Shown in pieces: positions 1 through 64,000 of a DNA stretch of 64,000 nucleotides (its first letter is position 1; each line of letters begins with the position of its first letter). This stretch comes from Verrucomicrobiales bacterium. Lineage in GTDB: Bacteria > Verrucomicrobiota > Verrucomicrobiia > Limisphaerales > UBA9464. Made by a program: the position numbers and the translations under genes. The stretch lies in the NCBI GenBank assembly GCA_027488845.1, contig JAIYBC010000057.1, positions 186,001 through 250,000 on the forward strand. The letters run 5' to 3'. The notes under the pieces are model-generated. The model was not told the DNA's origin. It worked only from the letters and a program-made list of their open reading frames with translations, and made no database searches.

Positions 1-115
1 CGGCCATGTCGGTTGGCTCTCCGCCGGCCAGGTGGTGCGGATACCACATTGAAACCCATGTCGTTCCCGAACTTTCGTTGCCGCCTTCCCGGGGCTGTCC
101 GATAAGTCCCGCGAA

Positions 116-1126
116 ATGCGACGCCGAGTCCCGGTCCCGATATTGATGCTGGCCACCCTGCTGTCGGCATTGGCCGACCCGGGCCCCTTGCCTCCACCGG
201 ATCGGTTGCTGCCACAACTGCGTTCCAAGCTGGGACTGCCAACGAACGAATTCGACCGGGCGGCCTCCTCGGCATTGCTGGAGAGGTTCGGAGGGACCTT
301 GGTCGACACCTCCGCTGAACCGGCGCCTCCGGAGGCGGGCGAAGTCCTGGCCGCGCGGAGGCGGTTCGATGGCGACATACTCTATCTCCGAGTGGGCCAG
401 GTCAGCTCCGGTCTGGCTCCGCAGCTTCGGGCGGCGCTGGAGGATGCGGAGTGGACCCGGAATGCAGTGGGATTGGTGCTCGATCTCCGCTTCGCCCGGG
501 GTGCTTCCTTCGAGGCTGCGGGCCAGGCGGGAAGCCTTTTCTCGGGAGACTCCGGCGAGATCCTGGATTGGGGGGCGGGCCGAACCACGGTTGATGGCGC
601 GGCCACAACCTGGAGGAAGCCGGTCGCCGTGTTGGTGAACGGGGAGACCCGCGGTGCGGCAGGGGCGCTGGCCGCACTTCTGCGCCGCGAAGCGTCGGCC
701 ATCCTCGTCGGACGCCCGACGGGTGGAGACATCGCAGTGATCGGGGAGTTCGACCTCGAGGGTGGTGCCCGCGTGCGGCTGCCGCTTTCCGCGGTACGGC
801 TGGGAGACGGTTCGGTGGTGCCCCGTGGCGGCCTCGAGCCGGACATCCTCGTGCGCGGTTCCTCCGAGGACGACCGACTGCACCTCGAGGATCCGTTCGC
901 GTCGTTTTCCCGCGGTGCCGCCTCCGACGGCGGATCGAAGCCGAACGAACCGGGATCGCCTCCCCGGCGACGGATCAACGAGGCGGATCTGGTGCGCGCC
1001 CAGCGGGAGGGATTGCTCCCGGGCGACGCGAAGACCGAGGTGAAGGCATCGCCAGTCGTCCGGGACCCGGCTCTGGCGCGCGGTTTGGACCTGCTGCGGG
1101 GGCTGGCGATCCTGAAGAAGTCCTGA
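116..1126 (+). CDS. S41-family (C-terminal processing peptidase-like) protein, probably catalytically dead
   Basis: This 336-residue protein begins with a basic and hydrophobic stretch that could be a signal peptide. It then has a tail-specific-protease-like core at about residues 85-245. The landmarks are an ILYLRVG strand, an LVLDLRFARGAS segment in place of the usual LDLRxNxGG, and VLVNGETRGAAGALAALL in place of the usual VNxxTxSAAEALA. The serine position therefore reads Gly. The usual GKG lysine after VGRPT also reads differently (GGD). No PDZ domain is visible. The family cleaves proteins in the periplasm with a Ser-Lys dyad; loss of both residues suggests a non-catalytic relative. The start is ATG 116. 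A weak promoter-like TTGCCG...TAAGTC lies just upstream. hisD follows 56 bases after the stop but has its own promoter-like sequence. Confidence 0.75.
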   Translation: MRRRVPVPILMLATLLSALADPGPLPPPDRLLPQLRSKLGLPTNEFDRAASSALLERFGGTLVDTSAEPAPPEAGEVLAARRRFDGDILYLRVGQVSSGLAPQLRAALEDAEWTRNAVGLVLDLRFARGASFEAAGQAGSLFSGDSGEILDWGAGRTTVDGAATTWRKPVAVLVNGETRGAAGALAALLRREASAILVGRPTGGDIAVIGEFDLEGGARVRLPLSAVRLGDGSVVPRGGLEPDILVRGSSEDDRLHLEDPFASFSRGAASDGGSKPNEPGSPPRRRINEADLVRAQREGLLPGDAKTEVKASPVVRDPALARGLDLLRGLAILKKS

Positions 1127-1146
1127 GCTTCGCCGGAGCGGGCGTT

Positions 1147-1174
1147 TTGACTTGGGACGGGCTGCCGGTAATCT
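1147..1174 (+). promoter_or_regulatory. Putative promoter of hisD
   Basis: TTGACT at 1147-1152 and TAATCT at 1169-1174 are separated by 16 bases. The expected start of transcription is around 1181, almost at the hisD ATG (1183), so the mRNA may be leaderless. The call rests only on pattern matching and on similarity to other putative promoters in this window. Confidence 0.45.
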
Positions 1175-1182
1175 CGGCGGCC

Positions 1183-2481
1183 ATGCAGATCGTCCGCCTT
1201 TCGGATGCCCAATACTCCGCGCAACTCGACCGCGCCTCCGCGGCCACCTCGATGTTCGACCCCGAGATCGAGGATCGCGCCCGGCGGATCCTCGAGGCGG
1301 TGCGCACCCGCGGCGACGAGGCCTTGGTGGAATTCACCGCCAGGTTCGACGGGGTCACCCTCACACCTGAAGGCATCCCGGTCTCCCGTGCCGAGATCCT
1401 GGGAGCGACGGTGGGTGCGGAGCCGGCGCTGCGCTCGGCGGTGACGGAAGCCTCCAAGAACATCGCCGCCTTCGCGCGCAGATCCCGCCGTCGGGACTGG
1501 GAGTCGCGCAATTCCCACGGCGGCAAGGTCGGCGAGATGTACCAGCCCTTCCAAAGGGTCGGCATCTACATCCCCGGCGGAACCGCTCCCCTGGTCTCGA
1601 CGGCCCTCATGACCATCACCTTGGCGAAGGTGGCTGGCTGTCCGGAGATCGTGGTCTGCACACCGTGCGCCAAGGACGGCTCGGTGAACCCGGCCCTGCT
1701 TTTCGCGGCCATCCAGGCCGGTGCCACCGAAATCCACCGCATCGGAGGCGCCCAGGCGATTGCCGCCATGGTCTACGGAACCCCGACCATCCGCCCGGTC
1801 CACAAGGTCTTCGGCCCGGGCAACGCCTATGTGGTCGCCGCCAAGCGCCTGCTTTTCGGCCATGTCGCGGTGGATCTCCTGCCGGGTCCCAGCGAGGTCC
1901 TGGTCGTGGCCGACGATTCCGCCGATCCCCGTCACGTCGCGGCGGACCTCCTGGCGCAGGCCGAGCACGGGTCCGGACACGAGCGGGTGTGGATGGTCAC
2001 GCCCTCGGCCCGGATGCTGAAGTCCGTGGAGAAGGAAATCTCCCGCCAACTGCCGCTGCTGGAGCGATCCGAGTTCGCCAAGAAGGTCTTGGATGCGAAC
2101 GGATGGTTGATCCAGGTGAAGGACATCGACGCCGCCGTGGACCTGGCCAACCGCCTGGCTCCGGAACACTGCGAACTGATGGTCCGTGGAGCCCGCAGGC
2201 TGGCCTCGCGGATCCACAGCGCCGGCGCGCTGCTGATCGGACCGGATTCGCCGACGGTTCTCGGCGACTACGTCGCGGGACCCAGCCACACGCTGCCCAC
2301 GGGCGGCGGCGGTCGCAGCTTCGCGGGGCTCACCGTGGACCAGTTCCAGCGTCGGACGAGCCTCATCGAGTACGGGCGTCCCGCGTTGAAGAAGGCCCTT
2401 TCCGCGGTCGGCGAATTCTCCCGCCTCGAAGGCCTCTCGGCGCACGGGCGTTCCGCGACGATCCGATTCGACCGCAAGTAG
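1183..2481 (+). CDS. hisD: Histidinol dehydrogenase
   Basis: HisD oxidises L-histidinol to L-histidine in two NAD-dependent steps, the end of histidine synthesis in the cytoplasm. The 432-residue length is typical. Recognisable family stretches include VGIYIPGGTAPLVSTALM, GGAQAIAAMVYGT, KVFGPGNAYV, LLPGPSEVLV, the zinc/substrate region LAQAEHGSG, LAPEHCELMV and the C-terminal GPSHTLPTGGG. A longer frame opens at TTG 1147, but that codon is inside the putative -35 box, so ATG 1183 is preferred. No other his gene is in the window. The gene converges on the beta-helix gene with only 7 bases between the two stop codons, and no terminator is visible there. Confidence 0.96.
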   Translation: MQIVRLSDAQYSAQLDRASAATSMFDPEIEDRARRILEAVRTRGDEALVEFTARFDGVTLTPEGIPVSRAEILGATVGAEPALRSAVTEASKNIAAFARRSRRRDWESRNSHGGKVGEMYQPFQRVGIYIPGGTAPLVSTALMTITLAKVAGCPEIVVCTPCAKDGSVNPALLFAAIQAGATEIHRIGGAQAIAAMVYGTPTIRPVHKVFGPGNAYVVAAKRLLFGHVAVDLLPGPSEVLVVADDSADPRHVAADLLAQAEHGSGHERVWMVTPSARMLKSVEKEISRQLPLLERSEFAKKVLDANGWLIQVKDIDAAVDLANRLAPEHCELMVRGARRLASRIHSAGALLIGPDSPTVLGDYVAGPSHTLPTGGGGRSFAGLTVDQFQRRTSLIEYGRPALKKALSAVGEFSRLEGLSAHGRSATIRFDRK

Positions 2482-2488
2482 AGCGAGC

Positions 2489-5211
<2,723 letters not shown>

Positions 5212-5240
5212 TCGGCTTCCGGCTCCCCAAGGGCCATCGG

Positions 5241-5275
5241 ACGGCGGCACCCGGCGACGGGGCCGCCGTTTTTCC
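5241..5275 (+). terminator. Intrinsic terminator of gap
   Basis: ACGGCGGC (5241-5248) pairs with GCCGCCGT (5262-5269) across a 13-base loop and is followed by a run of T. It lies about 30 bases after the gap stop codon. Confidence 0.75.
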
Positions 5276-5348
5276 TTTCCCGGGGGAAGCTTTCCCGCGG
5301 CTTTGGCCGGACATGCGCGGGACCGGTTTTTCCGGCTGTCCACGGACG

Positions 5349-7025
5349 TCAGGCGGCGAGGGCGAGCACGAGCAGCTGTGCGGTGAGGATCCGCAGGAGC
5401 ATGGTGGCCGGATAGACCGTGGCATAGGCGACGCTGGGGGAGTCGGCCTTGGCGATGGCGCAGGCGAACGCCAGGGCCGGAGGATCGGTCATGGCGCCCG
5501 ACAGCAGTCCGCTGATGCTCATGAAGTCGAGGTTCATCCGTTTCCGGGCGAACCAGCCGACGAGGAGCAGCGGGACCATGGCGACCAGGATCGCCGAGCC
5601 GAGCCAGGCGATGCCGGCGGGGGTGAAGACGGAATGGAAGAAGTGTTGTCCGGCGCCGAGGCCCACCGCGGCGAGGAAGAGGGTGATGCCGAGCTCGCGG
5701 AAGGCGAGGTTGGCGGTGATCGGCATGTGCCACACCAGCGGACCGAAATGGCCGATCCGTGCGAGCAGGATGGCGATGATCAGCGGACCGCCGGCGAGCC
5801 CCAGTCGCAACGGGGCGGGAAGTCCCGGCAGGGCGATCGGCACAAGGCCCACGGCGACGCCGAGGGCGATGCCGGTGAACACGGGGATGAAGTGGGTGGA
5901 ATTGAGTTCCTTGAGCGAGTTCCCGAGGACGGCCGAAGCCTGGTCGAGGTTCGCGGCCTCGCCGACGACTTGGAGCTGGTCGCCGAACTGGAGGGCGAGG
6001 TCCGGCACGGCACCCATTTCCAGGTCCGCCCGGGTCACCCGCGTCACCGTCACCCCGAAGCGGTCGTTGAGGGCGAGTTCACCGACGGTCTTCCCGAGGA
6101 CATCCCGGTGTGTGACCAGCACGCGGCGGAAGGTCACCGGGCCCGAGGACTGGGTCAGGTCCACGTCCGTGACACGTCCGACGATCCGACGGAAGGAGTC
6201 GAGGGCGGCGGGAGTGCCGACGGCGAGGAGCAGGTCGCCGATGCGGACGACGTGGTCCTCGTCGGCGGCCTCGATCCGTCCGGTGCCGGGCCGGTGGACG
6301 CGGGAGACGACCACGCCGGTCTCGCGGCGGCCGGGGATGTCGCCGAGGCGGAGGCCGTCGAGGTTGTTGTTCTCCACGACGAGGGTCTGACGCGAGAGCG
6401 GGGCGGAGCGGGGCTGGCCGGAAGCGGAGTGACGTGCGGCCTCGGCCTCGGGAGAAATGCGGAACACCAGCTTCAGCAGGATCAGGGAGGCGATGATGCC
6501 CGCGATGCCGGCCGGATAGGAGACGGCGTAGGCGAGGGCGGGAAGGGCTGCGCGGGCTGCCTCGATGTCGGGCAGCGAGAGAATGACCTGTTGGGCGGCT
6601 CCGAGGGATGGCGTGTTGGTGGTCGCGCCGGAGAACAGTCCCACGGCGGCGAGGGGGTCGATTCCGAACCAACGGGCCACGCACCAGGTCCCGGCGGCAC
6701 CGCCGAGGACGATGACGGCGGCCAGGCCGTTCAGGGGCAGGCCGTTCCTGCGGAAGGCCGCGAAGAATCCCGGACCCAGCTGGAGTCCGATGGTGAAGAC
6801 GAACAGGATGAGACCGAATTCCTTCACGAAATGGAGGATCGGCGTTTCGACCTGGAAGCCGAGGTGTCCGGCGAGGATGCCGGAGAAGAGGACCCCGGCC
6901 GTGCCGAGTCCGACTCCCCGCAACTTCAGGCTGCCAAAGGCCAGTCCCGAGACGGCGACCACCGCGAGGACGAGGACGGCCCAGGCGACGGGTTGGGCGT
7001 GGGCGAACGAGGAGAAGTCGGGCAT
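5349..7025 (-). CDS. YidE/YbjL (aspartate:alanine exchanger-type) transporter with two TrkA-C domains
   Basis: This is a 558-residue inner-membrane protein. The N-terminal half has about five or six hydrophobic helices, including LVLAVVAVSGLAFGSLKL and FGLILFVFTIGLQLGPGFF. Two regulatory RCK/TrkA-C domains occupy the middle at roughly residues 205-370; each contains a VGDxLxxVG-like segment. A second block of helices follows, including GLLSGAMTDPPALAFA. The duplicated GxxSGAxTxxPxL motifs (GLFSGATTNTPSL and GLLSGAMTDPPAL) are characteristic of the AspT/YidE family, whose best known member exchanges aspartate and alanine. The substrate here is unknown. The frame extends to 7085, but ATG 7025 places the start directly before the first helix. 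It is downstream of, and co-directional with, the secDF terminator. Confidence 0.88.
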   Translation of the reverse strand: MPDFSSFAHAQPVAWAVLVLAVVAVSGLAFGSLKLRGVGLGTAGVLFSGILAGHLGFQVETPILHFVKEFGLILFVFTIGLQLGPGFFAAFRRNGLPLNGLAAVIVLGGAAGTWCVARWFGIDPLAAVGLFSGATTNTPSLGAAQQVILSLPDIEAARAALPALAYAVSYPAGIAGIIASLILLKLVFRISPEAEAARHSASGQPRSAPLSRQTLVVENNNLDGLRLGDIPGRRETGVVVSRVHRPGTGRIEAADEDHVVRIGDLLLAVGTPAALDSFRRIVGRVTDVDLTQSSGPVTFRRVLVTHRDVLGKTVGELALNDRFGVTVTRVTRADLEMGAVPDLALQFGDQLQVVGEAANLDQASAVLGNSLKELNSTHFIPVFTGIALGVAVGLVPIALPGLPAPLRLGLAGGPLIIAILLARIGHFGPLVWHMPITANLAFRELGITLFLAAVGLGAGQHFFHSVFTPAGIAWLGSAILVAMVPLLLVGWFARKRMNLDFMSISGLLSGAMTDPPALAFACAIAKADSPSVAYATVYPATMLLRILTAQLLVLALAA

Positions 7026-7218
7026 CGGTTGGGTTGGGTGGGACTGGGTCGTATCCCGCCGGGCGTTTAAGCCATCGACCGGCATGGCCCGTCAATCGGC
7101 ATCACGAGCGGAAGTGGCCACCGGGATCCATGGGACGTCGCCGGCGGTTGCTGTGGTGGTCTCCGTCCATTGCGGACAGCGGTACTCCGGCGTGGCGATT
7201 CCGTGCGCATGGCGAAAT

Positions 7219-7247
7219 GAAAAAGCCGCCCCTTGGGAGGGGCGGCT
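7219..7247 (-). terminator. Intrinsic terminator of the yajC-secDF operon
   Basis: Read on the minus strand, AGCCGCCCCT and AGGGGCGGCT form a perfect 10-bp stem with a 4-base loop, followed by TTTTC. It starts about 20 bases past the secDF stop. Confidence 0.88.
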
Positions 7248-7266
7248 CGAGGAGAGCGGAACCGGA

Positions 7267-9828
7267 TCAGGGCGTGGCCGGCTCGGTGCGCACGGGGGTT
7301 CCCGCGGGAACCGCCACGGCTCCGAGGCTTGGGCGCTGGCCCTTGTGCCACCAGATCACCAATGCGCTGGCGATGTAGATCGACGAGTACGTACCGGTGA
7401 GGATGCCGACCAGGAAGGTGAAGGCGAAGTCGTTGATCGCGCCGCCGCCGAAGGCATAGAGCGCCACCGTGGCGATGAAGGTCGTGCCGGAGGTGATGAT
7501 CGTGCGGCTCAGCGTCTGGTTGAGGGCGCGGTCGATCAGTTCCCGGAACGAGCCGCCCGCACCCATCTTCAGGTCCTCACGGATGCGGTCGAAGATCACG
7601 ATCGTGTCGTTGATCGAGAAGCCGATGATCGTCAAAAGGGCAGCCACGAAAGTCGCGTTGAACTGGCGTCCTTCGCCGAAGAAGCCAGTGAGGCAGTACC
7701 AGCCGACCGTCATGAGCACGTCGTGGATCACGGCGACCACGGCGCCGACGGCGAAGCTGAACTCGTAGCGGAATGCGACGTAGACCAGGATGCCGAAGAG
7801 GGCGAGGATCGAGGCGAGGATCGCCGACTTCTGGATCTCCTTGCCGACGGTCGCGCCGACGGAATCGAGGCGGGCCCGTTCGAAGCGGGATTCGGGGAAG
7901 GCCTTCTGGAGTGCGGACTCCACCTTGGAGCCGCTGTCCTTGGCCGAAGTCACGGCGAGGTATTCCTTGCGGGAAGCGCCTGCACCCTCGTTCTGGTACT
8001 GGATTCGCGTTTCGCCGATGCCGAGCTTGGCGAGTTCGGCGCGGACCTTCTCGGTGTCCACCTTCTGGGAGAAGCGGAGTTGGAGTTCGTCACCGCCGGC
8101 GAACTCGATGCCCAGCATGTTGGAACCGCGGCCGAAGACGCCGTAGCCGCAGCCAACGAGGATCAGGAGCCAGGAGGCCACGAACGCCGGGATGGCTTTG
8201 TTGAGGAAGCGAATGTTCGTGCCCTTGATGATGTGCATCATCGGCAGCGAGCGGATGAGTTCCTTGGCAACAAGGAAGTCGAAGATGAGTCGCGTGACGA
8301 CGAGCGCGGTGAACATCGAGACGCAGAGGCCGACAGTCAGCGCGACGCCGAAGCCCTTGATCGGTCCGGTTCCGAGGACGATGAGCAGCACCGAGGAGAT
8401 CAGGGTCGTGAGGTTCGAGTCGAAGATCGTCCCGAAAGCCTTGTCATAGCCTGCCGAGACGGCGCCTCGGACGGACTTGCCGAGCGCCAGTTCCTCGCGC
8501 ATGCGCTCGTAGATGAGGACGTTGGCGTCCACGGCCATGCCGATGGTGAGGACGATGCCGGCGATGCCGGGGAGGGTGAAGGTGACGTCGAGGGAGCACA
8601 TCACGCCGAGCATGATGATGATGTTCAGGATGAGGGCGACGTTGGCCACGAGGCCGGCGAGAAGGTAATAGACCAGCATGAACACGGCGACCGCGACAAC
8701 GCCGACGATGGCGGCCATCCTGCCGGAGGCGATGGAGTCGGCGCCGAGCGACGGATCCACGCTGCGCTCCTCCTTGATCTCCAGCGGGGTCGGGAGGGGG
8801 TTCTCGAGGGCGGTGGCGAGTTCGAAGGCCTCCTTGTCCGAGAAGTTGCCGGTGATCTGGCCGTTGCCGCCGACGATGGCGGAGTTGATCCGGGGGGCGG
8901 AGATGACCTCGCCGTCGAGGATGATCGCGAGGCGCTGGCCGATCGCGGCCTGGGTGATCTCGGCGAAGAGCTGGGCGCCGGCGGTGTTGAGCGAGAAGCT
9001 GACGTAGGGCGACCCGGTGGCCGGTTCATGACCGACGCCGGCGCCGGAGATGTGGGTGCCGGAGAGACCCCGTTCGCTGTTCCGCTTCACGAGGATGGGG
9101 TAGGGGACCTTCTGTCCCTGGACCTGGCCGGGAACCATTTCGAACATGCGGATGTATCCCGGGGGGACGATGCCGCGCTGGAGGAGGTTGTCGCTGTCCG
9201 GATGGACCATGCGGAACTCGAGGAAGGCGGCCTTCTGGATCTGTTCCTTGGCGCCCTGTTTGTCGGCCTCGCTGAGTCCGGGGAGCTGGACGAGGATGCG
9301 GTTGGCGCCGGCGGGGGCGATGACCGGTTCCGCGACGCCGAAGCGGTCGACGCGACGGCGAATGACCTCGACCGCCTGCTGGGCCGCCAGTTCGTTGTTG
9401 AGACCGGCGGTGATGTTGGACTGGGACCGCGAGGCGCCCATCTCCAGGAGGAACTGGGTGCCACCCTGGAGATCGAGGCCGAGGCGGAACTTGCCGGCGG
9501 CGGCCCGCTGGACGCGGTTGAGGATGCCGCGGACGGGATCGCGCTCGATCGCGTAGTTGACGTAGTTGGTCGGGAAATAGCGGGTGATGTCGTTGGTCCC
9601 GATGGCGACCACCAGGTTCGAGTAGGTGATCCCGGAGGCGCCGTCGGTGTTCGGGGCATCCAGTTCCCGGGCCTTCTTGACGATCTCGTCGAAGGTCTTG
9701 TCCGGTGTGGCGGACTGGGAGTCGAAGGTGTCGATCAGGTTCCTCGGGGCGGGCGGATAGAGTTCCGACACCGACCAGGCGAGGATGAACAGGATGAGGA
9801 GAAACCTCGTGAGGTGACTGCGGTTCAT
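7267..9828 (-). CDS. secDF: Fused protein translocase subunit SecDF
   Basis: SecD and SecF pull exported proteins through the SecYEG channel from the periplasmic side, using the proton gradient. Here both are one 853-residue chain. The SecD half has an N-terminal helix, a P1 region containing FRLGLDLQGGTQFLLEM, and VEVIRRRVDRFGVAEPVI. Its membrane domain includes GIAGIVLTIGMAVDANVLIYERMREEL. The SecF half begins near residue 540 (IRFLNKAIPAF). It contains GIEFAGGDELQLRF and the membrane signature TIIGFSINDTIVIFDRIRE. The conserved membrane Asp and Arg residues of both halves are present. The gene lies 25 bases downstream of yajC and ends at a strong terminator. The fusion is a known variant in several phyla. 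Confidence 0.97.
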   Translation of the reverse strand: MNRSHLTRFLLILFILAWSVSELYPPAPRNLIDTFDSQSATPDKTFDEIVKKARELDAPNTDGASGITYSNLVVAIGTNDITRYFPTNYVNYAIERDPVRGILNRVQRAAAGKFRLGLDLQGGTQFLLEMGASRSQSNITAGLNNELAAQQAVEVIRRRVDRFGVAEPVIAPAGANRILVQLPGLSEADKQGAKEQIQKAAFLEFRMVHPDSDNLLQRGIVPPGYIRMFEMVPGQVQGQKVPYPILVKRNSERGLSGTHISGAGVGHEPATGSPYVSFSLNTAGAQLFAEITQAAIGQRLAIILDGEVISAPRINSAIVGGNGQITGNFSDKEAFELATALENPLPTPLEIKEERSVDPSLGADSIASGRMAAIVGVVAVAVFMLVYYLLAGLVANVALILNIIIMLGVMCSLDVTFTLPGIAGIVLTIGMAVDANVLIYERMREELALGKSVRGAVSAGYDKAFGTIFDSNLTTLISSVLLIVLGTGPIKGFGVALTVGLCVSMFTALVVTRLIFDFLVAKELIRSLPMMHIIKGTNIRFLNKAIPAFVASWLLILVGCGYGVFGRGSNMLGIEFAGGDELQLRFSQKVDTEKVRAELAKLGIGETRIQYQNEGAGASRKEYLAVTSAKDSGSKVESALQKAFPESRFERARLDSVGATVGKEIQKSAILASILALFGILVYVAFRYEFSFAVGAVVAVIHDVLMTVGWYCLTGFFGEGRQFNATFVAALLTIIGFSINDTIVIFDRIREDLKMGAGGSFRELIDRALNQTLSRTIITSGTTFIATVALYAFGGGAINDFAFTFLVGILTGTYSSIYIASALVIWWHKGQRPSLGAVAVPAGTPVRTEPATP

Positions 9829-9853
9829 GCGGGCAGGGGAAAAAGGGTGGATT

Positions 9854-10195
9854 TCAGGAGGCGGCGCGCTCGGTGACGTCGGTCACGGCGGACTTGGTGA
9901 TCTCGAGCTTCGATTCGCCGCAGCGGATGGTGACGGTGTTGTCCTTGATGCCCACCACGACCCCGACGAGGCCGGCGGCGGTGACGATCTTGTCGCCGGC
10001 CTTGAGGGCCTTGATCAGTTCGGCCTGCTCCTTGGCCTTCTTCTGCTGCGGGCGGATCAGCATCACGTAGAAGATCAGGACGAAGAAGACCATCATGCCG
10101 ATCTGCATGACGGCGGCCTTCTTCTGCTCTTCCGGGGATGCGTTCGGAGACACACCGCCCATGGCCAACACCGGGTTTACAAGTACGGAAAACAT
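9854..10195 (-). CDS. yajC: Preprotein translocase subunit YajC
   Basis: This small membrane partner of SecDF has 113 residues. One transmembrane helix (GMMVFFVLIFYVMLIRPQQK) is followed by the YajC signature RPQQKKAKEQAELIKALKAGDKIVTAAGLVGVVVGI. ATG 10195 is chosen because it gives a normal-length protein; the frame is open for another 77 residues, but that stretch contains the promoter. The gene is cotranscribed with secDF. The putative promoter lies 20-47 bases upstream. Confidence 0.96.
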   Translation of the reverse strand: MFSVLVNPVLAMGGVSPNASPEEQKKAAVMQIGMMVFFVLIFYVMLIRPQQKKAKEQAELIKALKAGDKIVTAAGLVGVVVGIKDNTVTIRCGESKLEITKSAVTDVTERAAS

Positions 10196-10214
10196 GACGT
10201 GCAAAGGAACGGGG

Positions 10215-10242
10215 AGACTAGGGAGGGGCGGGGCCTTGGCAA
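10215..10242 (-). promoter_or_regulatory. Putative promoter of yajC-secDF
   Basis: On the minus strand TTGCCA (10242-10237) and TAGTCT (10220-10215) are 16 bases apart. The second box is followed by CCCC. It belongs to the TAGNYT promoter-like set of this window. Confidence 0.5.
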
Positions 10243-10342
10243 GCGCACGTTCGACGGCTTGCCCGTGCGGCGATGTCCGGCGACGGGGCGGGTTCCGGTT
10301 TCCGGCTGCGTTTTCCCCGCCGGATGCTATTTCAGGCGCAAC

Positions 10343-10873
10343 GTGAAACTTTCGGAACTCCACCTGGGACAGAAGGTCGTCCATCCGCAATACGGCGAGG
10401 GCGAGGTGCGCTCGATCCACGACCATGCCGCCGAGATCCTTTTCCGCGATGGCCGGAAACCGGTGGATCCCGAGGCCTCGGGGCTGGTTCCTGCGGAGTC
10501 TCAGGCGGCATTGAGCGGCCTGTCGCTTCCCCTGGACGTCCTGATCCAGAAGGTGGTGGAGGCGGCGGCGGACCGGCTCGGCTTGGAGAAGCCGGAGTCG
10601 CTAGTCCACGAGCTGGCGCCGCGATGGAAGAAGGGAACCCTCGTCCTGAAGCCGTCGGACCCGACGCTCCAGGCCAAGGAAGTCGAACTGGAGGTCTTCT
10701 TCCACAAGCTGGTGATGATGCGGAACCAGCTCCGGGTGTTGGAGCAGAAGGTGAACTCCAGCGAGACGCTTTCGTCGGCGGAGAAGTTCGACTGGCAGCA
10801 GTACATCACCCGCTGCTACGGCTCCATGACCACGTTCAACCTGCTCTTCAAGGAGAAGGAATCGGCGTTCTGA
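10343..10873 (+). CDS. Unknown protein with Tudor/KOW-like N-terminus and helical C-terminus
   Basis: The 176-residue protein has no family I can name with certainty. Its N-terminus (LGQKVVHPQYGEGEVRSI, then EILFRDGRKPV) resembles the small Tudor-like domain at the end of UvrD/PcrA helicases and the DUF3553/CarD type fold, which bind RNA polymerase or nucleic acid. The C-terminal half is predicted helical, with VFFHKLVMMRNQLRVLEQKV and a conserved-looking end FDWQQYITRCYGSMTTFNLLF. The start is GTG 10343, giving a natural N-terminus; upstream in-frame sequence is low-complexity and antisense to yajC. The exonuclease gene follows 61 bases later. A role in nucleic-acid metabolism is inference. 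Confidence 0.7.
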   Translation: MKLSELHLGQKVVHPQYGEGEVRSIHDHAAEILFRDGRKPVDPEASGLVPAESQAALSGLSLPLDVLIQKVVEAAADRLGLEKPESLVHELAPRWKKGTLVLKPSDPTLQAKEVELEVFFHKLVMMRNQLRVLEQKVNSSETLSSAEKFDWQQYITRCYGSMTTFNLLFKEKESAF

Positions 10874-10934
10874 ACCGTTGACCGGAATCAGTTCGGGATT
10901 GATCCGGGAACCCGTTTGCCGGAAACCGGCCGCG

Positions 10935-11468
10935 GTGAAGAACATCGTCTACTTCGACCTGGAGACCCAGAAGTCCGCCGACGAGGTCGGGGGCTGGGAC
11001 CGGATCCGTGACATGCGGATGAGCGTCGGGGTGACGTATTCCACCGCGCGCGGAGGCTACGAGATCTACGGCGAGTCCCGGGTGGACGACCTGATCCGGG
11101 AGCTCCAGCGTGCGGACCTGGTGGTGGGATTCAACCACCTGCGCTTCGACTACGAAGTGCTGCATGGGTACACGGTGTTCGACCTCACGCAGTTGCCCAC
11201 GTTGGACATGCTCGTGGTGCTGGCCGACACCTTGAAGCACCGGCTTTCCTTGGATTCGATCGCCGAGGCGACCTTCGGGCTGGCCAAGACCAGCGAAGGG
11301 CTTCAGGCGATCGAGTGGTTCCGCCAGGGCAAGATGATGGAGATCGCCGAGTACTGCTGCTTCGACGTGAAGCTGACCAAGATGGTCCACGAATTCGGAG
11401 CCGCCCACAGGCTGCTCTACTACAAGAACCGCTTCGGTGCGCGGCTCAGCGTCCCGGTGGGCTGGTAG
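10935..11468 (+). CDS. DEDDy-type 3'-5' exonuclease / ribonuclease H-like protein
   Basis: The 177-residue protein carries the three exonuclease motifs of the DEDD superfamily. Motif I is VYFDLET (Asp8, Glu10). Motif II is GFNHLRFDYEVL. Motif III is EYCCFDVKLT, with Tyr four residues before the Asp, which makes it DEDDy. Members use two metal ions to remove nucleotides from 3' ends; some stand alone and some are helicase partners. GTG 10935 is preferred; an ATG at 10878 would add 19 residues of unlike composition. The last 23 bases overlap, tail to tail, the end of the propeller gene on the other strand. Confidence 0.82.
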   Translation: MKNIVYFDLETQKSADEVGGWDRIRDMRMSVGVTYSTARGGYEIYGESRVDDLIRELQRADLVVGFNHLRFDYEVLHGYTVFDLTQLPTLDMLVVLADTLKHRLSLDSIAEATFGLAKTSEGLQAIEWFRQGKMMEIAEYCCFDVKLTKMVHEFGAAHRLLYYKNRFGARLSVPVGW

Positions 11469-13353
11469 GCGGGGCGGTTGCCGCGGCAGCGGCGACGGCC
11501 GAAATCTCCGTGAGGTCGATGGCTCCGTCGCCGTTGCCGTCCCAGGCTCCCAGCTCCGTCTTCGGCCCGAGCCACAGCCTCAGTTCCACGATGTTCAATT
11601 TGCCATCGCCGTTGAGATCCCGCCGTTCCATCAGGGCCGCGGCGTCGATCGTTTCCGCCGGTGCCTGCGCCGGATCGGGTCGTGGTGTCTGGACGGCGGA
11701 GGGAACGGTGACGGCGGGCGCTGCGCTTCGCGTCCCGGTCAGGGTCGGCAACAGGTTGGTCGCCAGCGCGGCGTAGAGGCCGGTCGGGAACCGGCGGACC
11801 AGCGTCTCCAGGTTCAGGACGAGCGAGGAGGAGATGTCCAAACCGAGGGCGTCGTGGCTCATCGCGCGGAGGAACAGGCCTTCCTCGTCGGTCGTCTCCG
11901 GTTCCGACAGGGCGAGCACACGCGCGTGGTCCCCGGAGAAGAACGAATACACGCGCTGTTCCGAGGGAGGGAGGGAGGCGACCTTGGCGGCGATGTCCGC
12001 GGGATCGATCTCGTCCGGTGTCCATCGGGCGGACGGAACCGAAAGGATCGGCGCCTTTTCCACGGCGAACAACGGCGTGGATCGGGCGGCGCGGGCGTCC
12101 ACGCCGATCCAGAGATGCCGGTCGTCGACGGCTAGGCAGCGGACGGGGAACCCGATCGGAAACCAGCCGACCCATTTCCGGCTTCCCGGATGGAAGAGGA
12201 GCACACGGGACCTTCCTTGGAACTGGGGGTCTGCGGTGGCGACCCAGAGGAAGCCGCGATCCGAGGCCAGCGCGAGGACTTCTCCCGGGATCCGACTCCG
12301 GGGCGTGACCGGATCCAGGCGCCGTCCCATTTCCCGGGCGGCGCGGGCATAACGGGCCCGCAGTTTCATCCGTTCCCGGATGCCGGCTTGGACCCGTTCG
12401 CGGGCCGTTGCGATCGCCGCTGCGGTAGGCTTCATGCCGGGAGCGATCCGGATCCCCAGGCCTCCGGGAACGGTCATGGAACCGTTGCGTTCCCGGCTCT
12501 CGATCCGGCCGGATTCGCCCTCCACCAGCCAGAGTCCGGCATCGGTTCCGACCCAGAAGCGTCCTTCGCCATCCCCCACCACCGCCGCGACGGTCGCTGG
12601 CTGGAGGTCGGGGCCGATGGGACGGAGCGCGTCGCGCAGCGCCGTCCATTGCGGTGCGTCGGCATGTCGGAACGAGATGCTGGATTCCGTCGCGGCAACC
12701 ACCCAGTCGCCCGAGCCGGCGAAGTGTCGCCATGGTGACGGGTCACGCGGATCCTGGACCGGGGCGGCGCCTTCATGACGCAGGAACGTCCGCTGGTCCG
12801 CAGAGAGCCGGAACAGGGTGCCGGAGTCGCCGAGGGCAAGCAGTCCGCGACGGGTGTCCGCGACACCGACCGGCCTTGGGCTGGTGAATCCTTGGGCGGA
12901 GCCGAAGGGATCCACCGTGTAGGTGTTCGGGTCGAGCGTCGCGAGTCCGCCGTCGATGTTGAGCCAGAGTTGGCGGCCCCGGGTGAGGAGTCCGGCGATG
13001 GCATGGACTTCCAGTGCCCCGCGGACGGGTTCCATCCGGTTGTCCGACGGGTGGAAGGTCCAAAGCCGGCCGGTTCCGGTCGGCAGGTTGGTGTCGGCCC
13101 AGGGGCCGGCCGAGATCCAGACGCGGTCGCCGCCCACGGCGAGGCTGTGGACTCCGGCCATGGGCGTGGTTTCGGGAAAGCGCACCGGAACCACCCGGAA
13201 CTGCCGGAACGGCGGGATCCATTCCAACGGGCGCAAGGCCAGCGCGTCGTGCGGTTCCTGGTCGTTGGCCTTCGGGGTCGCCGCCCGTGTCGGGAAGGCG
13301 GCTTCGCCGATCAGGGCGAGCAGGCACACGAGGAAGAAGGATCGCAGCGGCAC
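11446..13353 (-). CDS. Secreted beta-propeller-like protein with C-terminal EF-hand pair
   Basis: This 635-residue protein has a signal peptide (FFLVCLLALIGEAAFPTRA). Its long central region has propeller-blade-like repeats resembling two-component-regulator/YVTN propellers: VHSLAVGGDRVWISAG, GRQLWLNIDGGLATLDPNT, GRFWVGTDAGLWLVEG, RGFLWVATADPQF and DDRHLWIGVD. A Pro/Ala linker near residue 560 leads to two EF-hand loops, DLNGDGKLNIVEL and DGNGDGAIDLTEI, which should bind calcium and resemble dockerin-type ends. The start is GTG 13353. A promoter-like TTGACC - 16 - GACACT lies at 13363-13390, giving almost no leader. The function is unknown; an extracellular calcium-stabilised binding protein is inferred. 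Confidence 0.8.
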   Translation of the reverse strand: MPLRSFFLVCLLALIGEAAFPTRAATPKANDQEPHDALALRPLEWIPPFRQFRVVPVRFPETTPMAGVHSLAVGGDRVWISAGPWADTNLPTGTGRLWTFHPSDNRMEPVRGALEVHAIAGLLTRGRQLWLNIDGGLATLDPNTYTVDPFGSAQGFTSPRPVGVADTRRGLLALGDSGTLFRLSADQRTFLRHEGAAPVQDPRDPSPWRHFAGSGDWVVAATESSISFRHADAPQWTALRDALRPIGPDLQPATVAAVVGDGEGRFWVGTDAGLWLVEGESGRIESRERNGSMTVPGGLGIRIAPGMKPTAAAIATARERVQAGIRERMKLRARYARAAREMGRRLDPVTPRSRIPGEVLALASDRGFLWVATADPQFQGRSRVLLFHPGSRKWVGWFPIGFPVRCLAVDDRHLWIGVDARAARSTPLFAVEKAPILSVPSARWTPDEIDPADIAAKVASLPPSEQRVYSFFSGDHARVLALSEPETTDEEGLFLRAMSHDALGLDISSSLVLNLETLVRRFPTGLYAALATNLLPTLTGTRSAAPAVTVPSAVQTPRPDPAQAPAETIDAAALMERRDLNGDGKLNIVELRLWLGPKTELGAWDGNGDGAIDLTEISAVAAAAATAPPTSPPGR

Positions 13354-13386
13354 GGTCGGGTCAGTGTCGGGGTCGGGCCGGTGGGG

Positions 13387-14124
13387 TCAACGGCGGGTAT
13401 GCTCGGAAGCGATCGCCAAGGCGGCGATGGCGGCGGTTTCGGCGCGGAGAATGCGGGGGCCGAGGTCGGCCGCAAGGGCTCCGGCGGAACGGAGGATCCC
13501 TTCCTCCTCGGCTGTGAAGTCGCCTTCGGGACCGATCGCGATCCGGATTCCCGGGACCCTTTGGGGCAGTCCCGCGAGCACGGTTCCGAGCGGTCGGGTG
13601 TCGGCGGCCAGCGAGGCGAGAATCAGTGCGTCGCCGGATTCCCGCGCGGTCGCGGCCGCGACGACGACCGGGACCGGGCCGACCAACTCCGGCAGCCACG
13701 GGTTGCGGGACTGCTTGGACGCCTCCACGAGGGTGTGGCGCCAGGTTTCCCTCTTGCGGTCCACCTCCGAGGCCGGGACGCGTGCGACGCCGTGATCGGT
13801 CTCCAGCAGCACGATGGAGGCGGCACCAAGTTCGACCGCCTTTTCGAGCACGAGGTCGAGGGCCTTGCCCTTGAGCAGGGCGACCAACAGGTGGATGGGA
13901 ACCGCCGGAGCCGGAACCGAGGATCTGCCGACCACACGGACTCGTGCGCTCCGGCGGCCCGTCTGCTCGAGCACGCCTTCCGCCAGGGTTCCGGCGCCGT
14001 CCAGCAATGCGACGTGGTCGCCGGGACCGAGCCGCAAGACCTGCACCGCGTGGCGGGCCTCGGCTTCGTCGAGGTCGAAGGCCTCCAGGCGGAGGCGGTC
14101 GGTCGGGACGAAGCAGCGGTGCAT
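13387..14124 (-). CDS. rsmE: 16S rRNA (uracil1498-N3)-methyltransferase
   Basis: RsmE methylates U1498 of 16S rRNA in the 30S subunit using SAM. The 245-residue protein has an N-terminal PUA-like domain (MHRCFVP...DEAEARHAVQVLRLGPGD) and a C-terminal SPOUT knot. Signature segments are LLVALLKGKALDLVLEKAVELGA, the conserved SxQSxR-like region (EASKQSRNPWLPEL), IAIGPEGDFTAEEE and LGPRILRAETAAIAAL. It is the last gene of the grpE-dnaJ-rsmE unit, 16 bases after dnaJ; dnaJ-rsmE linkage is common in bacteria. Confidence 0.96.
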   Translation of the reverse strand: MHRCFVPTDRLRLEAFDLDEAEARHAVQVLRLGPGDHVALLDGAGTLAEGVLEQTGRRSARVRVVGRSSVPAPAVPIHLLVALLKGKALDLVLEKAVELGAASIVLLETDHGVARVPASEVDRKRETWRHTLVEASKQSRNPWLPELVGPVPVVVAAATARESGDALILASLAADTRPLGTVLAGLPQRVPGIRIAIGPEGDFTAEEEGILRSAGALAADLGPRILRAETAAIAALAIASEHTRR

Positions 14125-14140
14125 CGGCGTCCGCGGCGTT

Positions 14141-15301
14141 TCAGCGGAAGAAGTTCCGGGCCCGTTCGAAGAAGCTCTTCGACTCGGGATTCACCGTCTC
14201 GTCGCAGAGGCGCGCGAACTCCTCGAGCTTCGCCCGTTGGGCTGCATTGAGCTTCTGTGGGATCTCCACCTTGATCGTCACGAGGAGGTCGCCCACGCCG
14301 GCGCCCTGGAGTTCCTTGAGACCCCGCGACTTGATCCTGAAGGTGCTGCCGGACTGGGTCCCGGTCGGAATGGCGATCCTCGCCTTGCCGGTCATGGTGG
14401 GGACGTCGATCTCCCCGCCGAGCGCGGCCTGCACGAAGCTGACCGGGACCTCGCAGGTGAGGTCGGAGCCCTTGCGGCCGAAGATCTCGTGGTCGTCGAC
14501 GCTGATGACGACATGGAGGTCGCCGTTGGGACCGCCGCGGGTGCCGGCGGCGCCATTGCCGACGGAGCGCAGGCGCACGCCGGTGTCGACGCCCGCCGGG
14601 ATGCGGATGCGGACGGAGGTCTGCTGGGAAACGCGGCCCTCGCCCTGGCAGGAGCGGCAGGGCTTCTCGATGGTCTGACCGGCGCCTTCGCAGCGCGGGC
14701 AGGTCTGGCGCATCATGATGATGCCCGCGTTGCGGGTCACCTGGCCGCGACCGCCACAGGTGGGGCAGGTGATGGTCTTCGAGCCCTTCTCCGCTCCGGA
14801 ACCGTTGCACGGCTCGCACTTCGCGGGCTTGGTGAAGCGCAGTTCCTTCTCCACGCCGGTGAAGGCCTCCTCGAGGGTGATCTCGAGGTCGTAGCGCAGG
14901 TCTTCGCCGCGGGAGGGGCCGCCCTCGTCGCCGCCGCCGCCACCGAAGAACGTCTCGAAGATGCTGCCGCCGCCGCCACCGCCACCGAACACCTCGCGGA
15001 AGATGTCGGAAGGGTCGTGGAACCCGCCGCCGCCGCGACCGCCGGCGCCGCCGCCCGCCCGCATGCGCGGATCGAAGGCGGCATGGCCGTGCTGGTCGTA
15101 GGCGGCCCGCTTCTGCGGGTCGTTGAGCGCCTCGTAGGCCTCGCCCAGTTCCTTGAACTTCTCCTCGGCGGCCTTGTCACCCGGGTTCTTGTCCGGGTGG
15201 TACTTGATGGCCAGCTTGCGGTAGGCCTTCTTCATCTCCTCGGCGGAAGCCGTGCGGGGCACCCCGAGGATCTCGTAGTAGTCGCGTTTCTTCTCGGCCA
15301 T
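14141..15301 (-). CDS. dnaJ: Chaperone protein DnaJ
   Basis: DnaJ delivers unfolded clients to DnaK and stimulates its ATPase. The 386 residues show the J domain with HPD ([11 protein letters not shown]), a Gly/Phe-rich segment (about residues 75-125) and the zinc-finger domain. Four CxxCxGxG repeats are present: [24 protein letters not shown] and CRSCQGEG. The client-binding beta domains follow. The start is 3 bases after the grpE stop, so the two are translated together. No dnaK is in the window. Confidence 0.98.
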
Positions 15302-15304
15302 GGC

Positions 15305-15910
15305 TCAGGCGGTAGGGGCTGCGGTGCCGGACTCGGCGGTCCCGGGACGCCGGGCAACGACCACGCTGGCAGGCCGGAGCAGCCGGTCTTTGACCCGGTA
15401 TCCCTTGCGGCTCTGCGCGACCACCTGTCCCGGCGGGACTTCGTTGGATTCCTGTTCGGAGACCGCCTCGTGGATCAAGGGGTCGAAGGGCTGTCCGACC
15501 GCGTTGATCTCCTCCACGCCGTACTCGCCGACGGCGTTGCGGAGCTGGCCTTGGATCATCGAGACGCCGGCCTTCAGCGTTTCGAGGTTCACGGTCGGCT
15601 GGGCCGCCGCCTGCATTGCCATCTCGAAGGTGTCGAGCACCGGCAACAGACGTTGCAGGACGCCTTCCGCGGCGGCGCGGCGCACGTCGTCCCGCTCGCG
15701 CGCGGCCCGCTTCTTGAAGTTCTCGAAGTCGGCGTAGAGCCGCACGTAGCGCTCCTGCGCCTCGGCTCCGCGCTGCGCCTGCGCCTTCAGCGCGGTCAAC
15801 TCATCGTGGCCCAGGTTGCCTGTGGCCTGATTCTCCTTGGCCTCGGCGTCCGGAGTGGATCCGGTTTCGCCGGGATTCATGGTGGTTTCTTCGGGCTTCG
15901 GGTCGCTCAT
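15305..15910 (-). CDS. grpE: Nucleotide exchange factor GrpE
   Basis: GrpE releases ADP from DnaK. The 201-residue protein has an acidic, low-complexity N-terminus and a long coiled coil (DELTALKAQAQRGAEAQERYVRLYADFENFKKRAARER). It also has the family C-terminal motif, GQPFDPLIHEAV and GYRVKDRLLRPASVVVA. It is the first gene of the grpE-dnaJ-rsmE unit. No CIRCE-type inverted repeat was found upstream, so HrcA control is not indicated. A promoter-like element lies 33-61 bases upstream. Confidence 0.97.
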   Translation of the reverse strand: MSDPKPEETTMNPGETGSTPDAEAKENQATGNLGHDELTALKAQAQRGAEAQERYVRLYADFENFKKRAARERDDVRRAAAEGVLQRLLPVLDTFEMAMQAAAQPTVNLETLKAGVSMIQGQLRNAVGEYGVEEINAVGQPFDPLIHEAVSEQESNEVPPGQVVAQSRKGYRVKDRLLRPASVVVARRPGTAESGTAAPTA

Positions 15911-15942
15911 GTTCGGTCGGTCCTCCGTCTATCGGGCCCGGA

Positions 15943-15971
15943 AAGCTAGAAGCGCCCCGGCGGTCCGGCAA
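15943..15971 (-). promoter_or_regulatory. Putative promoter of grpE-dnaJ-rsmE
   Basis: On the minus strand TTGCCG (15971-15966) and TAGCTT (15948-15943) are 17 bases apart, followed by TCC. It has the same TAGNYT pattern as other genes here and nothing resembling a sigma-32 promoter. Confidence 0.5.
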
Positions 15972-15993
15972 TAGCCGTGGTCCATGGATGCGA

Positions 15994-17064
15994 TCAGACG
16001 AGTCCGGACGTCTCGGGCCATCCACAGAGGATGTTCAGGCTCTGGACGGCTTGGCCGGCGGCGCCCTTGAGGATGTTGTCCTCGGCGCTCATGACGATCA
16101 GGCGGCCCGTCCGCGGATCGAGGCGGAACGCGATCTCGACGACGTTCGTTCCGACCACGTTCTTGGTGTCGGGCAGCGCCTTCCCGGAAAGCAGGCGGAC
16201 GAAGGGTTCCCCGGAGTAGGCCTCGCAATAGGTGCGGGCGATGCGCTCCGCCAGCGCTGCGGTCTCTTCGGCGGTGCCGAAGTGGTCGGTGGGCGCGAGG
16301 TACAGCGTGCTGAGGATGCCGCGGTTGACGGGAATCAGATGGGGCGTGAACTGGATGGTCACCGGACCGCCGGCGGCCAGGGCGAGCTGTTCCTCGATCT
16401 CCGACAGGTGCCGGTGCTTCGGCACGCCGTAGGGACGCACGCTCTCGTTGCACTCGCAGAAGAGGTAGTCGACGTCGGCCTTCCTTCCGGCGCCGCTCAC
16501 GCCGCTCAGCGAGTCCGCGATGATCCCCGTGGGGCGCACGATCCCGGCGCGGAGCAGCGGCAGGATCGGCAGCAGGATGCTGGTCGGATAGCAGCCTGGG
16601 GAGGCGATCAGCCTCGCTCCGCGGATGGCATCGCGATGGACCTCGGGAAGGCCGTAGACGGATTCCTTGAGCAGCTCGGGAGCGGGATGTTCGTGGGCGT
16701 AGAACTCCTTGTAGACCTCGGCGCTCTTCAGTCGGAAGTCGGCGCTGAGATCGATCACGCGTTTCCCGGCCTGCAGCAACGGGATGGCGTAGCCGGCGGC
16801 GACGCCGTGGGGCAAGGCGAGGAAGATGATTTCGGCCTGGGCCGCCAGGGCGTTGGCGTCGGGGTCGGTGAACTTCAGGGCTCGGGCCTTGGGATGGGCG
16901 GCGAACCGGGGGAAGACCTCGGCGACCGAAAGTCCTGCGCTTTGGCGGGAAGTGACCGCGACGAGATCGGCGTTGGGATGGCGGAGCAGGAGGCGGACGA
17001 GTTCCTCGCCGGAGTAGCCGGAGGCGCCGACGATGGCGACGCGGACCTGGGACGTGGGGTTCAT
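15994..17064 (-). CDS. argC: N-acetyl-gamma-glutamyl-phosphate reductase
   Basis: ArgC reduces N-acetylglutamyl phosphate to the semialdehyde with NADPH, the third step of arginine synthesis. The 356 residues begin with a Rossmann motif (VAIVGASGYSGEELVRLL). They contain the active-site cysteine in LIASPGCYPTSILL, SGVSGAGRK, and the substrate loop PKHRHLSEIEEQL with HLIPVNRGIL. ATG 17064 overlaps the stop of the GNAT gene by 4 bases (ATGA), so the two are translationally coupled. argD, the next enzyme in the pathway, is 21 kb away on the same strand. argB and argJ are not in the window. Confidence 0.97.
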   Translation of the reverse strand: MNPTSQVRVAIVGASGYSGEELVRLLLRHPNADLVAVTSRQSAGLSVAEVFPRFAAHPKARALKFTDPDANALAAQAEIIFLALPHGVAAGYAIPLLQAGKRVIDLSADFRLKSAEVYKEFYAHEHPAPELLKESVYGLPEVHRDAIRGARLIASPGCYPTSILLPILPLLRAGIVRPTGIIADSLSGVSGAGRKADVDYLFCECNESVRPYGVPKHRHLSEIEEQLALAAGGPVTIQFTPHLIPVNRGILSTLYLAPTDHFGTAEETAALAERIARTYCEAYSGEPFVRLLSGKALPDTKNVVGTNVVEIAFRLDPRTGRLIVMSAEDNILKGAAGQAVQSLNILCGWPETSGLV

Positions 17065-17540
17065 GGAAGAGAGGATCGGACGTGGGAGTTTCGGTCGTCT
17101 GCGAGGCGCTTGTAAACCTCGGGATCCAGCCGCTCCATGTACCGGTCGGGGTGGGCCACCGACCGGAATCCGTGGCGCGCGTAGAGGGCGTGTGCGTCGC
17201 GGGTGACGAGGTTGAAGCGCCGAAGATCCCGGAGATCCGGATGGGCGAGCAACGAATCCACGAGCCAGGAGCCGAGGCCGCGCGACCGGTGGGCCTCGAG
17301 GACGAACACGTCGCAAAGGTAGGCGAAGGTGGCCCGGTCGGTGACGGCGCGGGCGAAGCCGGCGAGGGAGGCGTCGGGGGCGATCAGGCCAAGGCAGAGG
17401 GAATTCCGGATCGACCTGCGGACCGTTTCGATGGGGATCCCTTTGGCCCAGTAGGAGTCCGCGAGGAACGCGTGCACCTGGACCGGTTCGATGCGATCCG
17501 GGGAATCGGTGAGCGTGTAGCCGTCGCGATGAAGTTCCAT
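17061..17540 (-). CDS. GNAT-family N-acetyltransferase
   Basis: This 159-residue acetyl-CoA-dependent acyltransferase shows the GNAT core: FAYLCDVFVLEAHRSRGLGSWLVDSLL (motif A with the RxxGxG/A pyrophosphate loop as RSRGLG) and ALYARHGFRSV (motif B). The N-terminus (GYTLTDSPDRI) resembles small single-domain GNAT enzymes of unknown substrate. It lies between rpsI and argC and overlaps argC by 4 bases. Its start codon is only about 15 bases beyond the T-run of the rpsI terminator, so expression may depend on read-through. A role near arginine synthesis is suggested only by position. Confidence 0.85.
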   Translation of the reverse strand: MELHRDGYTLTDSPDRIEPVQVHAFLADSYWAKGIPIETVRRSIRNSLCLGLIAPDASLAGFARAVTDRATFAYLCDVFVLEAHRSRGLGSWLVDSLLAHPDLRDLRRFNLVTRDAHALYARHGFRSVAHPDRYMERLDPEVYKRLADDRNSHVRSSLP

Positions 17541-17554
17541 GGGGATTGAAGGAC

Positions 17555-17591
17555 AACAAAAAACCCCGCCGGCAGGAGGGCCGGCGGGGTT
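17555..17591 (-). terminator. Intrinsic terminator of rplM-rpsI
   Basis: On the minus strand AACCCCGCCGGC and GCCGGCGGGGTT form a 12-bp stem with a 6-base loop, followed by TTTTGTTG. It is 17 bases past the rpsI stop and just before the GNAT start. Confidence 0.9.
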
Positions 17592-17607
17592 GGAGATCCT
17601 TGGAGGA

Positions 17608-18003
17608 TCAGCGCTTGCTGAACTGGAAGCGCTTGCGGGCGCCGGGCTGACCGTACTTCTTGCGCTCCTTCATACGGGGGTCGCGGGTCAGGAGCCCTTC
17701 GGCCTTGAGCACGGGGCGGAGCGTGGCGTCGACCTCGAGCAGGGCGCGGGCGATGCCGTGGCGGACGGCGCCGGCCTGGCTGACAGGGCCGCCGCCGGCG
17801 ACGTTGACATGGACGTCGTACTTGCCGGTGGTGGCGCTGGCCACGAACGGCTGCTGGACGGCCATGCGCTGGGACTCGAGCGGGAAGTACACCTCGAACA
17901 CACGGCCGTTGACCGAGATCTTGCCGGTGCCGTTGGAGAGGCGGACGCGGGCGACGGAGGTCTTCCGGCGGCCGGTCCCGAGGAATTCAGAATCTTGCGA
18001 CAT
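17608..18003 (-). CDS. rpsI: 30S ribosomal protein S9
   Basis: This 131-residue protein of the small-subunit head has a C-terminal tail that reaches the P-site tRNA. Family features are [14 protein letters not shown], the GRVFEVYFP region, [25 protein letters not shown], and the basic end [17 protein letters not shown] that finishes in the invariant Lys-Arg. It lies 22 bases downstream of rplM and is followed by a strong terminator. Confidence 0.98.
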
Positions 18004-18025
18004 GTTCGGGAAGTTTTTTGGAGAT

Positions 18026-18460
18026 TCAGCCCGCGTACTTCATTTCCGCCGGCTCCTGGGCCGCGTGCGGGTGGTTGGAACCGGTGTAGACCTTGAGCTT
18101 GGTCAGCAGCTGGTCGCCAAGGCGGTTCTTGGGGAGCATGCCCTTGACGGCGTGCATCACCAGACGCTCCGGGTGGGCGGCGCGGACCTGGGCGACGGTG
18201 CGGTAGTGTTCGCCACCCTTCCAACCGGAGTAGGACATGAACAGCTTGTCCGATTCCTTGGAGCCGCTCAGGACGACCTTCTCGGCGTTGATGACGACGA
18301 CGAAATCGCCGGCATCGAGGTGGGGGGTGAAAATGGGCTTGTCCTTGCCGCGGAGTGCGTCTGCGACCTGAACGGCGAGGCGGCCGAGAATGGCGCCATT
18401 GGCATCAATCACGCGCCAGGCGCGGCGTTGAACATCGACCTTGGGAAGATACGTCTTCAT
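18026..18460 (-). CDS. rplM: 50S ribosomal protein L13
   Basis: This 144-residue early-assembly protein of the large subunit shows the standard L13 segments [31 protein letters not shown], the YSGWKGG region, and [18 protein letters not shown] 18460 gives the usual MKTYLPK start; the frame extends 16 residues upstream over the leader. It forms the classic rplM-rpsI pair. Confidence 0.98.
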
Positions 18461-18484
18461 CAGAGAAACCGAAAAAGGAGCGCG

Positions 18485-18512
18485 GTTAATACCAGAGGGG
18501 GGCTGCACGTCA
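18485..18512 (-). promoter_or_regulatory. Putative promoter of rplM-rpsI
   Basis: On the minus strand TTGACG (18512-18507) and TATTAA (18490-18485) are 16 bases apart. This -10 is nearer the ordinary sigma-70 type than the TAGNYT group. The leader would be about 20 bases. Confidence 0.5.
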
Positions 18513-18914
18513 ACAGGCGATTTTCCGGAAAGTGAACTTCATGTCCCGAAAAGCCGCCGTCCCGACCGGATTTCGAGGTTCCAATCGAGCTTCCGACCTC
18601 GCCTCGACCTTGGCCCATTTCCTTCCCCACAACCGGTTTTTCCACACCCAATCTCCCTGTTTCGACGTCGGTCCGGCCCGGACCGCAGACGCCAAGGAGG
18701 TGGGGGTGGGGAACCCCGCTGAAGAAACGTGCCACGGCCCGGGCCGGACGAACAGGCTATGAGGCTGTCCGAGGGTGTCAATTGTGTGACAGGAAAATTG
18801 TTCATGGTTCTGCGGGATGCATTGCGCGGCCGGCTGGATGGCGGATTGCCTGCGGAGCCAATTGGCTTCACGAGTTGCTTGACCCCCGGGTGGGGTTTGG
18901 TTGCAGTTGGCGCC
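18513..18914. other. Intergenic region between divergent rplM and the lipoprotein gene
   Basis: About 400 bases without a supported gene. A reading frame from 18729 continues into the lipoprotein, but its first part lacks coding features. TTGACC at about 18879, followed 17 bases on by TGCAGT, could promote the lipoprotein gene; the second box is a poor match. Confidence 0.5.
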
Positions 18915-19292
18915 ATGAAGAAATTCGCGGGGATTGCCCTCGCCGCATTGGCCCTGACCACGACCACGGGCTGCTACCGCACTCAGGAAGGACGCGTCAG
19001 CGCCGGGGTGCCGTTCGCCAAGGACACCATCGAGAGCCGCTATGAGCGTCCGGCCTCCCAGTTGTTCGAAGCCGCCAAGGCGGCGCTCGCCTACAACGGG
19101 ACCCCGACCTCCGAGGACGTCGTCCGCAAGACCCTCGCCGCGAAGGTCAACAACCGCTCGGTGTTCATCAAGGTCGAGGAACTGGAACCCAACATCAGCC
19201 GTATCTTCGTCCAGGCCCGCAAGAGCGGTGGCCGGGCCGACATCATCCTCGCCAGCGAGCTCGACAAGCAGATCGCGCTGCGACTGCGCTGA
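18915..19292 (+). CDS. Small lipoprotein (DUF3568-like)
   Basis: A 125-residue protein with a lipoprotein signal: MKKFAGIALAALALTTTTGC places the lipobox cysteine at residue 20, so it should be anchored in a membrane facing the periplasm. The mature part (GVPFAKDTIESRYERPASQLFEAAKAALAYNG and EELEPNISRIFVQARKSGGRADIILASEL) looks like the DUF3568 group of small alpha/beta lipoproteins. The function is unknown. ATG 18915 is set by the signal sequence. A terminator follows at 19351-19377. Confidence 0.85.
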   Translation: MKKFAGIALAALALTTTTGCYRTQEGRVSAGVPFAKDTIESRYERPASQLFEAAKAALAYNGTPTSEDVVRKTLAAKVNNRSVFIKVEELEPNISRIFVQARKSGGRADIILASELDKQIALRLR

Positions 19293-19350
19293 GCCGTCCG
19301 GGTCGAGTTTTGCTCGGTCCGCATACGGCTTTCCAAAATCTCCCCAAGCG

Positions 19351-19377
19351 AGGGCCGGGATGTTCCCCGGCCCTTTT
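19351..19377 (+). terminator. Intrinsic terminator of the lipoprotein gene
   Basis: AGGGCCGGG and CCCGGCCCT form a 9-bp stem with a 6-base loop, followed by TTTT. It is 58 bases past the stop codon and converges with the pnp terminator. Confidence 0.85.
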
Positions 19378-19444
19378 GCTTTTCCCGAATCCGGTCCCGG
19401 CATCGGCTGCGGGTTTCCCGCGCAAAGGAGCTTCGGCACGAACG

Positions 19445-19478
19445 AAAAACGGGACGGATCCGCGAGGATCCGTCCCGT
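19445..19478 (-). terminator. Intrinsic terminator of pnp
   Basis: On the minus strand ACGGGACGGATCC and GGATCCGTCCCGT form a perfect 13-bp stem with a 4-base loop, then TTTTCG. It is 19 bases past the pnp stop. Confidence 0.9.
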
Positions 19479-19496
19479 GTTCGATTTCCGTTCCGA

Positions 19497-22136
19497 TCAG
19501 GCGGCCGGGGCGTCGTCCGAGGCGCTGGCAGCCGGGGCCTCCGACGAGGAGGCCTTCTCACGCTCTTCCATCGCCGCCTTGCGGCTGAGGCGGACCCGGC
19601 CCTTCTCGTCCTGACCCAGCAGCTTGACCCAGATCTCGTCGCCGAGCTGGACGATGTCCTCGACCTGCTTCACGCGGAAGTTGGCGAGTTCGCTGACGTG
19701 GACCAAGCCTTCGCGGCCGGGTTGGAATTCGACGAAGGCGCCGAAGTCCTTGATCGTGACAACCTTGGCCCGGAAGATCTTTCCGACCTCCAGCGGCTCA
19801 CCGGAAGCTTCACCGTCGCCGCCCTCGGCGCGGTCGCGTCCGCGTCCACCGCGCGGGCCGCGGTCGCCGCCGCGATCACCACCACGGTCGCGCCCGCCGC
19901 GCGGACCGCGATCACCACCGCGGTCACCACCGCGGTCGGGACGCTCGGAGCGCTCGGCACGGGGCTCTTCGGAGGCCGGGGCGGCGCCTTCGGCAGGGGC
20001 TCCTTCCGCCGTCGCCGGGGGAAGTTCGCCGCGTTCTTCCATGGCCGCCTTGCGGCTCAGCTTCACGCGACCCTTCTCGTCGACGCCGATGCACTTGACC
20101 CAGATGTCGTCGCCCATCTTGAGGACGTCTTCGACGCGGGCCACGCGCTTGTTCGAGAGCTCGGACACGTGGACGAGTCCATCCTGGCCGGGGAACACCT
20201 CAACGAAGGCGCCGAACTCCTTGATGGTGACGACGCGTCCCTTGTAGATCTTGCCGATCTCGATCTCGGCGCTGAGGGCCTCGATCTCGCGGCGGGCGAT
20301 CTCCATGCCTTCCGGCGAGACGGAGAAGACCTTCACCGTTCCATCGTCCTCGATGTTGATCTCGCAGCCGGACTCGTCGACGAGGCGTTTGATGTTCTTG
20401 CCGCCGGGTCCGATCAGGGCGCCGATCTTCTCGGGGTTGATCTTGAGGACCACGATCCGCGGGGCGTACTTGGAGATGTCCGACCGCGGGGCGGGGATCG
20501 TCGACTTCATGTGGTCGAGGATGGCCAGGCGGGCGGTGTACGCCTTCTGGACGGCCTCGATCATGATCGGGAGGGGGATGCCCTTGAGCTTCAGGTCCAG
20601 CTGGAAGCCGGTGATGCCCTTCTCGGTGCCGGCGATCTTGCAGTCCATGTCGCAGAACGCGTCTTCCCAACCGATGATGTCGGTGAGGAGCTGGTAGCGG
20701 CTGATGGACTTGTCGGCGCCGTACTCGGTGCAGATGCCGATGGAGATGCCGGCGACGGGGCGGGTGATGGGAACGCCGGCGTCCATGAGGGCGAGGCTGG
20801 CGCCGCAGACGGAGGCCATCGAGGTGGAGCCGTTGGACTCCATGATCTCGGAGACGATGCGGACCGCGTAGGGATACTCCGCGAGGGGGATCACCGGGCG
20901 GACCGAGCGTTCGGCGAGGGCGCCGTGGCCGATCTCGCGGCGGCCGGGGCCGGTGATGCGGCCGGTTTCGCCGACGGAGAAGTTCGGGAAGTTGTAGTGC
21001 AGCAGGAACTGCTTCTTGGTTTCGCCGCCGGTGTAGGAGTCGAACGACTGGATGTCGTCGCTCGTTCCGAGGGTGGCGAGACACACGGCCTGGGTTTCGC
21101 CGCGGGCGAACACCGAGGAACCGTGGGCGCGGGGGAGGATGCCGACCTCGCTCTGCAGGGTGCGGAGGGCGTCGAACGGACGGCCGTCGAGACGCTTGCC
21201 ATGATCGAGGATCAGGCTGCGGACCGACTCCTTCTGGATGTAGTACTGGGCGTCCTTGAGGACGAACTCGGTGACCTTCTCGGCACCGAACTTCTCGACC
21301 AGCTTGGCTCCGACGTCGGCGAACACCGCGTTGACGGCGGCCTCGCGGGCGAGCTTCTGCGGGGTGAGCAGGGCGGCGATGATCCGGTCGCCGGCGAGGG
21401 ACTTGGCCTCGTTCAGGATCTCCTCGGGGACGACGTTGACGGTGATCTGGCGCTTGGTCTTGCCGGCCTTGGCGGCGAGTTCCTCCTGGGCGGCGATGAG
21501 CGGCTGGCAGGCTTCCTGGGCGAACCTCAGGGCGGCGATGAAGTCCTCCTCGGAGATCTCGTTGCCGGCGCCCTCATACATGACGACGTCGGTCTTGTTG
21601 CCGACGTAGACGAGGTCGAGGTCGGAGCGGCCCTGCTGTTCGTGCGTGGGGTTCACGACGAACTGGCCTTCGATCCGGCCGACGCGCACGGCGCCGAGCG
21701 GTCCGGCCCAGGGGATGTCGGAGACGGTCAGCGCCGCGGAGGCGCCGAGGATGGACAGGATGTCGGGCTCGTTCTGGCCGTCGGCCGAGAGCAGGAGGGT
21801 CTGGATCTGGACCTCGTTGTACCAGCCCTTGGGGAACAAGGGGCGGACGGGGCGGTCGGTGAGGCGGCAGGTGAGGATTTCCTTCTCGGAGGGACGGCCC
21901 TCGCGCTTGAAGTAGCCTCCCGGGAAACGGCCGGCGGCGGCCGCCTTCTCGCGGTAGTCGACCGTCAGCGGGAAGAAATCCTGGCCGGGCTTCGCCTTGG
22001 AGGCGGCGACTGCGGCGGTGAGGATGATCGTCTCGCCCAGCTGGACGGTGACGGCGCCGTCGGCCTGCTTGGCAAAGCGGCCGGTTTCGATGGTGATCTC
22101 CTGACCACCGAGCGGAATGGTGACTTTATGGGACAT
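19497..22136 (-). CDS. pnp: Polyribonucleotide nucleotidyltransferase with two S1 domains and an RG-rich linker
   Basis: PNPase degrades RNA 3' to 5' by phosphorolysis. It is 879 residues instead of about 700. Two RNase PH domains come first; the second contains LLTDIIGWEDAFCDMDCKIAGT with the catalytic DMD. Then follow a KH domain (about 561-627, GALIGPGGKNIKRL) and an S1 domain (628-700). An Arg/Gly/Asp-rich linker (about 701-784, repeats of RGGDRGG and RGPRGG) leads to a second S1 domain (785-855) closely similar to the first. Both S1 copies share VVTIK(E/D)FGAFVE, GLVHVSEL and EKGRV(K/R)LSRKAAMEE, which points to an internal duplication. ATG 22136 (MSHKVTIPLGG) is preferred over GTG/ATG codons 15 bases upstream. 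The gene follows rpsO, the classic order. Confidence 0.97.
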   Translation of the reverse strand: MSHKVTIPLGGQEITIETGRFAKQADGAVTVQLGETIILTAAVAASKAKPGQDFFPLTVDYREKAAAAGRFPGGYFKREGRPSEKEILTCRLTDRPVRPLFPKGWYNEVQIQTLLLSADGQNEPDILSILGASAALTVSDIPWAGPLGAVRVGRIEGQFVVNPTHEQQGRSDLDLVYVGNKTDVVMYEGAGNEISEEDFIAALRFAQEACQPLIAAQEELAAKAGKTKRQITVNVVPEEILNEAKSLAGDRIIAALLTPQKLAREAAVNAVFADVGAKLVEKFGAEKVTEFVLKDAQYYIQKESVRSLILDHGKRLDGRPFDALRTLQSEVGILPRAHGSSVFARGETQAVCLATLGTSDDIQSFDSYTGGETKKQFLLHYNFPNFSVGETGRITGPGRREIGHGALAERSVRPVIPLAEYPYAVRIVSEIMESNGSTSMASVCGASLALMDAGVPITRPVAGISIGICTEYGADKSISRYQLLTDIIGWEDAFCDMDCKIAGTEKGITGFQLDLKLKGIPLPIMIEAVQKAYTARLAILDHMKSTIPAPRSDISKYAPRIVVLKINPEKIGALIGPGGKNIKRLVDESGCEINIEDDGTVKVFSVSPEGMEIARREIEALSAEIEIGKIYKGRVVTIKEFGAFVEVFPGQDGLVHVSELSNKRVARVEDVLKMGDDIWVKCIGVDEKGRVKLSRKAAMEERGELPPATAEGAPAEGAAPASEEPRAERSERPDRGGDRGGDRGPRGGRDRGGDRGGDRGPRGGRGRDRAEGGDGEASGEPLEVGKIFRAKVVTIKDFGAFVEFQPGREGLVHVSELANFRVKQVEDIVQLGDEIWVKLLGQDEKGRVRLSRKAAMEEREKASSSEAPAASASDDAPAA
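19841..19945. repeat. Short tandem repeats coding the RG-rich linker of PNPase
   Basis: Degenerate repeat units of about 12-24 bases, variants of CGGTCACCACCG on the plus strand, encode the RGGDRGG/RGPRGG linker between the two S1 domains. Length variation between strains would be expected. Confidence 0.7.
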
Positions 22137-22185
22137 GTTCGAACTGCCCATGTCCCCCCGAGGAACTTCAGTCGGCTGCCCGGAC

Positions 22186-22241
22186 GACCGCGAAGCGCGG
22201 GTCAGGGAAGCTGAGTGAAATTACCCGTGGAGAAGCACGGG
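22186..22241 (-). promoter_or_regulatory. Two stem-loops in the pnp leader
   Basis: Positions 22186-22203 (GACCCGCG CTTC GCGGTC on the minus strand) and 22224-22241 (CCCGTG CTTCTC CACGGG) can each form a hairpin between the rpsO terminator and the pnp start. In Escherichia coli, pnp mRNA is controlled through a 5' RNase III hairpin; a similar role here is inference. Confidence 0.4.
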
Positions 22242-22356
22242 ATTTGGTACTGAATGTGACGCGTCTTGGGGTTGGGGATGGCGGGCTTGGGCCGCGCGCG
22301 CGTCAAACGGGCGCGGCCCCGATCCTTCCCACGGGAACGACCGGGCCCGCCATAAA

Positions 22357-22380
22357 GCGAAAACCGGGCGGGAGGCCCGG
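22357..22380 (-). terminator. Terminator or processing hairpin between rpsO and pnp
   Basis: On the minus strand CCGGGC CTCCC GCCCGG is followed by TTTTCGCTTT. The stem is only 6 bp but GC-only. It lies 11 bases past the rpsO stop, so termination may be partial. Confidence 0.65.
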
Positions 22381-22391
22381 CGTCGCAAAAA

Positions 22392-22649
22392 TCATTTACG
22401 GAGCTTCAGCTTCTTGGTCAGCGCCTGGTAACGCGACTCGTCCTTGCGGTTGAGATAATCCAGCAGGCTGCGACGTTTGCCCACCATCAGCAGCAGCCCC
22501 CGGCGGCTGCTGTGGTCTTTCTTGTTCTTCTGCAGATGCTCGGTGAGGGAATTGATCCGCTCGGTGAGCAGGGCAATCTGGACGTCGGCGGAGCCGGTGT
22601 CGGTGGCGTGGATTCGCGTGTCGGCGATGGTCTTGGACTTGTCAGACAT
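22392..22649 (-). CDS. rpsO: 30S ribosomal protein S15
   Basis: This 85-residue primary 16S rRNA-binding protein shows the family segments [46 protein letters not shown] and the end [16 protein letters not shown] 22649 gives the normal N-terminus. It lies upstream of pnp as in many bacteria. It is divergent from the glycosyltransferase cluster. Confidence 0.98.
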
Positions 22650-22710
22650 GATTCGGTGTCGGGAAGCCCTTGTGCCTCCCAGTATTTCGGTTCCGTTTAT
22701 CGAGGCGCGG

Positions 22711-22739
22711 AAGTTAGGGACCACGTTCAGGGTGGGCAA
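22711..22739 (-). promoter_or_regulatory. Putative promoter of rpsO
   Basis: On the minus strand TTGCCC (22739-22734) and TAACTT (22716-22711) are 17 bases apart, followed by CCGC. The leader would be about 60 bases. Confidence 0.5.
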
Positions 22740-22830
22740 GTCTTGATTTTCCAGTAGCGGGAGTGGTCTGTTGGCTTCCGACGCTGGCGTCCCGCCCTCC
22801 AAGCCCCGCCGGAAGTCCCCCGGCAACGGC

Positions 22831-24018
22831 ATGCGATTCGTCTTCCTCACCCTCGGATACCATCCGGACACGGACGGTGGCGCCTACCGCTATGCCGCCG
22901 AGGTCGCGGAGGTCCTGGCGGGTCGAGGGCACGCCGTGGAGGTGATCACCAAGGCTCCGGATCAGCCACTTCCTGCCCAGGAGACGCGGAATGGCGTCCG
23001 GTTGCGTCGGGTCCGGGGGCCGGGAGGCGGTTTCCGAAGGAACTGGTCCGGGGTGGTCGACGCCGCCCAAGCCGAGCTCAAGGTCTGCAACAATCCGTCG
23101 AAACCCGACCTCGTGGGCAGCCACCATGCCTATTTCGAACGCGCCCTCCGCGGATTGAGCCCGGTTGTCTTCTTCCATGGTCCTTGGGGTTTGGAGCACC
23201 GCTTCGCCTGCGCCGGAAAGGCCCGGTCCCTCCCGATCCGCCTGCGCGACCACTTGGTTTCCACCTGGCTCCATCGGATCGAGGATCGGGCGCTCCGCTC
23301 CGCTTCCCGAATCCTCGTCGCGAGCCGCTACATGGCCGGCAAGCTCCGGGAATGGCATCCGACGGCGACCGCGCTGGTGGAAGTGGTGGGAGGTGGGGCC
23401 AATCCGACCCGGTTTCACGGCGGCCTCGACCGATCCGCGGCCCGACAGAAGTGGGGAGTCGCCCCGGACGAGCTGCTTTTCCTGTCCGTGCGCAGACTGG
23501 ATCCAAGGATGGGTTTGTCCATTCTGGTTCAGGGGTTTGCATCGATTGCAGGCAAACACCCTTCGACTCGGCTCTGGATCGCCGGCAAGGGGGCTCAGCG
23601 CGAGGAGCTGGAGCGATTGGCCCAGGTCCATGGGCTGGAGGACCGCATTCGATTCCTGGGTTTCGTACCCGAGCCGGAGCTTCCAGGACTCTATTCCGCG
23701 GCGGATGCCGTCCTGATGCCTTCGCTGGACCTGGAGGGGTTCGGCCTGGTCACCGCAGAAGCCCTTTCGTGTGGAACGCCGGTCCTCGCCTCGGATGCCG
23801 GTGCCAACTCCGAGGTCATTGGGGGCCTTTCGCCGGAGCTGATCTTCCGCAACGGCTCGGTCGAGGCCTTGGCGGGATGTCTGGACCGGTTCGCTGCGAG
23901 CCCCGAGGCACGACCGGACAGGGAACGTTGCGCCGGGTTCGCACGAGAATTCTTCCGTTGGGAACGTCCCGCCGCCGCCTTCGAGCGTGCCGCGACGGAG
24001 TCGGGGGGCGGCCGATGA
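22831..24018 (+). CDS. GT4-family glycosyltransferase
   Basis: A 395-residue GT-B fold enzyme that should transfer a sugar from a nucleotide donor with retention. N-terminal acceptor domain: [37 protein letters not shown]-terminal donor domain: [50 protein letters not shown] and the E-x7-E type motif [30 protein letters not shown] 22831 is chosen; a TTG 60 bases upstream adds an unlikely basic stretch. It overlaps the next gene by 4 bases (ATGA). The cluster context suggests envelope or exopolysaccharide synthesis. Confidence 0.92.
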
Positions 24019-25142
24019 GGATCCTCGAGTTGGGCAAGTTCTACGCTCCCGAGCGTGGGGGCATCGAAACGCTCCTCAAGATCTGGGCGGAAGGTTTCGT
24101 CGCCGCCGGCGACGACGTCCGTTGCGTGGTGGCCAATCGCCGTTGGCGGACCGAAAGCGAAACGAAGGAAAGGGTTCCCGTGGTCCGCTTGGGCAGCTTC
24201 GGCATGGCCTTCTCCACCTCCCTATGTCCGGCCTATCCGTTTTCGGGAAGGCGCTGGCGTTCGGATGTCATCCATGCCCATGCCCCGAATCCGCTCGCCG
24301 ATCTCGCCATCCTCGCGGCGCCGCGTCGGACCCCGGTGGTGATCAGCTGGCACAGCGACGTCATCCGTCAGCAGGCACTGATGAAGCTCTACGCTCCGAT
24401 CCAACGTGCGGTGCTGCGGCGGGCCGATGTCGTGGTGGTGGCCACGGAGAACCACCTCCGCTATTCGCCTTGGCTGACCCCAATCGCCTCGAAGGTCCGG
24501 GTGATCCCTTTTGGACTCGACCTGGATCGGTTCCGGTCGACCCCGGAGGTCGAGGCCTCGGCGGCGCGTTGGAGGGGGAAGGCCCGAGGGCAGACCGTCT
24601 TCCTGAACCTCGGGCGGTTGGTCGGATACAAGGGGCAGCGTTTCGCCATCGAAGCCCTGGGTCGTTTGCCGCACGGCGTTCTCTGGATCGCGGGTACCGG
24701 TCCGCTGGAAGCCGAATTGCGCGAACTGGCCAAGCGATGTGGCGTCGCCGAAAGGGTGGAGTTCCTGGGTGATGTTCCGGATTCCGAGCTGCCGGGACTC
24801 CTTCATGCCTGCGATGTCTTTGTCTTCCCGTCCATCACACCGAACGAAGCCTTCGGACTCGTCCTGGTGGAGGCCATGGCCTGCGGGAAACCCCTGGTCG
24901 CCTGCGACCTGAAGTCCGGTGTCCCGTGCGTCTGCCGGGACGGGATCAACGGACTCGTTGTCCCGCCTTCCGACACCATCGCGTTGGCAACTGCAATGCG
25001 TTCGTTGCTCGACAGGAAGGAATTGCGGGTCACCCTCGGCGGCGCCGGTAAACAGTTGGCCGAATCGGAGTTCTCGGCTCCTGTGATGGTGGCCCGGTAC
25101 AGGAGTCTTTTCCGGGAGTGGATTGCGGTCGCCAAGGGATGA
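24015..25142 (+). CDS. GT4-family glycosyltransferase
   Basis: A 375-residue enzyme of the same GT4 type. The N-terminus [27 protein letters not shown] is typical of polysaccharide mannosyl- or glucosyltransferases. The donor domain has FLNLGRLVGYKGQRFAIEALG, LWIAGTGPLEAELRELA, VEFLGDVPDSELPGLLHACDVFVFPS and NEAFGLVLVEAMACGKPLVACD. It is translationally coupled on both sides: ATGA overlaps join it to the previous glycosyltransferase and to the following membrane sugar-phosphate transferase. Sugar and acceptor are unknown. Confidence 0.93.
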   Translation: MRILELGKFYAPERGGIETLLKIWAEGFVAAGDDVRCVVANRRWRTESETKERVPVVRLGSFGMAFSTSLCPAYPFSGRRWRSDVIHAHAPNPLADLAILAAPRRTPVVISWHSDVIRQQALMKLYAPIQRAVLRRADVVVVATENHLRYSPWLTPIASKVRVIPFGLDLDRFRSTPEVEASAARWRGKARGQTVFLNLGRLVGYKGQRFAIEALGRLPHGVLWIAGTGPLEAELRELAKRCGVAERVEFLGDVPDSELPGLLHACDVFVFPSITPNEAFGLVLVEAMACGKPLVACDLKSGVPCVCRDGINGLVVPPSDTIALATAMRSLLDRKELRVTLGGAGKQLAESEFSAPVMVARYRSLFREWIAVAKG

Positions 25143-26245
25143 ATTTCAATCCGAACCAATACAGGACCTATCTCGTGATGCTGGTGGTTTCCGCGGCGGG
25201 ATCCTACCTGTTCACGCCGCTCGCCAAGGCCTTGGCGGCCCGCTGGGGGGCGGTGGACCTCCCCAATCCCCGCAAGATCCACAAGACCCCGATGCCGAGA
25301 CTCGGCGGCGTCGCCGTGTTCCTCGGCTTCTGCCTGCCCTGGGCGGGCATGTACCTCGTCGACAATTTCGTCACGAGCTACTTCCGCGAGTACGAGAAGC
25401 TGTTCGCGGCCTTGCTGGGCGCGGCCGCGGCCATGCTGGGTCTTGGCATCTACGACGATTGCAAGGGCGCCGACGCCACCAAGAAGTTCCTCGTCCAGAC
25501 CGCCGTCGCGGTGCTCCTCTATTTTGCCGGATTCCGGATCGACGAGGTCACGAATCCCTTCGGCGACCACCCCATCCAGCTCGGATGGTTCGGCCTGCCG
25601 TTGACGGTGCTCTGGATCGTCGGGGTGACGAACTCGATCAACCTCCTCGACGGCATCGACGGCCTGGTGTCCGGCGTGACCTTCCTGATCGCGGTCTCCC
25701 TCGCCATCATCAACGCACTGCATGGAAACGTCCTCCTGGCGTTGCTCACCGTGTGCCTTGCAGGTGCGTGCATCGGTTTCCTTCCCCACAACCACTTCCC
25801 GGCCCGGATCTTCCTCGGGGATTCCGGCAGCCTCACCATCGGCATCGTCCTCGCCTGCGTCGGCGTCATCTCGCTTTTCCGAAACGGCACGACCAGCGCG
25901 GCGGCCAACCCGGTCATCTCGGTCCCGTTGATCCTGTTCGGCCTGCCGCTCTTCGACACGGCGCGGGTCATGGTGGTCCGGTTGCTGCGCGGGGTTTCCA
26001 TGTTCTCGCCGGACAAGAACCACGTGCATCATCGCCTGCTGGCCCTCGGGCTGAGCCAGAAGCATGCGGCCTGGGTCCTCTACTTCGTGACGGCCGGGCT
26101 CTGTGCGGCGGGCGTCCTCATCAGCAGCCTCTCGGACTCCACCCATCAGTTCCAGTTGAGCCTCGTCTTCGCGCTGCTGGCGGTGGCTGCCTACATCTTC
26201 TGGAGGTTCCATCTCCGGGATCTCTTCGATCAGGACCGGAGCTGA
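25139..26245 (+). CDS. WecA/MraY-family undecaprenyl-phosphate sugar-1-phosphate transferase
   Basis: This 368-residue inner-membrane enzyme has about ten or eleven helices. Family motifs are DLPNPRKIHKTPMPRLGGVAVFLGF near the N-terminus, LGIYDDCKGADATKKFLVQ (the DDxxG/K metal region), NSINLLDGIDGLVSGV, FPARIFLGDSGSLTIG and the cytosolic DKNHVHHRLLALGLSQKHA. The HxHHRLL form is the WecA/TagO group rather than MraY. It should load a sugar-1-phosphate, commonly GlcNAc-1-P, onto undecaprenyl phosphate to start a glycan chain that the two upstream glycosyltransferases extend. ATG 25139 overlaps the upstream stop by 4 bases. Confidence 0.92.
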   Translation: MNFNPNQYRTYLVMLVVSAAGSYLFTPLAKALAARWGAVDLPNPRKIHKTPMPRLGGVAVFLGFCLPWAGMYLVDNFVTSYFREYEKLFAALLGAAAAMLGLGIYDDCKGADATKKFLVQTAVAVLLYFAGFRIDEVTNPFGDHPIQLGWFGLPLTVLWIVGVTNSINLLDGIDGLVSGVTFLIAVSLAIINALHGNVLLALLTVCLAGACIGFLPHNHFPARIFLGDSGSLTIGIVLACVGVISLFRNGTTSAAANPVISVPLILFGLPLFDTARVMVVRLLRGVSMFSPDKNHVHHRLLALGLSQKHAAWVLYFVTAGLCAAGVLISSLSDSTHQFQLSLVFALLAVAAYIFWRFHLRDLFDQDRS

Positions 26246-26249
26246 TTCC

Positions 26250-27437
26250 ATGACGCCCTACGAGGAGGCCCTGGCGCTGCTCTTGGACGCCGTGGGAACG
26301 CTGCCCGAGGTCGACTGCGACGTCGCCGATGCCGGCGGCCGCCACCTCGCCGAACGGGTGTGTTCCGGGGTGGATCTCCCGCCGTTCGACAACAGTTCCA
26401 TGGATGGCTACGCCGTCCGGTCGGGCGACTTCGTCGGCGGGAAACCGGTCACTCTCCGGATGACCGGAGAGGTGGGGGCCGGCTGCGCCAGTCCCATTGC
26501 GGTCGAATCCGGCGCGTGTGTCCGTGTGTTCACCGGGGCCCCGCTGCCGCCGGGTGCCGACTCGGTGGTGATGCAGGAGGATGCCCGCTTCTCCGCGGAC
26601 GGTCTGGTGACCGTGCTGGAACCGGTCCGCCCGTGGGAGAACGTCCGCTTTCGCGGTGAGGATGTCCGGGCGGGCGACCTGCTTTTGGAGCAGGGAAGCC
26701 GTCTCGGACCGGGGCAGGTCGCCCTCCTCCTCGCCTCCGGCATCCGACGCGTACGCATCCGGCGTCCCGCAGCGGTGGCCATCGCGTCGACGGGCGACGA
26801 ATTGGTGCAGCCAGGCCAAGCTCCCGGTCCTGGAAAGGTCTTCGACTGCAACGCGGGCGCGCTGGCGGAACTGCTCCGCGCCGAGGCGGGGGCCGTGACG
26901 CGGCTTCCGGTGATCCCGGATGAACCCGCTGCTGCGGAGCGGGCCCTGGAGGCGGCGTTCCGGGCCGCGGATGTGGTGGTGACCGCCGGCGGCGCTTCCG
27001 TCGGTGGAAGGGACTGCCTGCGGCCCGCATTCGAACGGATCGGCGGGGTCGTCCGCTTCTGGCGCATCGCGATCCGGCCGGGGAAGCCGTTCTTCTTCGG
27101 GGAGCGGGGCGGCCGTTTCCTCTTCGGCCTGCCCGGCAATCCGGTGTCGGCTCTGGTGACCGCCTCGCTGCTGGTGGTTCCGGCCCTCCGTCGGCTTCAG
27201 GGAGCCCGGCAGCCGGGACCGGTCTTCCTCCCGGCCCGGCTCGCCGAGGCGGTTTCCAACCCCGGCGACCGGCGCCACTTCCTGCGCATCCGCCGTGAAC
27301 CGGACGGAAGCGTGCGGTCTTCCGGTGTCCAGGCGTCGCACATCCTGAGTTCGCTGGCCCATGCCGAGGGCCTGGCCGACATCCCCGCCGGAGCGGAACT
27401 GCATCCGGGTGACACCGTGCCGGTTTTGTTCTGGTGA
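26250..27437 (+). CDS. moeA: Molybdopterin molybdenumtransferase MoeA
   Basis: MoeA inserts molybdate into adenylylated molybdopterin, finishing the Mo cofactor. The 395 residues contain LPPFDNSSMDGYAVRS, RVFTGAPLPPGADSVVMQED, VAIASTGDELVQPGQ, the MoCF signature VTAGGASVGGRDCLRPAFE, IRPGKPFFFGE and FGLPGNPVSALVT. The start is 4 bases after the transferase gene, so it seems to ride in the same transcript, although no pathway link to envelope sugars is known. No other molybdenum-cofactor gene is nearby. Confidence 0.95.
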   Translation: MTPYEEALALLLDAVGTLPEVDCDVADAGGRHLAERVCSGVDLPPFDNSSMDGYAVRSGDFVGGKPVTLRMTGEVGAGCASPIAVESGACVRVFTGAPLPPGADSVVMQEDARFSADGLVTVLEPVRPWENVRFRGEDVRAGDLLLEQGSRLGPGQVALLLASGIRRVRIRRPAAVAIASTGDELVQPGQAPGPGKVFDCNAGALAELLRAEAGAVTRLPVIPDEPAAAERALEAAFRAADVVVTAGGASVGGRDCLRPAFERIGGVVRFWRIAIRPGKPFFFGERGGRFLFGLPGNPVSALVTASLLVVPALRRLQGARQPGPVFLPARLAEAVSNPGDRRHFLRIRREPDGSVRSSGVQASHILSSLAHAEGLADIPAGAELHPGDTVPVLFW

Positions 27438-27490
27438 AAGCCGGTTGCCGACCCGGCGCAATGGGTTATTGGATTCGAACGTTTTCCTTA

Positions 27491-28384
27491 ATGCTCATCA
27501 TGAACGCACGTCCTCTTCTCGCCGCGGCCATCACTGCAGCGGCGTGCCTTCCGGCACTGGCCCAGATGCCGGATATCCGCTCCTACTCCGGTCGCATGGA
27601 GCTGGTCCGTTCCTACTCCGCCCCCTCGGATCTGAACCTCGGAACGGCCGCCCTGGGCGACCTCGAATCCCAGTTCACCCGGGTCGGCTACGGCGGCACG
27701 TTCAATCCCGGCGCGGACGTGAACTGGGGTGTCGGACTGGAGTACGCCCGGTGGGATTTCGGCCGTCCCGCAGGGGCACCGCTGCCGGCGAACCTCGGGG
27801 CGGTGACCGTGCCGCTCTCAGTGCGATGGAAGATCGACGAGCGTTGGCAGGCCTTCGGCGAGCTGTCGCCCGGCATCTACTCGGACTTCGTCGACCTGCG
27901 CACCGAGGACTTCAACGCCCCCTTGATCGCCGGTGTCGGCTACTCGTTTTCCCGCGATCTCCAGGTGTTCCTCACGGTGAGCCTCGACGGCCGGCGCGAC
28001 GTTCCCGTGGTCGGTGGTCCCGGTGTCCGTTGGCGCTTCGCCGAAGCCTGGACGTTGATGCTTTCCTTCCCGCGTCCACAGATCCAGTACCGGCCGTCGG
28101 AGAACTGGCTGATCCATGTGGGAGGCGAGATCACCGGCGGAGCCTACCATCTCCATGAGCAGTTCGGTACCGACCGCGGGGACGCGGCATTGGACGGACA
28201 GATCGTGAACTACCGTGAAGTCCGGGCCGGCGCGGGCTTCGTCTGGGGCGGCGAGCGGGGCTTCAACGTCGGTGTCGAGGCCGGCTGGATGGTGGACCGT
28301 CGATTCGTGTTCGACGACATCCGCCGCCAGTACAACGGCGACGGAGCCTTCTACGGCCGCCTGTCGCTCAGCTACCGGTACTGA
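27491..28384 (+). CDS. Outer-membrane beta-barrel protein (DUF6268-like)
   Basis: About 297 residues with a signal peptide (PLLAAAITAAACLPALAQ). Alternating amphipathic strands follow and end in an aromatic residue, GRLSLSYRY, as outer-membrane barrels do. Strand-like examples are WGVGLEYARWDFGRP, VPLSVRWKIDERWQAFGELSPG, VGYSFSRDLQVFLTVSLDGRRD and GGERGFNVGVEAGWMVD. The set matches the DUF6268 barrel group as I know it. ATG 27491 or 27500 fits the signal peptide; a GTG at 27434 overlapping the moeA stop would add a charged extension. Function and cargo are unknown. Confidence 0.78.
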   Translation: MLIMNARPLLAAAITAAACLPALAQMPDIRSYSGRMELVRSYSAPSDLNLGTAALGDLESQFTRVGYGGTFNPGADVNWGVGLEYARWDFGRPAGAPLPANLGAVTVPLSVRWKIDERWQAFGELSPGIYSDFVDLRTEDFNAPLIAGVGYSFSRDLQVFLTVSLDGRRDVPVVGGPGVRWRFAEAWTLMLSFPRPQIQYRPSENWLIHVGGEITGGAYHLHEQFGTDRGDAALDGQIVNYREVRAGAGFVWGGERGFNVGVEAGWMVDRRFVFDDIRRQYNGDGAFYGRLSLSYRY

Positions 28385-28421
28385 GTCCGGTTGAGAGGAG
28401 GCGATTCCGGCCTGCGGCCCG

Positions 28422-29213
28422 TCAGTGACGCACGCTGCTGCGTTCTCGCACCCATTCCCAATCCGTGGTGGGGTTCGCCGGGAAGATCCCGCCGGCACCA
28501 CCCCGGGTGGTCGGGCGCACCGTGCCCTCGGGGCCGGTGACCACCCAGCGGTGTGTTTCCACGTGGCCGTCGAGGAAGGTGAAGTTCGCCGAGTCCGCAT
28601 GGTGGGACGCCGGCAAGTTCCCCCACTTCGGCGCCTCCTCGAGGCGGTTCATGAAGAAGCCGTCGTTGATGGTGTCGGGATGCTCGTCGACGAAGGCGAA
28701 GATGCCGGATGGCGCGACCACCTCCGCCTCCTTGAAGAACTGGCGGTAGGACGGGTTGAAGCGGTTGGTCAGTTCGCCGGGATCTCCGACGAGGGAGTTG
28801 AGGGAGAAGCTGCGGATGCGCAGGCCGTTGTTGGCGCGGGCCTTGTCGGAAGGGCACTTGAACACGCCGACGCCGCCGAGATAGCGGCCCAGCAGCCCGT
28901 TGGCCAGCAGGGCCACGTTGGTGTTTCCGTCGCCGGAGTCCCAATCCATGACGTTGTTCGCCCAGGTGTTGGTGCGGGAGCGGGTCTCACCAAGCCCGTG
29001 GTTGTTGACGTAGCGGTCGAGGTGGTCGTCGGAGTACAGCTGCAACGCGGTCTGGAGCTGTTTCGCGTTGCCCATGCAGGCCGTTCCGCTGGCTCGAGAG
29101 CGGGCCCGGGCGAGGGAAGGGAGCAGCAAGCCGGCGAGGATGGCGATGATCGCGATCACCACCAGCAGTTCGATCAGCGTGAAGGCGGAGTTGCGGTGGG
29201 ACGACGGGGTCAC
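28422..29213 (-). CDS. Type II secretion/type IV pilin-like pseudopilin (DUF1559-type)
   Basis: The 263-residue protein begins with a short basic leader and the prepilin methylation helix [20 protein letters not shown], cut by a prepilin peptidase before the Phe. The rest has the H-x-G end-type features of verrucomicrobial and planctomycete prepilin-like proteins: [27 protein letters not shown], and the C-terminal [19 protein letters not shown] with WxxD-like ends. These proteins are abundant in such genomes and most are unassigned. The start is taken as GTG 29213 so that the leader is short; an upstream start would put the helix too deep. Confidence 0.88.
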
Positions 29214-29286
29214 GGGAAGTGAAGATGTCCCCGTCCTGGGGCAGCGGGAAGCCCGAAGGGAGCGGTGGACGACGGGAGGACCCGCA

Positions 29287-29320
29287 AAAGCGGACACCCG
29301 GCCGGAATCCGGCCGGGTGT
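29287..29320 (-). terminator. Terminator of the transketolase gene
   Basis: On the minus strand ACACCCGGCCGG ATT CCGGCCGGGTGT is a perfect 12-bp stem with a 3-base loop, followed by CCGCTTTTGC. The T-run is short and displaced. It lies 40 bases past the stop codon. Confidence 0.7.
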
Positions 29321-29360
29321 CGTACGGGAACAAGGGCCTCGTCGAGGCCGGGAGCGGCGC

Positions 29361-31436
29361 TCAGCCGATCAGCTTCAGCGCGGCTTCGGCCATCTTGGGA
29401 CCGGTGAGTCCGTGCTTCACGTAGAGCTGCTCGGCGAGGTAGGCGCTCTGGCCGAACTCGCCCTGGATGCCGAGGGTGACGGCACGATGGGCGATGCCGG
29501 CCTGGCTCAGCGCATGGCTGACCTGGGCGCCCATGCCGCCGATGGCCTGGTGGTCCTCGATGGTCACGAGGCGGCCGCCGCAGCGGGCGACGGCGGCGCC
29601 GATGGTCTCGACGTCCACCAGGTTGACGAACGGGTTGTTGATGACCGTGGCGGACTTGCCCTGGGCCTTGAGGAGCTTCGCCGCCTCGAGGCACTTGCTG
29701 AAGAGCACGCCGCTGCCGACGAGCACCACGTCGGTGCCTTCCTCGATCACCTGGGCCTTGCCCCAGGTGTACTTGGCGCCGGGCACCCACTCGACGGGAT
29801 AGTTCTCACGGCCGACGAAGAAGAGCACCGACTCGCCGTCGCGACCGGCGGCCCGTTCCTCGGCGATGTGCCGGATCGCCTCGTACATGAACGACTCCGC
29901 CTCGTTGGCGCAGCTCGGGGCGATGACGACGGTGTGCGGGATGGCGCTGACCGCCGCGAAGTAGGTGGTCGCCTGGTGTGAGGCGCCATCCGCGGCGTCC
30001 TGGAAGCCGACGTGCGAGAACATCGCGATCACCGGGGCCTGCGAGAGGGCGGCCATGGTCAGGGGCAGGTTGCCCTTGGTGACACCGAACTGGCCGAAGG
30101 TGTCCACGATCGGGATGTAGCCGACCTTGGAGAGACCCGAGGCCACGCTGATCATGTTGGACTCGGCGATGCCGACCTCGACGAAGTTGCCGGTGGCCTT
30201 CTGGAAGGTGCTGATGCCGGTGGAACCCTGGACGTCGGAGCTGACCGAGTAGACCGGGAAGCCTTCCATGGCGGCCTTGATGGCGCCCGCGGCAAGGCCG
30301 GCCTGGACCTTGTCCTTCTTCACGGCCGGGGCGACGGGGGCCGGATTCGCGGCGGCGGCGGCGGCCTTGGCCTTCTTCTCGGCCTCCTTCTTCTCCCACT
30401 CGGCACGGAGCGACTGGCCCCAGGCCATCAACTCGGCCGGGACGGTGTCGCCCTTGTAGATCTCGGTGAGCCACTCGACGATCTTCTCGCCGTTGGCGAG
30501 CGGGAATCCGTGGCCGCCGGAGGAGCTCTCCTCCGTGGACTTGATCCCGTAGCCCTTGATGGTCTTGAGCCAGATGCAGACCGGCTTGCGGGGATTGGCG
30601 TTGGTGTCCGCCACGGCCTTCTCGACCGCGAGGTAGACCGCCTGGAGGTCGTGGCCGTTCTCGACCTTGCGCACGTCCCAGCCGAGGTCGTCCATCGCCT
30701 CGAAGGTCGGCTGCATGGAGAACGAGTCCTTGGTGATGCGTCCCGAAAGCTTGGTGTCGTTGTCCGAGACCACCATCACGAACGGGTTCACGCGGTCCTT
30801 GGCGGCGAGGCCGGGGATCGCGGCGAAGGCCTCCTTGGCCTCGCCTTCCATCGACGCGCCGTCCGAAACGATGAGGATCGTGGTGCGGCGGTTGCCGGCG
30901 AGCTTGTCCCCCATCGCAAGTCCCTGGGCCTGGCCGACCGACGAGCCCAGCGGACCGTTGGAGAGCAGCACGCCTTCCGGGTTCAGGTGCGACTCGCCGT
31001 GGCCGGTGAGCTTCGACTCGATCGAACGGAACTTCCGGATGTCGTCGAAGCCCAGGTTGTCGAAGCCGTAGTTGGCCCGGAGCGCGTAGATGCCGTTCTC
31101 GGCGTGGCCGGCGTCGTTGACGAAGTTGAAGGCCTCGTACCAAGGGCGGTCGGCGGTGGAGAACATGAGGCCGTGGACCGCGGCGTTGACCTCCGCGAAG
31201 GCGGCCGGGCCGCCCCAATGGCAGGCCGCGCCACCCACCACGGCATGGACGTCCATCAGCGCCACCAGGGCACGGGTCGTCCGGGGATCACCCAGCGTCA
31301 CCGCCGATCCGGCGGCGTTCTTCACGGTCACCGCGTACCGGGGAGCGCCCGGGGTCGGCGCGAGCCGGGACTTCAGCTTCTGCGGTGTGAGCGGCGGGAG
31401 TTCGACTTTTGCGACGACGGACGTGTCTGCGGCCAT
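29361..31436 (-). CDS. tkt: Transketolase (divergent type)
   Basis: Transketolase moves two-carbon units between sugar phosphates using thiamine diphosphate. The 691-residue chain has an N-terminal ThDP domain with GHGESHLNPEGVLLSNGPLGSS and SDGASMEGEAKEAF. An Ala/Lys/Pro-rich linker (about residues 345-375) follows, then the pyrimidine-binding domain with the catalytic Glu in EVGIAESNMISVASGL, and a C-terminal domain. The usual HDSIGLGEDGPTHQP loop reads SHVGFQDAADGASHQAT, and GDG reads SDG, so it is a distant subgroup and substrate use may differ. ATG 31436 is chosen from the alignment-like start MAADTSVVAK. Confidence 0.88.
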   Translation of the reverse strand: MAADTSVVAKVELPPLTPQKLKSRLAPTPGAPRYAVTVKNAAGSAVTLGDPRTTRALVALMDVHAVVGGAACHWGGPAAFAEVNAAVHGLMFSTADRPWYEAFNFVNDAGHAENGIYALRANYGFDNLGFDDIRKFRSIESKLTGHGESHLNPEGVLLSNGPLGSSVGQAQGLAMGDKLAGNRRTTILIVSDGASMEGEAKEAFAAIPGLAAKDRVNPFVMVVSDNDTKLSGRITKDSFSMQPTFEAMDDLGWDVRKVENGHDLQAVYLAVEKAVADTNANPRKPVCIWLKTIKGYGIKSTEESSSGGHGFPLANGEKIVEWLTEIYKGDTVPAELMAWGQSLRAEWEKKEAEKKAKAAAAAANPAPVAPAVKKDKVQAGLAAGAIKAAMEGFPVYSVSSDVQGSTGISTFQKATGNFVEVGIAESNMISVASGLSKVGYIPIVDTFGQFGVTKGNLPLTMAALSQAPVIAMFSHVGFQDAADGASHQATTYFAAVSAIPHTVVIAPSCANEAESFMYEAIRHIAEERAAGRDGESVLFFVGRENYPVEWVPGAKYTWGKAQVIEEGTDVVLVGSGVLFSKCLEAAKLLKAQGKSATVINNPFVNLVDVETIGAAVARCGGRLVTIEDHQAIGGMGAQVSHALSQAGIAHRAVTLGIQGEFGQSAYLAEQLYVKHGLTGPKMAEAALKLIG

Positions 31437-31490
31437 AGGTGAATGGTGCTTTTCGGAACGTTGCTTGAGCCCGTTGTGGCGGGCGCGGAA

Positions 31491-31496
31491 GGCTAG
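31491..31496 (-). promoter_or_regulatory. Putative -10 box of the transketolase gene
   Basis: On the minus strand TAGCCT preceded by CC and followed by TCCGCGCCCG matches the -10 context of grpE, rpsO and accB. No convincing -35 is seen at the right distance. The leader would be about 50 bases. Confidence 0.35.
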
Positions 31497-31625
31497 GCTG
31501 GGGGAGCCAAATGGGAAGAGGGTTTTTGAAGGCGGATCCGTGACCTCCGCCAATCCGACGACGCCATCGAGGTGCCTCCACGAATCGCCTTTCACCCCTG
31601 TGCCGCATCGGACATCGTTCCGGCC

Positions 31626-33482
31626 ATGTCAGGTCTCATCGCGATCGTCGGCCGGCCCAACGTGGGCAAGTCGGCGCTCTTCAACCGGATCGTCGGCCGC
31701 CGCATCGCCATCGTCCACGACCAGCCCGGCGTCACCCGCGACCGCATCTCCGCGGAGGGCGACTGGAACGGGCGCCCGTTCTCGCTCGTGGACACCGGCG
31801 GCATCGGCCTCCTCCGCGGGGAGAAGGCCTCCGACGTCATCACCGCCGCCGCACTCCAGCAGGTGGACATGGCCCTCGAGGCCGCGGACGTCATCCTCTT
31901 CGTGGTCAATGTCCAGGAAGGGATCGTCCCCTTGGATGTCGAGGTGGCCAAGAAGCTCCGGATCACCCGGAAGCCGGTGCTGGTGGTGGTCAACAAGTCC
32001 GACAACCACGCCGCCACCAACCAGGCCGGCGAATTCGACGAATTGGGCTTCAACCGCCTGTTCCCGGTCTCGGCCATCCATGGTGGCGGAATCACCACCC
32101 TCATGGAGGCGGCCTTGGAGTACCTCCCGAAGCCGGATGCCGCCGCGGTCCCGACCCCGGCTGCGGATGCGGAAGCCGGCGCCGAGACGGATGGCTCAGG
32201 GGAGAAGGATTCCAAGGGCAGGCCGAAGCGCAGACCCGAGCGCCCTCGCGGCCCGGTCCGCCTCGCGGTCGTCGGACGCCCCAACGTCGGCAAATCCTCG
32301 ATCATCAACGCCGTCACCGGCTCCGAACGCGTCATCGTCAGTCCCATCCCAGGAACCACCCGCGACGCGGTGGACGTCCCCTTCGAGGTCGACACCGAAG
32401 GCGTGCGCGAACAGTACGTCCTCGTGGACACCGCCGGCGTGCGCAAGTCCCGGCGGATCGACGACACGGTGGAGTTCTTCTCGGTCAACCGCACCAAGGA
32501 GGCCATCGCCCGTTCCGACATCGCCATCCTGGTCATCGACGCCGAGAACGGCATCACCGAGCAGGACAAGAAGATCGCCGACACGATCGTCGAGGAGCGC
32601 CGCTCTTGCATCGTGGTGGTGAACAAGTGGGACCTCGTCGCCGCGGATGTGCGCAAGGCCCGTGAGGAGGAGGTGGTCGCCCGCCAGGCGAAGACCCGGG
32701 ACCGGGACGACCGGCAGAAGCGCATGACGACGCTCTCCGAGTTCGGCCAATGGGTGCAGAAGCGCCTGTTCTTCCTGGACTACGCGCCGGTGATCTTCAC
32801 TTCCGCCAAGGATGGATTCCAGTTGGACCGTCTGTTGGAGGCCGTGCGTTACGTCTCGGCGCAGCTTCGCCAGAAGGTTCCCACGGCGATCCTGAACCGC
32901 ACCCTGAACGACGCCATCGAGCGTCGCCAGCCGGTCAGCGACATGGGGCATCGGCTGAAGTTCTACTACGCGACGCAGGTGCAGCAGGCGCCGCCGACCT
33001 TCCTGCTGTTCGTGAACCGCGACGAGCTCTTCGGCGCGACCTACCTCAAATACCTCCAGGGCGAGCTGCGCGCCGCCTTCGGCTACGAGGGATGTCCCAT
33101 CATCCTCGCTCCGAAGCCCCGTCCCAAGACCATCGACCCGGTCCGCAAGTACAAGAAGCACCCGTTCGCCGACAAGGGGGCTGCCGCGTCCGCACCCGTC
33201 GGTGGCCGCGCGGGCCGTTCCAGCGGACCCCGCCCTGGCGGACCGGGCCCGCGACGTGACGGACCTCCGCGGCGGCCCGGTGAAAAGTCCGCCGCCCGCC
33301 CCGGATCACGGCCGGATTCGCGCCCGGAATCCCGTCCGGGTTCGCGTCCGGGTCCCTCCAAGTCGCCCCAGGGTCGCGCGACGACACGCCCGGGCCGACG
33401 CCCTGCGCCGGTCGCCGGCCGCGGTGGGCGTGGGAAGGCGAAGGGCGGCCGCGGTGGCCCCGGCAGCTCGCGCCGCCGCTGA
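31626..33482 (+). CDS. der: GTPase Der (EngA) with extended linker and basic C-terminal tail
   Basis: Der helps late assembly of the 50S subunit. The 618 residues hold G domain 1 (GRPNVGKSALFNRI, DTGGIGLL, NKSD) and a charged linker (about 165-208). G domain 2 (GRPNVGKSSIINAV, DTAGVRKSRR, NKWD) has an insertion near residues 345-370. The KH-like domain spans about 415-505, and a 105-residue tail rich in Arg, Gly, Pro and Ser follows (SRPDSRPESRPGSRPG repeats, ending RGGPGSSRRR). Typical Der is about 440-490 residues. The tail is probably disordered and RNA- or ribosome-binding (inference). ATG 31626 is set by the MSGLIAIVGRPNVGKS start. It is divergent from tkt. Confidence 0.96.
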   Translation: MSGLIAIVGRPNVGKSALFNRIVGRRIAIVHDQPGVTRDRISAEGDWNGRPFSLVDTGGIGLLRGEKASDVITAAALQQVDMALEAADVILFVVNVQEGIVPLDVEVAKKLRITRKPVLVVVNKSDNHAATNQAGEFDELGFNRLFPVSAIHGGGITTLMEAALEYLPKPDAAAVPTPAADAEAGAETDGSGEKDSKGRPKRRPERPRGPVRLAVVGRPNVGKSSIINAVTGSERVIVSPIPGTTRDAVDVPFEVDTEGVREQYVLVDTAGVRKSRRIDDTVEFFSVNRTKEAIARSDIAILVIDAENGITEQDKKIADTIVEERRSCIVVVNKWDLVAADVRKAREEEVVARQAKTRDRDDRQKRMTTLSEFGQWVQKRLFFLDYAPVIFTSAKDGFQLDRLLEAVRYVSAQLRQKVPTAILNRTLNDAIERRQPVSDMGHRLKFYYATQVQQAPPTFLLFVNRDELFGATYLKYLQGELRAAFGYEGCPIILAPKPRPKTIDPVRKYKKHPFADKGAAASAPVGGRAGRSSGPRPGGPGPRRDGPPRRPGEKSAARPGSRPDSRPESRPGSRPGPSKSPQGRATTRPGRRPAPVAGRGGRGKAKGGRGGPGSSRRR

Positions 33483-33731
33483 GCCGGCCTCTTCCAATTG
33501 GAGCAGAGGACGGATCTCCCGCAGAAGAGCAAAGCCGCGAAGAGACGGGATCGGACGAAGCCCAAGGCAATTGATCGCAGCAGGATACCTCGATGGTTCG
33601 GGCTCGGGCCTTCGCGTGAGGTTCGTCTTCGATTCCTTCGATGGATCGTGGCTGGGTCGGTTGCGTCCGACTCGGCTTCAGGCAGGGAACGGGCGTCTGT
33701 TGCCCATGCGAGGCTACCGAGGGGCGAGGGC
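33483..33731. other. Intergenic region after der
   Basis: About 250 bases with no supported gene. A small open frame (33498-33734) is Arg/Ser-rich with no recognisable features. CCTCT...AGAGG around 33489-33510 encloses the palindrome TCCAATTGGA and may fold, but no T-run follows. Confidence 0.45.
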
Positions 33732-33737
33732 TAGGTT
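33732..33737 (+). promoter_or_regulatory. Putative -10 box of the unknown gene at 33776
   Basis: TAGGTT in the context GGGCTAGGTTGG fits the TAGNYT pattern. No good -35 accompanies it. Confidence 0.25.
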
Positions 33738-33775
33738 GGCGGGGTCCGCCGACGGTCGACGGATCGAAATCGTCG

Positions 33776-34318
33776 ATGACCCTGTTCGAGCATATCCAGA
33801 AGAGCACCAATTGCGCTGGCGAGGACGCGCACCGGGAGTTGTTGATGCTGGGGATCTCCCCGGTGTGGAGAGGCGTGGTTCGGCTCCTGCCTCGGTTGCC
33901 GGCCTCGAACTCGTGGTTTGTCGAGCGGAGGCTGATCCAGGAGTGCCTGCATGCCCGTTCCCAGGAGCAGGTTTCGTCCGCGGTGGAGCGCTTCCATTAC
34001 CGAGGGCTTTGTCAGGTGCCGTTCATGCGGCGGTGCCTGCGTCTCCGCGTTTCCGGTCGCCGACTGATGAGGCTGGCCGCGCAGGTTCTTCCGCGATCCC
34101 TCGAGGAGGCTGGTTTGCCGGGCCCCCTTCTGGAGTCAGGATGGGGAGGGCGGTTGGTGGTCCGGGATTTGGGCGACCAAACGGAAGCCTCCCTCTTCAA
34201 CCGTTTCCAGCTCGACCGAGCCGCCGGACCATCGGACCCGGTCTATCAGCCGTTCGTGGTTCCTCCCCAGCGCATCCTGCCCCGGCGGCAGGCGGACCGA
34301 ATCCGCCTCGATCCGTAG
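33776..34318 (+). CDS. Hypothetical protein overlapping the sensor gene tail-to-tail
   Basis: A 180-residue frame with third-position GC bias like its neighbours over residues 1-120, where it looks like a real alpha-helical protein (MTLFEHIQKSTNCAGEDAHRELLMLG, SVRRLMRL-like basic helices, LPRSLEEAGLPGPLLESG). I recognise no family. The last 183 bases are antisense to the 3' end of the 7TM sensor gene, and that part has poorer composition. Either the overlap is real or one of the genes is shorter than drawn. No signal peptide or membrane helix is seen. Confidence 0.45.
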   Translation: MTLFEHIQKSTNCAGEDAHRELLMLGISPVWRGVVRLLPRLPASNSWFVERRLIQECLHARSQEQVSSAVERFHYRGLCQVPFMRRCLRLRVSGRRLMRLAAQVLPRSLEEAGLPGPLLESGWGGRLVVRDLGDQTEASLFNRFQLDRAAGPSDPVYQPFVVPPQRILPRRQADRIRLDP

Positions 34319-35974
34319 TTCCACCGTACCCGGCTCCGTGCGGACCTCCAGTCGGATGCTGCGGCAGTCGGGGCTTCGAACCAGCAGTTCGAGGCTGACC
34401 CGGGTCAGTTGGTAGGCCATCTCCGTGGCCACGTCGCCAACCCGGCAGGGACGGGGAAGGTCGATGTGGAGCGGGATCCGATGGCGGGACCGGAATCCCA
34501 CCTCGAGCCGATGCAGCGCCGTCTCCAAGGAAACTCCGGGAACTGCCCGGAAGTGGTCCGCCATCTCATGGAGGCGTCTCTGGAAATGGGACAGTCCGGC
34601 GGACAGGTCGCCCAGGTGGTCGGACCGGAGCGACGCATCGGGTTCCGTCCTGACTCGTTCGAGGATCCCCTTGAGCTGCCCCAATCCGCTTTCCGCCTCG
34701 GTTCTCATGGCCTGTGCCGAGGTCCGTCGGTCTTCCTCCTCCGCCGCCAGCAAACGACGGGCGATCCTGTCGCGTTCCAGGCCGAGTCGGATGTCATGGA
34801 AAAGAAGCACCCAACCGTTGGAGACGATGAAGAACAACATGGCCCAGTCGACGGGATCCCACCAAAGGGCGGCCCAGGGGAGGCTGGGGACGCTTCGGAG
34901 ACTGAGATCCCAGGTTGCCGCCAATCCGAAGCCCCCGATGGAGATGGCGAACGCCTTGGCGGTGAGATCGAGTGAACGGCGATGGCGATGGAAGTTCAGC
35001 GCCATACCCGTTCCGCAGACGAGCAGGAGAAGGCTGAACAGCCCCTGGATGGACCTGGGATTGGGGAAGGCGAAGAAGACGAGCAGGCCCAGAACTCCCG
35101 CCAACCCGAACACCACGGCGTCGATGCGGCGTTGTCCGCCGATCAGTCTCCTGCAGAGCCAATACAGCGCCACGGGAAGCAGCACCGTTGTGAGTGTCCT
35201 GGCTCCGGCACCGGAAGAGTGTCCGAAGAGCGACTGGGAATGGATGAGACTCTGCAGGCCGAGGAGGATGAGTGGGAAACCCAAGGCTGGGAGCTTTCCT
35301 GCCGGTTGGACCCAATAGGCGGCCAAGGCCGCGAGGCCCGCGAGGACACTCACGCCGCCGACGAATCCGCGGAAGAGCTCCCTCCCGAACTCGGCGCGGC
35401 TCCGGATCTCGGGCATCTGCTCCGCGGGCAGGAGTCCGAAGTGCCCGCCGAGCAGGCCGCCTTGGCCGGCCTCGTTGAGGAAGCGGACGTCGAACCAGTT
35501 GGTCCCCGGCTTCAGCCCGCCGGGAGGGATGGGCAACGCATGCAGCGTCCTTTGGGGAAGTGGGACGATGGAGTCCTGCCGACCGAAGTTCCCGAGCCGA
35601 GCCTGGTTGAAGTGGAGTTCGGAGACGTTCCCGACGAATCCCGCGGAGGCGAACCAGTTCCTTCCCGTGAGCTCGGCATCGACGACGAACTCGATGCGGT
35701 ACCAGCCGGTGGCCGGAAGGCGGACCCTCGGTCCCTTCCACTCCCTCTGCCAGGATCGGGCGCCTTCGACCAACTGCCAGCCGGTCTCCGGATTGGGTTC
35801 CCCCTCCATGGGTTGAGCGTCCGCCATGCGTAGCCAGACCCGGGTCGGGCGGAGGATGGCCTCTTCGCCGATGCCTTCCGCTGCAAACAACCGGAATCCG
35901 GCAAGGCAGAGCCAAAGGAGGAGCGTTCCGAGGCTCGGGTGGCCCGGAATTCGAGTGGCTGAGAGAACGGTCAT
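34136..35974 (-). CDS. 7TMR-DISM membrane sensor with degenerate histidine-kinase-like end
   Basis: The 612-residue protein has a signal peptide (SLGTLLLWLCLAGFRLFA). An extracellular domain of about 180 residues resembles the DISM extracellular/galactose-binding type (GWYRIEFVVDAEL, NWFDVRFLNEAG). Seven transmembrane helices follow at about residues 205-395, then a cytoplasmic part. The cytoplasmic part has the outline of a NarX-type kinase, but the phosphoacceptor LHD position in EEEDRRTSAQAMRTEAESGLGQL reads MRT. The N-box Asn is missing (ELLVRSPDCRS), and the glycine boxes are eroded. It is therefore probably a pseudokinase or ligand-sensing scaffold. No response regulator is adjacent. 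ATG 35974 is chosen by the signal peptide; an upstream ATG at 36019 is possible. Confidence 0.8.
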   Translation of the reverse strand: MTVLSATRIPGHPSLGTLLLWLCLAGFRLFAAEGIGEEAILRPTRVWLRMADAQPMEGEPNPETGWQLVEGARSWQREWKGPRVRLPATGWYRIEFVVDAELTGRNWFASAGFVGNVSELHFNQARLGNFGRQDSIVPLPQRTLHALPIPPGGLKPGTNWFDVRFLNEAGQGGLLGGHFGLLPAEQMPEIRSRAEFGRELFRGFVGGVSVLAGLAALAAYWVQPAGKLPALGFPLILLGLQSLIHSQSLFGHSSGAGARTLTTVLLPVALYWLCRRLIGGQRRIDAVVFGLAGVLGLLVFFAFPNPRSIQGLFSLLLLVCGTGMALNFHRHRRSLDLTAKAFAISIGGFGLAATWDLSLRSVPSLPWAALWWDPVDWAMLFFIVSNGWVLLFHDIRLGLERDRIARRLLAAEEEDRRTSAQAMRTEAESGLGQLKGILERVRTEPDASLRSDHLGDLSAGLSHFQRRLHEMADHFRAVPGVSLETALHRLEVGFRSRHRIPLHIDLPRPCRVGDVATEMAYQLTRVSLELLVRSPDCRSIRLEVRTEPGTVELRIEADSVRLPPGQDALGRNHERLIDRVRWSGGSVELETVEEGGFRLVAQIPDHQPPSPS

Positions 35975-36032
35975 CCGTGGGGAGGCGGGGACACTCTCCG
36001 GCTGGGGCGCCGGGGGCAAGGGAGACGGCCGG

Positions 36033-36491
36033 TCAGCGCGAAATGTCCCCTTGGTACAGGATGGGGAAAAGGTTCCGTCGGAGGCTTTCCACCGCGACTT
36101 CCGGATGCTCGACGTTCAGCACCAACGCCGACTTCCCTCCCGGCCTCGTCAGGAAGGGGTAGGTGTAGTGGATGTTCAGTTCCGCCTCGAGCAAGGCTGC
36201 CAGGACGTCGCGCAATTGCCGCTCGCCCTGCATCTCCACCACCACCACCGCCGTCTCGGTGAACGCGAACGCGTGCTCCTCGAGCAGTGCGCGGGCGGCG
36301 TCCGGATCGTCCACGATCAGCCGCAGGATGGTGCTGTCCGTGGTGTCCAAGACCGTCAGCGCAAGGATGTGCACCGCCCGTTCCGACAGGCGTCGGACGA
36401 CCTCATGCAGGCGTCCGATCCGGTTCGGGATGAAGACGGTGAACTGGATGACGGGATCCGATCTGGGTTGCCGGGCTATGGCGACGGCCAT
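36033..36491 (-). CDS. Tandem ACT-domain protein
   Basis: The 152-residue cytoplasmic protein is almost entirely two ACT domains. The first is at about 15-80 ([35 protein letters not shown]) and the second at about 83-150 ([32 protein letters not shown]). ACT domains bind amino acids or similar small ligands and regulate enzymes or act as stand-alone sensors. No catalytic domain is attached. ATG 36491 is preferred; an in-frame extension upstream lacks ACT features. The ligand is unknown. Confidence 0.85.
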
Positions 36492-36583
36492 GGATGGGAG
36501 TATTCGGCGTCGTCGCATCCCGGTGCAAGCCGCAGGGAGGCCTGGGCGTTGCATGTCCGGGCCGACGTGGTTCACTGAAACCC

Positions 36584-36967
36584 ATGGAAGCGAAATCCCC
36601 GGATCCAGCAGGGGTCGCGAACGAACTGGGCATCCCGACGCTGGAGCGGCACATCTTCCTGTGCGCCGAGCCCGGCAAGCCCAAGTGCTGCGATCCTGCG
36701 GTGGGACTCGCCTCATGGGAGTTCCTCAAGCGCCGGCTCAAGGAACTCGGTCTCGTGGGGCCCGGCGCCCGCGTCTTCCGCACCAAGGCGAACTGCCTCC
36801 AGGTCTGCACCCGCGGGCCGATCGCTGTGGTCTATCCCGAAGGCGTCTGGTATTCCGGCTGCACGCCTGAAGTCCTCGAAACCATCCTCCAGGAACACCT
36901 GATCCATGGCCGGCCCGTGCTGGAACATTCCTTCGCCTGTCGCCCGCTCGGTGCTGCCGCCGAGTGA
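36584..36967 (+). CDS. Thioredoxin-like 2Fe-2S ferredoxin
   Basis: A 127-residue protein with the thioredoxin-like ferredoxin pattern: [14 protein letters not shown] near the N-terminus, then [30 protein letters not shown]. Cysteines in the C-x(n)-C and C-x3-C arrangement would hold a 2Fe-2S cluster, as in NuoE-like/shethna-type ferredoxins. It likely carries electrons for an unidentified partner. A promoter-like TTGCAT - 16 - TTCACT ends 7 bases before the ATG. Its 3' end overlaps the next gene if that gene starts at 36906. Confidence 0.88.
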
Positions 36968-37733
36968 GGTCCAGTTGGATCTCTTCCAACGGGCGACCCC
37001 GGCCGAGCGGACTGTGAAGCTGGGCGCGGGTGAACGGCTCCTCGCCACCGAGACGGTGGCGTTGGCCGGCCAGGCGCTTCCCGTCGACTTCATCCGCCAT
37101 CCCAAGGCGCGGGTCTACCGGTTGCTGCTGCGCCGCGACGGAGTGGCACGCGTCACCGTCCCCCGCTTCGGCACGCTCGGCGAAGCGAGGAACTTCCTGA
37201 TGCGCCATGCGGAATGGCTCGAATCCCGGTACCGCGCCCACCTCGCGGATTCCGCCCGCAACGCCGCGGATCCCCTCCGTCCGGAGATCCGTTTCCGAGG
37301 GGGGCTTGTCCCGGTTTCGGTGTCCGAGGACGGAAAGGAACTCCTCCTCGGCCAGGCCCGTTTCCCCGTGCCGCGCCTCCGCGACCCCGGCTTGCCCGCG
37401 AGGGCCTCCGCCGCGCTGAGGAAGCTGGCCGCCACCGAACTCCCCGCACGGGTCGAGGAACTCTCGTCGCTCCATGGCATCGCCGTCACCCGGGTCGCCG
37501 TGCGGAACCAGCGCACCCGATGGGGATCCTGTTCGCCGCGCGGCGTCGTCTCGCTCAACTGGCGACTCGTGCAGGTGCCGGAAGCGGTCCGGGACTACGT
37601 GATCCTCCACGAGCTGGCCCATCGACGTCACATGAACCACTCGGAACGTTTCTGGGACGAGGTGCGCCGTCTCTGCCCCGATTTCGAGGTCTCGGAACGT
37701 TGGCTCCGCGAGAACTCCCGCATCGTGCTCTGA
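36906..37733 (+). CDS. YgjP-like (DUF45) M48-type zinc metallopeptidase
   Basis: Up to 275 residues. The C-terminal half is the YgjP/DUF45 metallopeptidase: [55 protein letters not shown]. It includes the zinc motif HELAH and the third ligand region HSERFW. The N-terminal half ([16 protein letters not shown]-like strand, [17 protein letters not shown]) is the usual YgjP N-domain. Substrates are unknown; the family is often found beside restriction or housekeeping genes. The start is uncertain: ATG 36906 overlaps the ferredoxin gene by 62 bases, while GTG 36951 and TTG 36975 are alternatives nearer to homologue-like starts. Confidence 0.85.
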
Positions 37734-37768
37734 TCCGGCCGTCGCGTTCGGCCATTCGGAACGGACGC

Positions 37769-37915
37769 TCACGCCAAGGCGCAGAGCCGCGGAGGAACGG
37801 AAGGGGACCGCTGGTGCTCTGGTGAAAGTGGAGACCACCTCCGAGTGGCTTCCGATCCGAGGGAGGTTGAGGATGCCGACGGTCCATTCTCCGCGGCCTC
37901 CGCGCCTCCGCGTGA
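37769..37915. repeat. Imperfect inverted-repeat element (possible MITE-like or REP-type repeat)
   Basis: The left arm (37769-37794, TCACGCCAAGGCGCAGAG then CCGCGGAG) pairs with the right arm (37889-37915, CTCCGCGG then CCTCCGCGCCTCCGCGTGA), with few mismatches. Inside, GGACCG pairs with CGGTCC and ACCTCC with GGAGGT, so the whole 147 bp can fold into one long cruciform. Sequences of the type 'TCACGC-AAGGCGC-GAG' are, to my knowledge, dispersed intergenic repeats in several GC-rich phyla. It sits between the ends of two convergent genes and codes for nothing visible. Confidence 0.7.
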
Positions 37916-38002
37916 CCCTTCCCACGAAGAGCGGCAGGACGCCGAAGCCGAGGCCGCTTCTTCGCGTCAGCCACGTCTCCGCCCTTCCCCGACGTCTCCG
38001 AT

Positions 38003-39307
38003 TCAGGCGAGGGACGCGACCACGCGCTCGATGATGGCCATGCCTTCCTCGGCCTGGGACCTCGGCAGGTTCAAGGCCGGCAGGAGCCGCACGATCTGGT
38101 TCCCGCTGGGGATCGTCAGGACTCCGGCTTCATGCAGGCGGTTCACGAAGACGAGGCTCGGGGCCTTGTCCGCGGCGGCGAAGGCTCGGACCTGCGACGC
38201 TTCGCCGAGTTCGATGCCCAGCATGAAGCCCAGTCCGCGGGCTCCCTTCACCACGCCCGGATGGCGATCGGCGAGCTCCCCGATGGCCGACCGCAGGTAC
38301 TCGCCGGTCTGGCGGACGTTGTCGGCAAGGCGGTCCCGTTCGATCACCTCGAGGATCTTCAACGCCACCGCACAACCCAGCGGCGTTCCGCCGAAGGTGG
38401 TGCCGTGGGTCCCGGGGCCAAGGATGTCGCAGAGCTTCACGCCATGGACCTCCTCCCGCAGCCAGAACGCGCCGATCGGGAATCCGCCGCCGAGGGACTT
38501 GGCCATCGAGACGCCGTCCGGGACGAACGCCTCGCCTCCCGGCACGCCTTCGAGCACCCGCTGGAAGCTCTGGAAGCGGCCGGAGCGGAAATGCCCGCAT
38601 TGGACGGCGTCGACGAGCAGCAGGAGTCGCTTCTCGTCGCAGAGCCGGCGCAGGCCCAGGAGGTATTCCGCGCTGGCGGGCGTGATGCCGCCCTCGCCCT
38701 GGATGCCTTCGATGAGAATGGCCACGGTCGCCGGCGAGAGGGCCTCGCGGGCGGCGTCGAGGTCGTTGAACGGGATGTGCCGGAACCCGGGCACCATCGG
38801 TTCGAAGCCCTTCTTCACCTTGTCCTGCCCCGTGGCGGAGATGCCGCCGAGCGTGCGTCCATGGAAGGAGTTCACCGCGGTGAGGATCTCGAAGCGTCCC
38901 TCGTCGTGGCCGAACTTGCGCGCGACCTTGTAGAGTCCCTCGTTCGCCTCCGCGCCGGAGTTGCAGAAGAAGACCTTTCCGGGCGCGATGCGGCGGCTGA
39001 GTTCGTAGGCCAACCGCCCCTGGGGCTCGTTGTAGTAGAGGTTGGACACGTGCACGAGGCGGCGTGACTGCTCCACCAGCGTCTCGGTGATCTCGGGATG
39101 CGCGTGTCCGAGGCTGCAGACGGCGATGCCGCCGCCGAGGTCGAGGTAGCGCTTGCCGCTGACGTCCCAGACCTGGCTGCCCGCGCCGTGGCTCAGGGCG
39201 AGGTCGAAGCGTCCGTAGCTCGGCACCACATGGCGCTGGAACAGCTCACGGACCTCGGCGTGCCGGTTCTGGAGGATCGGGGGCGGCGTGGGGACCAGTT
39301 CTTTCAT
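38003..39307 (-). CDS. argD: Acetylornithine aminotransferase
   Basis: ArgD is a PLP-dependent class III aminotransferase that converts N-acetylglutamate semialdehyde to N-acetylornithine, and may also serve lysine synthesis. The 434 residues contain YLDLGGGIAVCSLGHAHPE, FFCNSGAEANEGLYKVARKF, NSFHGRTLGGISATGQDK, LIEGIQGEGG, the PLP Asp region LLLLVDAVQCGH, the Schiff-base Lys in GVSMAKSLGGGFPIGAFW, and GTHGTTFGGTPLGC. One slight oddity is VQCG where most enzymes have VQtGxGRtG. It follows ArgC in the pathway, but the two genes are not linked. Confidence 0.94.
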   Translation of the reverse strand: MKELVPTPPPILQNRHAEVRELFQRHVVPSYGRFDLALSHGAGSQVWDVSGKRYLDLGGGIAVCSLGHAHPEITETLVEQSRRLVHVSNLYYNEPQGRLAYELSRRIAPGKVFFCNSGAEANEGLYKVARKFGHDEGRFEILTAVNSFHGRTLGGISATGQDKVKKGFEPMVPGFRHIPFNDLDAAREALSPATVAILIEGIQGEGGITPASAEYLLGLRRLCDEKRLLLLVDAVQCGHFRSGRFQSFQRVLEGVPGGEAFVPDGVSMAKSLGGGFPIGAFWLREEVHGVKLCDILGPGTHGTTFGGTPLGCAVALKILEVIERDRLADNVRQTGEYLRSAIGELADRHPGVVKGARGLGFMLGIELGEASQVRAFAAADKAPSLVFVNRLHEAGVLTIPSGNQIVRLLPALNLPRSQAEEGMAIIERVVASLA

Positions 39308-39374
39308 CTCGTCGGACGCGCGTTATGCGTGCGTCCGCGCGGAACGCAAAGCAATTCGCGGCACGGCCGGCCCG

Positions 39375-40487
39375 TCAGACGAAACGCACCGTCAACACCG
39401 GCGGAAACCGCACCGGCAGAGGCATCCATCCGTCGCCGCCGTCCTCGGAGACCCACACGCCGCCGCTCGTCGATCCGACCGCCACGCGGTTGCCCGTGGC
39501 GTCGGTGTCGATGCCGTGCCGGTAGACGAGATCGTACGCCTCGTCGAGCGGCAGGCCGCGGGTCAACGTCTCGAATCCCTTGCCGCCGTCCCGGGTCCGC
39601 GTGAGGACGAAGCGGCCGGCCTTCGGGATGCGGCAGACATCCGCCTCCGCCGGCGCGAACAGCGCGGTCTCCGGATCGATCGGATGCGCCGCCACGGCGA
39701 AGCCGAATCCGGAAGGCTCGGGCGGTGGCACCGCCTTCCAGGAAAGTCCGTCGTCGGTCGAACGGAAGATCCCGTTGTGGTGCTGGCACCAGAGCACGTC
39801 CGGCTCGGCGAGGCAGCGGGAGATCCGATGCGGATCCTGGGTGTCGGGATCGTCGGCCTGGTCCGGCGGGAGATAGGCGGCGCGCATCCCGTCCGAGCGG
39901 TTGGCCCAGGTCGCTCCGTCGTCCTCACTGACCCAATACCCGCCGCAGGACACCCCCACGCCCAGACGGGTCGGATCCCGTGGATCCACGAGGATGCTGT
40001 GGATGCCGGGGTAGTCGTATCCGCCGCCGAACCACTTCGCGCGTTCCGGCCTGTTCCAGAGGCCGGTGACCAGCGACCAGCTGTCGCCATGGTCGTCCGA
40101 CTTGAAAAGGCCACCCGGGACCGTCCCGCACCAGAGCCTTCCGGTTTGGTCGTCGCCGCCCGCTTCCAGGCACCAGGCCAGTTCCACGGACCACGGGATC
40201 GTCACGCCCCGCATCGGGCAGCGGATATCGGGTGCGTCCGCCGGCTTCGGCGGGAACGCCGGGGACGCGATCTCCGTCCAGGTGCGGCCGGAATCGGCGC
40301 TCCGATGCAGCTTCGTGCCGAAATGGCCGTGGTGGACCACGGCGTACCACGCGCCGTCGCGGGGATCGGTGAGCACCGCCGGGATCTGCAGTCCGGGGAA
40401 GTGCGGCGGGAGCGACCGCCAGCCGTGGACGGTGCGTTCGACGACGAAGAGCCCCTTGCGGGTGCCGAGGAGGAAGCGGTGTTGCAT
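39375..40487 (-). CDS. Cytoplasmic BNR/Asp-box beta-propeller (exo-sialidase-like fold)
   Basis: The 370-residue protein without a signal peptide has repeated Asp-boxes (SxDxGxxW): SADSGRTWTE, SDDHGDSWS, SEDDGATWA, STDDGLSWK and SEDGGDGWM, plus a degenerate TRDGGKGFE. These indicate a six- or seven-bladed propeller of the sialidase/YCF48/VPS10 type. The N-terminus MQHRFLLGTRKGLFVVER resembles unassigned 'WD40/YVTN/BNR-like' bacterial proteins. Sialidase catalytic residues (arginine triad) cannot be assigned. It lies 18 bases downstream of a MoaD/ThiS-like gene, so the two are probably one operon. Confidence 0.82.
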   Translation of the reverse strand: MQHRFLLGTRKGLFVVERTVHGWRSLPPHFPGLQIPAVLTDPRDGAWYAVVHHGHFGTKLHRSADSGRTWTEIASPAFPPKPADAPDIRCPMRGVTIPWSVELAWCLEAGGDDQTGRLWCGTVPGGLFKSDDHGDSWSLVTGLWNRPERAKWFGGGYDYPGIHSILVDPRDPTRLGVGVSCGGYWVSEDDGATWANRSDGMRAAYLPPDQADDPDTQDPHRISRCLAEPDVLWCQHHNGIFRSTDDGLSWKAVPPPEPSGFGFAVAAHPIDPETALFAPAEADVCRIPKAGRFVLTRTRDGGKGFETLTRGLPLDEAYDLVYRHGIDTDATGNRVAVGSTSGGVWVSEDGGDGWMPLPVRFPPVLTVRFV

Positions 40488-40505
40488 GGGTTTCCTGGGT
40501 TTGGA

Positions 40506-40775
40506 TCAGCCGCCGGAAAGGGCCTGGAGCAGGTGGACTTCGGAACCGCCCGGAACCGCGACCTGCTGGTGCTCCCGGTCGGTCAGGGCCTGGCCGTCGA
40601 GGAACACCGCGACGTGCTTCCGGATGCGGCCTTGGTCGTCGACGACGTAGGACCTCAGACGCGGTTCGCTTCGGAACAGGGCGTCCAGCACCTGCCGCAG
40701 CGATCCGGGAGCCACCTGCCACGGGCCTTCGAAGCCTTCGCGCCGCAGGTGATGGGTGACATGGACGGTGACCAT
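40506..40775 (-). CDS. MoaD/ThiS-family ubiquitin-like protein
   Basis: The 89-residue protein has the beta-grasp pattern of sulfur carriers: VTVHVTHHLRREG, the LRQVLDALFRSEPRLRSYVVDDQGRIRKHVAVFLDGQAL middle, and the end VPGGSEVHLLQALSGG. It terminates in Gly-Gly, the site that E1-like enzymes adenylate. No ThiF/MoeB, MoaE or thiamine gene is nearby; moeA is 13 kb away. ATG 40775 removes an unlike 29-residue extension. It is paired with the downstream propeller gene. Confidence 0.82.
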   Translation of the reverse strand: MVTVHVTHHLRREGFEGPWQVAPGSLRQVLDALFRSEPRLRSYVVDDQGRIRKHVAVFLDGQALTDREHQQVAVPGGSEVHLLQALSGG

Positions 40776-40904
40776 GAGAGGCTGGATGCCAGTCCCCCAC
40801 ATCGGACGCCGGCAATCAAGACCGGCTTGGGGCGCAGTCTGGGGGAAGAGGCCCTCGCGCAAAACCGCAACTCCGCGGGGAAAAAGGCGCTGAACCGACG
40901 GGGC

Positions 40905-41867
40905 TCACGGTGCCGCCGTCCGTCGGTCGCGGACACGCCGGCAGAGATCGGCGGCGGCTCCGGGCCATTCCGGAAACCGGAATCGGAAGCCGGCTTCGAG
41001 AAGCCGGCCGGGGACCACACGACGGCTCTTCAGCACCAGCTCGCTTTCCGTCCGCAGGAAAAAGGCCCCGATCTCCAGCATCCAGCGCGTGGCCGGCAGG
41101 CCGACCGACCGACCCCATGCCTTCCGGAGGGATCCCATGAAGTCGCGGTAGGGAAGGGGTTCCGGGGCGGCGAGGTTCACCGGCCCCTCGATCTCCGGAT
41201 GGGCGATCAGGAATTCCAGCGCGGCGAGGAAGTCGGCCTCGTGGATCCATGAGACGTATTGGCGCCCTCCGTCCACCGGCCCACCCAGGCCCCAACGGAC
41301 CAACCGCAGGAGCACATCGAAGACGCCTCCCCGATCCGGGGTCATCACCATCGCGGTGCGCAGGATGACCCGACGGGTGCCGGGGGTGGGCGAATCGAAG
41401 GCTGCCTTCTCCCAGCGTTCGGCGACCGAATGGCTGAATCGCCAGGTGTCCGGCACCCCGACTTCCCCGCCGCCGAGGATCCCGTGGGCCTCGTCGTTCG
41501 GACCGTCGAAGCGGTGGGCGTAGATCGTCGCGGTACCCATCTGCAGCCACAGCGGCGGCGGTCGTCGTGCGGCTGCGATTGCGGCGGCCACCGCCCGGAC
41601 GGATTCGACCCGCGAGCGCAGGATCTCGTCGCGGTTCCGGCTTCCGTAGCGGCAGTTGACGCTGCGTCCGGCGAGGTTGAGCACGACGTCCGCACCTTCC
41701 AGCTCGGACGCCCATCCGCCAACCGACCGGGCGTCCCAAGGCACCGTCCTCCACGTCGCCAGACGGGGCGTCCTCGACAGGACGACCACATCGTGTCCCA
41801 AGGCGTGGAAGTGCCGGGCCGTGGCCGTTCCGACCTGACCGGTGCCGCCGGCGATGACGATCTTCAT
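40905..41867 (-). CDS. TIGR01777-type NAD(P)-dependent epimerase-like protein
   Basis: A 320-residue extended SDR: the Rossmann motif MKIVIAGGTGQVGTATARHF, then DVVLNLAGRSVNCRY (typical LAGxSVxxRW), SRVESVRAVAAAIAAA, a Ser/Tyr region LQMGTATIYAHRFDGPNDE, WEKAAFD, and a DUF1731-like C-terminal part (RWMLEIGAFFLRTESELVLKSRRVVPGRL). This is the TIGR01777/YfcH family, whose substrate is unknown. ATG 41867 overlaps the DUF2071 stop (ATGA). It is the last gene of the DCC-DUF2071-TIGR01777 unit. Confidence 0.92.
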   Translation of the reverse strand: MKIVIAGGTGQVGTATARHFHALGHDVVVLSRTPRLATWRTVPWDARSVGGWASELEGADVVLNLAGRSVNCRYGSRNRDEILRSRVESVRAVAAAIAAARRPPPLWLQMGTATIYAHRFDGPNDEAHGILGGGEVGVPDTWRFSHSVAERWEKAAFDSPTPGTRRVILRTAMVMTPDRGGVFDVLLRLVRWGLGGPVDGGRQYVSWIHEADFLAALEFLIAHPEIEGPVNLAAPEPLPYRDFMGSLRKAWGRSVGLPATRWMLEIGAFFLRTESELVLKSRRVVPGRLLEAGFRFRFPEWPGAAADLCRRVRDRRTAAP

Positions 41868-42619
41868 GGGATGGTGACGTCTGCCCGATCCCGGCCAGCA
41901 GTGGCGAACGCTCCGGCGCGCATCCACCGGACTCCGGTGGGTTCCATCCGGACGGCGCTGTCCACGCTCCACTCGCTGTCGCCGAGTTGTCGCTCGAACC
42001 ATCGGCATCGGAGATGACGGACCTCCAGGGGGTGCACCTGGAAGCGTTCGACGGCCATGTGCATCGCCTCAATGCGGTCGCCGGTCCTATTTGCGGACCA
42101 GCCGACGGCCCCGGCCTCAAGGAAGCTTCGGAGCCCTTCCATGGAGTGGAAGACGGAATCGGAGGGCACCCGGTCGGCGGTGCGGGTCGCGAGGTCCACG
42201 TCGGCTTCCGCGTCCGGTGTGCGCAGATCCAGGTTCCACGCGTCGCCGGTTTCCCGGGCGTCGAAAAGGCCGTGGTTCATCGGCCCGGGGACGACCCGGC
42301 CGCTCGTCCAGGCGGCCAACCCCAAGCTGGTTTCCCGTCGGAAGATGTGGACGCCGGTGCGGACCTGTCCGGCTTCGGTCCACTCGACGGCGATCCGATG
42401 GGCGAGGTTGTCCATCGCAAGACCGGTCCAACGTGGCCAACCCGCCAGGCGGACCGATTCCAGTCGAATCCAACACAGCCCGAAGATCGCCTGTCCTTCC
42501 ACGATCTGCGGCCGCAAGGGCGCCGGCAGAAGGTGTGCGAGGTTCCCGGGGCGGGTCCGGCAATTCACCAGGATCCTCCGGGCGACCTGGCCTTCGAGCC
42601 TGGGAGCGGAGGGATTCAC
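41864..42619 (-). CDS. DUF2071 (YqjF-like) protein
   Basis: The 251-residue protein matches the YqjF/DUF2071 group in pattern: RILVNCRTRPGNLAHLLPAPLRPQIVEGQAIFGLCWIRL, GLAMDNLAHRIAVEW and VHIFRRETSL. It then has a beta-rich second half (SDSVFHSMEGLRSFLEAGAVGWS). The function is unknown. GTG 42619 overlaps the DCC-gene stop by 4 bases (GTGA), and its own stop overlaps the next ATG; all three genes are coupled. An upstream frame exists but is antisense-like over the DCC gene. Confidence 0.82.
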   Translation of the reverse strand: MNPSAPRLEGQVARRILVNCRTRPGNLAHLLPAPLRPQIVEGQAIFGLCWIRLESVRLAGWPRWTGLAMDNLAHRIAVEWTEAGQVRTGVHIFRRETSLGLAAWTSGRVVPGPMNHGLFDARETGDAWNLDLRTPDAEADVDLATRTADRVPSDSVFHSMEGLRSFLEAGAVGWSANRTGDRIEAMHMAVERFQVHPLEVRHLRCRWFERQLGDSEWSVDSAVRMEPTGVRWMRAGAFATAGRDRADVTIP

Positions 42620-43059
42620 GGCATCTCCAGGAAGGGGATGGTCACCGTATGGCGGCGGTTCCCATTCCGCGGGGCCACTTCGCACAGGTCGCCAAGACAG
42701 AAGCGGTTGCGGGCGACCCAGCGGTAGATCCGGTTCGACACCCAATGGATGCCCGGAGCCGATATCAGGACGCCCGCGATCCAGAGCCAGGGAACCTGCC
42801 GGCACATCCAGCCGATCGCGTCGATCCCGCCGAGGAAGGAACCATCGCGTCGGCGCAGGCGCATCTCCTTGGGGAACCCGTCCTCATCGATCCGGAGAAG
42901 CTGACGGACCCGGACCTCACGCATTCCGTGGAAGCGGATCCCGAGCGGTCCGAATACCGGTGTCCACCGGCCCACCGCCGCGCAGCACAGCGGACAGCGA
43001 TCGTCGAAGTAGACCTCCGCCAGCGGCATCTCGTTTGTGGCATCCGTATTTTCTGTCAT
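42616..43059 (-). CDS. DCC-family thiol-disulfide oxidoreductase-like protein
   Basis: The 147-residue protein has the DCC signature VYFDDRCPLCCAAVGRW (DxxCxxC), then MRLRRRDGSFLGGIDAIGWMCRQVPW and a C-terminal hydrophobic helix with YRWVARNRFCLGD. DCC proteins (DUF393) are thought to be thioredoxin-like redox proteins; no reaction has been settled to my knowledge. A purine-rich GAAAGGAC lies 12 bases before ATG 43059 and is one of the clearer ribosome sites here. It is 46 bases downstream of the GbsR-type regulator. Confidence 0.88.
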   Translation of the reverse strand: MTENTDATNEMPLAEVYFDDRCPLCCAAVGRWTPVFGPLGIRFHGMREVRVRQLLRIDEDGFPKEMRLRRRDGSFLGGIDAIGWMCRQVPWLWIAGVLISAPGIHWVSNRIYRWVARNRFCLGDLCEVAPRNGNRRHTVTIPFLEMP

Positions 43060-43105
43060 GGCTGAAATGTCCTTTCAAAAAAAGGGGTTTGGGAAGGGGT
43101 GGGGA

Positions 43106-43651
43106 TCAGTCCCCGGTGAGGCCGAGGAGTTTGCGGGCCTTTTCCGCGAGGCCGAAGAAGCGGGTGAGCACGGAGGTGGGCCAACCGCGGAAGGTCGCGT
43201 ACCAACCGGTGGTGGTGGCCAGGAAGCCCTGCATCTCGCGCAACCGGTCGCGGGTGTAGGTGCTGGTGGCGGGATCCTTGTCGGCCTCCGCGATGCATTC
43301 GCGGATCACGGAAAGGGTCGGATCCACCTCACGGCGTTTGCGTTCCTCGATCACGATCCGGAACATCTCCCAGACGTCCTTGAGGCTTTCGAAGTGGTCC
43401 CGCCGGTCGCCCGGCAGGTGGACCATTCGGACGATGCCCCAGCCCTGCAGTTCCTTGAGGCTGGTGCTCACGTTCGATCGCGCCACACCCAGGGTCTCCT
43501 GGATCTGCTCGGCATGCAGCGGCTCCGGCGCCAGGAAGAGGAGCGCATGCACCTGGGCGACCGTGCGGTTGATGCCCCACCGGGTTCCCATCTCCCCCCA
43601 GTGCAGCACAAACCGCTTCTCCGCGGCGGTCAACTGGCTCAAGGCGCTCAT
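43106..43651 (-). CDS. GbsR/MarR-family transcriptional regulator
   Basis: The 181-residue protein has the GbsR winged helix-turn-helix. ERFVLHWGEMGTRWGINRTVAQVHALLFLAPEPLHAEQIQETLGVARSNVSTSLKELQGWGIVRMVHLPGDRRDHFE aligns with the family through the NRTVAQ and SNVS recognition segments, and a helical C-terminus (VWEMFRIVIEERKRREVDPTL) follows. GbsR-type proteins repress or activate osmolyte and membrane genes. It heads the DCC-DUF2071-TIGR01777 run. A perfect inverted repeat abuts its start codon, pointing to autorepression. Confidence 0.9.
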   Translation of the reverse strand: MSALSQLTAAEKRFVLHWGEMGTRWGINRTVAQVHALLFLAPEPLHAEQIQETLGVARSNVSTSLKELQGWGIVRMVHLPGDRRDHFESLKDVWEMFRIVIEERKRREVDPTLSVIRECIAEADKDPATSTYTRDRLREMQGFLATTTGWYATFRGWPTSVLTRFFGLAEKARKLLGLTGD

Positions 43652-43668
43652 TTCTGTACAGACAGAAA
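43651..43668 (-). promoter_or_regulatory. Putative operator of the GbsR-type regulator
   Basis: TTTCTGTACAGACAGAAA has 7-base perfect arms around ACAG and contains the smaller palindrome TCTGTACAGA. It overlaps the first base of the start codon and the putative -10, so a bound dimer would block both transcription and translation of the regulator itself. Confidence 0.65.
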
Positions 43669-43690
43669 CAAAAGATTGCCTCTGAGTCAA
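43662..43690 (-). promoter_or_regulatory. Putative promoter of the GbsR-type regulator operon
   Basis: On the minus strand TTGACT (43690-43685) and TTCTGT (43667-43662) are 17 bases apart. The second box overlaps the operator. Confidence 0.4.
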
Positions 43691-43700
43691 GGGGTGGAAC

Positions 43701-44180
43701 TCAGCGTGTGGCGGACGGCGTGGCGGCGGGTTGGTCGGACCAGAGGTTTCGGAGAAGCTCGATGCGACGGCGGTTGACGCCGAGGTCGGAGTGCCCCGTC
43801 CGCGAGGCCGATCGGACATGGATCACCCCGGAGGCGGGATCGGCAAGGAACTCGACGTCGTCGACGAACCGGAAGATCCGCGAGCGGAACTCGAACCGGA
43901 GGTAGTCGGGCCGTTGATCGGCGAGGACCGTGCGGGGTTGGGCGAGCACGAGTTGCCGGAGCCGTTCGAAGGCGGGCCCGGCTGGGCCGGTGAGTGGCAG
44001 TGGGGCGATGGCGGCCTGCGGTGCGGTGTCCTGGCTGCAGACGCAGTTGGGAGAGGTCGGGCAGGCTGGAAGGCGGTTGCCGACGGGTCCGGAGGTGGCT
44101 GGGGAGCTCATGCAGGAGGCGATGCCGAGGCACACCGCCAGCAGGACGGGGATGGAAAGAAGAAGCCGGCGGCGGTTCAC
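43701..44180 (-). CDS. DUF1499 lipoprotein
   Basis: A 159-residue protein with the lipoprotein signal RRRLLLSIPVLLAVCLGIASC (cysteine at about residue 23) and a mature DUF1499 domain. The domain shows LPACPTSPNCVCSQD (the usual CPxSPNCVSS), FRSRIFRFVDDVEFLADPASGVIHVRSASRTGHSDLGVNRRRIELL. The function of DUF1499 is unknown. The start is GTG 44180; no ATG suits the signal. It is 56 bases after accC in the same direction. Confidence 0.88.
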   Translation of the reverse strand: MNRRRLLLSIPVLLAVCLGIASCMSSPATSGPVGNRLPACPTSPNCVCSQDTAPQAAIAPLPLTGPAGPAFERLRQLVLAQPRTVLADQRPDYLRFEFRSRIFRFVDDVEFLADPASGVIHVRSASRTGHSDLGVNRRRIELLRNLWSDQPAATPSATR

Positions 44181-44236
44181 GGAGTCATCCGTAGCACTTC
44201 GCCGCCGGCTTGCATCCGGCAAATCGACCGGACCGG

Positions 44237-45622
44237 TCAGGCCTTGTCCTGGATCAGCTCGCGTCGGGCACCGCCCAGCAGGCGTTCCACGAAGTTCGTG
44301 GTGTAGTTGCCGCGGCGGAAATCGGGATCCTGCAGGATCGCCATCTCGAACGGGATGGTGGTCTTGATGCCCGTGATCATGAACTCGCCGAGGGCGCGGG
44401 TCATCTTGTTCAGGGCGTCGGTCCGGTCGCGGCCGATCGCGATCAGCTTGCCCACCATCGAGTCGTAGTAGGGCGGGATCGTGTAACCGCCGTAGGCGTG
44501 GGAATCCAGGCGGATGCCACCGCCCCCGGGCGGGTAGTAGATCTCGATCCGGCCGGGGCTGGGACGGAAGTCGTTGAACGGATCCTCGGCGTTGATCCGG
44601 CACTCGATGGCGTGCCCTCGGAAGGTCACGTCGCCCTGGCTCAGGGTCAGCTTCTCGCCGGAAGCGATGAGGATCTGCTGCTTCACCAGGTCCACGCCGG
44701 TCACCTCCTCGGTGATCGGGTGCTCGACCTGGATGCGCTTGTTGACCTCGAGGAAGTAGAAGTTGCCCGTGTCGTCGACGATGAACTCGACGGTTCCGGC
44801 GTTGGTGTAGCCGGCCATCTCGGCGATGCGCAGCGCGGCCTTGCCCATCTTCTTGCGCAGGTCCTTGAGGTCCTTGCGGTCGAGCAGCGGGGACGGGGTC
44901 TCCTCGATCAGCTTCTGGTTGCGACGCTGGATCGAGCAGTCGCGCTCACCGAGGTGGATGATGTTCCCACGGTTGTCCCCGAGGATCTGGAACTCGATGT
45001 GGTGGGGGTTCTCGATGAACTTCTCGATGTAGACCCCCGAGTTGCCGAAGGCCTTCTCCGCCTCGGAACGGGCGGTGTGGTAGCCCTTGATCAGGGAGAT
45101 GTCGTTGTGGGCGGCGCGCATGCCGCGGCCGCCACCGCCGGCGATCGCCTTGATCATCACCGGATATCCGATGCGCTTGGCCACGGCCAAGGCCTCCTGT
45201 TCGGACTCGACCAGTCCTTCGGAGCCGGGCGGCGTCGGGACACCGGCCTTCTTGGCCAGGTTGCGCGAGCTGGACTTGTCGTGCAGCGCGTTCATGGCCG
45301 CCGAACGCGGCCCGATGAACCGGATGTTGCAGCTCTCGCAGACGTCCGCGAAGTGCGCGTTCTCGCTGAGGAAGCCGTAGCCCGGGTGGATCGCGTCGAC
45401 GTCGGTGATCTCCGCCGCGGAGATCAGCCGGTCGATCCGCAGGTAGCTGTCGGTCGACGGTCCGTCGCCGATGCAGACGGCCTCGTCGGCCACCTGCACG
45501 TGCATCGAGTTGGCGTCCGCCTTGGAATAGACGGCCACCGTCTTGATGTTGAGCTCCCGGCACGCACGGATGATCCGCATGGCGATCTCGCCGCGGTTCG
45601 CGATCAGGATTTTTTCGAACAT
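44237..45622 (-). CDS. accC: Acetyl-CoA carboxylase, biotin carboxylase subunit
   Basis: AccC carboxylates the biotin of AccB using ATP and bicarbonate, the first half-reaction of malonyl-CoA formation. The 461 residues show [20 protein letters not shown], the ATP-grasp glycine loop [12 protein letters not shown], the metal and bicarbonate segments [29 protein letters not shown] and [13 protein letters not shown]. Length is typical. It lies 85 bases after accB. Confidence 0.97.
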
Positions 45623-45707
45623 GTGTGGGAAAGGGTCGGACGTCCGGACGGCGACACGGGTATCTCCCGAAAGGCCGCCTCGGACGGATTTCCGGCCGGA
45701 AGACCGG

Positions 45708-46187
45708 TCAGAGAGGACGGATCTTAAACAAAGTCTGGCCGAACTCCACCGGTTTGCCGTTCTCGGCCACGATCGCCGTGATCACGCCACGGGTCTCGGC
45801 CTTGATCTCGTTCATCACCTTCATCGCCTCGATGATGCACACCACCGTGTCCGGGCCGACCTCGCTGCCGACGTCGACATACGGGGCGGCATCCGGGGAA
45901 GGGGTGCGGTAGAACGTGCCGATCATCGGGCTCTTGATCTCGGCATCGCCGGATCCGGGAGCCAATGCAGGAGCGGAAGCCGGGGCCGCGGCCGCCTGGG
46001 AGGCCTGTCGGGACAAGGCGGCGAAGGCGGTCAGCTCCGGATCGTCCACCGGCGTCACCGCCGGTCCGACCACATGCCCGATCGGGCGCTTGAGCTTGAT
46101 CTTGAATTCCTTCTCCTCGAGTTCGAACTCCGAGAGGGAGTTCTTCTTCATCAGGTCGATGATCGCCTTGATCTCTTTCAGGTCCAC
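45708..46187 (-). CDS. accB: Acetyl-CoA carboxylase, biotin carboxyl carrier protein
   Basis: The 159-residue carrier has an N-terminal helical domain ([29 protein letters not shown]) and an Ala/Pro-rich linker. The biotinyl domain has the target lysine in [14 protein letters not shown] and the thumb-containing [22 protein letters not shown] 46187 (VDLKEIK) matches the family start; a second GTG 30 bases upstream is possible. A promoter-like element lies about 115 bases upstream. Confidence 0.96.
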
Positions 46188-46302
46188 GGTGCGGTTTCTT
46201 TCAGCAAGCACCCCCACGGGCGGGCGCTTTCGGATTCGTTGGGGAAATCGGCCTTTGGGCGGTTCGGAAGTCGCGCCGGATCCAAAGGCCTTCGATGAGC
46301 GG

Positions 46303-46332
46303 AAACTAGGGATGTGTCGGGAAACGCGTCAA
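46303..46332 (-). promoter_or_regulatory. Putative promoter of accB-accC
   Basis: On the minus strand TTGACG (46332-46327) and TAGTTT (46308-46303) are 18 bases apart, preceded by CCC and followed by CCGC. It lies in the 193-base gap between aroQ and accB, which otherwise holds nothing recognisable. Confidence 0.5.
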
Positions 46333-46380
46333 GAACCACTTCTGCACCGGTTTGGCGTCAAACAGGGCAAAATGACGGGT

Positions 46381-46818
46381 TTACGCCGATCTTTTAACGT
46401 TCACGGCCGCTTCAAGGGCCAGAATATAGGAGAAAGCGCCGAAGCCGCTGACCTGTCCGACGCAGACCGGGGCGATGAGGGAACGGTGCCGGAACTCCTC
46501 GCGCGCATGGATGTTGGACAGGTGCAGTTCCACGACCGGCAGCCCGACGGAAGAGATGGCGTCCCGCAGCGCGACGCTGGTGTGGGTGTAGGCGGCAGCG
46601 TTCAGGGCGATCGCATCGAAACGGCCGCGCGCCTCCTGGACCCAGTCGACCAGCTGACCTTCGTGGTTGCTCTGCCGGAACTCGACGTCGACCCCAAGGA
46701 TCGCCGCCCGGGTCCGCACCTGCGCCTCGATGTCGGCCAAGGTGGTACGCCCGTAGATCTCCGGCTGGCGCGTGCCCAGCAGGTTCAGGTTCGGTCCGTT
46801 GAGGAACAGGATCTTCAT
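46381..46818 (-). CDS. aroQ: 3-dehydroquinate dehydratase, type II
   Basis: AroQ removes water from 3-dehydroquinate to give 3-dehydroshikimate in the shikimate pathway, as a dodecamer. The 145 residues contain [20 protein letters not shown] with the catalytic Tyr, [36 protein letters not shown], and [19 protein letters not shown]. aroQ beside accB-accC is a frequent arrangement. Confidence 0.97.
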
Positions 46819-46889
46819 CAGCGACAGGGAAACCCTACCCGGGTCGCCCCCGGACGGCCAGATGCGTTTCCGGGCCCCGGCGCCGACGT

Positions 46890-47618
46890 TCAGACAGCCG
46901 GGCGCCGGCCCACATTGATGCTCATCATGCCACCGAGCAGCTCGACCCGGCGCCGCTCCGCATAGCCCAGGTCCTTGAGCTCCCGGTCCACACCCTCCTG
47001 GGCCGGATAGGCGATCAACGAGTCGAGGATGTACCCGTGGGTGTCGCCGTCGCCGCAGAACCAGCGTCCGAACACCGGGCAGATCCACCGCAGGTACTGG
47101 AAGTAGACCCATCGCCACGGGGCCCAGGAGGGCTTGCCGAAGTCGAGCACCAGCAACCTCCCGCCGGGTCGCAGGACACGGGTGAGCTCGCGAAGGCCCC
47201 CTTCGAAGTCCGCGAGGTTCCTGAGTCCGTAGCTGATGGTGACCACATCGAATCGGTGGTCCGGGAACGGAAGCTTCAGGGCGTCTCCTTGGAGGAACCG
47301 GGGCCGGGACCGGTTCCCCGGAAGGCGTTCGGCCCGCCTGGCGGCGACATCCAGCATCGGTTGGCTGAAGTCGATCCCGGTGGCTTCGGCCCCGGCTTCG
47401 GCCAGACGGAAGGTGACGTCTCCGGTGCCGCAGCAGACGTCCAAAGCGGCCTCTCCCGGCCGGACACCCGCCAGTCGGATCAACCGCGCCTTCCACAGCC
47501 GATGCAGGCCGAAGCTCTGAAGGTCGTTGATCAGGTCGTACCGCGGGGCCACCGCGGCGAAGAGGTCCACGACTTTGTCCGCACGTTCCTCGCCGGGTTG
47601 GAAATACTTGCTGGACAT
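46890..47618 (-). CDS. ubiE: Demethylmenaquinone/ubiquinone-type C-methyltransferase
   Basis: The 242-residue SAM methyltransferase of the UbiE/MenG family methylates the quinone ring in the last steps of menaquinone (or ubiquinone) synthesis. It shows [28 protein letters not shown], the SAM motif [42 protein letters not shown] and [16 protein letters not shown]. The quinone made by this organism cannot be told from the window. ATG 47618 is chosen from the MSSKYF start; it lies 14 bases after the coiled-coil gene. Confidence 0.94.
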
Positions 47619-47632
47619 CGGTTTCTGTCGGA

Positions 47633-49321
47633 TCAGCGGCGGAGGCGGTGGAATTCCTCCGTGCGTTCCCGTGGGGACACCATGCGCCATCCGCGCGTGA
47701 CCGCGAGTCCCTGCTGCGAGGCTTTCGTCAGTTCCTCGACCTTCTTGGCCAAGGAGGCCCGTTCCTTCTCCAGGTCGCGGACCCTTGTCTCCAGCCGGGC
47801 AAGGCTCTTCGCGACGGCCGGGGGAGGGGTGCTCGCGGAAGGCGCCGCCGCCGCGGGCGGGTTCGCCGCCAGGGCCGCGGCCAGGCGCTTTTCCAGGTCG
47901 GACTTCTCCCGCAGGAAGCGTCCCCGCCACTCCTCGGCCTGCCGGACCGCCACGGTCAACGCGGCTTCCCGTTCCGCGCCTTCCTTCATCGCCGTGCGGA
48001 GGCGGCTGATTTCCGATTTCGCCGAAGCCAGGTCCGCCGCCGAGGCGCCACCCGGGGCCGGGGCGGAACCGTCGGCCCGGCCCAGGGCCTGGAGCTTCTC
48101 CTCCGCCGCCTTCAACTCGGCCTGCATGGACTCCTTCTCCGCGCGTTCGGCGGCGAGGGTGGATTGGAGCGTCTTCAACGTCTCCGCGTCCGAGGCCAGG
48201 CCACGGGTCAGTTCCTCGACGCGTCCCTGGAGGGACTTGTTGGCCATCTCGAGGTCGCTGCGCGCCTGCTTCTCCTTGTTCAGCGCTACCGCAATCAACT
48301 CCGCCTCGGCCGAACTGCGGCTGGCGCTGAGCCTCGCCGCCGCGAGATCCGCCTCCAGCTTCTTGATGTTCAGGATTCCTTCCTCGGCGGAACGCGCCTT
48401 GAGGTCCTCCACCTGCCGTTCCAAGGCGGATTTCTCGGCGGCGATCTGCTCGTTGCGACGCTTGGTCTCCTCCAGCTCGGTCTGCAGCTTGGACAGCTTC
48501 CCGGCCAGCTCGGCGACCTGGCGTCCCCGGTCGGTGTCGGTCTTCAACTCACCCACCTGCTGCTTCAAGGCCGTGTTCTCGGTCTGCAGCGACTTCACCG
48601 TCACGTCCTGGAGCTTCTTGAGGCGGTCTTCGATCTCCTTCTTTTCCCGCTCGATCCGGCCGACCGAACCCTGCTGTTCCAGCAGCTTTCGGTTGGCCTC
48701 GTTCAGGGCTTCGCGGGCCTCGTCGACCAGGACCTTCTCCACCAGGTTTCGCCGCTCGGCTTCCTGGGTCTCCAGCTGCTGGACCAGCACCTTGTTCGTC
48801 GACTGGAGCGACGTGATCTTCTCGATCGCCGCCTGGAATTCCCGGGGATCGACCGGGGCCGGTTGGGCGGTCAGGGCCTCCCGCAGCTTCGCCTCCAGCC
48901 GCTGCTTCTCGTCCGCCAGCCGCCGGATCTGCCCGTTCAACTGCTCGAACTGCGCCAGGACCTCGCCGTTCGGGGCCAACTCGGCCGTGGCCGGGGCGGG
49001 GGCGGGGGCGTTGGTCGGGGCGGATGCGCTCGCGGCCGTGTTCGGGAGGTCCTTGAGGGAGGCCAGCTTCTCGGTGACGTAACGCAGACGGAAGTTCACG
49101 ACGCGGTCGTTCCACCTCGGGAAGTTCTGCTGCAGCGCCAAGAGCCCGCGCCTCGCCTCGTTGTAGCCTTCGCGGGCCTCGTTCAGGCGACCGGCCCCGC
49201 TGTTCGCGTCGGCCTGCTGGAGCAGGTTGTAGATCCGGATGTAGGCGTCATCCGCACCCTCCCCGCGGACCAGCAGGGCGCCCAGCGACAGGACGGCCAG
49301 GAATCGGAGAAATCGCGACAT
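47633..49321 (-). CDS. Exported long coiled-coil protein
   Basis: A 562-residue protein with a signal peptide ([17 protein letters not shown]). A TPR-like helical segment ([37 protein letters not shown]) follows, then almost continuous heptads from about residue 120 to 500. The heptads carry Lys/Glu-rich repeats and two Ala/Pro/Ser linkers ([28 protein letters not shown]). It probably acts in the periplasm as a scaffold or tether; no family is recognised. ATG 49321 is preferred because upstream in-frame ATGs fall in the putative promoter. Confidence 0.75.
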
Positions 49322-49331
49322 GAGGCCGGAC

Positions 49332-49360
49332 GACATAGGGCTTCCGGGCTCCGCTGGCAA
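49332..49360 (-). promoter_or_regulatory. Putative promoter of the coiled-coil gene
   Basis: On the minus strand TTGCCA (49360-49355) and TATGTC (49337-49332) are 17 bases apart. The leader to ATG 49321 would be only a few bases. Confidence 0.4.
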
Positions 49361-49408
49361 TCGGCCCTTGCCGGTCGCTTCCCATGCCCGGGCCCGCTCC
49401 GGCCGGAA

Positions 49409-50326
49409 TCAGCGCGAACCGGTCCGACGGAACAGCCCGGAACGCCACTCCCGTTCCCCCTTCGACCGGACGCACTTCCATCCGGCGTCCACATAGGCCT
49501 TCTCCACCGCGGCGAACTGGGTCTTCAGGATGCCCGCCAGCACCAGCGAGCCGTCCTCGGCCACCCTCGCCAGGATGCGGTCGCGCTCGGAGACGAGCAG
49601 GTCGTGGATGAGGTTGGCGCAGACGACGTCGTGGCGCACGGCCGCGCGGCGAGGGGCTTTCGTGATGTCCGCGAGAGCCGGTTGGACGGCCTCCGAGACG
49701 CCGTTGAGCGCCGCGTTCTCGATCGCGGTGCGGACGCAGTCGGGATCGAAGTCGAAGGCGGCAACCGGCGTGTAGCCCAGACGGGCGGCGGCGATGGCGA
49801 GGATCCCGGAGCCGGTTCCGATGTCGAGGAACGAGCGGACGGTTCCTTGCGGACGGTTCGCGGCCACCTGTTCGAGGCAGAACCGCGTCGTCGCATGCTG
49901 GCCGGTGCCGAAGCTCAATCCGGGATCGAGCACGACCACCGTCTGTCCCTTGCGGGGCCGACGGCGGCTCCACGTGGGTTTCACCAGCAACGAAGGCCCC
50001 ACCTCGATCGGGCGGAAGTGCCGCTTCCAGGATTCGCTCCAGTCCTTGGCCGGGACCGAACGGATCCCGATGCGGGCCGGATCCACGTCCATGCCCGCGG
50101 CCGCCAGTTCCGCCAGCGACGCCCGGATCTCCCGCCGCGTCGACGCCAGCCGGGCAGGGGGGATCTCCGGATAGACGCTGACCGTCGAAAGCCCGGTGGC
50201 GGCGTCGGTGTAGATCGACGGCACCTGTCCGAAGCGGACCTCGAGCCAGGCGTGCACGGCGTCCTCCACCGAGGGCGGGACGGTCACGGAAACGTGTCGC
50301 AGCAGCGGGTTCAATGGTCGCGCCAT
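49409..50326 (-). CDS. prmA: Ribosomal protein L11 methyltransferase
   Basis: PrmA methylates lysines and the N-terminus of L11. The 305 residues have an N-terminal substrate-recognition domain (VPPSVEDAVHAWLEVRFGQVPSIY) and a C-terminal SAM domain. The SAM domain includes VLDPGLSFGTGQHATTRFCLE, FLDIGTGSGILAIAAARLG, and VVCANLIHDLLVS. The first 16 bases overlap the end of the phosphatase gene, so the two are coupled. Confidence 0.94.
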   Translation of the reverse strand: MARPLNPLLRHVSVTVPPSVEDAVHAWLEVRFGQVPSIYTDAATGLSTVSVYPEIPPARLASTRREIRASLAELAAAGMDVDPARIGIRSVPAKDWSESWKRHFRPIEVGPSLLVKPTWSRRRPRKGQTVVVLDPGLSFGTGQHATTRFCLEQVAANRPQGTVRSFLDIGTGSGILAIAAARLGYTPVAAFDFDPDCVRTAIENAALNGVSEAVQPALADITKAPRRAAVRHDVVCANLIHDLLVSERDRILARVAEDGSLVLAGILKTQFAAVEKAYVDAGWKCVRSKGEREWRSGLFRRTGSR

Positions 50327-50934
50327 GGGGTGAAGTTCAGAAGTTGGATCTCCGTTCGGGGCCTGCCTGCCTTGATCTCGCCGACATCCAGCCAGGTCGT
50401 GGACGCGTAGCCGATCTCCACATGCTCGAACTTGGACAGCGGCAGATCGAGCAGGATCGCCAACGCCATGCGGATCACGCCGCCATGGGCGAAGACGGCG
50501 ACGGTCTGTCCGGGGGAATCGGAAAGGATGCGTTGCAGGCTCGCCGCGATCCGGCCGCGGAAGTCCTCGACGCGTTCGCCTTCGGGGATCGCATTGCGTT
50601 CCATGAGCTGGAGCCAGTCGAAGGCGGAGTGCCCGAACCGCTCCTGCACCTCGTCCCAACCGCAGCCGGTCCAGCCGCCGAAATCCACCTCGCGCAGGCC
50701 GTCGAGAAGGATCGGGGTGCCCTGGAACCGGGGTCGGAACGGGTCGAGGGTCAGCTGGACCCGTTGCATCGGGCTCGCGTAGACGGCGTCGAAGCGGTGT
50801 CGCAGCAGCCAGGCGGCGAGCGACTGGGCCTGCGTGCGGCCCTTCGGGGAAAGACCCATGTCGATGCGGCCGCCGAAGACGCGGTGGTACCGCTCCTCGA
50901 CCTCGGCGTGCCGGCAGAGGAAGAGACGTGTCAT
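50311..50934 (-). CDS. Histidine phosphatase (phosphoglycerate-mutase-like) family protein
   Basis: The 207-residue cytoplasmic protein has the catalytic RHG-type motif in RLFLCRHAEVEERYHRVFGGRIDMGLSPKGRTQAQSLA (here RHA). It also has ASPMQRVQLT, EVDFGGWTGCGWDEVQERF, and the second histidine in VAVFAHGGVIRMALAILL. Members include phosphoglycerate mutase and alpha-ribazole or other small phosphatases; the substrate is unknown. The RHA in place of RHG is a common variant. It overlaps rph by 4 bases and prmA by 16. Confidence 0.9.
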   Translation of the reverse strand: MTRLFLCRHAEVEERYHRVFGGRIDMGLSPKGRTQAQSLAAWLLRHRFDAVYASPMQRVQLTLDPFRPRFQGTPILLDGLREVDFGGWTGCGWDEVQERFGHSAFDWLQLMERNAIPEGERVEDFRGRIAASLQRILSDSPGQTVAVFAHGGVIRMALAILLDLPLSKFEHVEIGYASTTWLDVGEIKAGRPRTEIQLLNFTPWRDH

Positions 50935-51665
50935 GACGCGAGGGCCTGGGTCTGGGCCACGAGCAGCCGCTGGATCCCGGAGCGACCCAAGGCGAGCAGC
51001 GCGGCCAGTTCCGTGTCGGAGAAGGTCGCCTCCTCGCCCGCCGCCTGCAGCTCGATGAACTCGCCGCGGCTGTTCATCACCAGGTTCATGTCCACGGCCG
51101 CGTCCTTGTCCTCGACGTAGTTGAGGTCGAGGAGCGGACGTCCTTCGAACACCCCGACGCTCACCGCGGCGACCCCGGCGGTGAGCGGGGATTCGGTGAT
51201 CTTCCCCTCGGCCTGGAGCTTCCGGAAGGCGAGGCCGAGCGCGACGTAGGCGCCGGTGATCGAGGCGGTCCGGGTGCCGCCGTCGGCCTGGAGGACGTCG
51301 CAGTCGATCCAGAGCGTCCGGGAACCGAGCTTCTCGAGGTCGATCACCGCCCGCAACGAGCGGCCGATCAGGCGTTGGATCTCCTGGGAACGTCCGTCGA
51401 GCTTCAGCTTGGAGATGTCGCGCGCCTTCCGGTCGAGGGTCGAGTAGGGAAGCATCGAGTACTCCGCCGAGATCCAGCCGCCGGTGACCTTCTGGTCCTT
51501 CATCCACTTGGGGACCGACTCGTCGACGGTCACGGCGCAGATCACGCGGGTGTTGCCCCATTCGACGAGGGTGGAGCCCGCCGCGTGGGGGGCGATGTGG
51601 TTCTGGAATCGGAGGGGACGCAGCTCATCGGGCCGGCGGCCGTCCACGCGGAGGAAGTCAGTCAT
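50931..51665 (-). CDS. rph: Ribonuclease PH
   Basis: RNase PH trims tRNA 3' ends by phosphorolysis. The 244 residues show RVDGRRPDELRPL, GNTRVICAVTVDESVP, GWISAEYSMLPYSTLDR, GRSQEIQRLIGRSLRAVIDLEKLGSRTLWIDCDVLQADGGTRTASITGAY (with the DxxxADGGTRTAxI motif), and DLNYVEDKDAAVDMNLVMNSRGEFIELQ. ATG 51665 is set by MTDFLRVDGRRPD. It overlaps the phosphatase start (ATGA). It is transcribed away from a tRNA gene. Confidence 0.96.
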   Translation of the reverse strand: MTDFLRVDGRRPDELRPLRFQNHIAPHAAGSTLVEWGNTRVICAVTVDESVPKWMKDQKVTGGWISAEYSMLPYSTLDRKARDISKLKLDGRSQEIQRLIGRSLRAVIDLEKLGSRTLWIDCDVLQADGGTRTASITGAYVALGLAFRKLQAEGKITESPLTAGVAAVSVGVFEGRPLLDLNYVEDKDAAVDMNLVMNSRGEFIELQAAGEEATFSDTELAALLALGRSGIQRLLVAQTQALAS

Positions 51666-51675
51666 GTGCCGGAGG

Positions 51676-51705
51676 AGCCTACGGACATCCGGCTGGCCGG
51701 CGCAA
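51676..51705 (-). promoter_or_regulatory. Putative promoter of rph and the following genes
   Basis: On the minus strand TTGCGC (51705-51700) and TAGGCT (51681-51676) are 18 bases apart, followed by CC. Transcription would start within about 5 bases of the rph ATG. Confidence 0.4.
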
Positions 51706-51825
51706 TGCGTCGCGCAGCCCGACCGACCGTACCAGGGGGCCACCGGAGGGAAGGTGGGGCATCGGAAACGCGGTTGCCAACCGCCCCTCGTCCGGTGCCC
51801 AATGGTGTCAGCCTTTCGGGGCTGT

Positions 51826-51902
51826 GCGCCCGTAGCTCAGTTGGATAGAGCATCCGCCTTCTAAGCGGACGGTCGTGTGTTCGACTCACACCGGGCGCGC
51901 CA
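51826..51902 (+). tRNA. tRNA-Arg (anticodon TCT)
   Basis: Full cloverleaf: acceptor GCGCCCG/CGGGCGC, D arm GCTC...GAGC, anticodon stem TCCGC/GCGGA with loop CTTCTAA (anticodon TCT), five-base variable loop, T arm GTGTG TTCGACT CACAC, discriminator G, and an encoded CCA. It reads AGA and AGG codons. Confidence 0.97.
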
Positions 51903-51946
51903 TTCGGAAACGGGCGCGGCGAACGGGTGGTTTGCGTCTGGTCATC

Positions 51947-52645
51947 ATGCACTCCCATCCGGTCGAAACCTGGCTCCGTCAACGCCTGCGGGAGGAATCC
52001 AACGCCCGGATCCTCCTCGGTTTCGGTGCCTTGGTCGGCGGTGGGCTTCTCCTCCTGGCCACCTTCTGGATCTCCTATGGGGCCATCTACCTGACCTCCG
52101 AGGTGGTCCTCGCCATTCCCGAGTTGCTGTTCGGTTTCCGTTGGAGGCCGTCGGCAAACCTCCTGATGTGGACGACCCGTGCGTTCACCGGGCTGCTCGT
52201 CTGGTCCGCTTGGCGTTCCGCACGTCCGATGACCGACCTTTCCGAATGGGACGGGGATCCGTCGGCCTTGGGGCAGACGATCGCCCGACTGGGTGTTGGA
52301 TCGGCGGGCAGGGCCACTCCCCTGCTCCTGCACCCCGGTATGGGCGCCCGCCTCTTCACCGATCTCCTGCTGTTTGCCCCGGGATGGGTGTTTCGCGGAT
52401 GGGAGCATCTTCGGGAGTGGTACCGGCTCCGGACCGCCGATCCAGGCCCGGCCGCGGAAATCCTCGTTGCGTTGCGGCTTTCTCCGGGAAAAACCGACTA
52501 CGTCGACCTTGAGGCGCAGTTTCCCAAGTCCGAGATCGCCGATGCGTTCCGTTTGCTCCGCTCGATTGAAGGAGTGGTGTTCCTCGAACGCAGCCTTGTC
52601 CTGAGCGGCGCCCTCCGAACCGTTTTGGAGAACCTTCCTCATTGA
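51947..52645 (+). CDS. Small membrane protein of unknown function
   Basis: The 232-residue protein has two hydrophobic segments near the N-terminus (ILLGFGALVGGGLLLLATFW and the NLLMWTTRAFTGLLVWSAW region). A soluble part of about 120 residues follows with an amphipathic helix (GWVFRGWEHLREWYRL) and a C-terminal fold that looks winged-helix-like (LSPGKTDYVDLEAQFPKSEIADAFRLLRSIEGVVFLERSLVLSG). I recognise no family. ATG 51947 is chosen because upstream frame overlaps the tRNA. It lies 44 bases after the tRNA gene. Confidence 0.75.
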   Translation: MHSHPVETWLRQRLREESNARILLGFGALVGGGLLLLATFWISYGAIYLTSEVVLAIPELLFGFRWRPSANLLMWTTRAFTGLLVWSAWRSARPMTDLSEWDGDPSALGQTIARLGVGSAGRATPLLLHPGMGARLFTDLLLFAPGWVFRGWEHLREWYRLRTADPGPAAEILVALRLSPGKTDYVDLEAQFPKSEIADAFRLLRSIEGVVFLERSLVLSGALRTVLENLPH

Positions 52646-52966
52646 TCTCCAATTGGTTGCGTGGCTTGTGCTGGGCAGGGCACCTCCTCGAAGCCTGCGA
52701 AGCCCCGGTTCCCATGTGACTTTTGTTCCGGGAATGTCACAGTTTCCAAACTCACCCTCTGGAAATGCACGGAACCTGCTGCTCTTTGCGACCCCCAATG
52801 TCGGATGCCTCCCGTCAGAGCCCCAAAGGGAGCCGTTTTGCCCAAAACTGGGCAACCGGCGCCCATGTGGTGGGTATCCGGGAGTTTGTCGGGCTGTCGG
52901 GGCTGCGTGTGGATCGCGCGTGTTCTGGCCTCCGTCGCGGCCATCTCTTCCAAGACTGATTTCTCC
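52646..52966. other. Intergenic region upstream of the giant surface protein
   Basis: About 320 bases without a supported gene. It holds three inverted repeats: GTGAC...GTCAC (52716-52740), TTTCCA...TGGAAA (52743-52765) and the compact TTGCCCA AAAC TGGGCAA (52838-52855). Any could be an operator or leader structure; no convincing TAGNYT promoter is present. Confidence 0.5.
52838..52855. promoter_or_regulatory. Inverted repeat TTGCCCAAAACTGGGCAA
   Basis: Seven-base perfect arms with a 4-base spacer lie 112 bases before the giant gene. The form suits a repressor operator or short hairpin; its role is not known. Confidence 0.4.
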
Positions 52967-55900
52967 ATGACCTCAACCTCGTTCCGGCTCCGTTGGCAAC
53001 GGATGCTGTTGTCCCTGCTTCTCGTCGTGGCTCCCGTGCGTGCGGGCAGCCTCCTGCGGGAGGTGTTCACCGAGTTGGGCGGCGTCGGGATCGCCGACCT
53101 GACCAACAGCCCGGCCTTCCCGGCATCGCCGACCTTCACCGAGACCCTGACGTCGCTGTTCGAGGCGCCGACGGATGTCCTGGAGAACTACGGCCAGCGG
53201 CTGCGCGGCACCTTCACCGCGCCGGTGACCGGCAACTACAAGTTCTGGATCGCGAGCGACGATGCCGGGTCGTTGTACCTCAGCACCGATGCGAATCCGG
53301 CCAACCGCCGCCTGATCGCCTTCGTCTCGGAATGGACCGGCTCCCGGGAGTGGGCGAAATTCGCTTCGCAGGAGAGCGAGGCCATCGCACTGGTGGCGGG
53401 CCGGAGGTACTACATCGAGGCCCTGATGAAGGAGGGCGGCGGCGGCGACAACCTGGCCGTCCGTTGGCTGCGGCCGGATGGCCGTGACGAGGGGCCGATC
53501 CCCTTGGACAACTTCCTCGCCTGGGGATTGAACCCGGAGCCTCCGCGCATCTCCCAGCAGCCGGTTCCCGTCACCGTCCAGGAAGGGCGCCCAGCGACCT
53601 TCTCCGTGAACTACGACAACGCCGGTGTCGTGGATGTCTTCTGGCTGCGCAACGGGTCCCCGATCGCCAACGCGACCGGCACCGTGCTGACGCTTCCGGT
53701 GGTCACGCTGACCGACGACGGAGCGCTTTTCCGGGCATTCCTGACCAATTCGCTCGGGGGAACCAACTCCACGGAGGTCCGCCTCACGGTCACCCGGGAC
53801 ACGGTGCGTCCGGTCCTCGTCTCCGCCATCGCCGCCTCGGATTCCGAGGTCCAGCTGCAGTTCGACGAACCGGTCCGCCCTCCTTCGGGCAACGCCTCGG
53901 ACTCCTTCTCCATCACGCCGTCGGTCCCCGTGCTCGGGGTGTCCCAGGATCCCGTCGATCCGCGGCGGCTGTTCCTCACCACCGGGCCGCGCACCGTGGG
54001 CCTGACCTACACGGTCTCCGTTTCCAACGTCCCGGACCGCGCCCAGACCCCGAACCTGGTCGCCGCGGGATCCACGGCTCAGTTCGCCGCGCAGGCGGCG
54101 TCGCCGTTCCTGGTCGAGGCCGAGGACTTCAACTTCGGCAGCGGTCAGACCCTGCCGGTGGCGAGCGTGATGCCCTACACGGGCGGAGCCTACTCCGGCC
54201 GGTTGGCCGTCCAGGGGGTCGACTACGAACGCCCGGCCGATTCCTCCAGTCCGGTCTACCGCAACGACACCCGGATCCCGATCAACGACAACCCCGACCT
54301 GAGCCGTGCCGACGGGGCTTGGTCGATGTCGGTGAACTTCAAGCTCGGATGGATCGGCGACGGCCAGTGGTACAACTACACCCGCACCGTCCCTCCCGGT
54401 CGCTATCAGGTCTTCGCCGCCATGAGCCACGGCGACACCGCCGTGGGCGCCATCCGCGGCTCCCTGCAACGGGTGACCGGAACCGCCACCACCGCGACCC
54501 AGACGCTGGAGAACCTGGGATCGTTCGTGGCGGCCGGCACCGGTGGCTGGGGAGCCAACGCCCTGGTGCCCCTGCGCGACGCGTCCGGTGCGATCCGGAC
54601 CCTCGGCCTCGGCGGCGTGACGACCTTCCGGATGAACCCCTCGAGCGGTGACTACGACTACCTGCTCTTCATGCCGGCGGCTCCTCCGCGCATCGTGGTC
54701 GCTCCCCAGCCCCGGACCGTCCTCGAAGGCCGCGACGCGGTCTTCACCGTCAACACCGGCGATGCCGCCGTCTCGGGTATCCAGTGGACCAGCAATGCCG
54801 TCCCGATCCTCGGGGCCACCAACGCGACCCTGGTGATGCGCTCGGTCCCGGTCTCCGCCAACGGCGCCCTGGTCCGGGTGGCCATCGCCAACGAGGTCGG
54901 AACCAGCCTCAGCACCCCGGTGACCCTGACGGTGGTTCCCGACACGCAACCGCCGGTCGTCCTCCGCGCCTTCAACACCGGCCTGACCAACCTCCTCGTG
55001 GAGTTCAGCGAACCGGTCTTCCTGCCCTCCGGTCCGGTCGGCGCCAGCTTCTCGATCGACGGCGGCGCCGCGCTCCTCGCCGTCGAACCGGGCACCCTTT
55101 CCACCCAGGTCCGGTTCACCGTCAGCGGCCTCACCTTCGGCCGCACCCACACGCTCACGCTGAACGAGGTGCGGGACCGTTCCGCCGCCGGCAACCGGGT
55201 CGCCGCCAACAGCCGTGCGTCGTTCATCGTCTCGGACCTCTCCCCCTTCAACCTCGGCGGCGATCCGGCCACCTCGGCCTCGGTGATCCAGGTCTCGGCG
55301 AACGGCTACGATGTCTCCGCGCGCGGTGGCGTGGTCGGGGCCGGCGCCGACTCCGGCGGTTTCGCGGCCCAACCGAGGACCGGCGACTTCGACCTCCGGG
55401 TCCGAGTCGAAGGTCAGCGCCTCACCGACCCGTACCAGACCGCCGGTCTCGTGGCCCGGGTCGGCTATGCCTCCAACGCCGTCTTCGCGGGCGCCTTCGC
55501 CTCCTCGGCCGAGGCGGGCAGCTTCTTCGTCTCGCGCGGCACCGCCGCCGGCGTCGCCGCCTACCAGGCGCCGCGTGGCGGCTACCCGGTCAACTATCCC
55601 CAGACCTGGCTCCGCCTCCGGCGCGTCGGGAACGTCCTGACCGGCTTCGGCTCCCGCGACGGCATCCGCTGGACCCAGCTGGGAACGACCACGTCGGTCC
55701 TCCCGTCGGAACTGGCCGTCGGCCTGGTGGTCGCCGGTCGGAGCGAGGCCGAGATCGCCTCCGCGCGCTTCCGCGACTTCGGGACCTCCACCGGGGCCGT
55801 CGCCGAGTCCTACGTTCCGACCCGAGAGGGCCTCGGCTATTCCAGCCGCAAGACCAAGATCGTCTTCAGCGAGATCTTCTATCATCCGCCCGACTCCTGG

Positions 55901-58900
55901 GGCACGAACGGCGTCGAGTTCGTCGAGGTCCACAACGCCGGCGACGTTCCCGAGGACCTCTCGGGCTGGAGCCTCCACGGCGCCGTCTCCTACACCTTCC
56001 CGGCCGGATTCCGCCTCGGCGCCGGCGCCTTCGCGGTGGTGGCCGCCGACCCGGCCGCCCTGCGTGCACGGCACGGCCTCGACACCGTCCTCGGTCCCTT
56101 CGACGGAAACCTCTCGAACCAGGGCGAGGCCCTGGAACTCCGGGATGAGATGGGAGCCCGGAAGCTCTTCGTGGAGTACGACACCGCCGGCGCCTGGCCG
56201 GTGTCGGCCGACGGGGCCGGCCACTCGCTGGTCCTCGTGAACCCCAGCTACGGCGAGAACGATCCGCGCGCCTGGGCCGCCAGCGCGTGGGTCGGCGGCA
56301 ATCCGGGCGAGATGGATCCCGTGGTCGCCGTCGTCGGCGACGGCGTCGTCATCAACGAACTGCTCGCCCACACCGACCTGCCCCAGGTGGACTACGTGGA
56401 GCTCCACAATGCCCAGTCCCAGGCGGTGGACCTCTCCGGCGTGGTGGTGACCGACGACGCCTCCACCAACCGCTTCCGGTTCCCCGCCGGGACCACCATC
56501 CCGGGCTACGGCTTCCTCGCGCTCACGGAGAGCCAGCTCGGATTCCGTCTCAACTCCGCGGGCGAGACCGTCTTGCTGGTCAGCTCGAACGGGCTTCGCG
56601 TCCTGGATGCGGTGCGCTTCGGGGCCCAGGAAAACGGCGTGGCCTTCGGACGTTCCCCGGACGGTTCGCCCCGCTTCAGCCGCCTCGCCGCCACCACTCC
56701 CGGCGCCGCCAACGCCCCGCGTCGCGTCGAGGACGTCGTGATCAACGAGATCTTCTACAACCCGATCTCGCAGGACGACGCGGACGAGTTCATCGAGCTG
56801 CACAACCGCTCCGGCGCCCCCGTGGACCTCGGAGGCTGGCGGATCTCCGACGGCGTGGACTTCCGGTTCCCGTCGGGCGCCACGATCCCCGCGGGCGGCT
56901 ACGTGGTCGTGGCCTCGGACCGTGCCCGGTTGCTGGCCAACCACCCGACGCTGTCGCCGGCCGCCGTCCTTGGCGACTGGTCGGGCAGCCTTTCCAACGG
57001 CGGCGAACGCATCGCCCTCACCAAGTCCGACGTCGTGCTCTCCACCAACGAACTGGGCGAGGTCACCTCGGACACCATCCACATCGCCGTCTCCGAGGTG
57101 TCCTACCTCGACGGCGGCCGCTGGGGCAAATGGGCCGACGGCGGCGGGTCGTCGCTCGAGTTGGTCGATCCCCGGGCCGACACGCGTCTGGCCTCCAGCT
57201 GGGCGGATTCCGACGAGACCGCGAAGGCGCCGTGGCAGGAGTTCACCGTGACCCGCCCCCTGGCGTCCGGCGTCGTGACACCCGACCGCATCCACCTCGG
57301 AATGCTCGGGGCGGGCGAGTGCCTCGTGGACGACCTCGCCGTGAATGGTCCGACCGGAACCGCTCTGCTCGGCAACGGCGGGTTCGAGGCCGGGATCCTC
57401 CCGAACGCGACCGGGTGGACCTACCTCGGCCACCACAGCCGTTCGCGTGTCGAAGCCGGCGCGGGATTTGGCGGTGGACGGGCCCTCCGCGTGATCGCCC
57501 CGGGCGACCTCGACACCGGACGCAACTGCATCCGCGGAACCCTCGCCGCCGGCTTGGACAACGGCATCACCGGGACCATCCGGGCCCGGGTCCGTTGGCA
57601 GGCGGGGTGGCCGGAGCTGCTCGTCCGGACCCGCGGCGGCGGACTCGAGCTCGCGGTGCGCATGAACGTGCCGAAGAACCTCGGAACACCCGGCGCCGCC
57701 AATTCCCGCCGCATCGCCAACTCCGGTCCCGCGATCTGGAACGTCAGCCACCGTCCCGCGGTCCCGGACGCCAACCAGCCCGTGGTCGTCTCCGCCCGGG
57801 TCGAGGATCCCGACGGCGTCAGCTCGGTCGCCCTCCAGTTCAGGGCAGGGGAGACCGGTGCGTTCAGTTCCGTGGCGATGCGGGACGACGGCCTCGGCGG
57901 CGACCTGGTCCGCGGCGACGGCCTGTGGTCCGGCACGCTGACCGGACGTCCTGCCGGCACCCTCGTGCAGTTCCGCGTCGCGGCCTTCGACGCCGCAGGG
58001 GTCGCGGTCTCCTCCAGCTTCCCGTCGGGGTCGGTCTTCGCCGGATCCCCGGCCGTGACCGAGGCGAACCTGCGCTGGGGCGATCCGGTGCCCTTCGGGA
58101 CGTTCACCCACATCCATTCCTGGACCACCCCCACGGTCGACAACGCGCTCAACGCCAACGGACTCGACAACACCTACCGCGACACGACGCTGGTCCATGG
58201 CAACCTCCGCGTGATCTACAACGCCGGCATCCGCCGCAAGGGCAGTCCCTACACCGGCCAGGCGGACTTCGCGGTGACGGTCGCCGACGACGACCTCCTG
58301 CTCGGCGCCGCGAACCGCGTCTACGGGCTCACCGGCAACGGCGGCGAGGAGGCGACCCGCATGCGGACGCAGATCGCCAACTGGTTCGCGCGCCGGATGG
58401 GGCTTCCCTACCTCGAGAGCCACTACATCCGGTTCTTCCGCAACGGCGGCGCCCACGGCTCGGTCGGCGAGGACCTCGAACAGCCTTCCAACAACTACGC
58501 CGAAGGCTGGTTCCCGGACGGCGAGGCCGGCGATCTCCACAAGGTCGCCTTCTGGTTCGAGGTGCGGGACGACGGCGGCTTCGACGCCATCGGCGCCGAC
58601 CTCGGCGACTACCGGAATGCCGACGGTTCCTTCAACGTCTCCCGCTACCGCTGGAACTGGCAGCCGCGCCCGAACGGCACCACCGCAAGCGACTTCACCA
58701 ACTTCTTCGCCCTGATCTCGGCGGCGAACCTCCGGACGACCAACTACATCCCCTCGATCCTCAACATCGTCGACATGGACCAGTGGATGCGGATGTTCGC
58801 GTACGACGGGGCCATGGGGAACTGGGACACCTGGGGCACGGGCAACAACCAGAACAAGTACATCTACTATCAGCCCGGCGGGAAATGGAACATCCTCCCT

Positions 58901-61900
58901 TGGGACATGGACTGGGCGCTCGGCGTCGGCGACGGGCCAAGCCGTCGCCTGTTCGACGGCAACGACGGCAACGTGAACTTCATGTTCTCGATCCCGGAGT
59001 TCCGGCGCATGGCGTGGCGCGGCTACCAGACCGCCGTGGACGGGCCGTTCCAGCCCTCCCAATACCAGCCGCAGTTCAACGCACGGTCCGCCGCGTTGGC
59101 GTTCAACCAGGTGGGCGGAGTCACCCCGCCGACCTCCATCGCCGCCTACCTCAACGCCCGTCGCGACTTCGTCGCCGGCCAGATCCGCACCTCGGATCCC
59201 GCGACCTTCTCGATCTCCAGCAACGGCGGCGCCGACTTCACCTCGTCGACCGCCATGGCCCTGATCGAGGGTTCCGCCCCCTTCGCCGCCGCCGGCATCG
59301 AGGTCAACGGCGTCCGCATGCCGGTCGAATGGATCGACGCCGGGCGTTTCCGGATGCGTGTCCCCCTGACCGGCGCCACCAACCGCCTCGAACTCGCCGC
59401 CGTCGACCGCCTTGGCAACGCCATCGCGGGCATGTCCGACACGGTCACGGTCCGCTACTCGGGCGCCTTCGAGCGGGTCCAGGACTTCGTGGTGATCCAT
59501 GAGATCCACTACAACCCGGTCGAGGCCGGCGGTTCGTTCATCGAGCTGCACAACCGCTCCACCACCACCGCCTTCGACCTCTCCGGCGCCGAGTTGGGCG
59601 GGGTCGGCTACACCTTCCCGGACGGCGCCGTGATGCCGCCCGGCGCGTTCTGGGTCCTCGCCCGCGACCGCGCCGCGTTCTCCCAGATCCACGGCGCCGG
59701 CGTCCTGCTCTACGACGAGTTCCCCGGTTCGCTCGACAACGGCGGCGAACGCATCGCCCTGACCCTCGGAAGCGGCACCAACCAGGTCCTCATCTCCGAT
59801 GTCCGCTACGACGACTCGGCGCCTTGGCCCACGATCGCCGACGGCCAGGGTTCCTCCCTGCAGTTGGTCGATCCGTCCCGGGGATCCTGGCGGGTGGCCA
59901 ACTGGGTCTCCGCGCCGACCAACTCCGCGGACCGGGTCACGCCGGGCCGCGCCAATGCCGGACGCCAGTCCCTCGCCGCGTTCCCCGGCCTCTGGATCAA
60001 CGAGGTGCTTCCCGACAACCCCTCCGGTCCCCGCGACAACGCCGGCGACCGCGATCCGTTCGTCGAGATCATCAACGCCGGCGCCAACACCGTCGACCTC
60101 TCCAGCCTGTTCCTCACCGACTCGACCACGAATCTCACCCGTTGGTCCTTCCCGTCGGGCACACTCCTCGCACCGGGCGCGCTGCTCACGGTCTGGGCGG
60201 ACGGCGAGGCGGCCGAGTCCACCACGACGATCCCGCACACGCCCTTCCGCCTGAATCCGACCAACGGCCTCGTGGCCCTCGCGCGCCGCCAGGGAACCGG
60301 TTCCGTGCCGGCCGTGCTCGACTACGTCACCTGGGAAGCCATGCCGTCCGGCCGCGCCGTCGGCTCCATCCCGGACGGCCAGCCGCGCACCCGGCGCATC
60401 CTCTACACGCCGACCCCGGGCGCGACCAACGATCCCGTCTTCCCGGACTTCCGCGTGACCATCAACGAGTTCATGGCCCAGAACACGTCGACGATCACCG
60501 ATCCGGCCGACGGCGACTTCGACGACTGGATCGAGCTGCACAACGCCGGGACCAACACCGTGGACCTCACCGGCTTCTTCCTCACCGACCGGCTCACCAA
60601 CGCGACCACCGCGATGTTCCGGATCCCCCCCGGCTATCCCATCGCGCCGGGAGGCTTCCTCCTCGTCTGGGCGGACGGCGAGACCGGCCAGAACTCGCCG
60701 ACCAACTCCGGTCTCCACGCGAACTTCGCCCTCGCCCGCACCGGGGAACAGGTCGGCCTCTTCGACCCGAGCGGCGGGCTCGTGGATTCGGTCACCTTCG
60801 GCGTCCAGACCAACGATGTCTCGGTGGGCCGGTTCCCCGACGGCGCCCCGCCTCAGTTCTATCCGATGTCGACCCCGACTCCGGGCGCTCCGAACGTTCT
60901 GAGCGGCGCAAACCGCCCTCCCCAGTTCGCCGTCGTCCCCAACCGGACGGTCACCGAGCAGGTCGCACTGGAGTTCCCGGTGACGGCCACGGACCCGGAT
61001 GCCGGCCAGACGTTGACCTATTTCCTCGGTGACGACGCGCCGCCCGGATCGTCCATCGACCCCGTCTCGGGAACGTTCCGATGGTCCCCCTCGGAAACCG
61101 ACGGTCCCGGCACCTTCAGCTTCCTCGTGCGCGCCACGGACAGCGGTTCCCCGGCGAGGACCGCCGCCGTCCGCGTGAACCTCGCGGTCTCCGAGGTCAA
61201 CCGTCCCCCGTCGGTGCCGGCCTCGACCAACGTCGTGGTCGCCGAAGGAACAACGCTGACCCTCGCCCTCGAGGCGTCCGATCCGGATCTCCCCGCCAAC
61301 ACGCTCGTCTTCGAACCGATCGGTGCCGTGCCGCCGGGCCTCATCCTCAGCCCAGCGGGTGTCCTGACCTGGACCCCCGGCGAAGAGGAAGGCGGCGGCC
61401 TTCGCATCGTGGGCTTCAAGGTGACCGACTCCGGCGTCCCGGCACTCTCCGCCACCGGCGAGGTGCGCATCGCCGTGGCCGAGGTGAACAACCCGCCGGT
61501 CCTCGCCCCCATCCTGCCCCAGACCGTGGACGAAGGCGCTTCGATCGACCTCCTGCTCTCGGCCGCGGACCCGGAAGGCCAACCCTTCCGCTTTCAGGTC
61601 GACGGCGCCGCGCCGTCCGGGTTCGTCCTCGATTCCGCGACCGGTCGCATCACATGGACGCCCTCCGAGGCCCAGGGTCCCGGCAGCTTCGTCGTCCTGA
61701 TCCGAGCCGTGGAGACGGCGGCGGGCGGACTCTCCTCCGTGCGCGAGATGAACGTCGTCGTCCGCGAGGTCAACCAGGCGCCGGTGCTCGGCGCCCTGGA
61801 GGACCTGATCGCCGGGGAAGGGGAGACGGTCTCCTTCGCCGCCGTCGCCACGGACGCCGACCTGCCGTCGCAGCAGGTCCGCTACGACCTCGAACCCGGT

Positions 61901-64000
61901 GCCCCCGCGGGCGCCCTGCTGGATCCGGTGACCGGCGTGTTCCGCTGGACCGTTCCGGAGGACTTCGGCGCCTCCACCAACCGGATCACCGTCCGCGCCT
62001 CCGACGACGGCCCCGGCAATCTCTCCGCCACCCGGACCTTCCAGGTGGTCGTGGTTCCCAGCTTCCGCGTCGTCCTCAACGAGGTGCTCCGGCGTCTTCC
62101 GACGGCCGGTGCCGCCTTCGTCGAGGTGCTGAACGCCTCGGCGCGGACGGACTGGAACATCTCGGGCTACCGGCTCGTCGGTTCCAACCTGAACTTCACC
62201 TTCCCCGCCGGCAGCCTCCTCCGGCCGGGTGGCCTGCTCGTCGTGGCCGCCGATGTCGCGGCCTTCCGCAGCGTCCACGGCGCCGCCGCCTCCGTGGCAG
62301 GCGCGTGGACCGGTTCGCTCGGTCCCGAGGCCGATTCGCTGCGCCTGCTCACCACCGGCGGCCAGGTGGTGTCCCGCCTCGACTACGACGGCCTGACGCC
62401 ATGGCCCGCCGCCGCGGCGACGCCGGCTTCGCTGCAGCTCGTCGACGCCCGTCAGGACATCAACCGCGCCGGCAACTGGGATGTCGCCGCGGGCATCGTC
62501 GGCGACCGCGCGCTGGTCGGCTTCACCAACGTCTGGCGCTACTTCCAGAACGGCGCGCCCGGCACCGGCTGGAACCAGGCGTCCTTCAACGACACCGCGT
62601 GGCTTCAGGGAGGTGGACTGTTCTTCGTCGAGAGCGCCGCCTTGCCCACCAACAAGACCACCGCCCTCGTCCTCGGCCAGACGACCTACTACTTCCGCAC
62701 CAGGATCCAGGTGCCGGCCTTGCCGTCCGGGGTCTCGGTGGTCGTGAACGCCATCCTCGACGACGGCTACGTCCTCTGGGTGAACGGCCAGCGCGCCCAC
62801 TCCCTCGGCATGGAGGACGCGGTTCCCACCCATGAGACCTTCGCCAACCGCGTCGTCGGCGACGGCGCCATCGAGGGGCCGTTCACCATCCCGGCCAACC
62901 TCCTCGTGCCCGGCGAGAACACCATCGCGGTCGAGGTTCACCAGGCCAACGTCGGCAGCTCCGACATCGTGTTCGGACTCGAGATGGTCCTCCAGGGCGG
63001 CAACCTGTCGCCGTCCACGCCGGGCCTCGCCAACAACGTCACCCGCGCGCTCCCCGCGTTCCCGGCCGTCCGCATCAACGAGGTCGCCCCGCGCAACACC
63101 TCGGGCCTGCGCGACGCCTCCGGCACCGCCGAGCCCTGGATTGAACTGGTGAACACCGGTGCCGAGGACGTCCCGCTCGACGGCCTCTCCCTGGTCCTTC
63201 CCGGCACCACGCCCGCCTCCTGGGACTTCCCGGCCGGGCGCACGCTGCCGGCGCGCGGCTTCCTCGTGGTCTTCGCCGACGGACAACCGGCCCAGACGTC
63301 CGCCACCGAACTCCACGCCGGATTCCGTCTGCCGTCCACCGCCGGCCAGGCCCTGAACCTGGTGTTGCAGCGGACGCTCTCCGGCGCCCCCAACGCCGTG
63401 GACTACCTCCACGCGACGGTGCCGTCGGTTGACAACCGGACCGTGGGCCATGTGCCCGACGGCGAGCCGGCCTCGGTGGTTCCGCTGGATCCGACGCCGG
63501 GCGCCTCCAACTCGGGCGTTCCCGCCAACCGCCCGCCGGAGTTCGCAACCCCGGCCGACGCGGTGGCCACGGTGCTCCAGCTGTTCGAACGCCCGTTGAC
63601 CGCCACGGACCCGGACGCCGGCCAGACGCTCGTCTTCAGTCTCGTCTCCGGACCGTCGGGCCTTTCGGTCTCGCCCGGAGGCCTTGTCTCCTGGACCCCG
63701 CCGGCCGGCACCGTCGGGTCGACGAACCGCGTCGTGGTGCGCGTGACCGACTCGGGCACGCCGCCGTTGTCCGTCACCAACGAATTCCGGGTAGTCGTCC
63801 GTGGCGGCGACGCCCCGCCGGTCCAGATCGGGCTCCCGACCTTCGGCACCGACGGGAACGTCCGGCTGCGCTTCGCCACCGAGGCCGGACGCCGCTACCG
63901 GATCGAGTCGGGCTCCGTGCTGGGCGAATGGCCGTCGGCGCAGGAAGTCGTCGCCACCGGCACCACGATCCTGGTCCTGGACCCGCCGCCCGCGACCGGC
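52967..64000 (+). CDS. Giant secreted multidomain protein: PA14, Ig-like, lamin-tail and CotH-kinase-like domains (3' truncated by window)
   Basis: At least 3,678 residues, open to the window edge. Signal peptide (LLSLLLVVAPVRA), PA14 domain (about 45-185), Ig-like (193-277), SwmB-like (279-375), CBM6-like VEAEDFNF domain (379-575), second Ig/SwmB pair (575-755), LamG/DUF1349-like (762-945). Three lamin-tail domains start near 964, 1127 and 1255. A CotH-kinase-like domain follows (about 1715-2075; GIRRKGSPYTG, WGTGNNQNKYIYYQ, WNILPWDMDWALG). More lamin tails start near 2173, 2342 and 2495 (for example VTINEFMAQN...DDWIELHNAG). Four cadherin/He_PIG-like repeats (2645-3030), lamin tail (3032), galactose-binding-like (3175-3345), lamin tail (3367), He_PIG-like (3522-3610). 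Frame was checked at seven points and stays in phase. CotH proteins phosphorylate other secreted proteins in spores; here a surface or extracellular role is inferred. Confidence 0.9.
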   Translation, partial: MTSTSFRLRWQRMLLSLLLVVAPVRAGSLLREVFTELGGVGIADLTNSPAFPASPTFTETLTSLFEAPTDVLENYGQRLRGTFTAPVTGNYKFWIASDDAGSLYLSTDANPANRRLIAFVSEWTGSREWAKFASQESEAIALVAGRRYYIEALMKEGGGGDNLAVRWLRPDGRDEGPIPLDNFLAWGLNPEPPRISQQPVPVTVQEGRPATFSVNYDNAGVVDVFWLRNGSPIANATGTVLTLPVVTLTDDGALFRAFLTNSLGGTNSTEVRLTVTRDTVRPVLVSAIAASDSEVQLQFDEPVRPPSGNASDSFSITPSVPVLGVSQDPVDPRRLFLTTGPRTVGLTYTVSVSNVPDRAQTPNLVAAGSTAQFAAQAASPFLVEAEDFNFGSGQTLPVASVMPYTGGAYSGRLAVQGVDYERPADSSSPVYRNDTRIPINDNPDLSRADGAWSMSVNFKLGWIGDGQWYNYTRTVPPGRYQVFAAMSHGDTAVGAIRGSLQRVTGTATTATQTLENLGSFVAAGTGGWGANALVPLRDASGAIRTLGLGGVTTFRMNPSSGDYDYLLFMPAAPPRIVVAPQPRTVLEGRDAVFTVNTGDAAVSGIQWTSNAVPILGATNATLVMRSVPVSANGALVRVAIANEVGTSLSTPVTLTVVPDTQPPVVLRAFNTGLTNLLVEFSEPVFLPSGPVGASFSIDGGAALLAVEPGTLSTQVRFTVSGLTFGRTHTLTLNEVRDRSAAGNRVAANSRASFIVSDLSPFNLGGDPATSASVIQVSANGYDVSARGGVVGAGADSGGFAAQPRTGDFDLRVRVEGQRLTDPYQTAGLVARVGYASNAVFAGAFASSAEAGSFFVSRGTAAGVAAYQAPRGGYPVNYPQTWLRLRRVGNVLTGFGSRDGIRWTQLGTTTSVLPSELAVGLVVAGRSEAEIASARFRDFGTSTGAVAESYVPTREGLGYSSRKTKIVFSEIFYHPPDSWGTNGVEFVEVHNAGDVPEDLSGWSLHGAVSYTFPAGFRLGAGAFAVVAADPAALRARHGLDTVLGPFDGNLSNQGEALELRDEMGARKLFVEYDTAGAWPVSADGAGHSLVLVNPSYGENDPRAWAASAWVGGNPGEMDPVVAVVGDGVVINELLAHTDLPQVDYVELHNAQSQAVDLSGVVVTDDASTNRFRFPAGTTIPGYGFLALTESQLGFRLNSAGETVLLVSSNGLRVLDAVRFGAQENGVAFGRSPDGSPRFSRLAATTPGAANAPRRVEDVVINEIFYNPISQDDADEFIELHNRSGAPVDLGGWRISDGVDFRFPSGATIPAGGYVVVASDRARLLANHPTLSPAAVLGDWSGSLSNGGERIALTKSDVVLSTNELGEVTSDTIHIAVSEVSYLDGGRWGKWADGGGSSLELVDPRADTRLASSWADSDETAKAPWQEFTVTRPLASGVVTPDRIHLGMLGAGECLVDDLAVNGPTGTALLGNGGFEAGILPNATGWTYLGHHSRSRVEAGAGFGGGRALRVIAPGDLDTGRNCIRGTLAAGLDNGITGTIRARVRWQAGWPELLVRTRGGGLELAVRMNVPKNLGTPGAANSRRIANSGPAIWNVSHRPAVPDANQPVVVSARVEDPDGVSSVALQFRAGETGAFSSVAMRDDGLGGDLVRGDGLWSGTLTGRPAGTLVQFRVAAFDAAGVAVSSSFPSGSVFAGSPAVTEANLRWGDPVPFGTFTHIHSWTTPTVDNALNANGLDNTYRDTTLVHGNLRVIYNAGIRRKGSPYTGQADFAVTVADDDLLLGAANRVYGLTGNGGEEATRMRTQIANWFARRMGLPYLESHYIRFFRNGGAHGSVGEDLEQPSNNYAEGWFPDGEAGDLHKVAFWFEVRDDGGFDAIGADLGDYRNADGSFNVSRYRWNWQPRPNGTTASDFTNFFALISAANLRTTNYIPSILNIVDMDQWMRMFAYDGAMGNWDTWGTGNNQNKYIYYQPGGKWNILPWDMDWALGVGDGPSRRLFDGNDGNVNFMFSIPEFRRMAWRGYQTAVDGPFQPSQYQPQFNARSAALAFNQVGGVTPPTSIAAYLNARRDFVAGQIRTSDPATFSISSNGGADFTSSTAMALIEGSAPFAAAGIEVNGVRMPVEWIDAGRFRMRVPLTGATNRLELAAVDRLGNAIAGMSDTVTVRYSGAFERVQDFVVIHEIHYNPVEAGGSFIELHNRSTTTAFDLSGAELGGVGYTFPDGAVMPPGAFWVLARDRAAFSQIHGAGVLLYDEFPGSLDNGGERIALTLGSGTNQVLISDVRYDDSAPWPTIADGQGSSLQLVDPSRGSWRVANWVSAPTNSADRVTPGRANAGRQSLAAFPGLWINEVLPDNPSGPRDNAGDRDPFVEIINAGANTVDLSSLFLTDSTTNLTRWSFPSGTLLAPGALLTVWADGEAAESTTTIPHTPFRLNPTNGLVALARRQGTGSVPAVLDYVTWEAMPSGRAVGSIPDGQPRTRRILYTPTPGATNDPVFPDFRVTINEFMAQNTSTITDPADGDFDDWIELHNAGTNTVDLTGFFLTDRLTNATTAMFRIPPGYPIAPGGFLLVWADGETGQNSPTNSGLHANFALARTGEQVGLFDPSGGLVDSVTFGVQTNDVSVGRFPDGAPPQFYPMSTPTPGAPNVLSGANRPPQFAVVPNRTVTEQVALEFPVTATDPDAGQTLTYFLGDDAPPGSSIDPVSGTFRWSPSETDGPGTFSFLVRATDSGSPARTAAVRVNLAVSEVNRPPSVPASTNVVVAEGTTLTLALEASDPDLPANTLVFEPIGAVPPGLILSPAGVLTWTPGEEEGGGLRIVGFKVTDSGVPALSATGEVRIAVAEVNNPPVLAPILPQTVDEGASIDLLLSAADPEGQPFRFQVDGAAPSGFVLDSATGRITWTPSEAQGPGSFVVLIRAVETAAGGLSSVREMNVVVREVNQAPVLGALEDLIAGEGETVSFAAVATDADLPSQQVRYDLEPGAPAGALLDPVTGVFRWTVPEDFGASTNRITVRASDDGPGNLSATRTFQVVVVPSFRVVLNEVLRRLPTAGAAFVEVLNASARTDWNISGYRLVGSNLNFTFPAGSLLRPGGLLVVAADVAAFRSVHGAAASVAGAWTGSLGPEADSLRLLTTGGQVVSRLDYDGLTPWPAAAATPASLQLVDARQDINRAGNWDVAAGIVGDRALVGFTNVWRYFQNGAPGTGWNQASFNDTAWLQGGGLFFVESAALPTNKTTALVLGQTTYYFRTRIQVPALPSGVSVVVNAILDDGYVLWVNGQRAHSLGMEDAVPTHETFANRVVGDGAIEGPFTIPANLLVPGENTIAVEVHQANVGSSDIVFGLEMVLQGGNLSPSTPGLANNVTRALPAFPAVRINEVAPRNTSGLRDASGTAEPWIELVNTGAEDVPLDGLSLVLPGTTPASWDFPAGRTLPARGFLVVFADGQPAQTSATELHAGFRLPSTAGQALNLVLQRTLSGAPNAVDYLHATVPSVDNRTVGHVPDGEPASVVPLDPTPGASNSGVPANRPPEFATPADAVATVLQLFERPLTATDPDAGQTLVFSLVSGPSGLSVSPGGLVSWTPPAGTVGSTNRVVVRVTDSGTPPLSVTNEFRVVVRGGDAPPVQIGLPTFGTDGNVRLRFATEAGRRYRIESGSVLGEWPSAQEVVATGTTILVLDPPPATG

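Follow-up and report, generated by a model that had tools for sequence, protein, structure and literature searches.

The right-hand end of the window (the whole stretch of DNA analysed, 64,000 nucleotides in length; G000:C11:186001-250000, where G000 is the source genome) is occupied by one giant gene. From the letters alone, its product had been predicted to join lamin-tail domains (LTDs) and other adhesive modules to a CotH-kinase-like domain, and perhaps to be a self-phosphorylating matrix protein. This raises the question of whether the chain carries a genuine CotH kinase domain, and what such a domain would do among adhesive modules.

Reading frame and module layout

The gene starts with the ATG at position 52967 on the + strand, and its frame is open to the window end (52967..64000). 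The contig sequence past this point puts the stop at window coordinate 64033; the end of the gene is therefore just outside the window, as the original prediction had it. The product is 3,688 aa in length (388 kDa, pI 4.8), in line with the more than 3,600 residues foreseen. An alternative in-frame GTG is found upstream at 52661, and a signal-like hydrophobic N-terminus, judged by eye, follows directly after the ATG (52967..53044).

GC contents at codon positions 1, 2 and 3 are 67, 53 and 91%. Because of this bias, and because relatives align along the chain, the gene is regarded as coding and not a chance product. A terminator-like hairpin of 12 pairs plus a T tail is situated ~20 nt 3′ of the stop; one such hairpin was found downstream of the gene versus a mean of 0.3 in shuffled sequences. 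A chance open frame or frame artefact is rejected, as the codon-position bias, the hairpin and the long relatives all agree.

An antisense frame of 3,675 aa is also open along the whole gene (52973-64000, - strand). The sense strand has no TTA, no CTA and only one TCA codon. In 16 relatives, one of which is a paralogue in the source genome, these codons number 2 to 83 per gene, and the antisense frame is broken in all 16 (the first 600 bases of each frame were skipped). An antisense gene is rejected on these grounds, and the open frame can be looked at as a by-product of codon use.

Genes for RNase PH and a histidine-phosphatase-family protein are found upstream on the - strand; these are the two of five candidate frames that received a Pfam name. 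When neighbouring frames were compared with 16 relatives, matches were to L043 or L059 only and none was to several relatives, among the matches listed, and operon partners were rejected for this reason. A phage-integrase-family (tyrosine recombinase) gene is present just 3′ of the giant gene on the - strand, outside the window (L011:12590-13630).

Pfam searches of the chain at E up to 1 give eight LTD, five He_PIG, two Ig_3, one PA14 and one CotH stretch. All features of the chain given below are on the + strand. The signal-like segment is followed by a PA14 domain (PF07691; 53042..53527), Ig-like and Big_5-like modules (53540..54094; Ig_3/I-set, with Big_5 under its cut-off and boundaries set by eye), an unnamed insert that is possibly carbohydrate-binding-like (54101..54676), and a second Ig-like/Big_5-like pair with a weak DUF1349-like module (54683..55789; Pfam, with DUF1349 under its cut-off). 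Lamin-tail domains 1-3 (PF00932; 55853..57223, boundaries by eye) come next, then an Ig-like module (57713..58048) and the CotH kinase domain (58046..59197). Lamin-tail domains 4-6 (PF00932; 59483..60895) and four putative-Ig (He_PIG, cadherin-like) repeats (60911..62062) lie beyond it, with boundaries again set by eye. The chain continues with a probable lamin-tail domain 7 (62063..62485), lamin-tail domain 8 (PF00932; 63059..63511), a fifth putative-Ig repeat (He_PIG; 63527..63805, boundaries by eye), and an unnamed C-terminal Ig/FN3-like module recognized by its profile and predicted fold (63809..64000, continuing to 64030).

The PF00932 total is 363 bits against a cut-off of 34.3. With regard to the ‘eight or more’ lamin-tail domains first proposed, eight stretches are present at E up to 1, of which the genome search retains seven at E<=0.001; the eighth stretch, assigned by eye to the weakest domain, number 7, passes only the laxer threshold. 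The proposed list of modules was right in substance as to lamin-tail, CotH, PA14, Ig and cadherin-like modules, but the carbohydrate-binding-like part (residues ~379-570) has no Pfam name at E up to 1.

The CotH domain and its active site

The CotH domain (PF08757) scores 43.4 bits in Pfam, where the cut-off is 23.8, and 48.6 bits in the genome search. For residues 1601-2120, a structure was predicted on the basis of 49 aligned sequences (48 from public contigs plus that of the window), with a mean pLDDT of 89.2 and a pTM of 0.85. Foldseek ranks B. cereus CotH highest, both in the form with Mg/AMP and in that without (E ~1e-16). In VIA-align, 5jd9 has a Z of 27.8 with 338 residues aligned and an rmsd of 3.3 A, 5jda has a Z of 27.6, and the next entry is at Z 11.1. 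The first 105 residues of the model, which form the Ig-like module that precedes CotH, resemble the module at the C-terminus of P. gingivalis PPAD (Z 10.4, 87 aligned), and the NCBIfam choice-of-anchor X model falls just under its cut-off shortly upstream of CotH (24.6 versus 25 bits).

At the sequence level the resemblance is distant. Identity to 5jd9 is 15% in the Foldseek alignment, the subfamily profile finds 5jd9 in the C-lobe only (E 1.6e-4), and the whole protein, searched as a single sequence against the PDB, finds no CotH chain at E up to 0.1. When its profile is compared with that of nine CotH domains from the source genome, the probability is 99.5% over 278 columns. The CotH domain of the giant chain is real, and the CotH protein-kinase-like fold is kept in the predicted model.

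B. subtilis CotH is reported to be catalytically inactive when carrying D228Q or D251A (PMC7821199). In B. cereus CotH, the Asp residues of the NFD and PWD motifs are 23 apart, the same as 228 and 251, and alignments suggest that they are the residues numbered D228 and D251 in B. subtilis. The window's domain has the motifs GNWD and PWDMD. By alignment and spacing, D1954 of the first (codon 58826..58828) is equivalent to the catalytic D228, and D1980 of the second (codons of D1980-M1981-D1982 at 58904..58912) is equivalent to D251; N1963 is in between. D1954 and D1980 are 26 apart, three residues more than in the bacterial CotH kinases.

Conservation was assessed in two alignments. The first, A1, has 18 of 22 CotH domains (L046, L047, L049 and L052 were left out), the 22 being the author's pick among the stronger CotH matches listed across genomes, and its counts are therefore valid for closer relatives, i.e. 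those of 36% identity and up. D1954 and D1980 are Asp in all 18 rows, and N1963, W1979, D1982 and K1859 are each invariant as well. The second, A2, drew on public contigs: a collection scan with the WD.D pattern gave 139 relatives, the best 80 loci were kept, and 48 of these plus the window make up its 49 rows (L130 was dropped for stops and 31 were unused). The active-site residues are kept in 49/49 rows, as is K1859. It should be pointed out that the loci of A2 were picked by the WD.D pattern, and the conservation of D1980 and D1982 there says little as a result. The original prediction would have fallen with a loss of essential residues on alignment with active CotH; the catalytic and metal aspartates are present.

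The N-lobe departs from that of ordinary CotH. The Lys-Lys pair, seen as KKSYHV in 5jd9, has no Lys at either position in 18/18 rows of A1, and the first position is Arg in two of them; these positions, before the second N-lobe strand, were mapped by extending the alignment. The Lys that is invariant in the subfamily, K1859 (codon 58541..58543), is found by a two-step mapping where 5jd9 has Tyr. This Tyr and the Trp of PWD presumably hold the adenine in 5jda. Relative to the CotH of B. subtilis and B. cereus (PF08757; 5jd9, 5jda), the giant chain is alike in the fold over 338 residues and in the catalytic-Asp, Asn and WD.D positions, but differs in its low identity, in the N-lobe pair and in having the domain embedded in a 3,688-residue chain.

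The domain might be a pseudokinase, in which the CotH fold has been retained for binding or for structure and the protein is a purely adhesive scaffold. The N-lobe departures are consistent with this, and there are precedents for such roles: fungal CotH proteins are reported to be ligands of host receptors and to have effects on spores and the cell wall (PMC9973265), and according to a review the CotH proteins of cellulosomes may have a structural or a regulatory role (PMC12484212). However, a dead domain need not keep the positions that match D228 and D251, nor N1963, and all are invariant in 18/18 rows. Loss of activity is therefore rated as unlikely, and kinase activity of the giant protein, as judged from the conserved positions and the model, is plausible.

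The source genome has CotH domains at 20 places, and three of the nine that were aligned depart from WD.D (L003, L004 and L009, regions L066, L067 and L072). HD.N is found twice and HG.D once, suggesting that these are altered or degenerate members.

Relatives and the role of the chain

Of 59 genomes searched, 51, the source genome among them, contain a match to the CotH segment at E<=0.001, and 29 of these are at E<=1e-100; no match was found in the other eight. To avoid circularity in asking whether orthologues lack CotH, lamin-tail domains 4-6 (residues 2159-2638) were used as the query in 39 genomes, and matches were found in 35. A CotH match adjoins on the same contig at 23 of 25 places (E up to 1.7e-100). 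One of the 23, G013:C31, has only the end of the CotH C-lobe, as the contig starts there. The remaining two (G012:C294 and G020:C114) begin no more than 250 bases from where their contig ends and are therefore uninformative on CotH loss. Orthologues without the CotH part would have counted against the original prediction, and no such counter-example was found. The central idea, a possible kinase and adhesive modules in one probably secreted chain, is supported by the kept fold, the kept aspartates and the orthologues that retain CotH.

Frames of 17 relatives are 2,877-3,655 aa in length, stop to stop. When the chain is divided into 37 blocks of 100 residues and compared with ten more distant relatives, identity is 40-60% in 28 blocks and below 40% in six, and the three that cover 301-600 are unaligned. 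Residues 301-600 align in one of the 17 relatives only, probably L044, judged by its length. PA14 is present at the N-termini of most relatives; L060 has no PA14 start. Among the best 80 of 139 relatives, 77 are named as verrucomicrobial and three simply as ‘bacterium’, and the nearest is a Verrucomicrobiales bacterium from a pond metagenome (D1_MAG_00042; 96% identity over 409 residues). Several relatives are titled Akkermansia muciniphila, and these titles are taken to be loose labels. On the alignments, the long architecture is conserved in other genera.

The combination of CotH and lamin-tail domains is itself already known. There are 19 frames with CotH in the source genome and 14 frames with 40 LTD places (E<=0.001), and ten of the 19 CotH frames also carry LTD, as matched by contig, strand and frame length. 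In addition, a published list of cellulosomal proteins includes C. thermocellum Cthe_0239, with LTD, LTD, Fn3, CotH given as its domains (PMC6083626). The two together show that the combination is not new, and the giant protein is a large, well-preserved LTD/CotH protein and no new system. Cthe_0239 resembles it in having both domains in one chain, but differs in its listed size (117 versus 388 kDa), in having two LTDs versus eight, and in its listing with cellulosome proteins. Giant or large LTD proteins have also been reported from a related phylum, the Planctomycetes, e.g. Fuerstia Fuma_00096, which has Ig-like domains, and a ‘planctosome’ anchor; a CotH domain is not mentioned in the portions of these sources consulted (PMC5177795, PMC6461901). 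Literature searches on CotH and Verrucomicrobia gave none on topic, among the matches listed.

PA14 domains are able to bind glycans. This, and the cellulosomal company of Cthe_0239, would fit a cellulosome-like surface complex for polymer capture or degradation, with CotH and LTD as accessory modules. The Pfam list of the giant chain at E up to 1, however, contains no CAZyme catalytic, dockerin or cohesin family, which makes such a complex improbable; a glucodextranase B-domain entry in the list is far under its cut-off.

The reading that we favour, at slightly better than even chances, is that of an exported giant verrucomicrobial scaffold with an active CotH-type kinase domain mid-chain. 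The analysis shows the gene, its modules, the CotH fold, the conservation among closer relatives of the aspartates that match D228 and D251, and that of the long architecture in other genera; export, surface location, catalysis and substrate are inferred. The chain would leave the cytoplasm by means of its N-terminal signal and would probably be a cell-surface or extracellular-matrix scaffold in relatives of Limisphaera and Pedosphaera within the Verrucomicrobiota. Binding and spacing would be the task of the PA14, Ig-like, lamin-tail and putative-Ig modules. The CotH domain, with its fold and C-lobe active site kept, would most likely phosphorylate proteins of the envelope or outside the cell, either in trans or in cis. 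The N-lobe departures, the low identity to 5jd9 and the eight genomes without a match are counted against an active kinase, as is the need for a supply of ATP outside the cell.

Phosphorylation in cis is what was first proposed, i.e. that the kinase modifies adhesive modules of its own chain or of its copies. The enzyme and the modules do share one chain, and B. subtilis CotH is reported to autophosphorylate (PMC7821199). Its substrates CotB and CotG are described there as having Ser/Lys/Arg-rich repeats, however, and no Ser/Lys/Arg-rich tract is found in the giant chain, where Lys makes up 0.5% and no stretch of 30 residues contains more than 9 S+K+R. There are also 18 other, shorter CotH frames in the source genome, nine of them with no lamin-tail match, and substrates in trans are therefore at least as likely as those in cis. 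A self-phosphorylating matrix is thus considered a poor prospect.

The C-terminal module

Extension of the gene, proposed originally as a means of finding a C-terminal sorting signal, reveals no known one in Pfam or NCBIfam. No PEP-CTERM or exosortase-type family is found in the giant chain (NCBIfam, E up to 1), and scans of the chain and of the C-terminal module show no T9SS C-terminal domain family (Pfam, NCBIfam). A SprA search gave no match in the source genome or in any control genome, and is therefore uninformative. The source genome does have three exosortase-like genes (G000:C36:63558, C11:147374 and C13:3283), and may therefore also use PEP-CTERM-type sorting.

What the last ~75 residues form instead is a six-stranded module, with the chain ending in ...FYRVIVLP. 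The module was predicted with a pLDDT of 87 for relative L094, from 43 sequences. Foldseek finds no match to the model at E<=0.001, and in structural comparison the best Z is 7.8, among many Ig/FN3 rows; for these two reasons it is called just Ig/FN3-like. The same comparison has a row for PorU, whose Z of 6.8 does not stand out from the common range and is given no weight. At E up to 1, any given Pfam or NCBIfam model matches one of the 43 members at most.

The module (profile A3) is repeated at 64 or more places in the source genome at E<=0.01, a lower bound since 150 of 255 candidates were scored, and it is present in 23 of 24 genomes searched, its own included, at E<=1e-6. At 28 of 30 places checked (L161-L190), which include the giant gene and its paralogue, it ends 10 residues or fewer from the stop; at the other two the distances are 13 and 124. 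Twenty carriers were fetched and 16 of their frames recovered correctly, and in 13 of the 16 a Met near the frame start is followed by a hydrophobic stretch, by a crude score that had no control. Seven of ten carrier frames scanned have a Pfam name, e.g. subtilase, cyclophilin-type isomerase or phosphoesterase. The module can be read as one that exported proteins commonly carry at their C-termini, with sorting, anchoring or capping as candidate roles. Literature on PEP-CTERM, exosortase and Verrucomicrobia does not describe it in the titles and abstract beginnings of the matches listed.

The C-terminal module may be the more promising lead. One could go further and propose that the giant chains are active matrix-building kinases sent to the surface by this module, as part of an undescribed sorting or anchoring system common to dozens of probably exported proteins per genome; this would be a long shot. 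If the module is a sorting signal, it would help to explain how the order displays part of its surface proteome. Should the CotH domain be active, protein phosphorylation would take place outside a bacterium that is no known spore-former, and would be situated in a scaffold that mostly uncultured Verrucomicrobiota have conserved from genus to genus.
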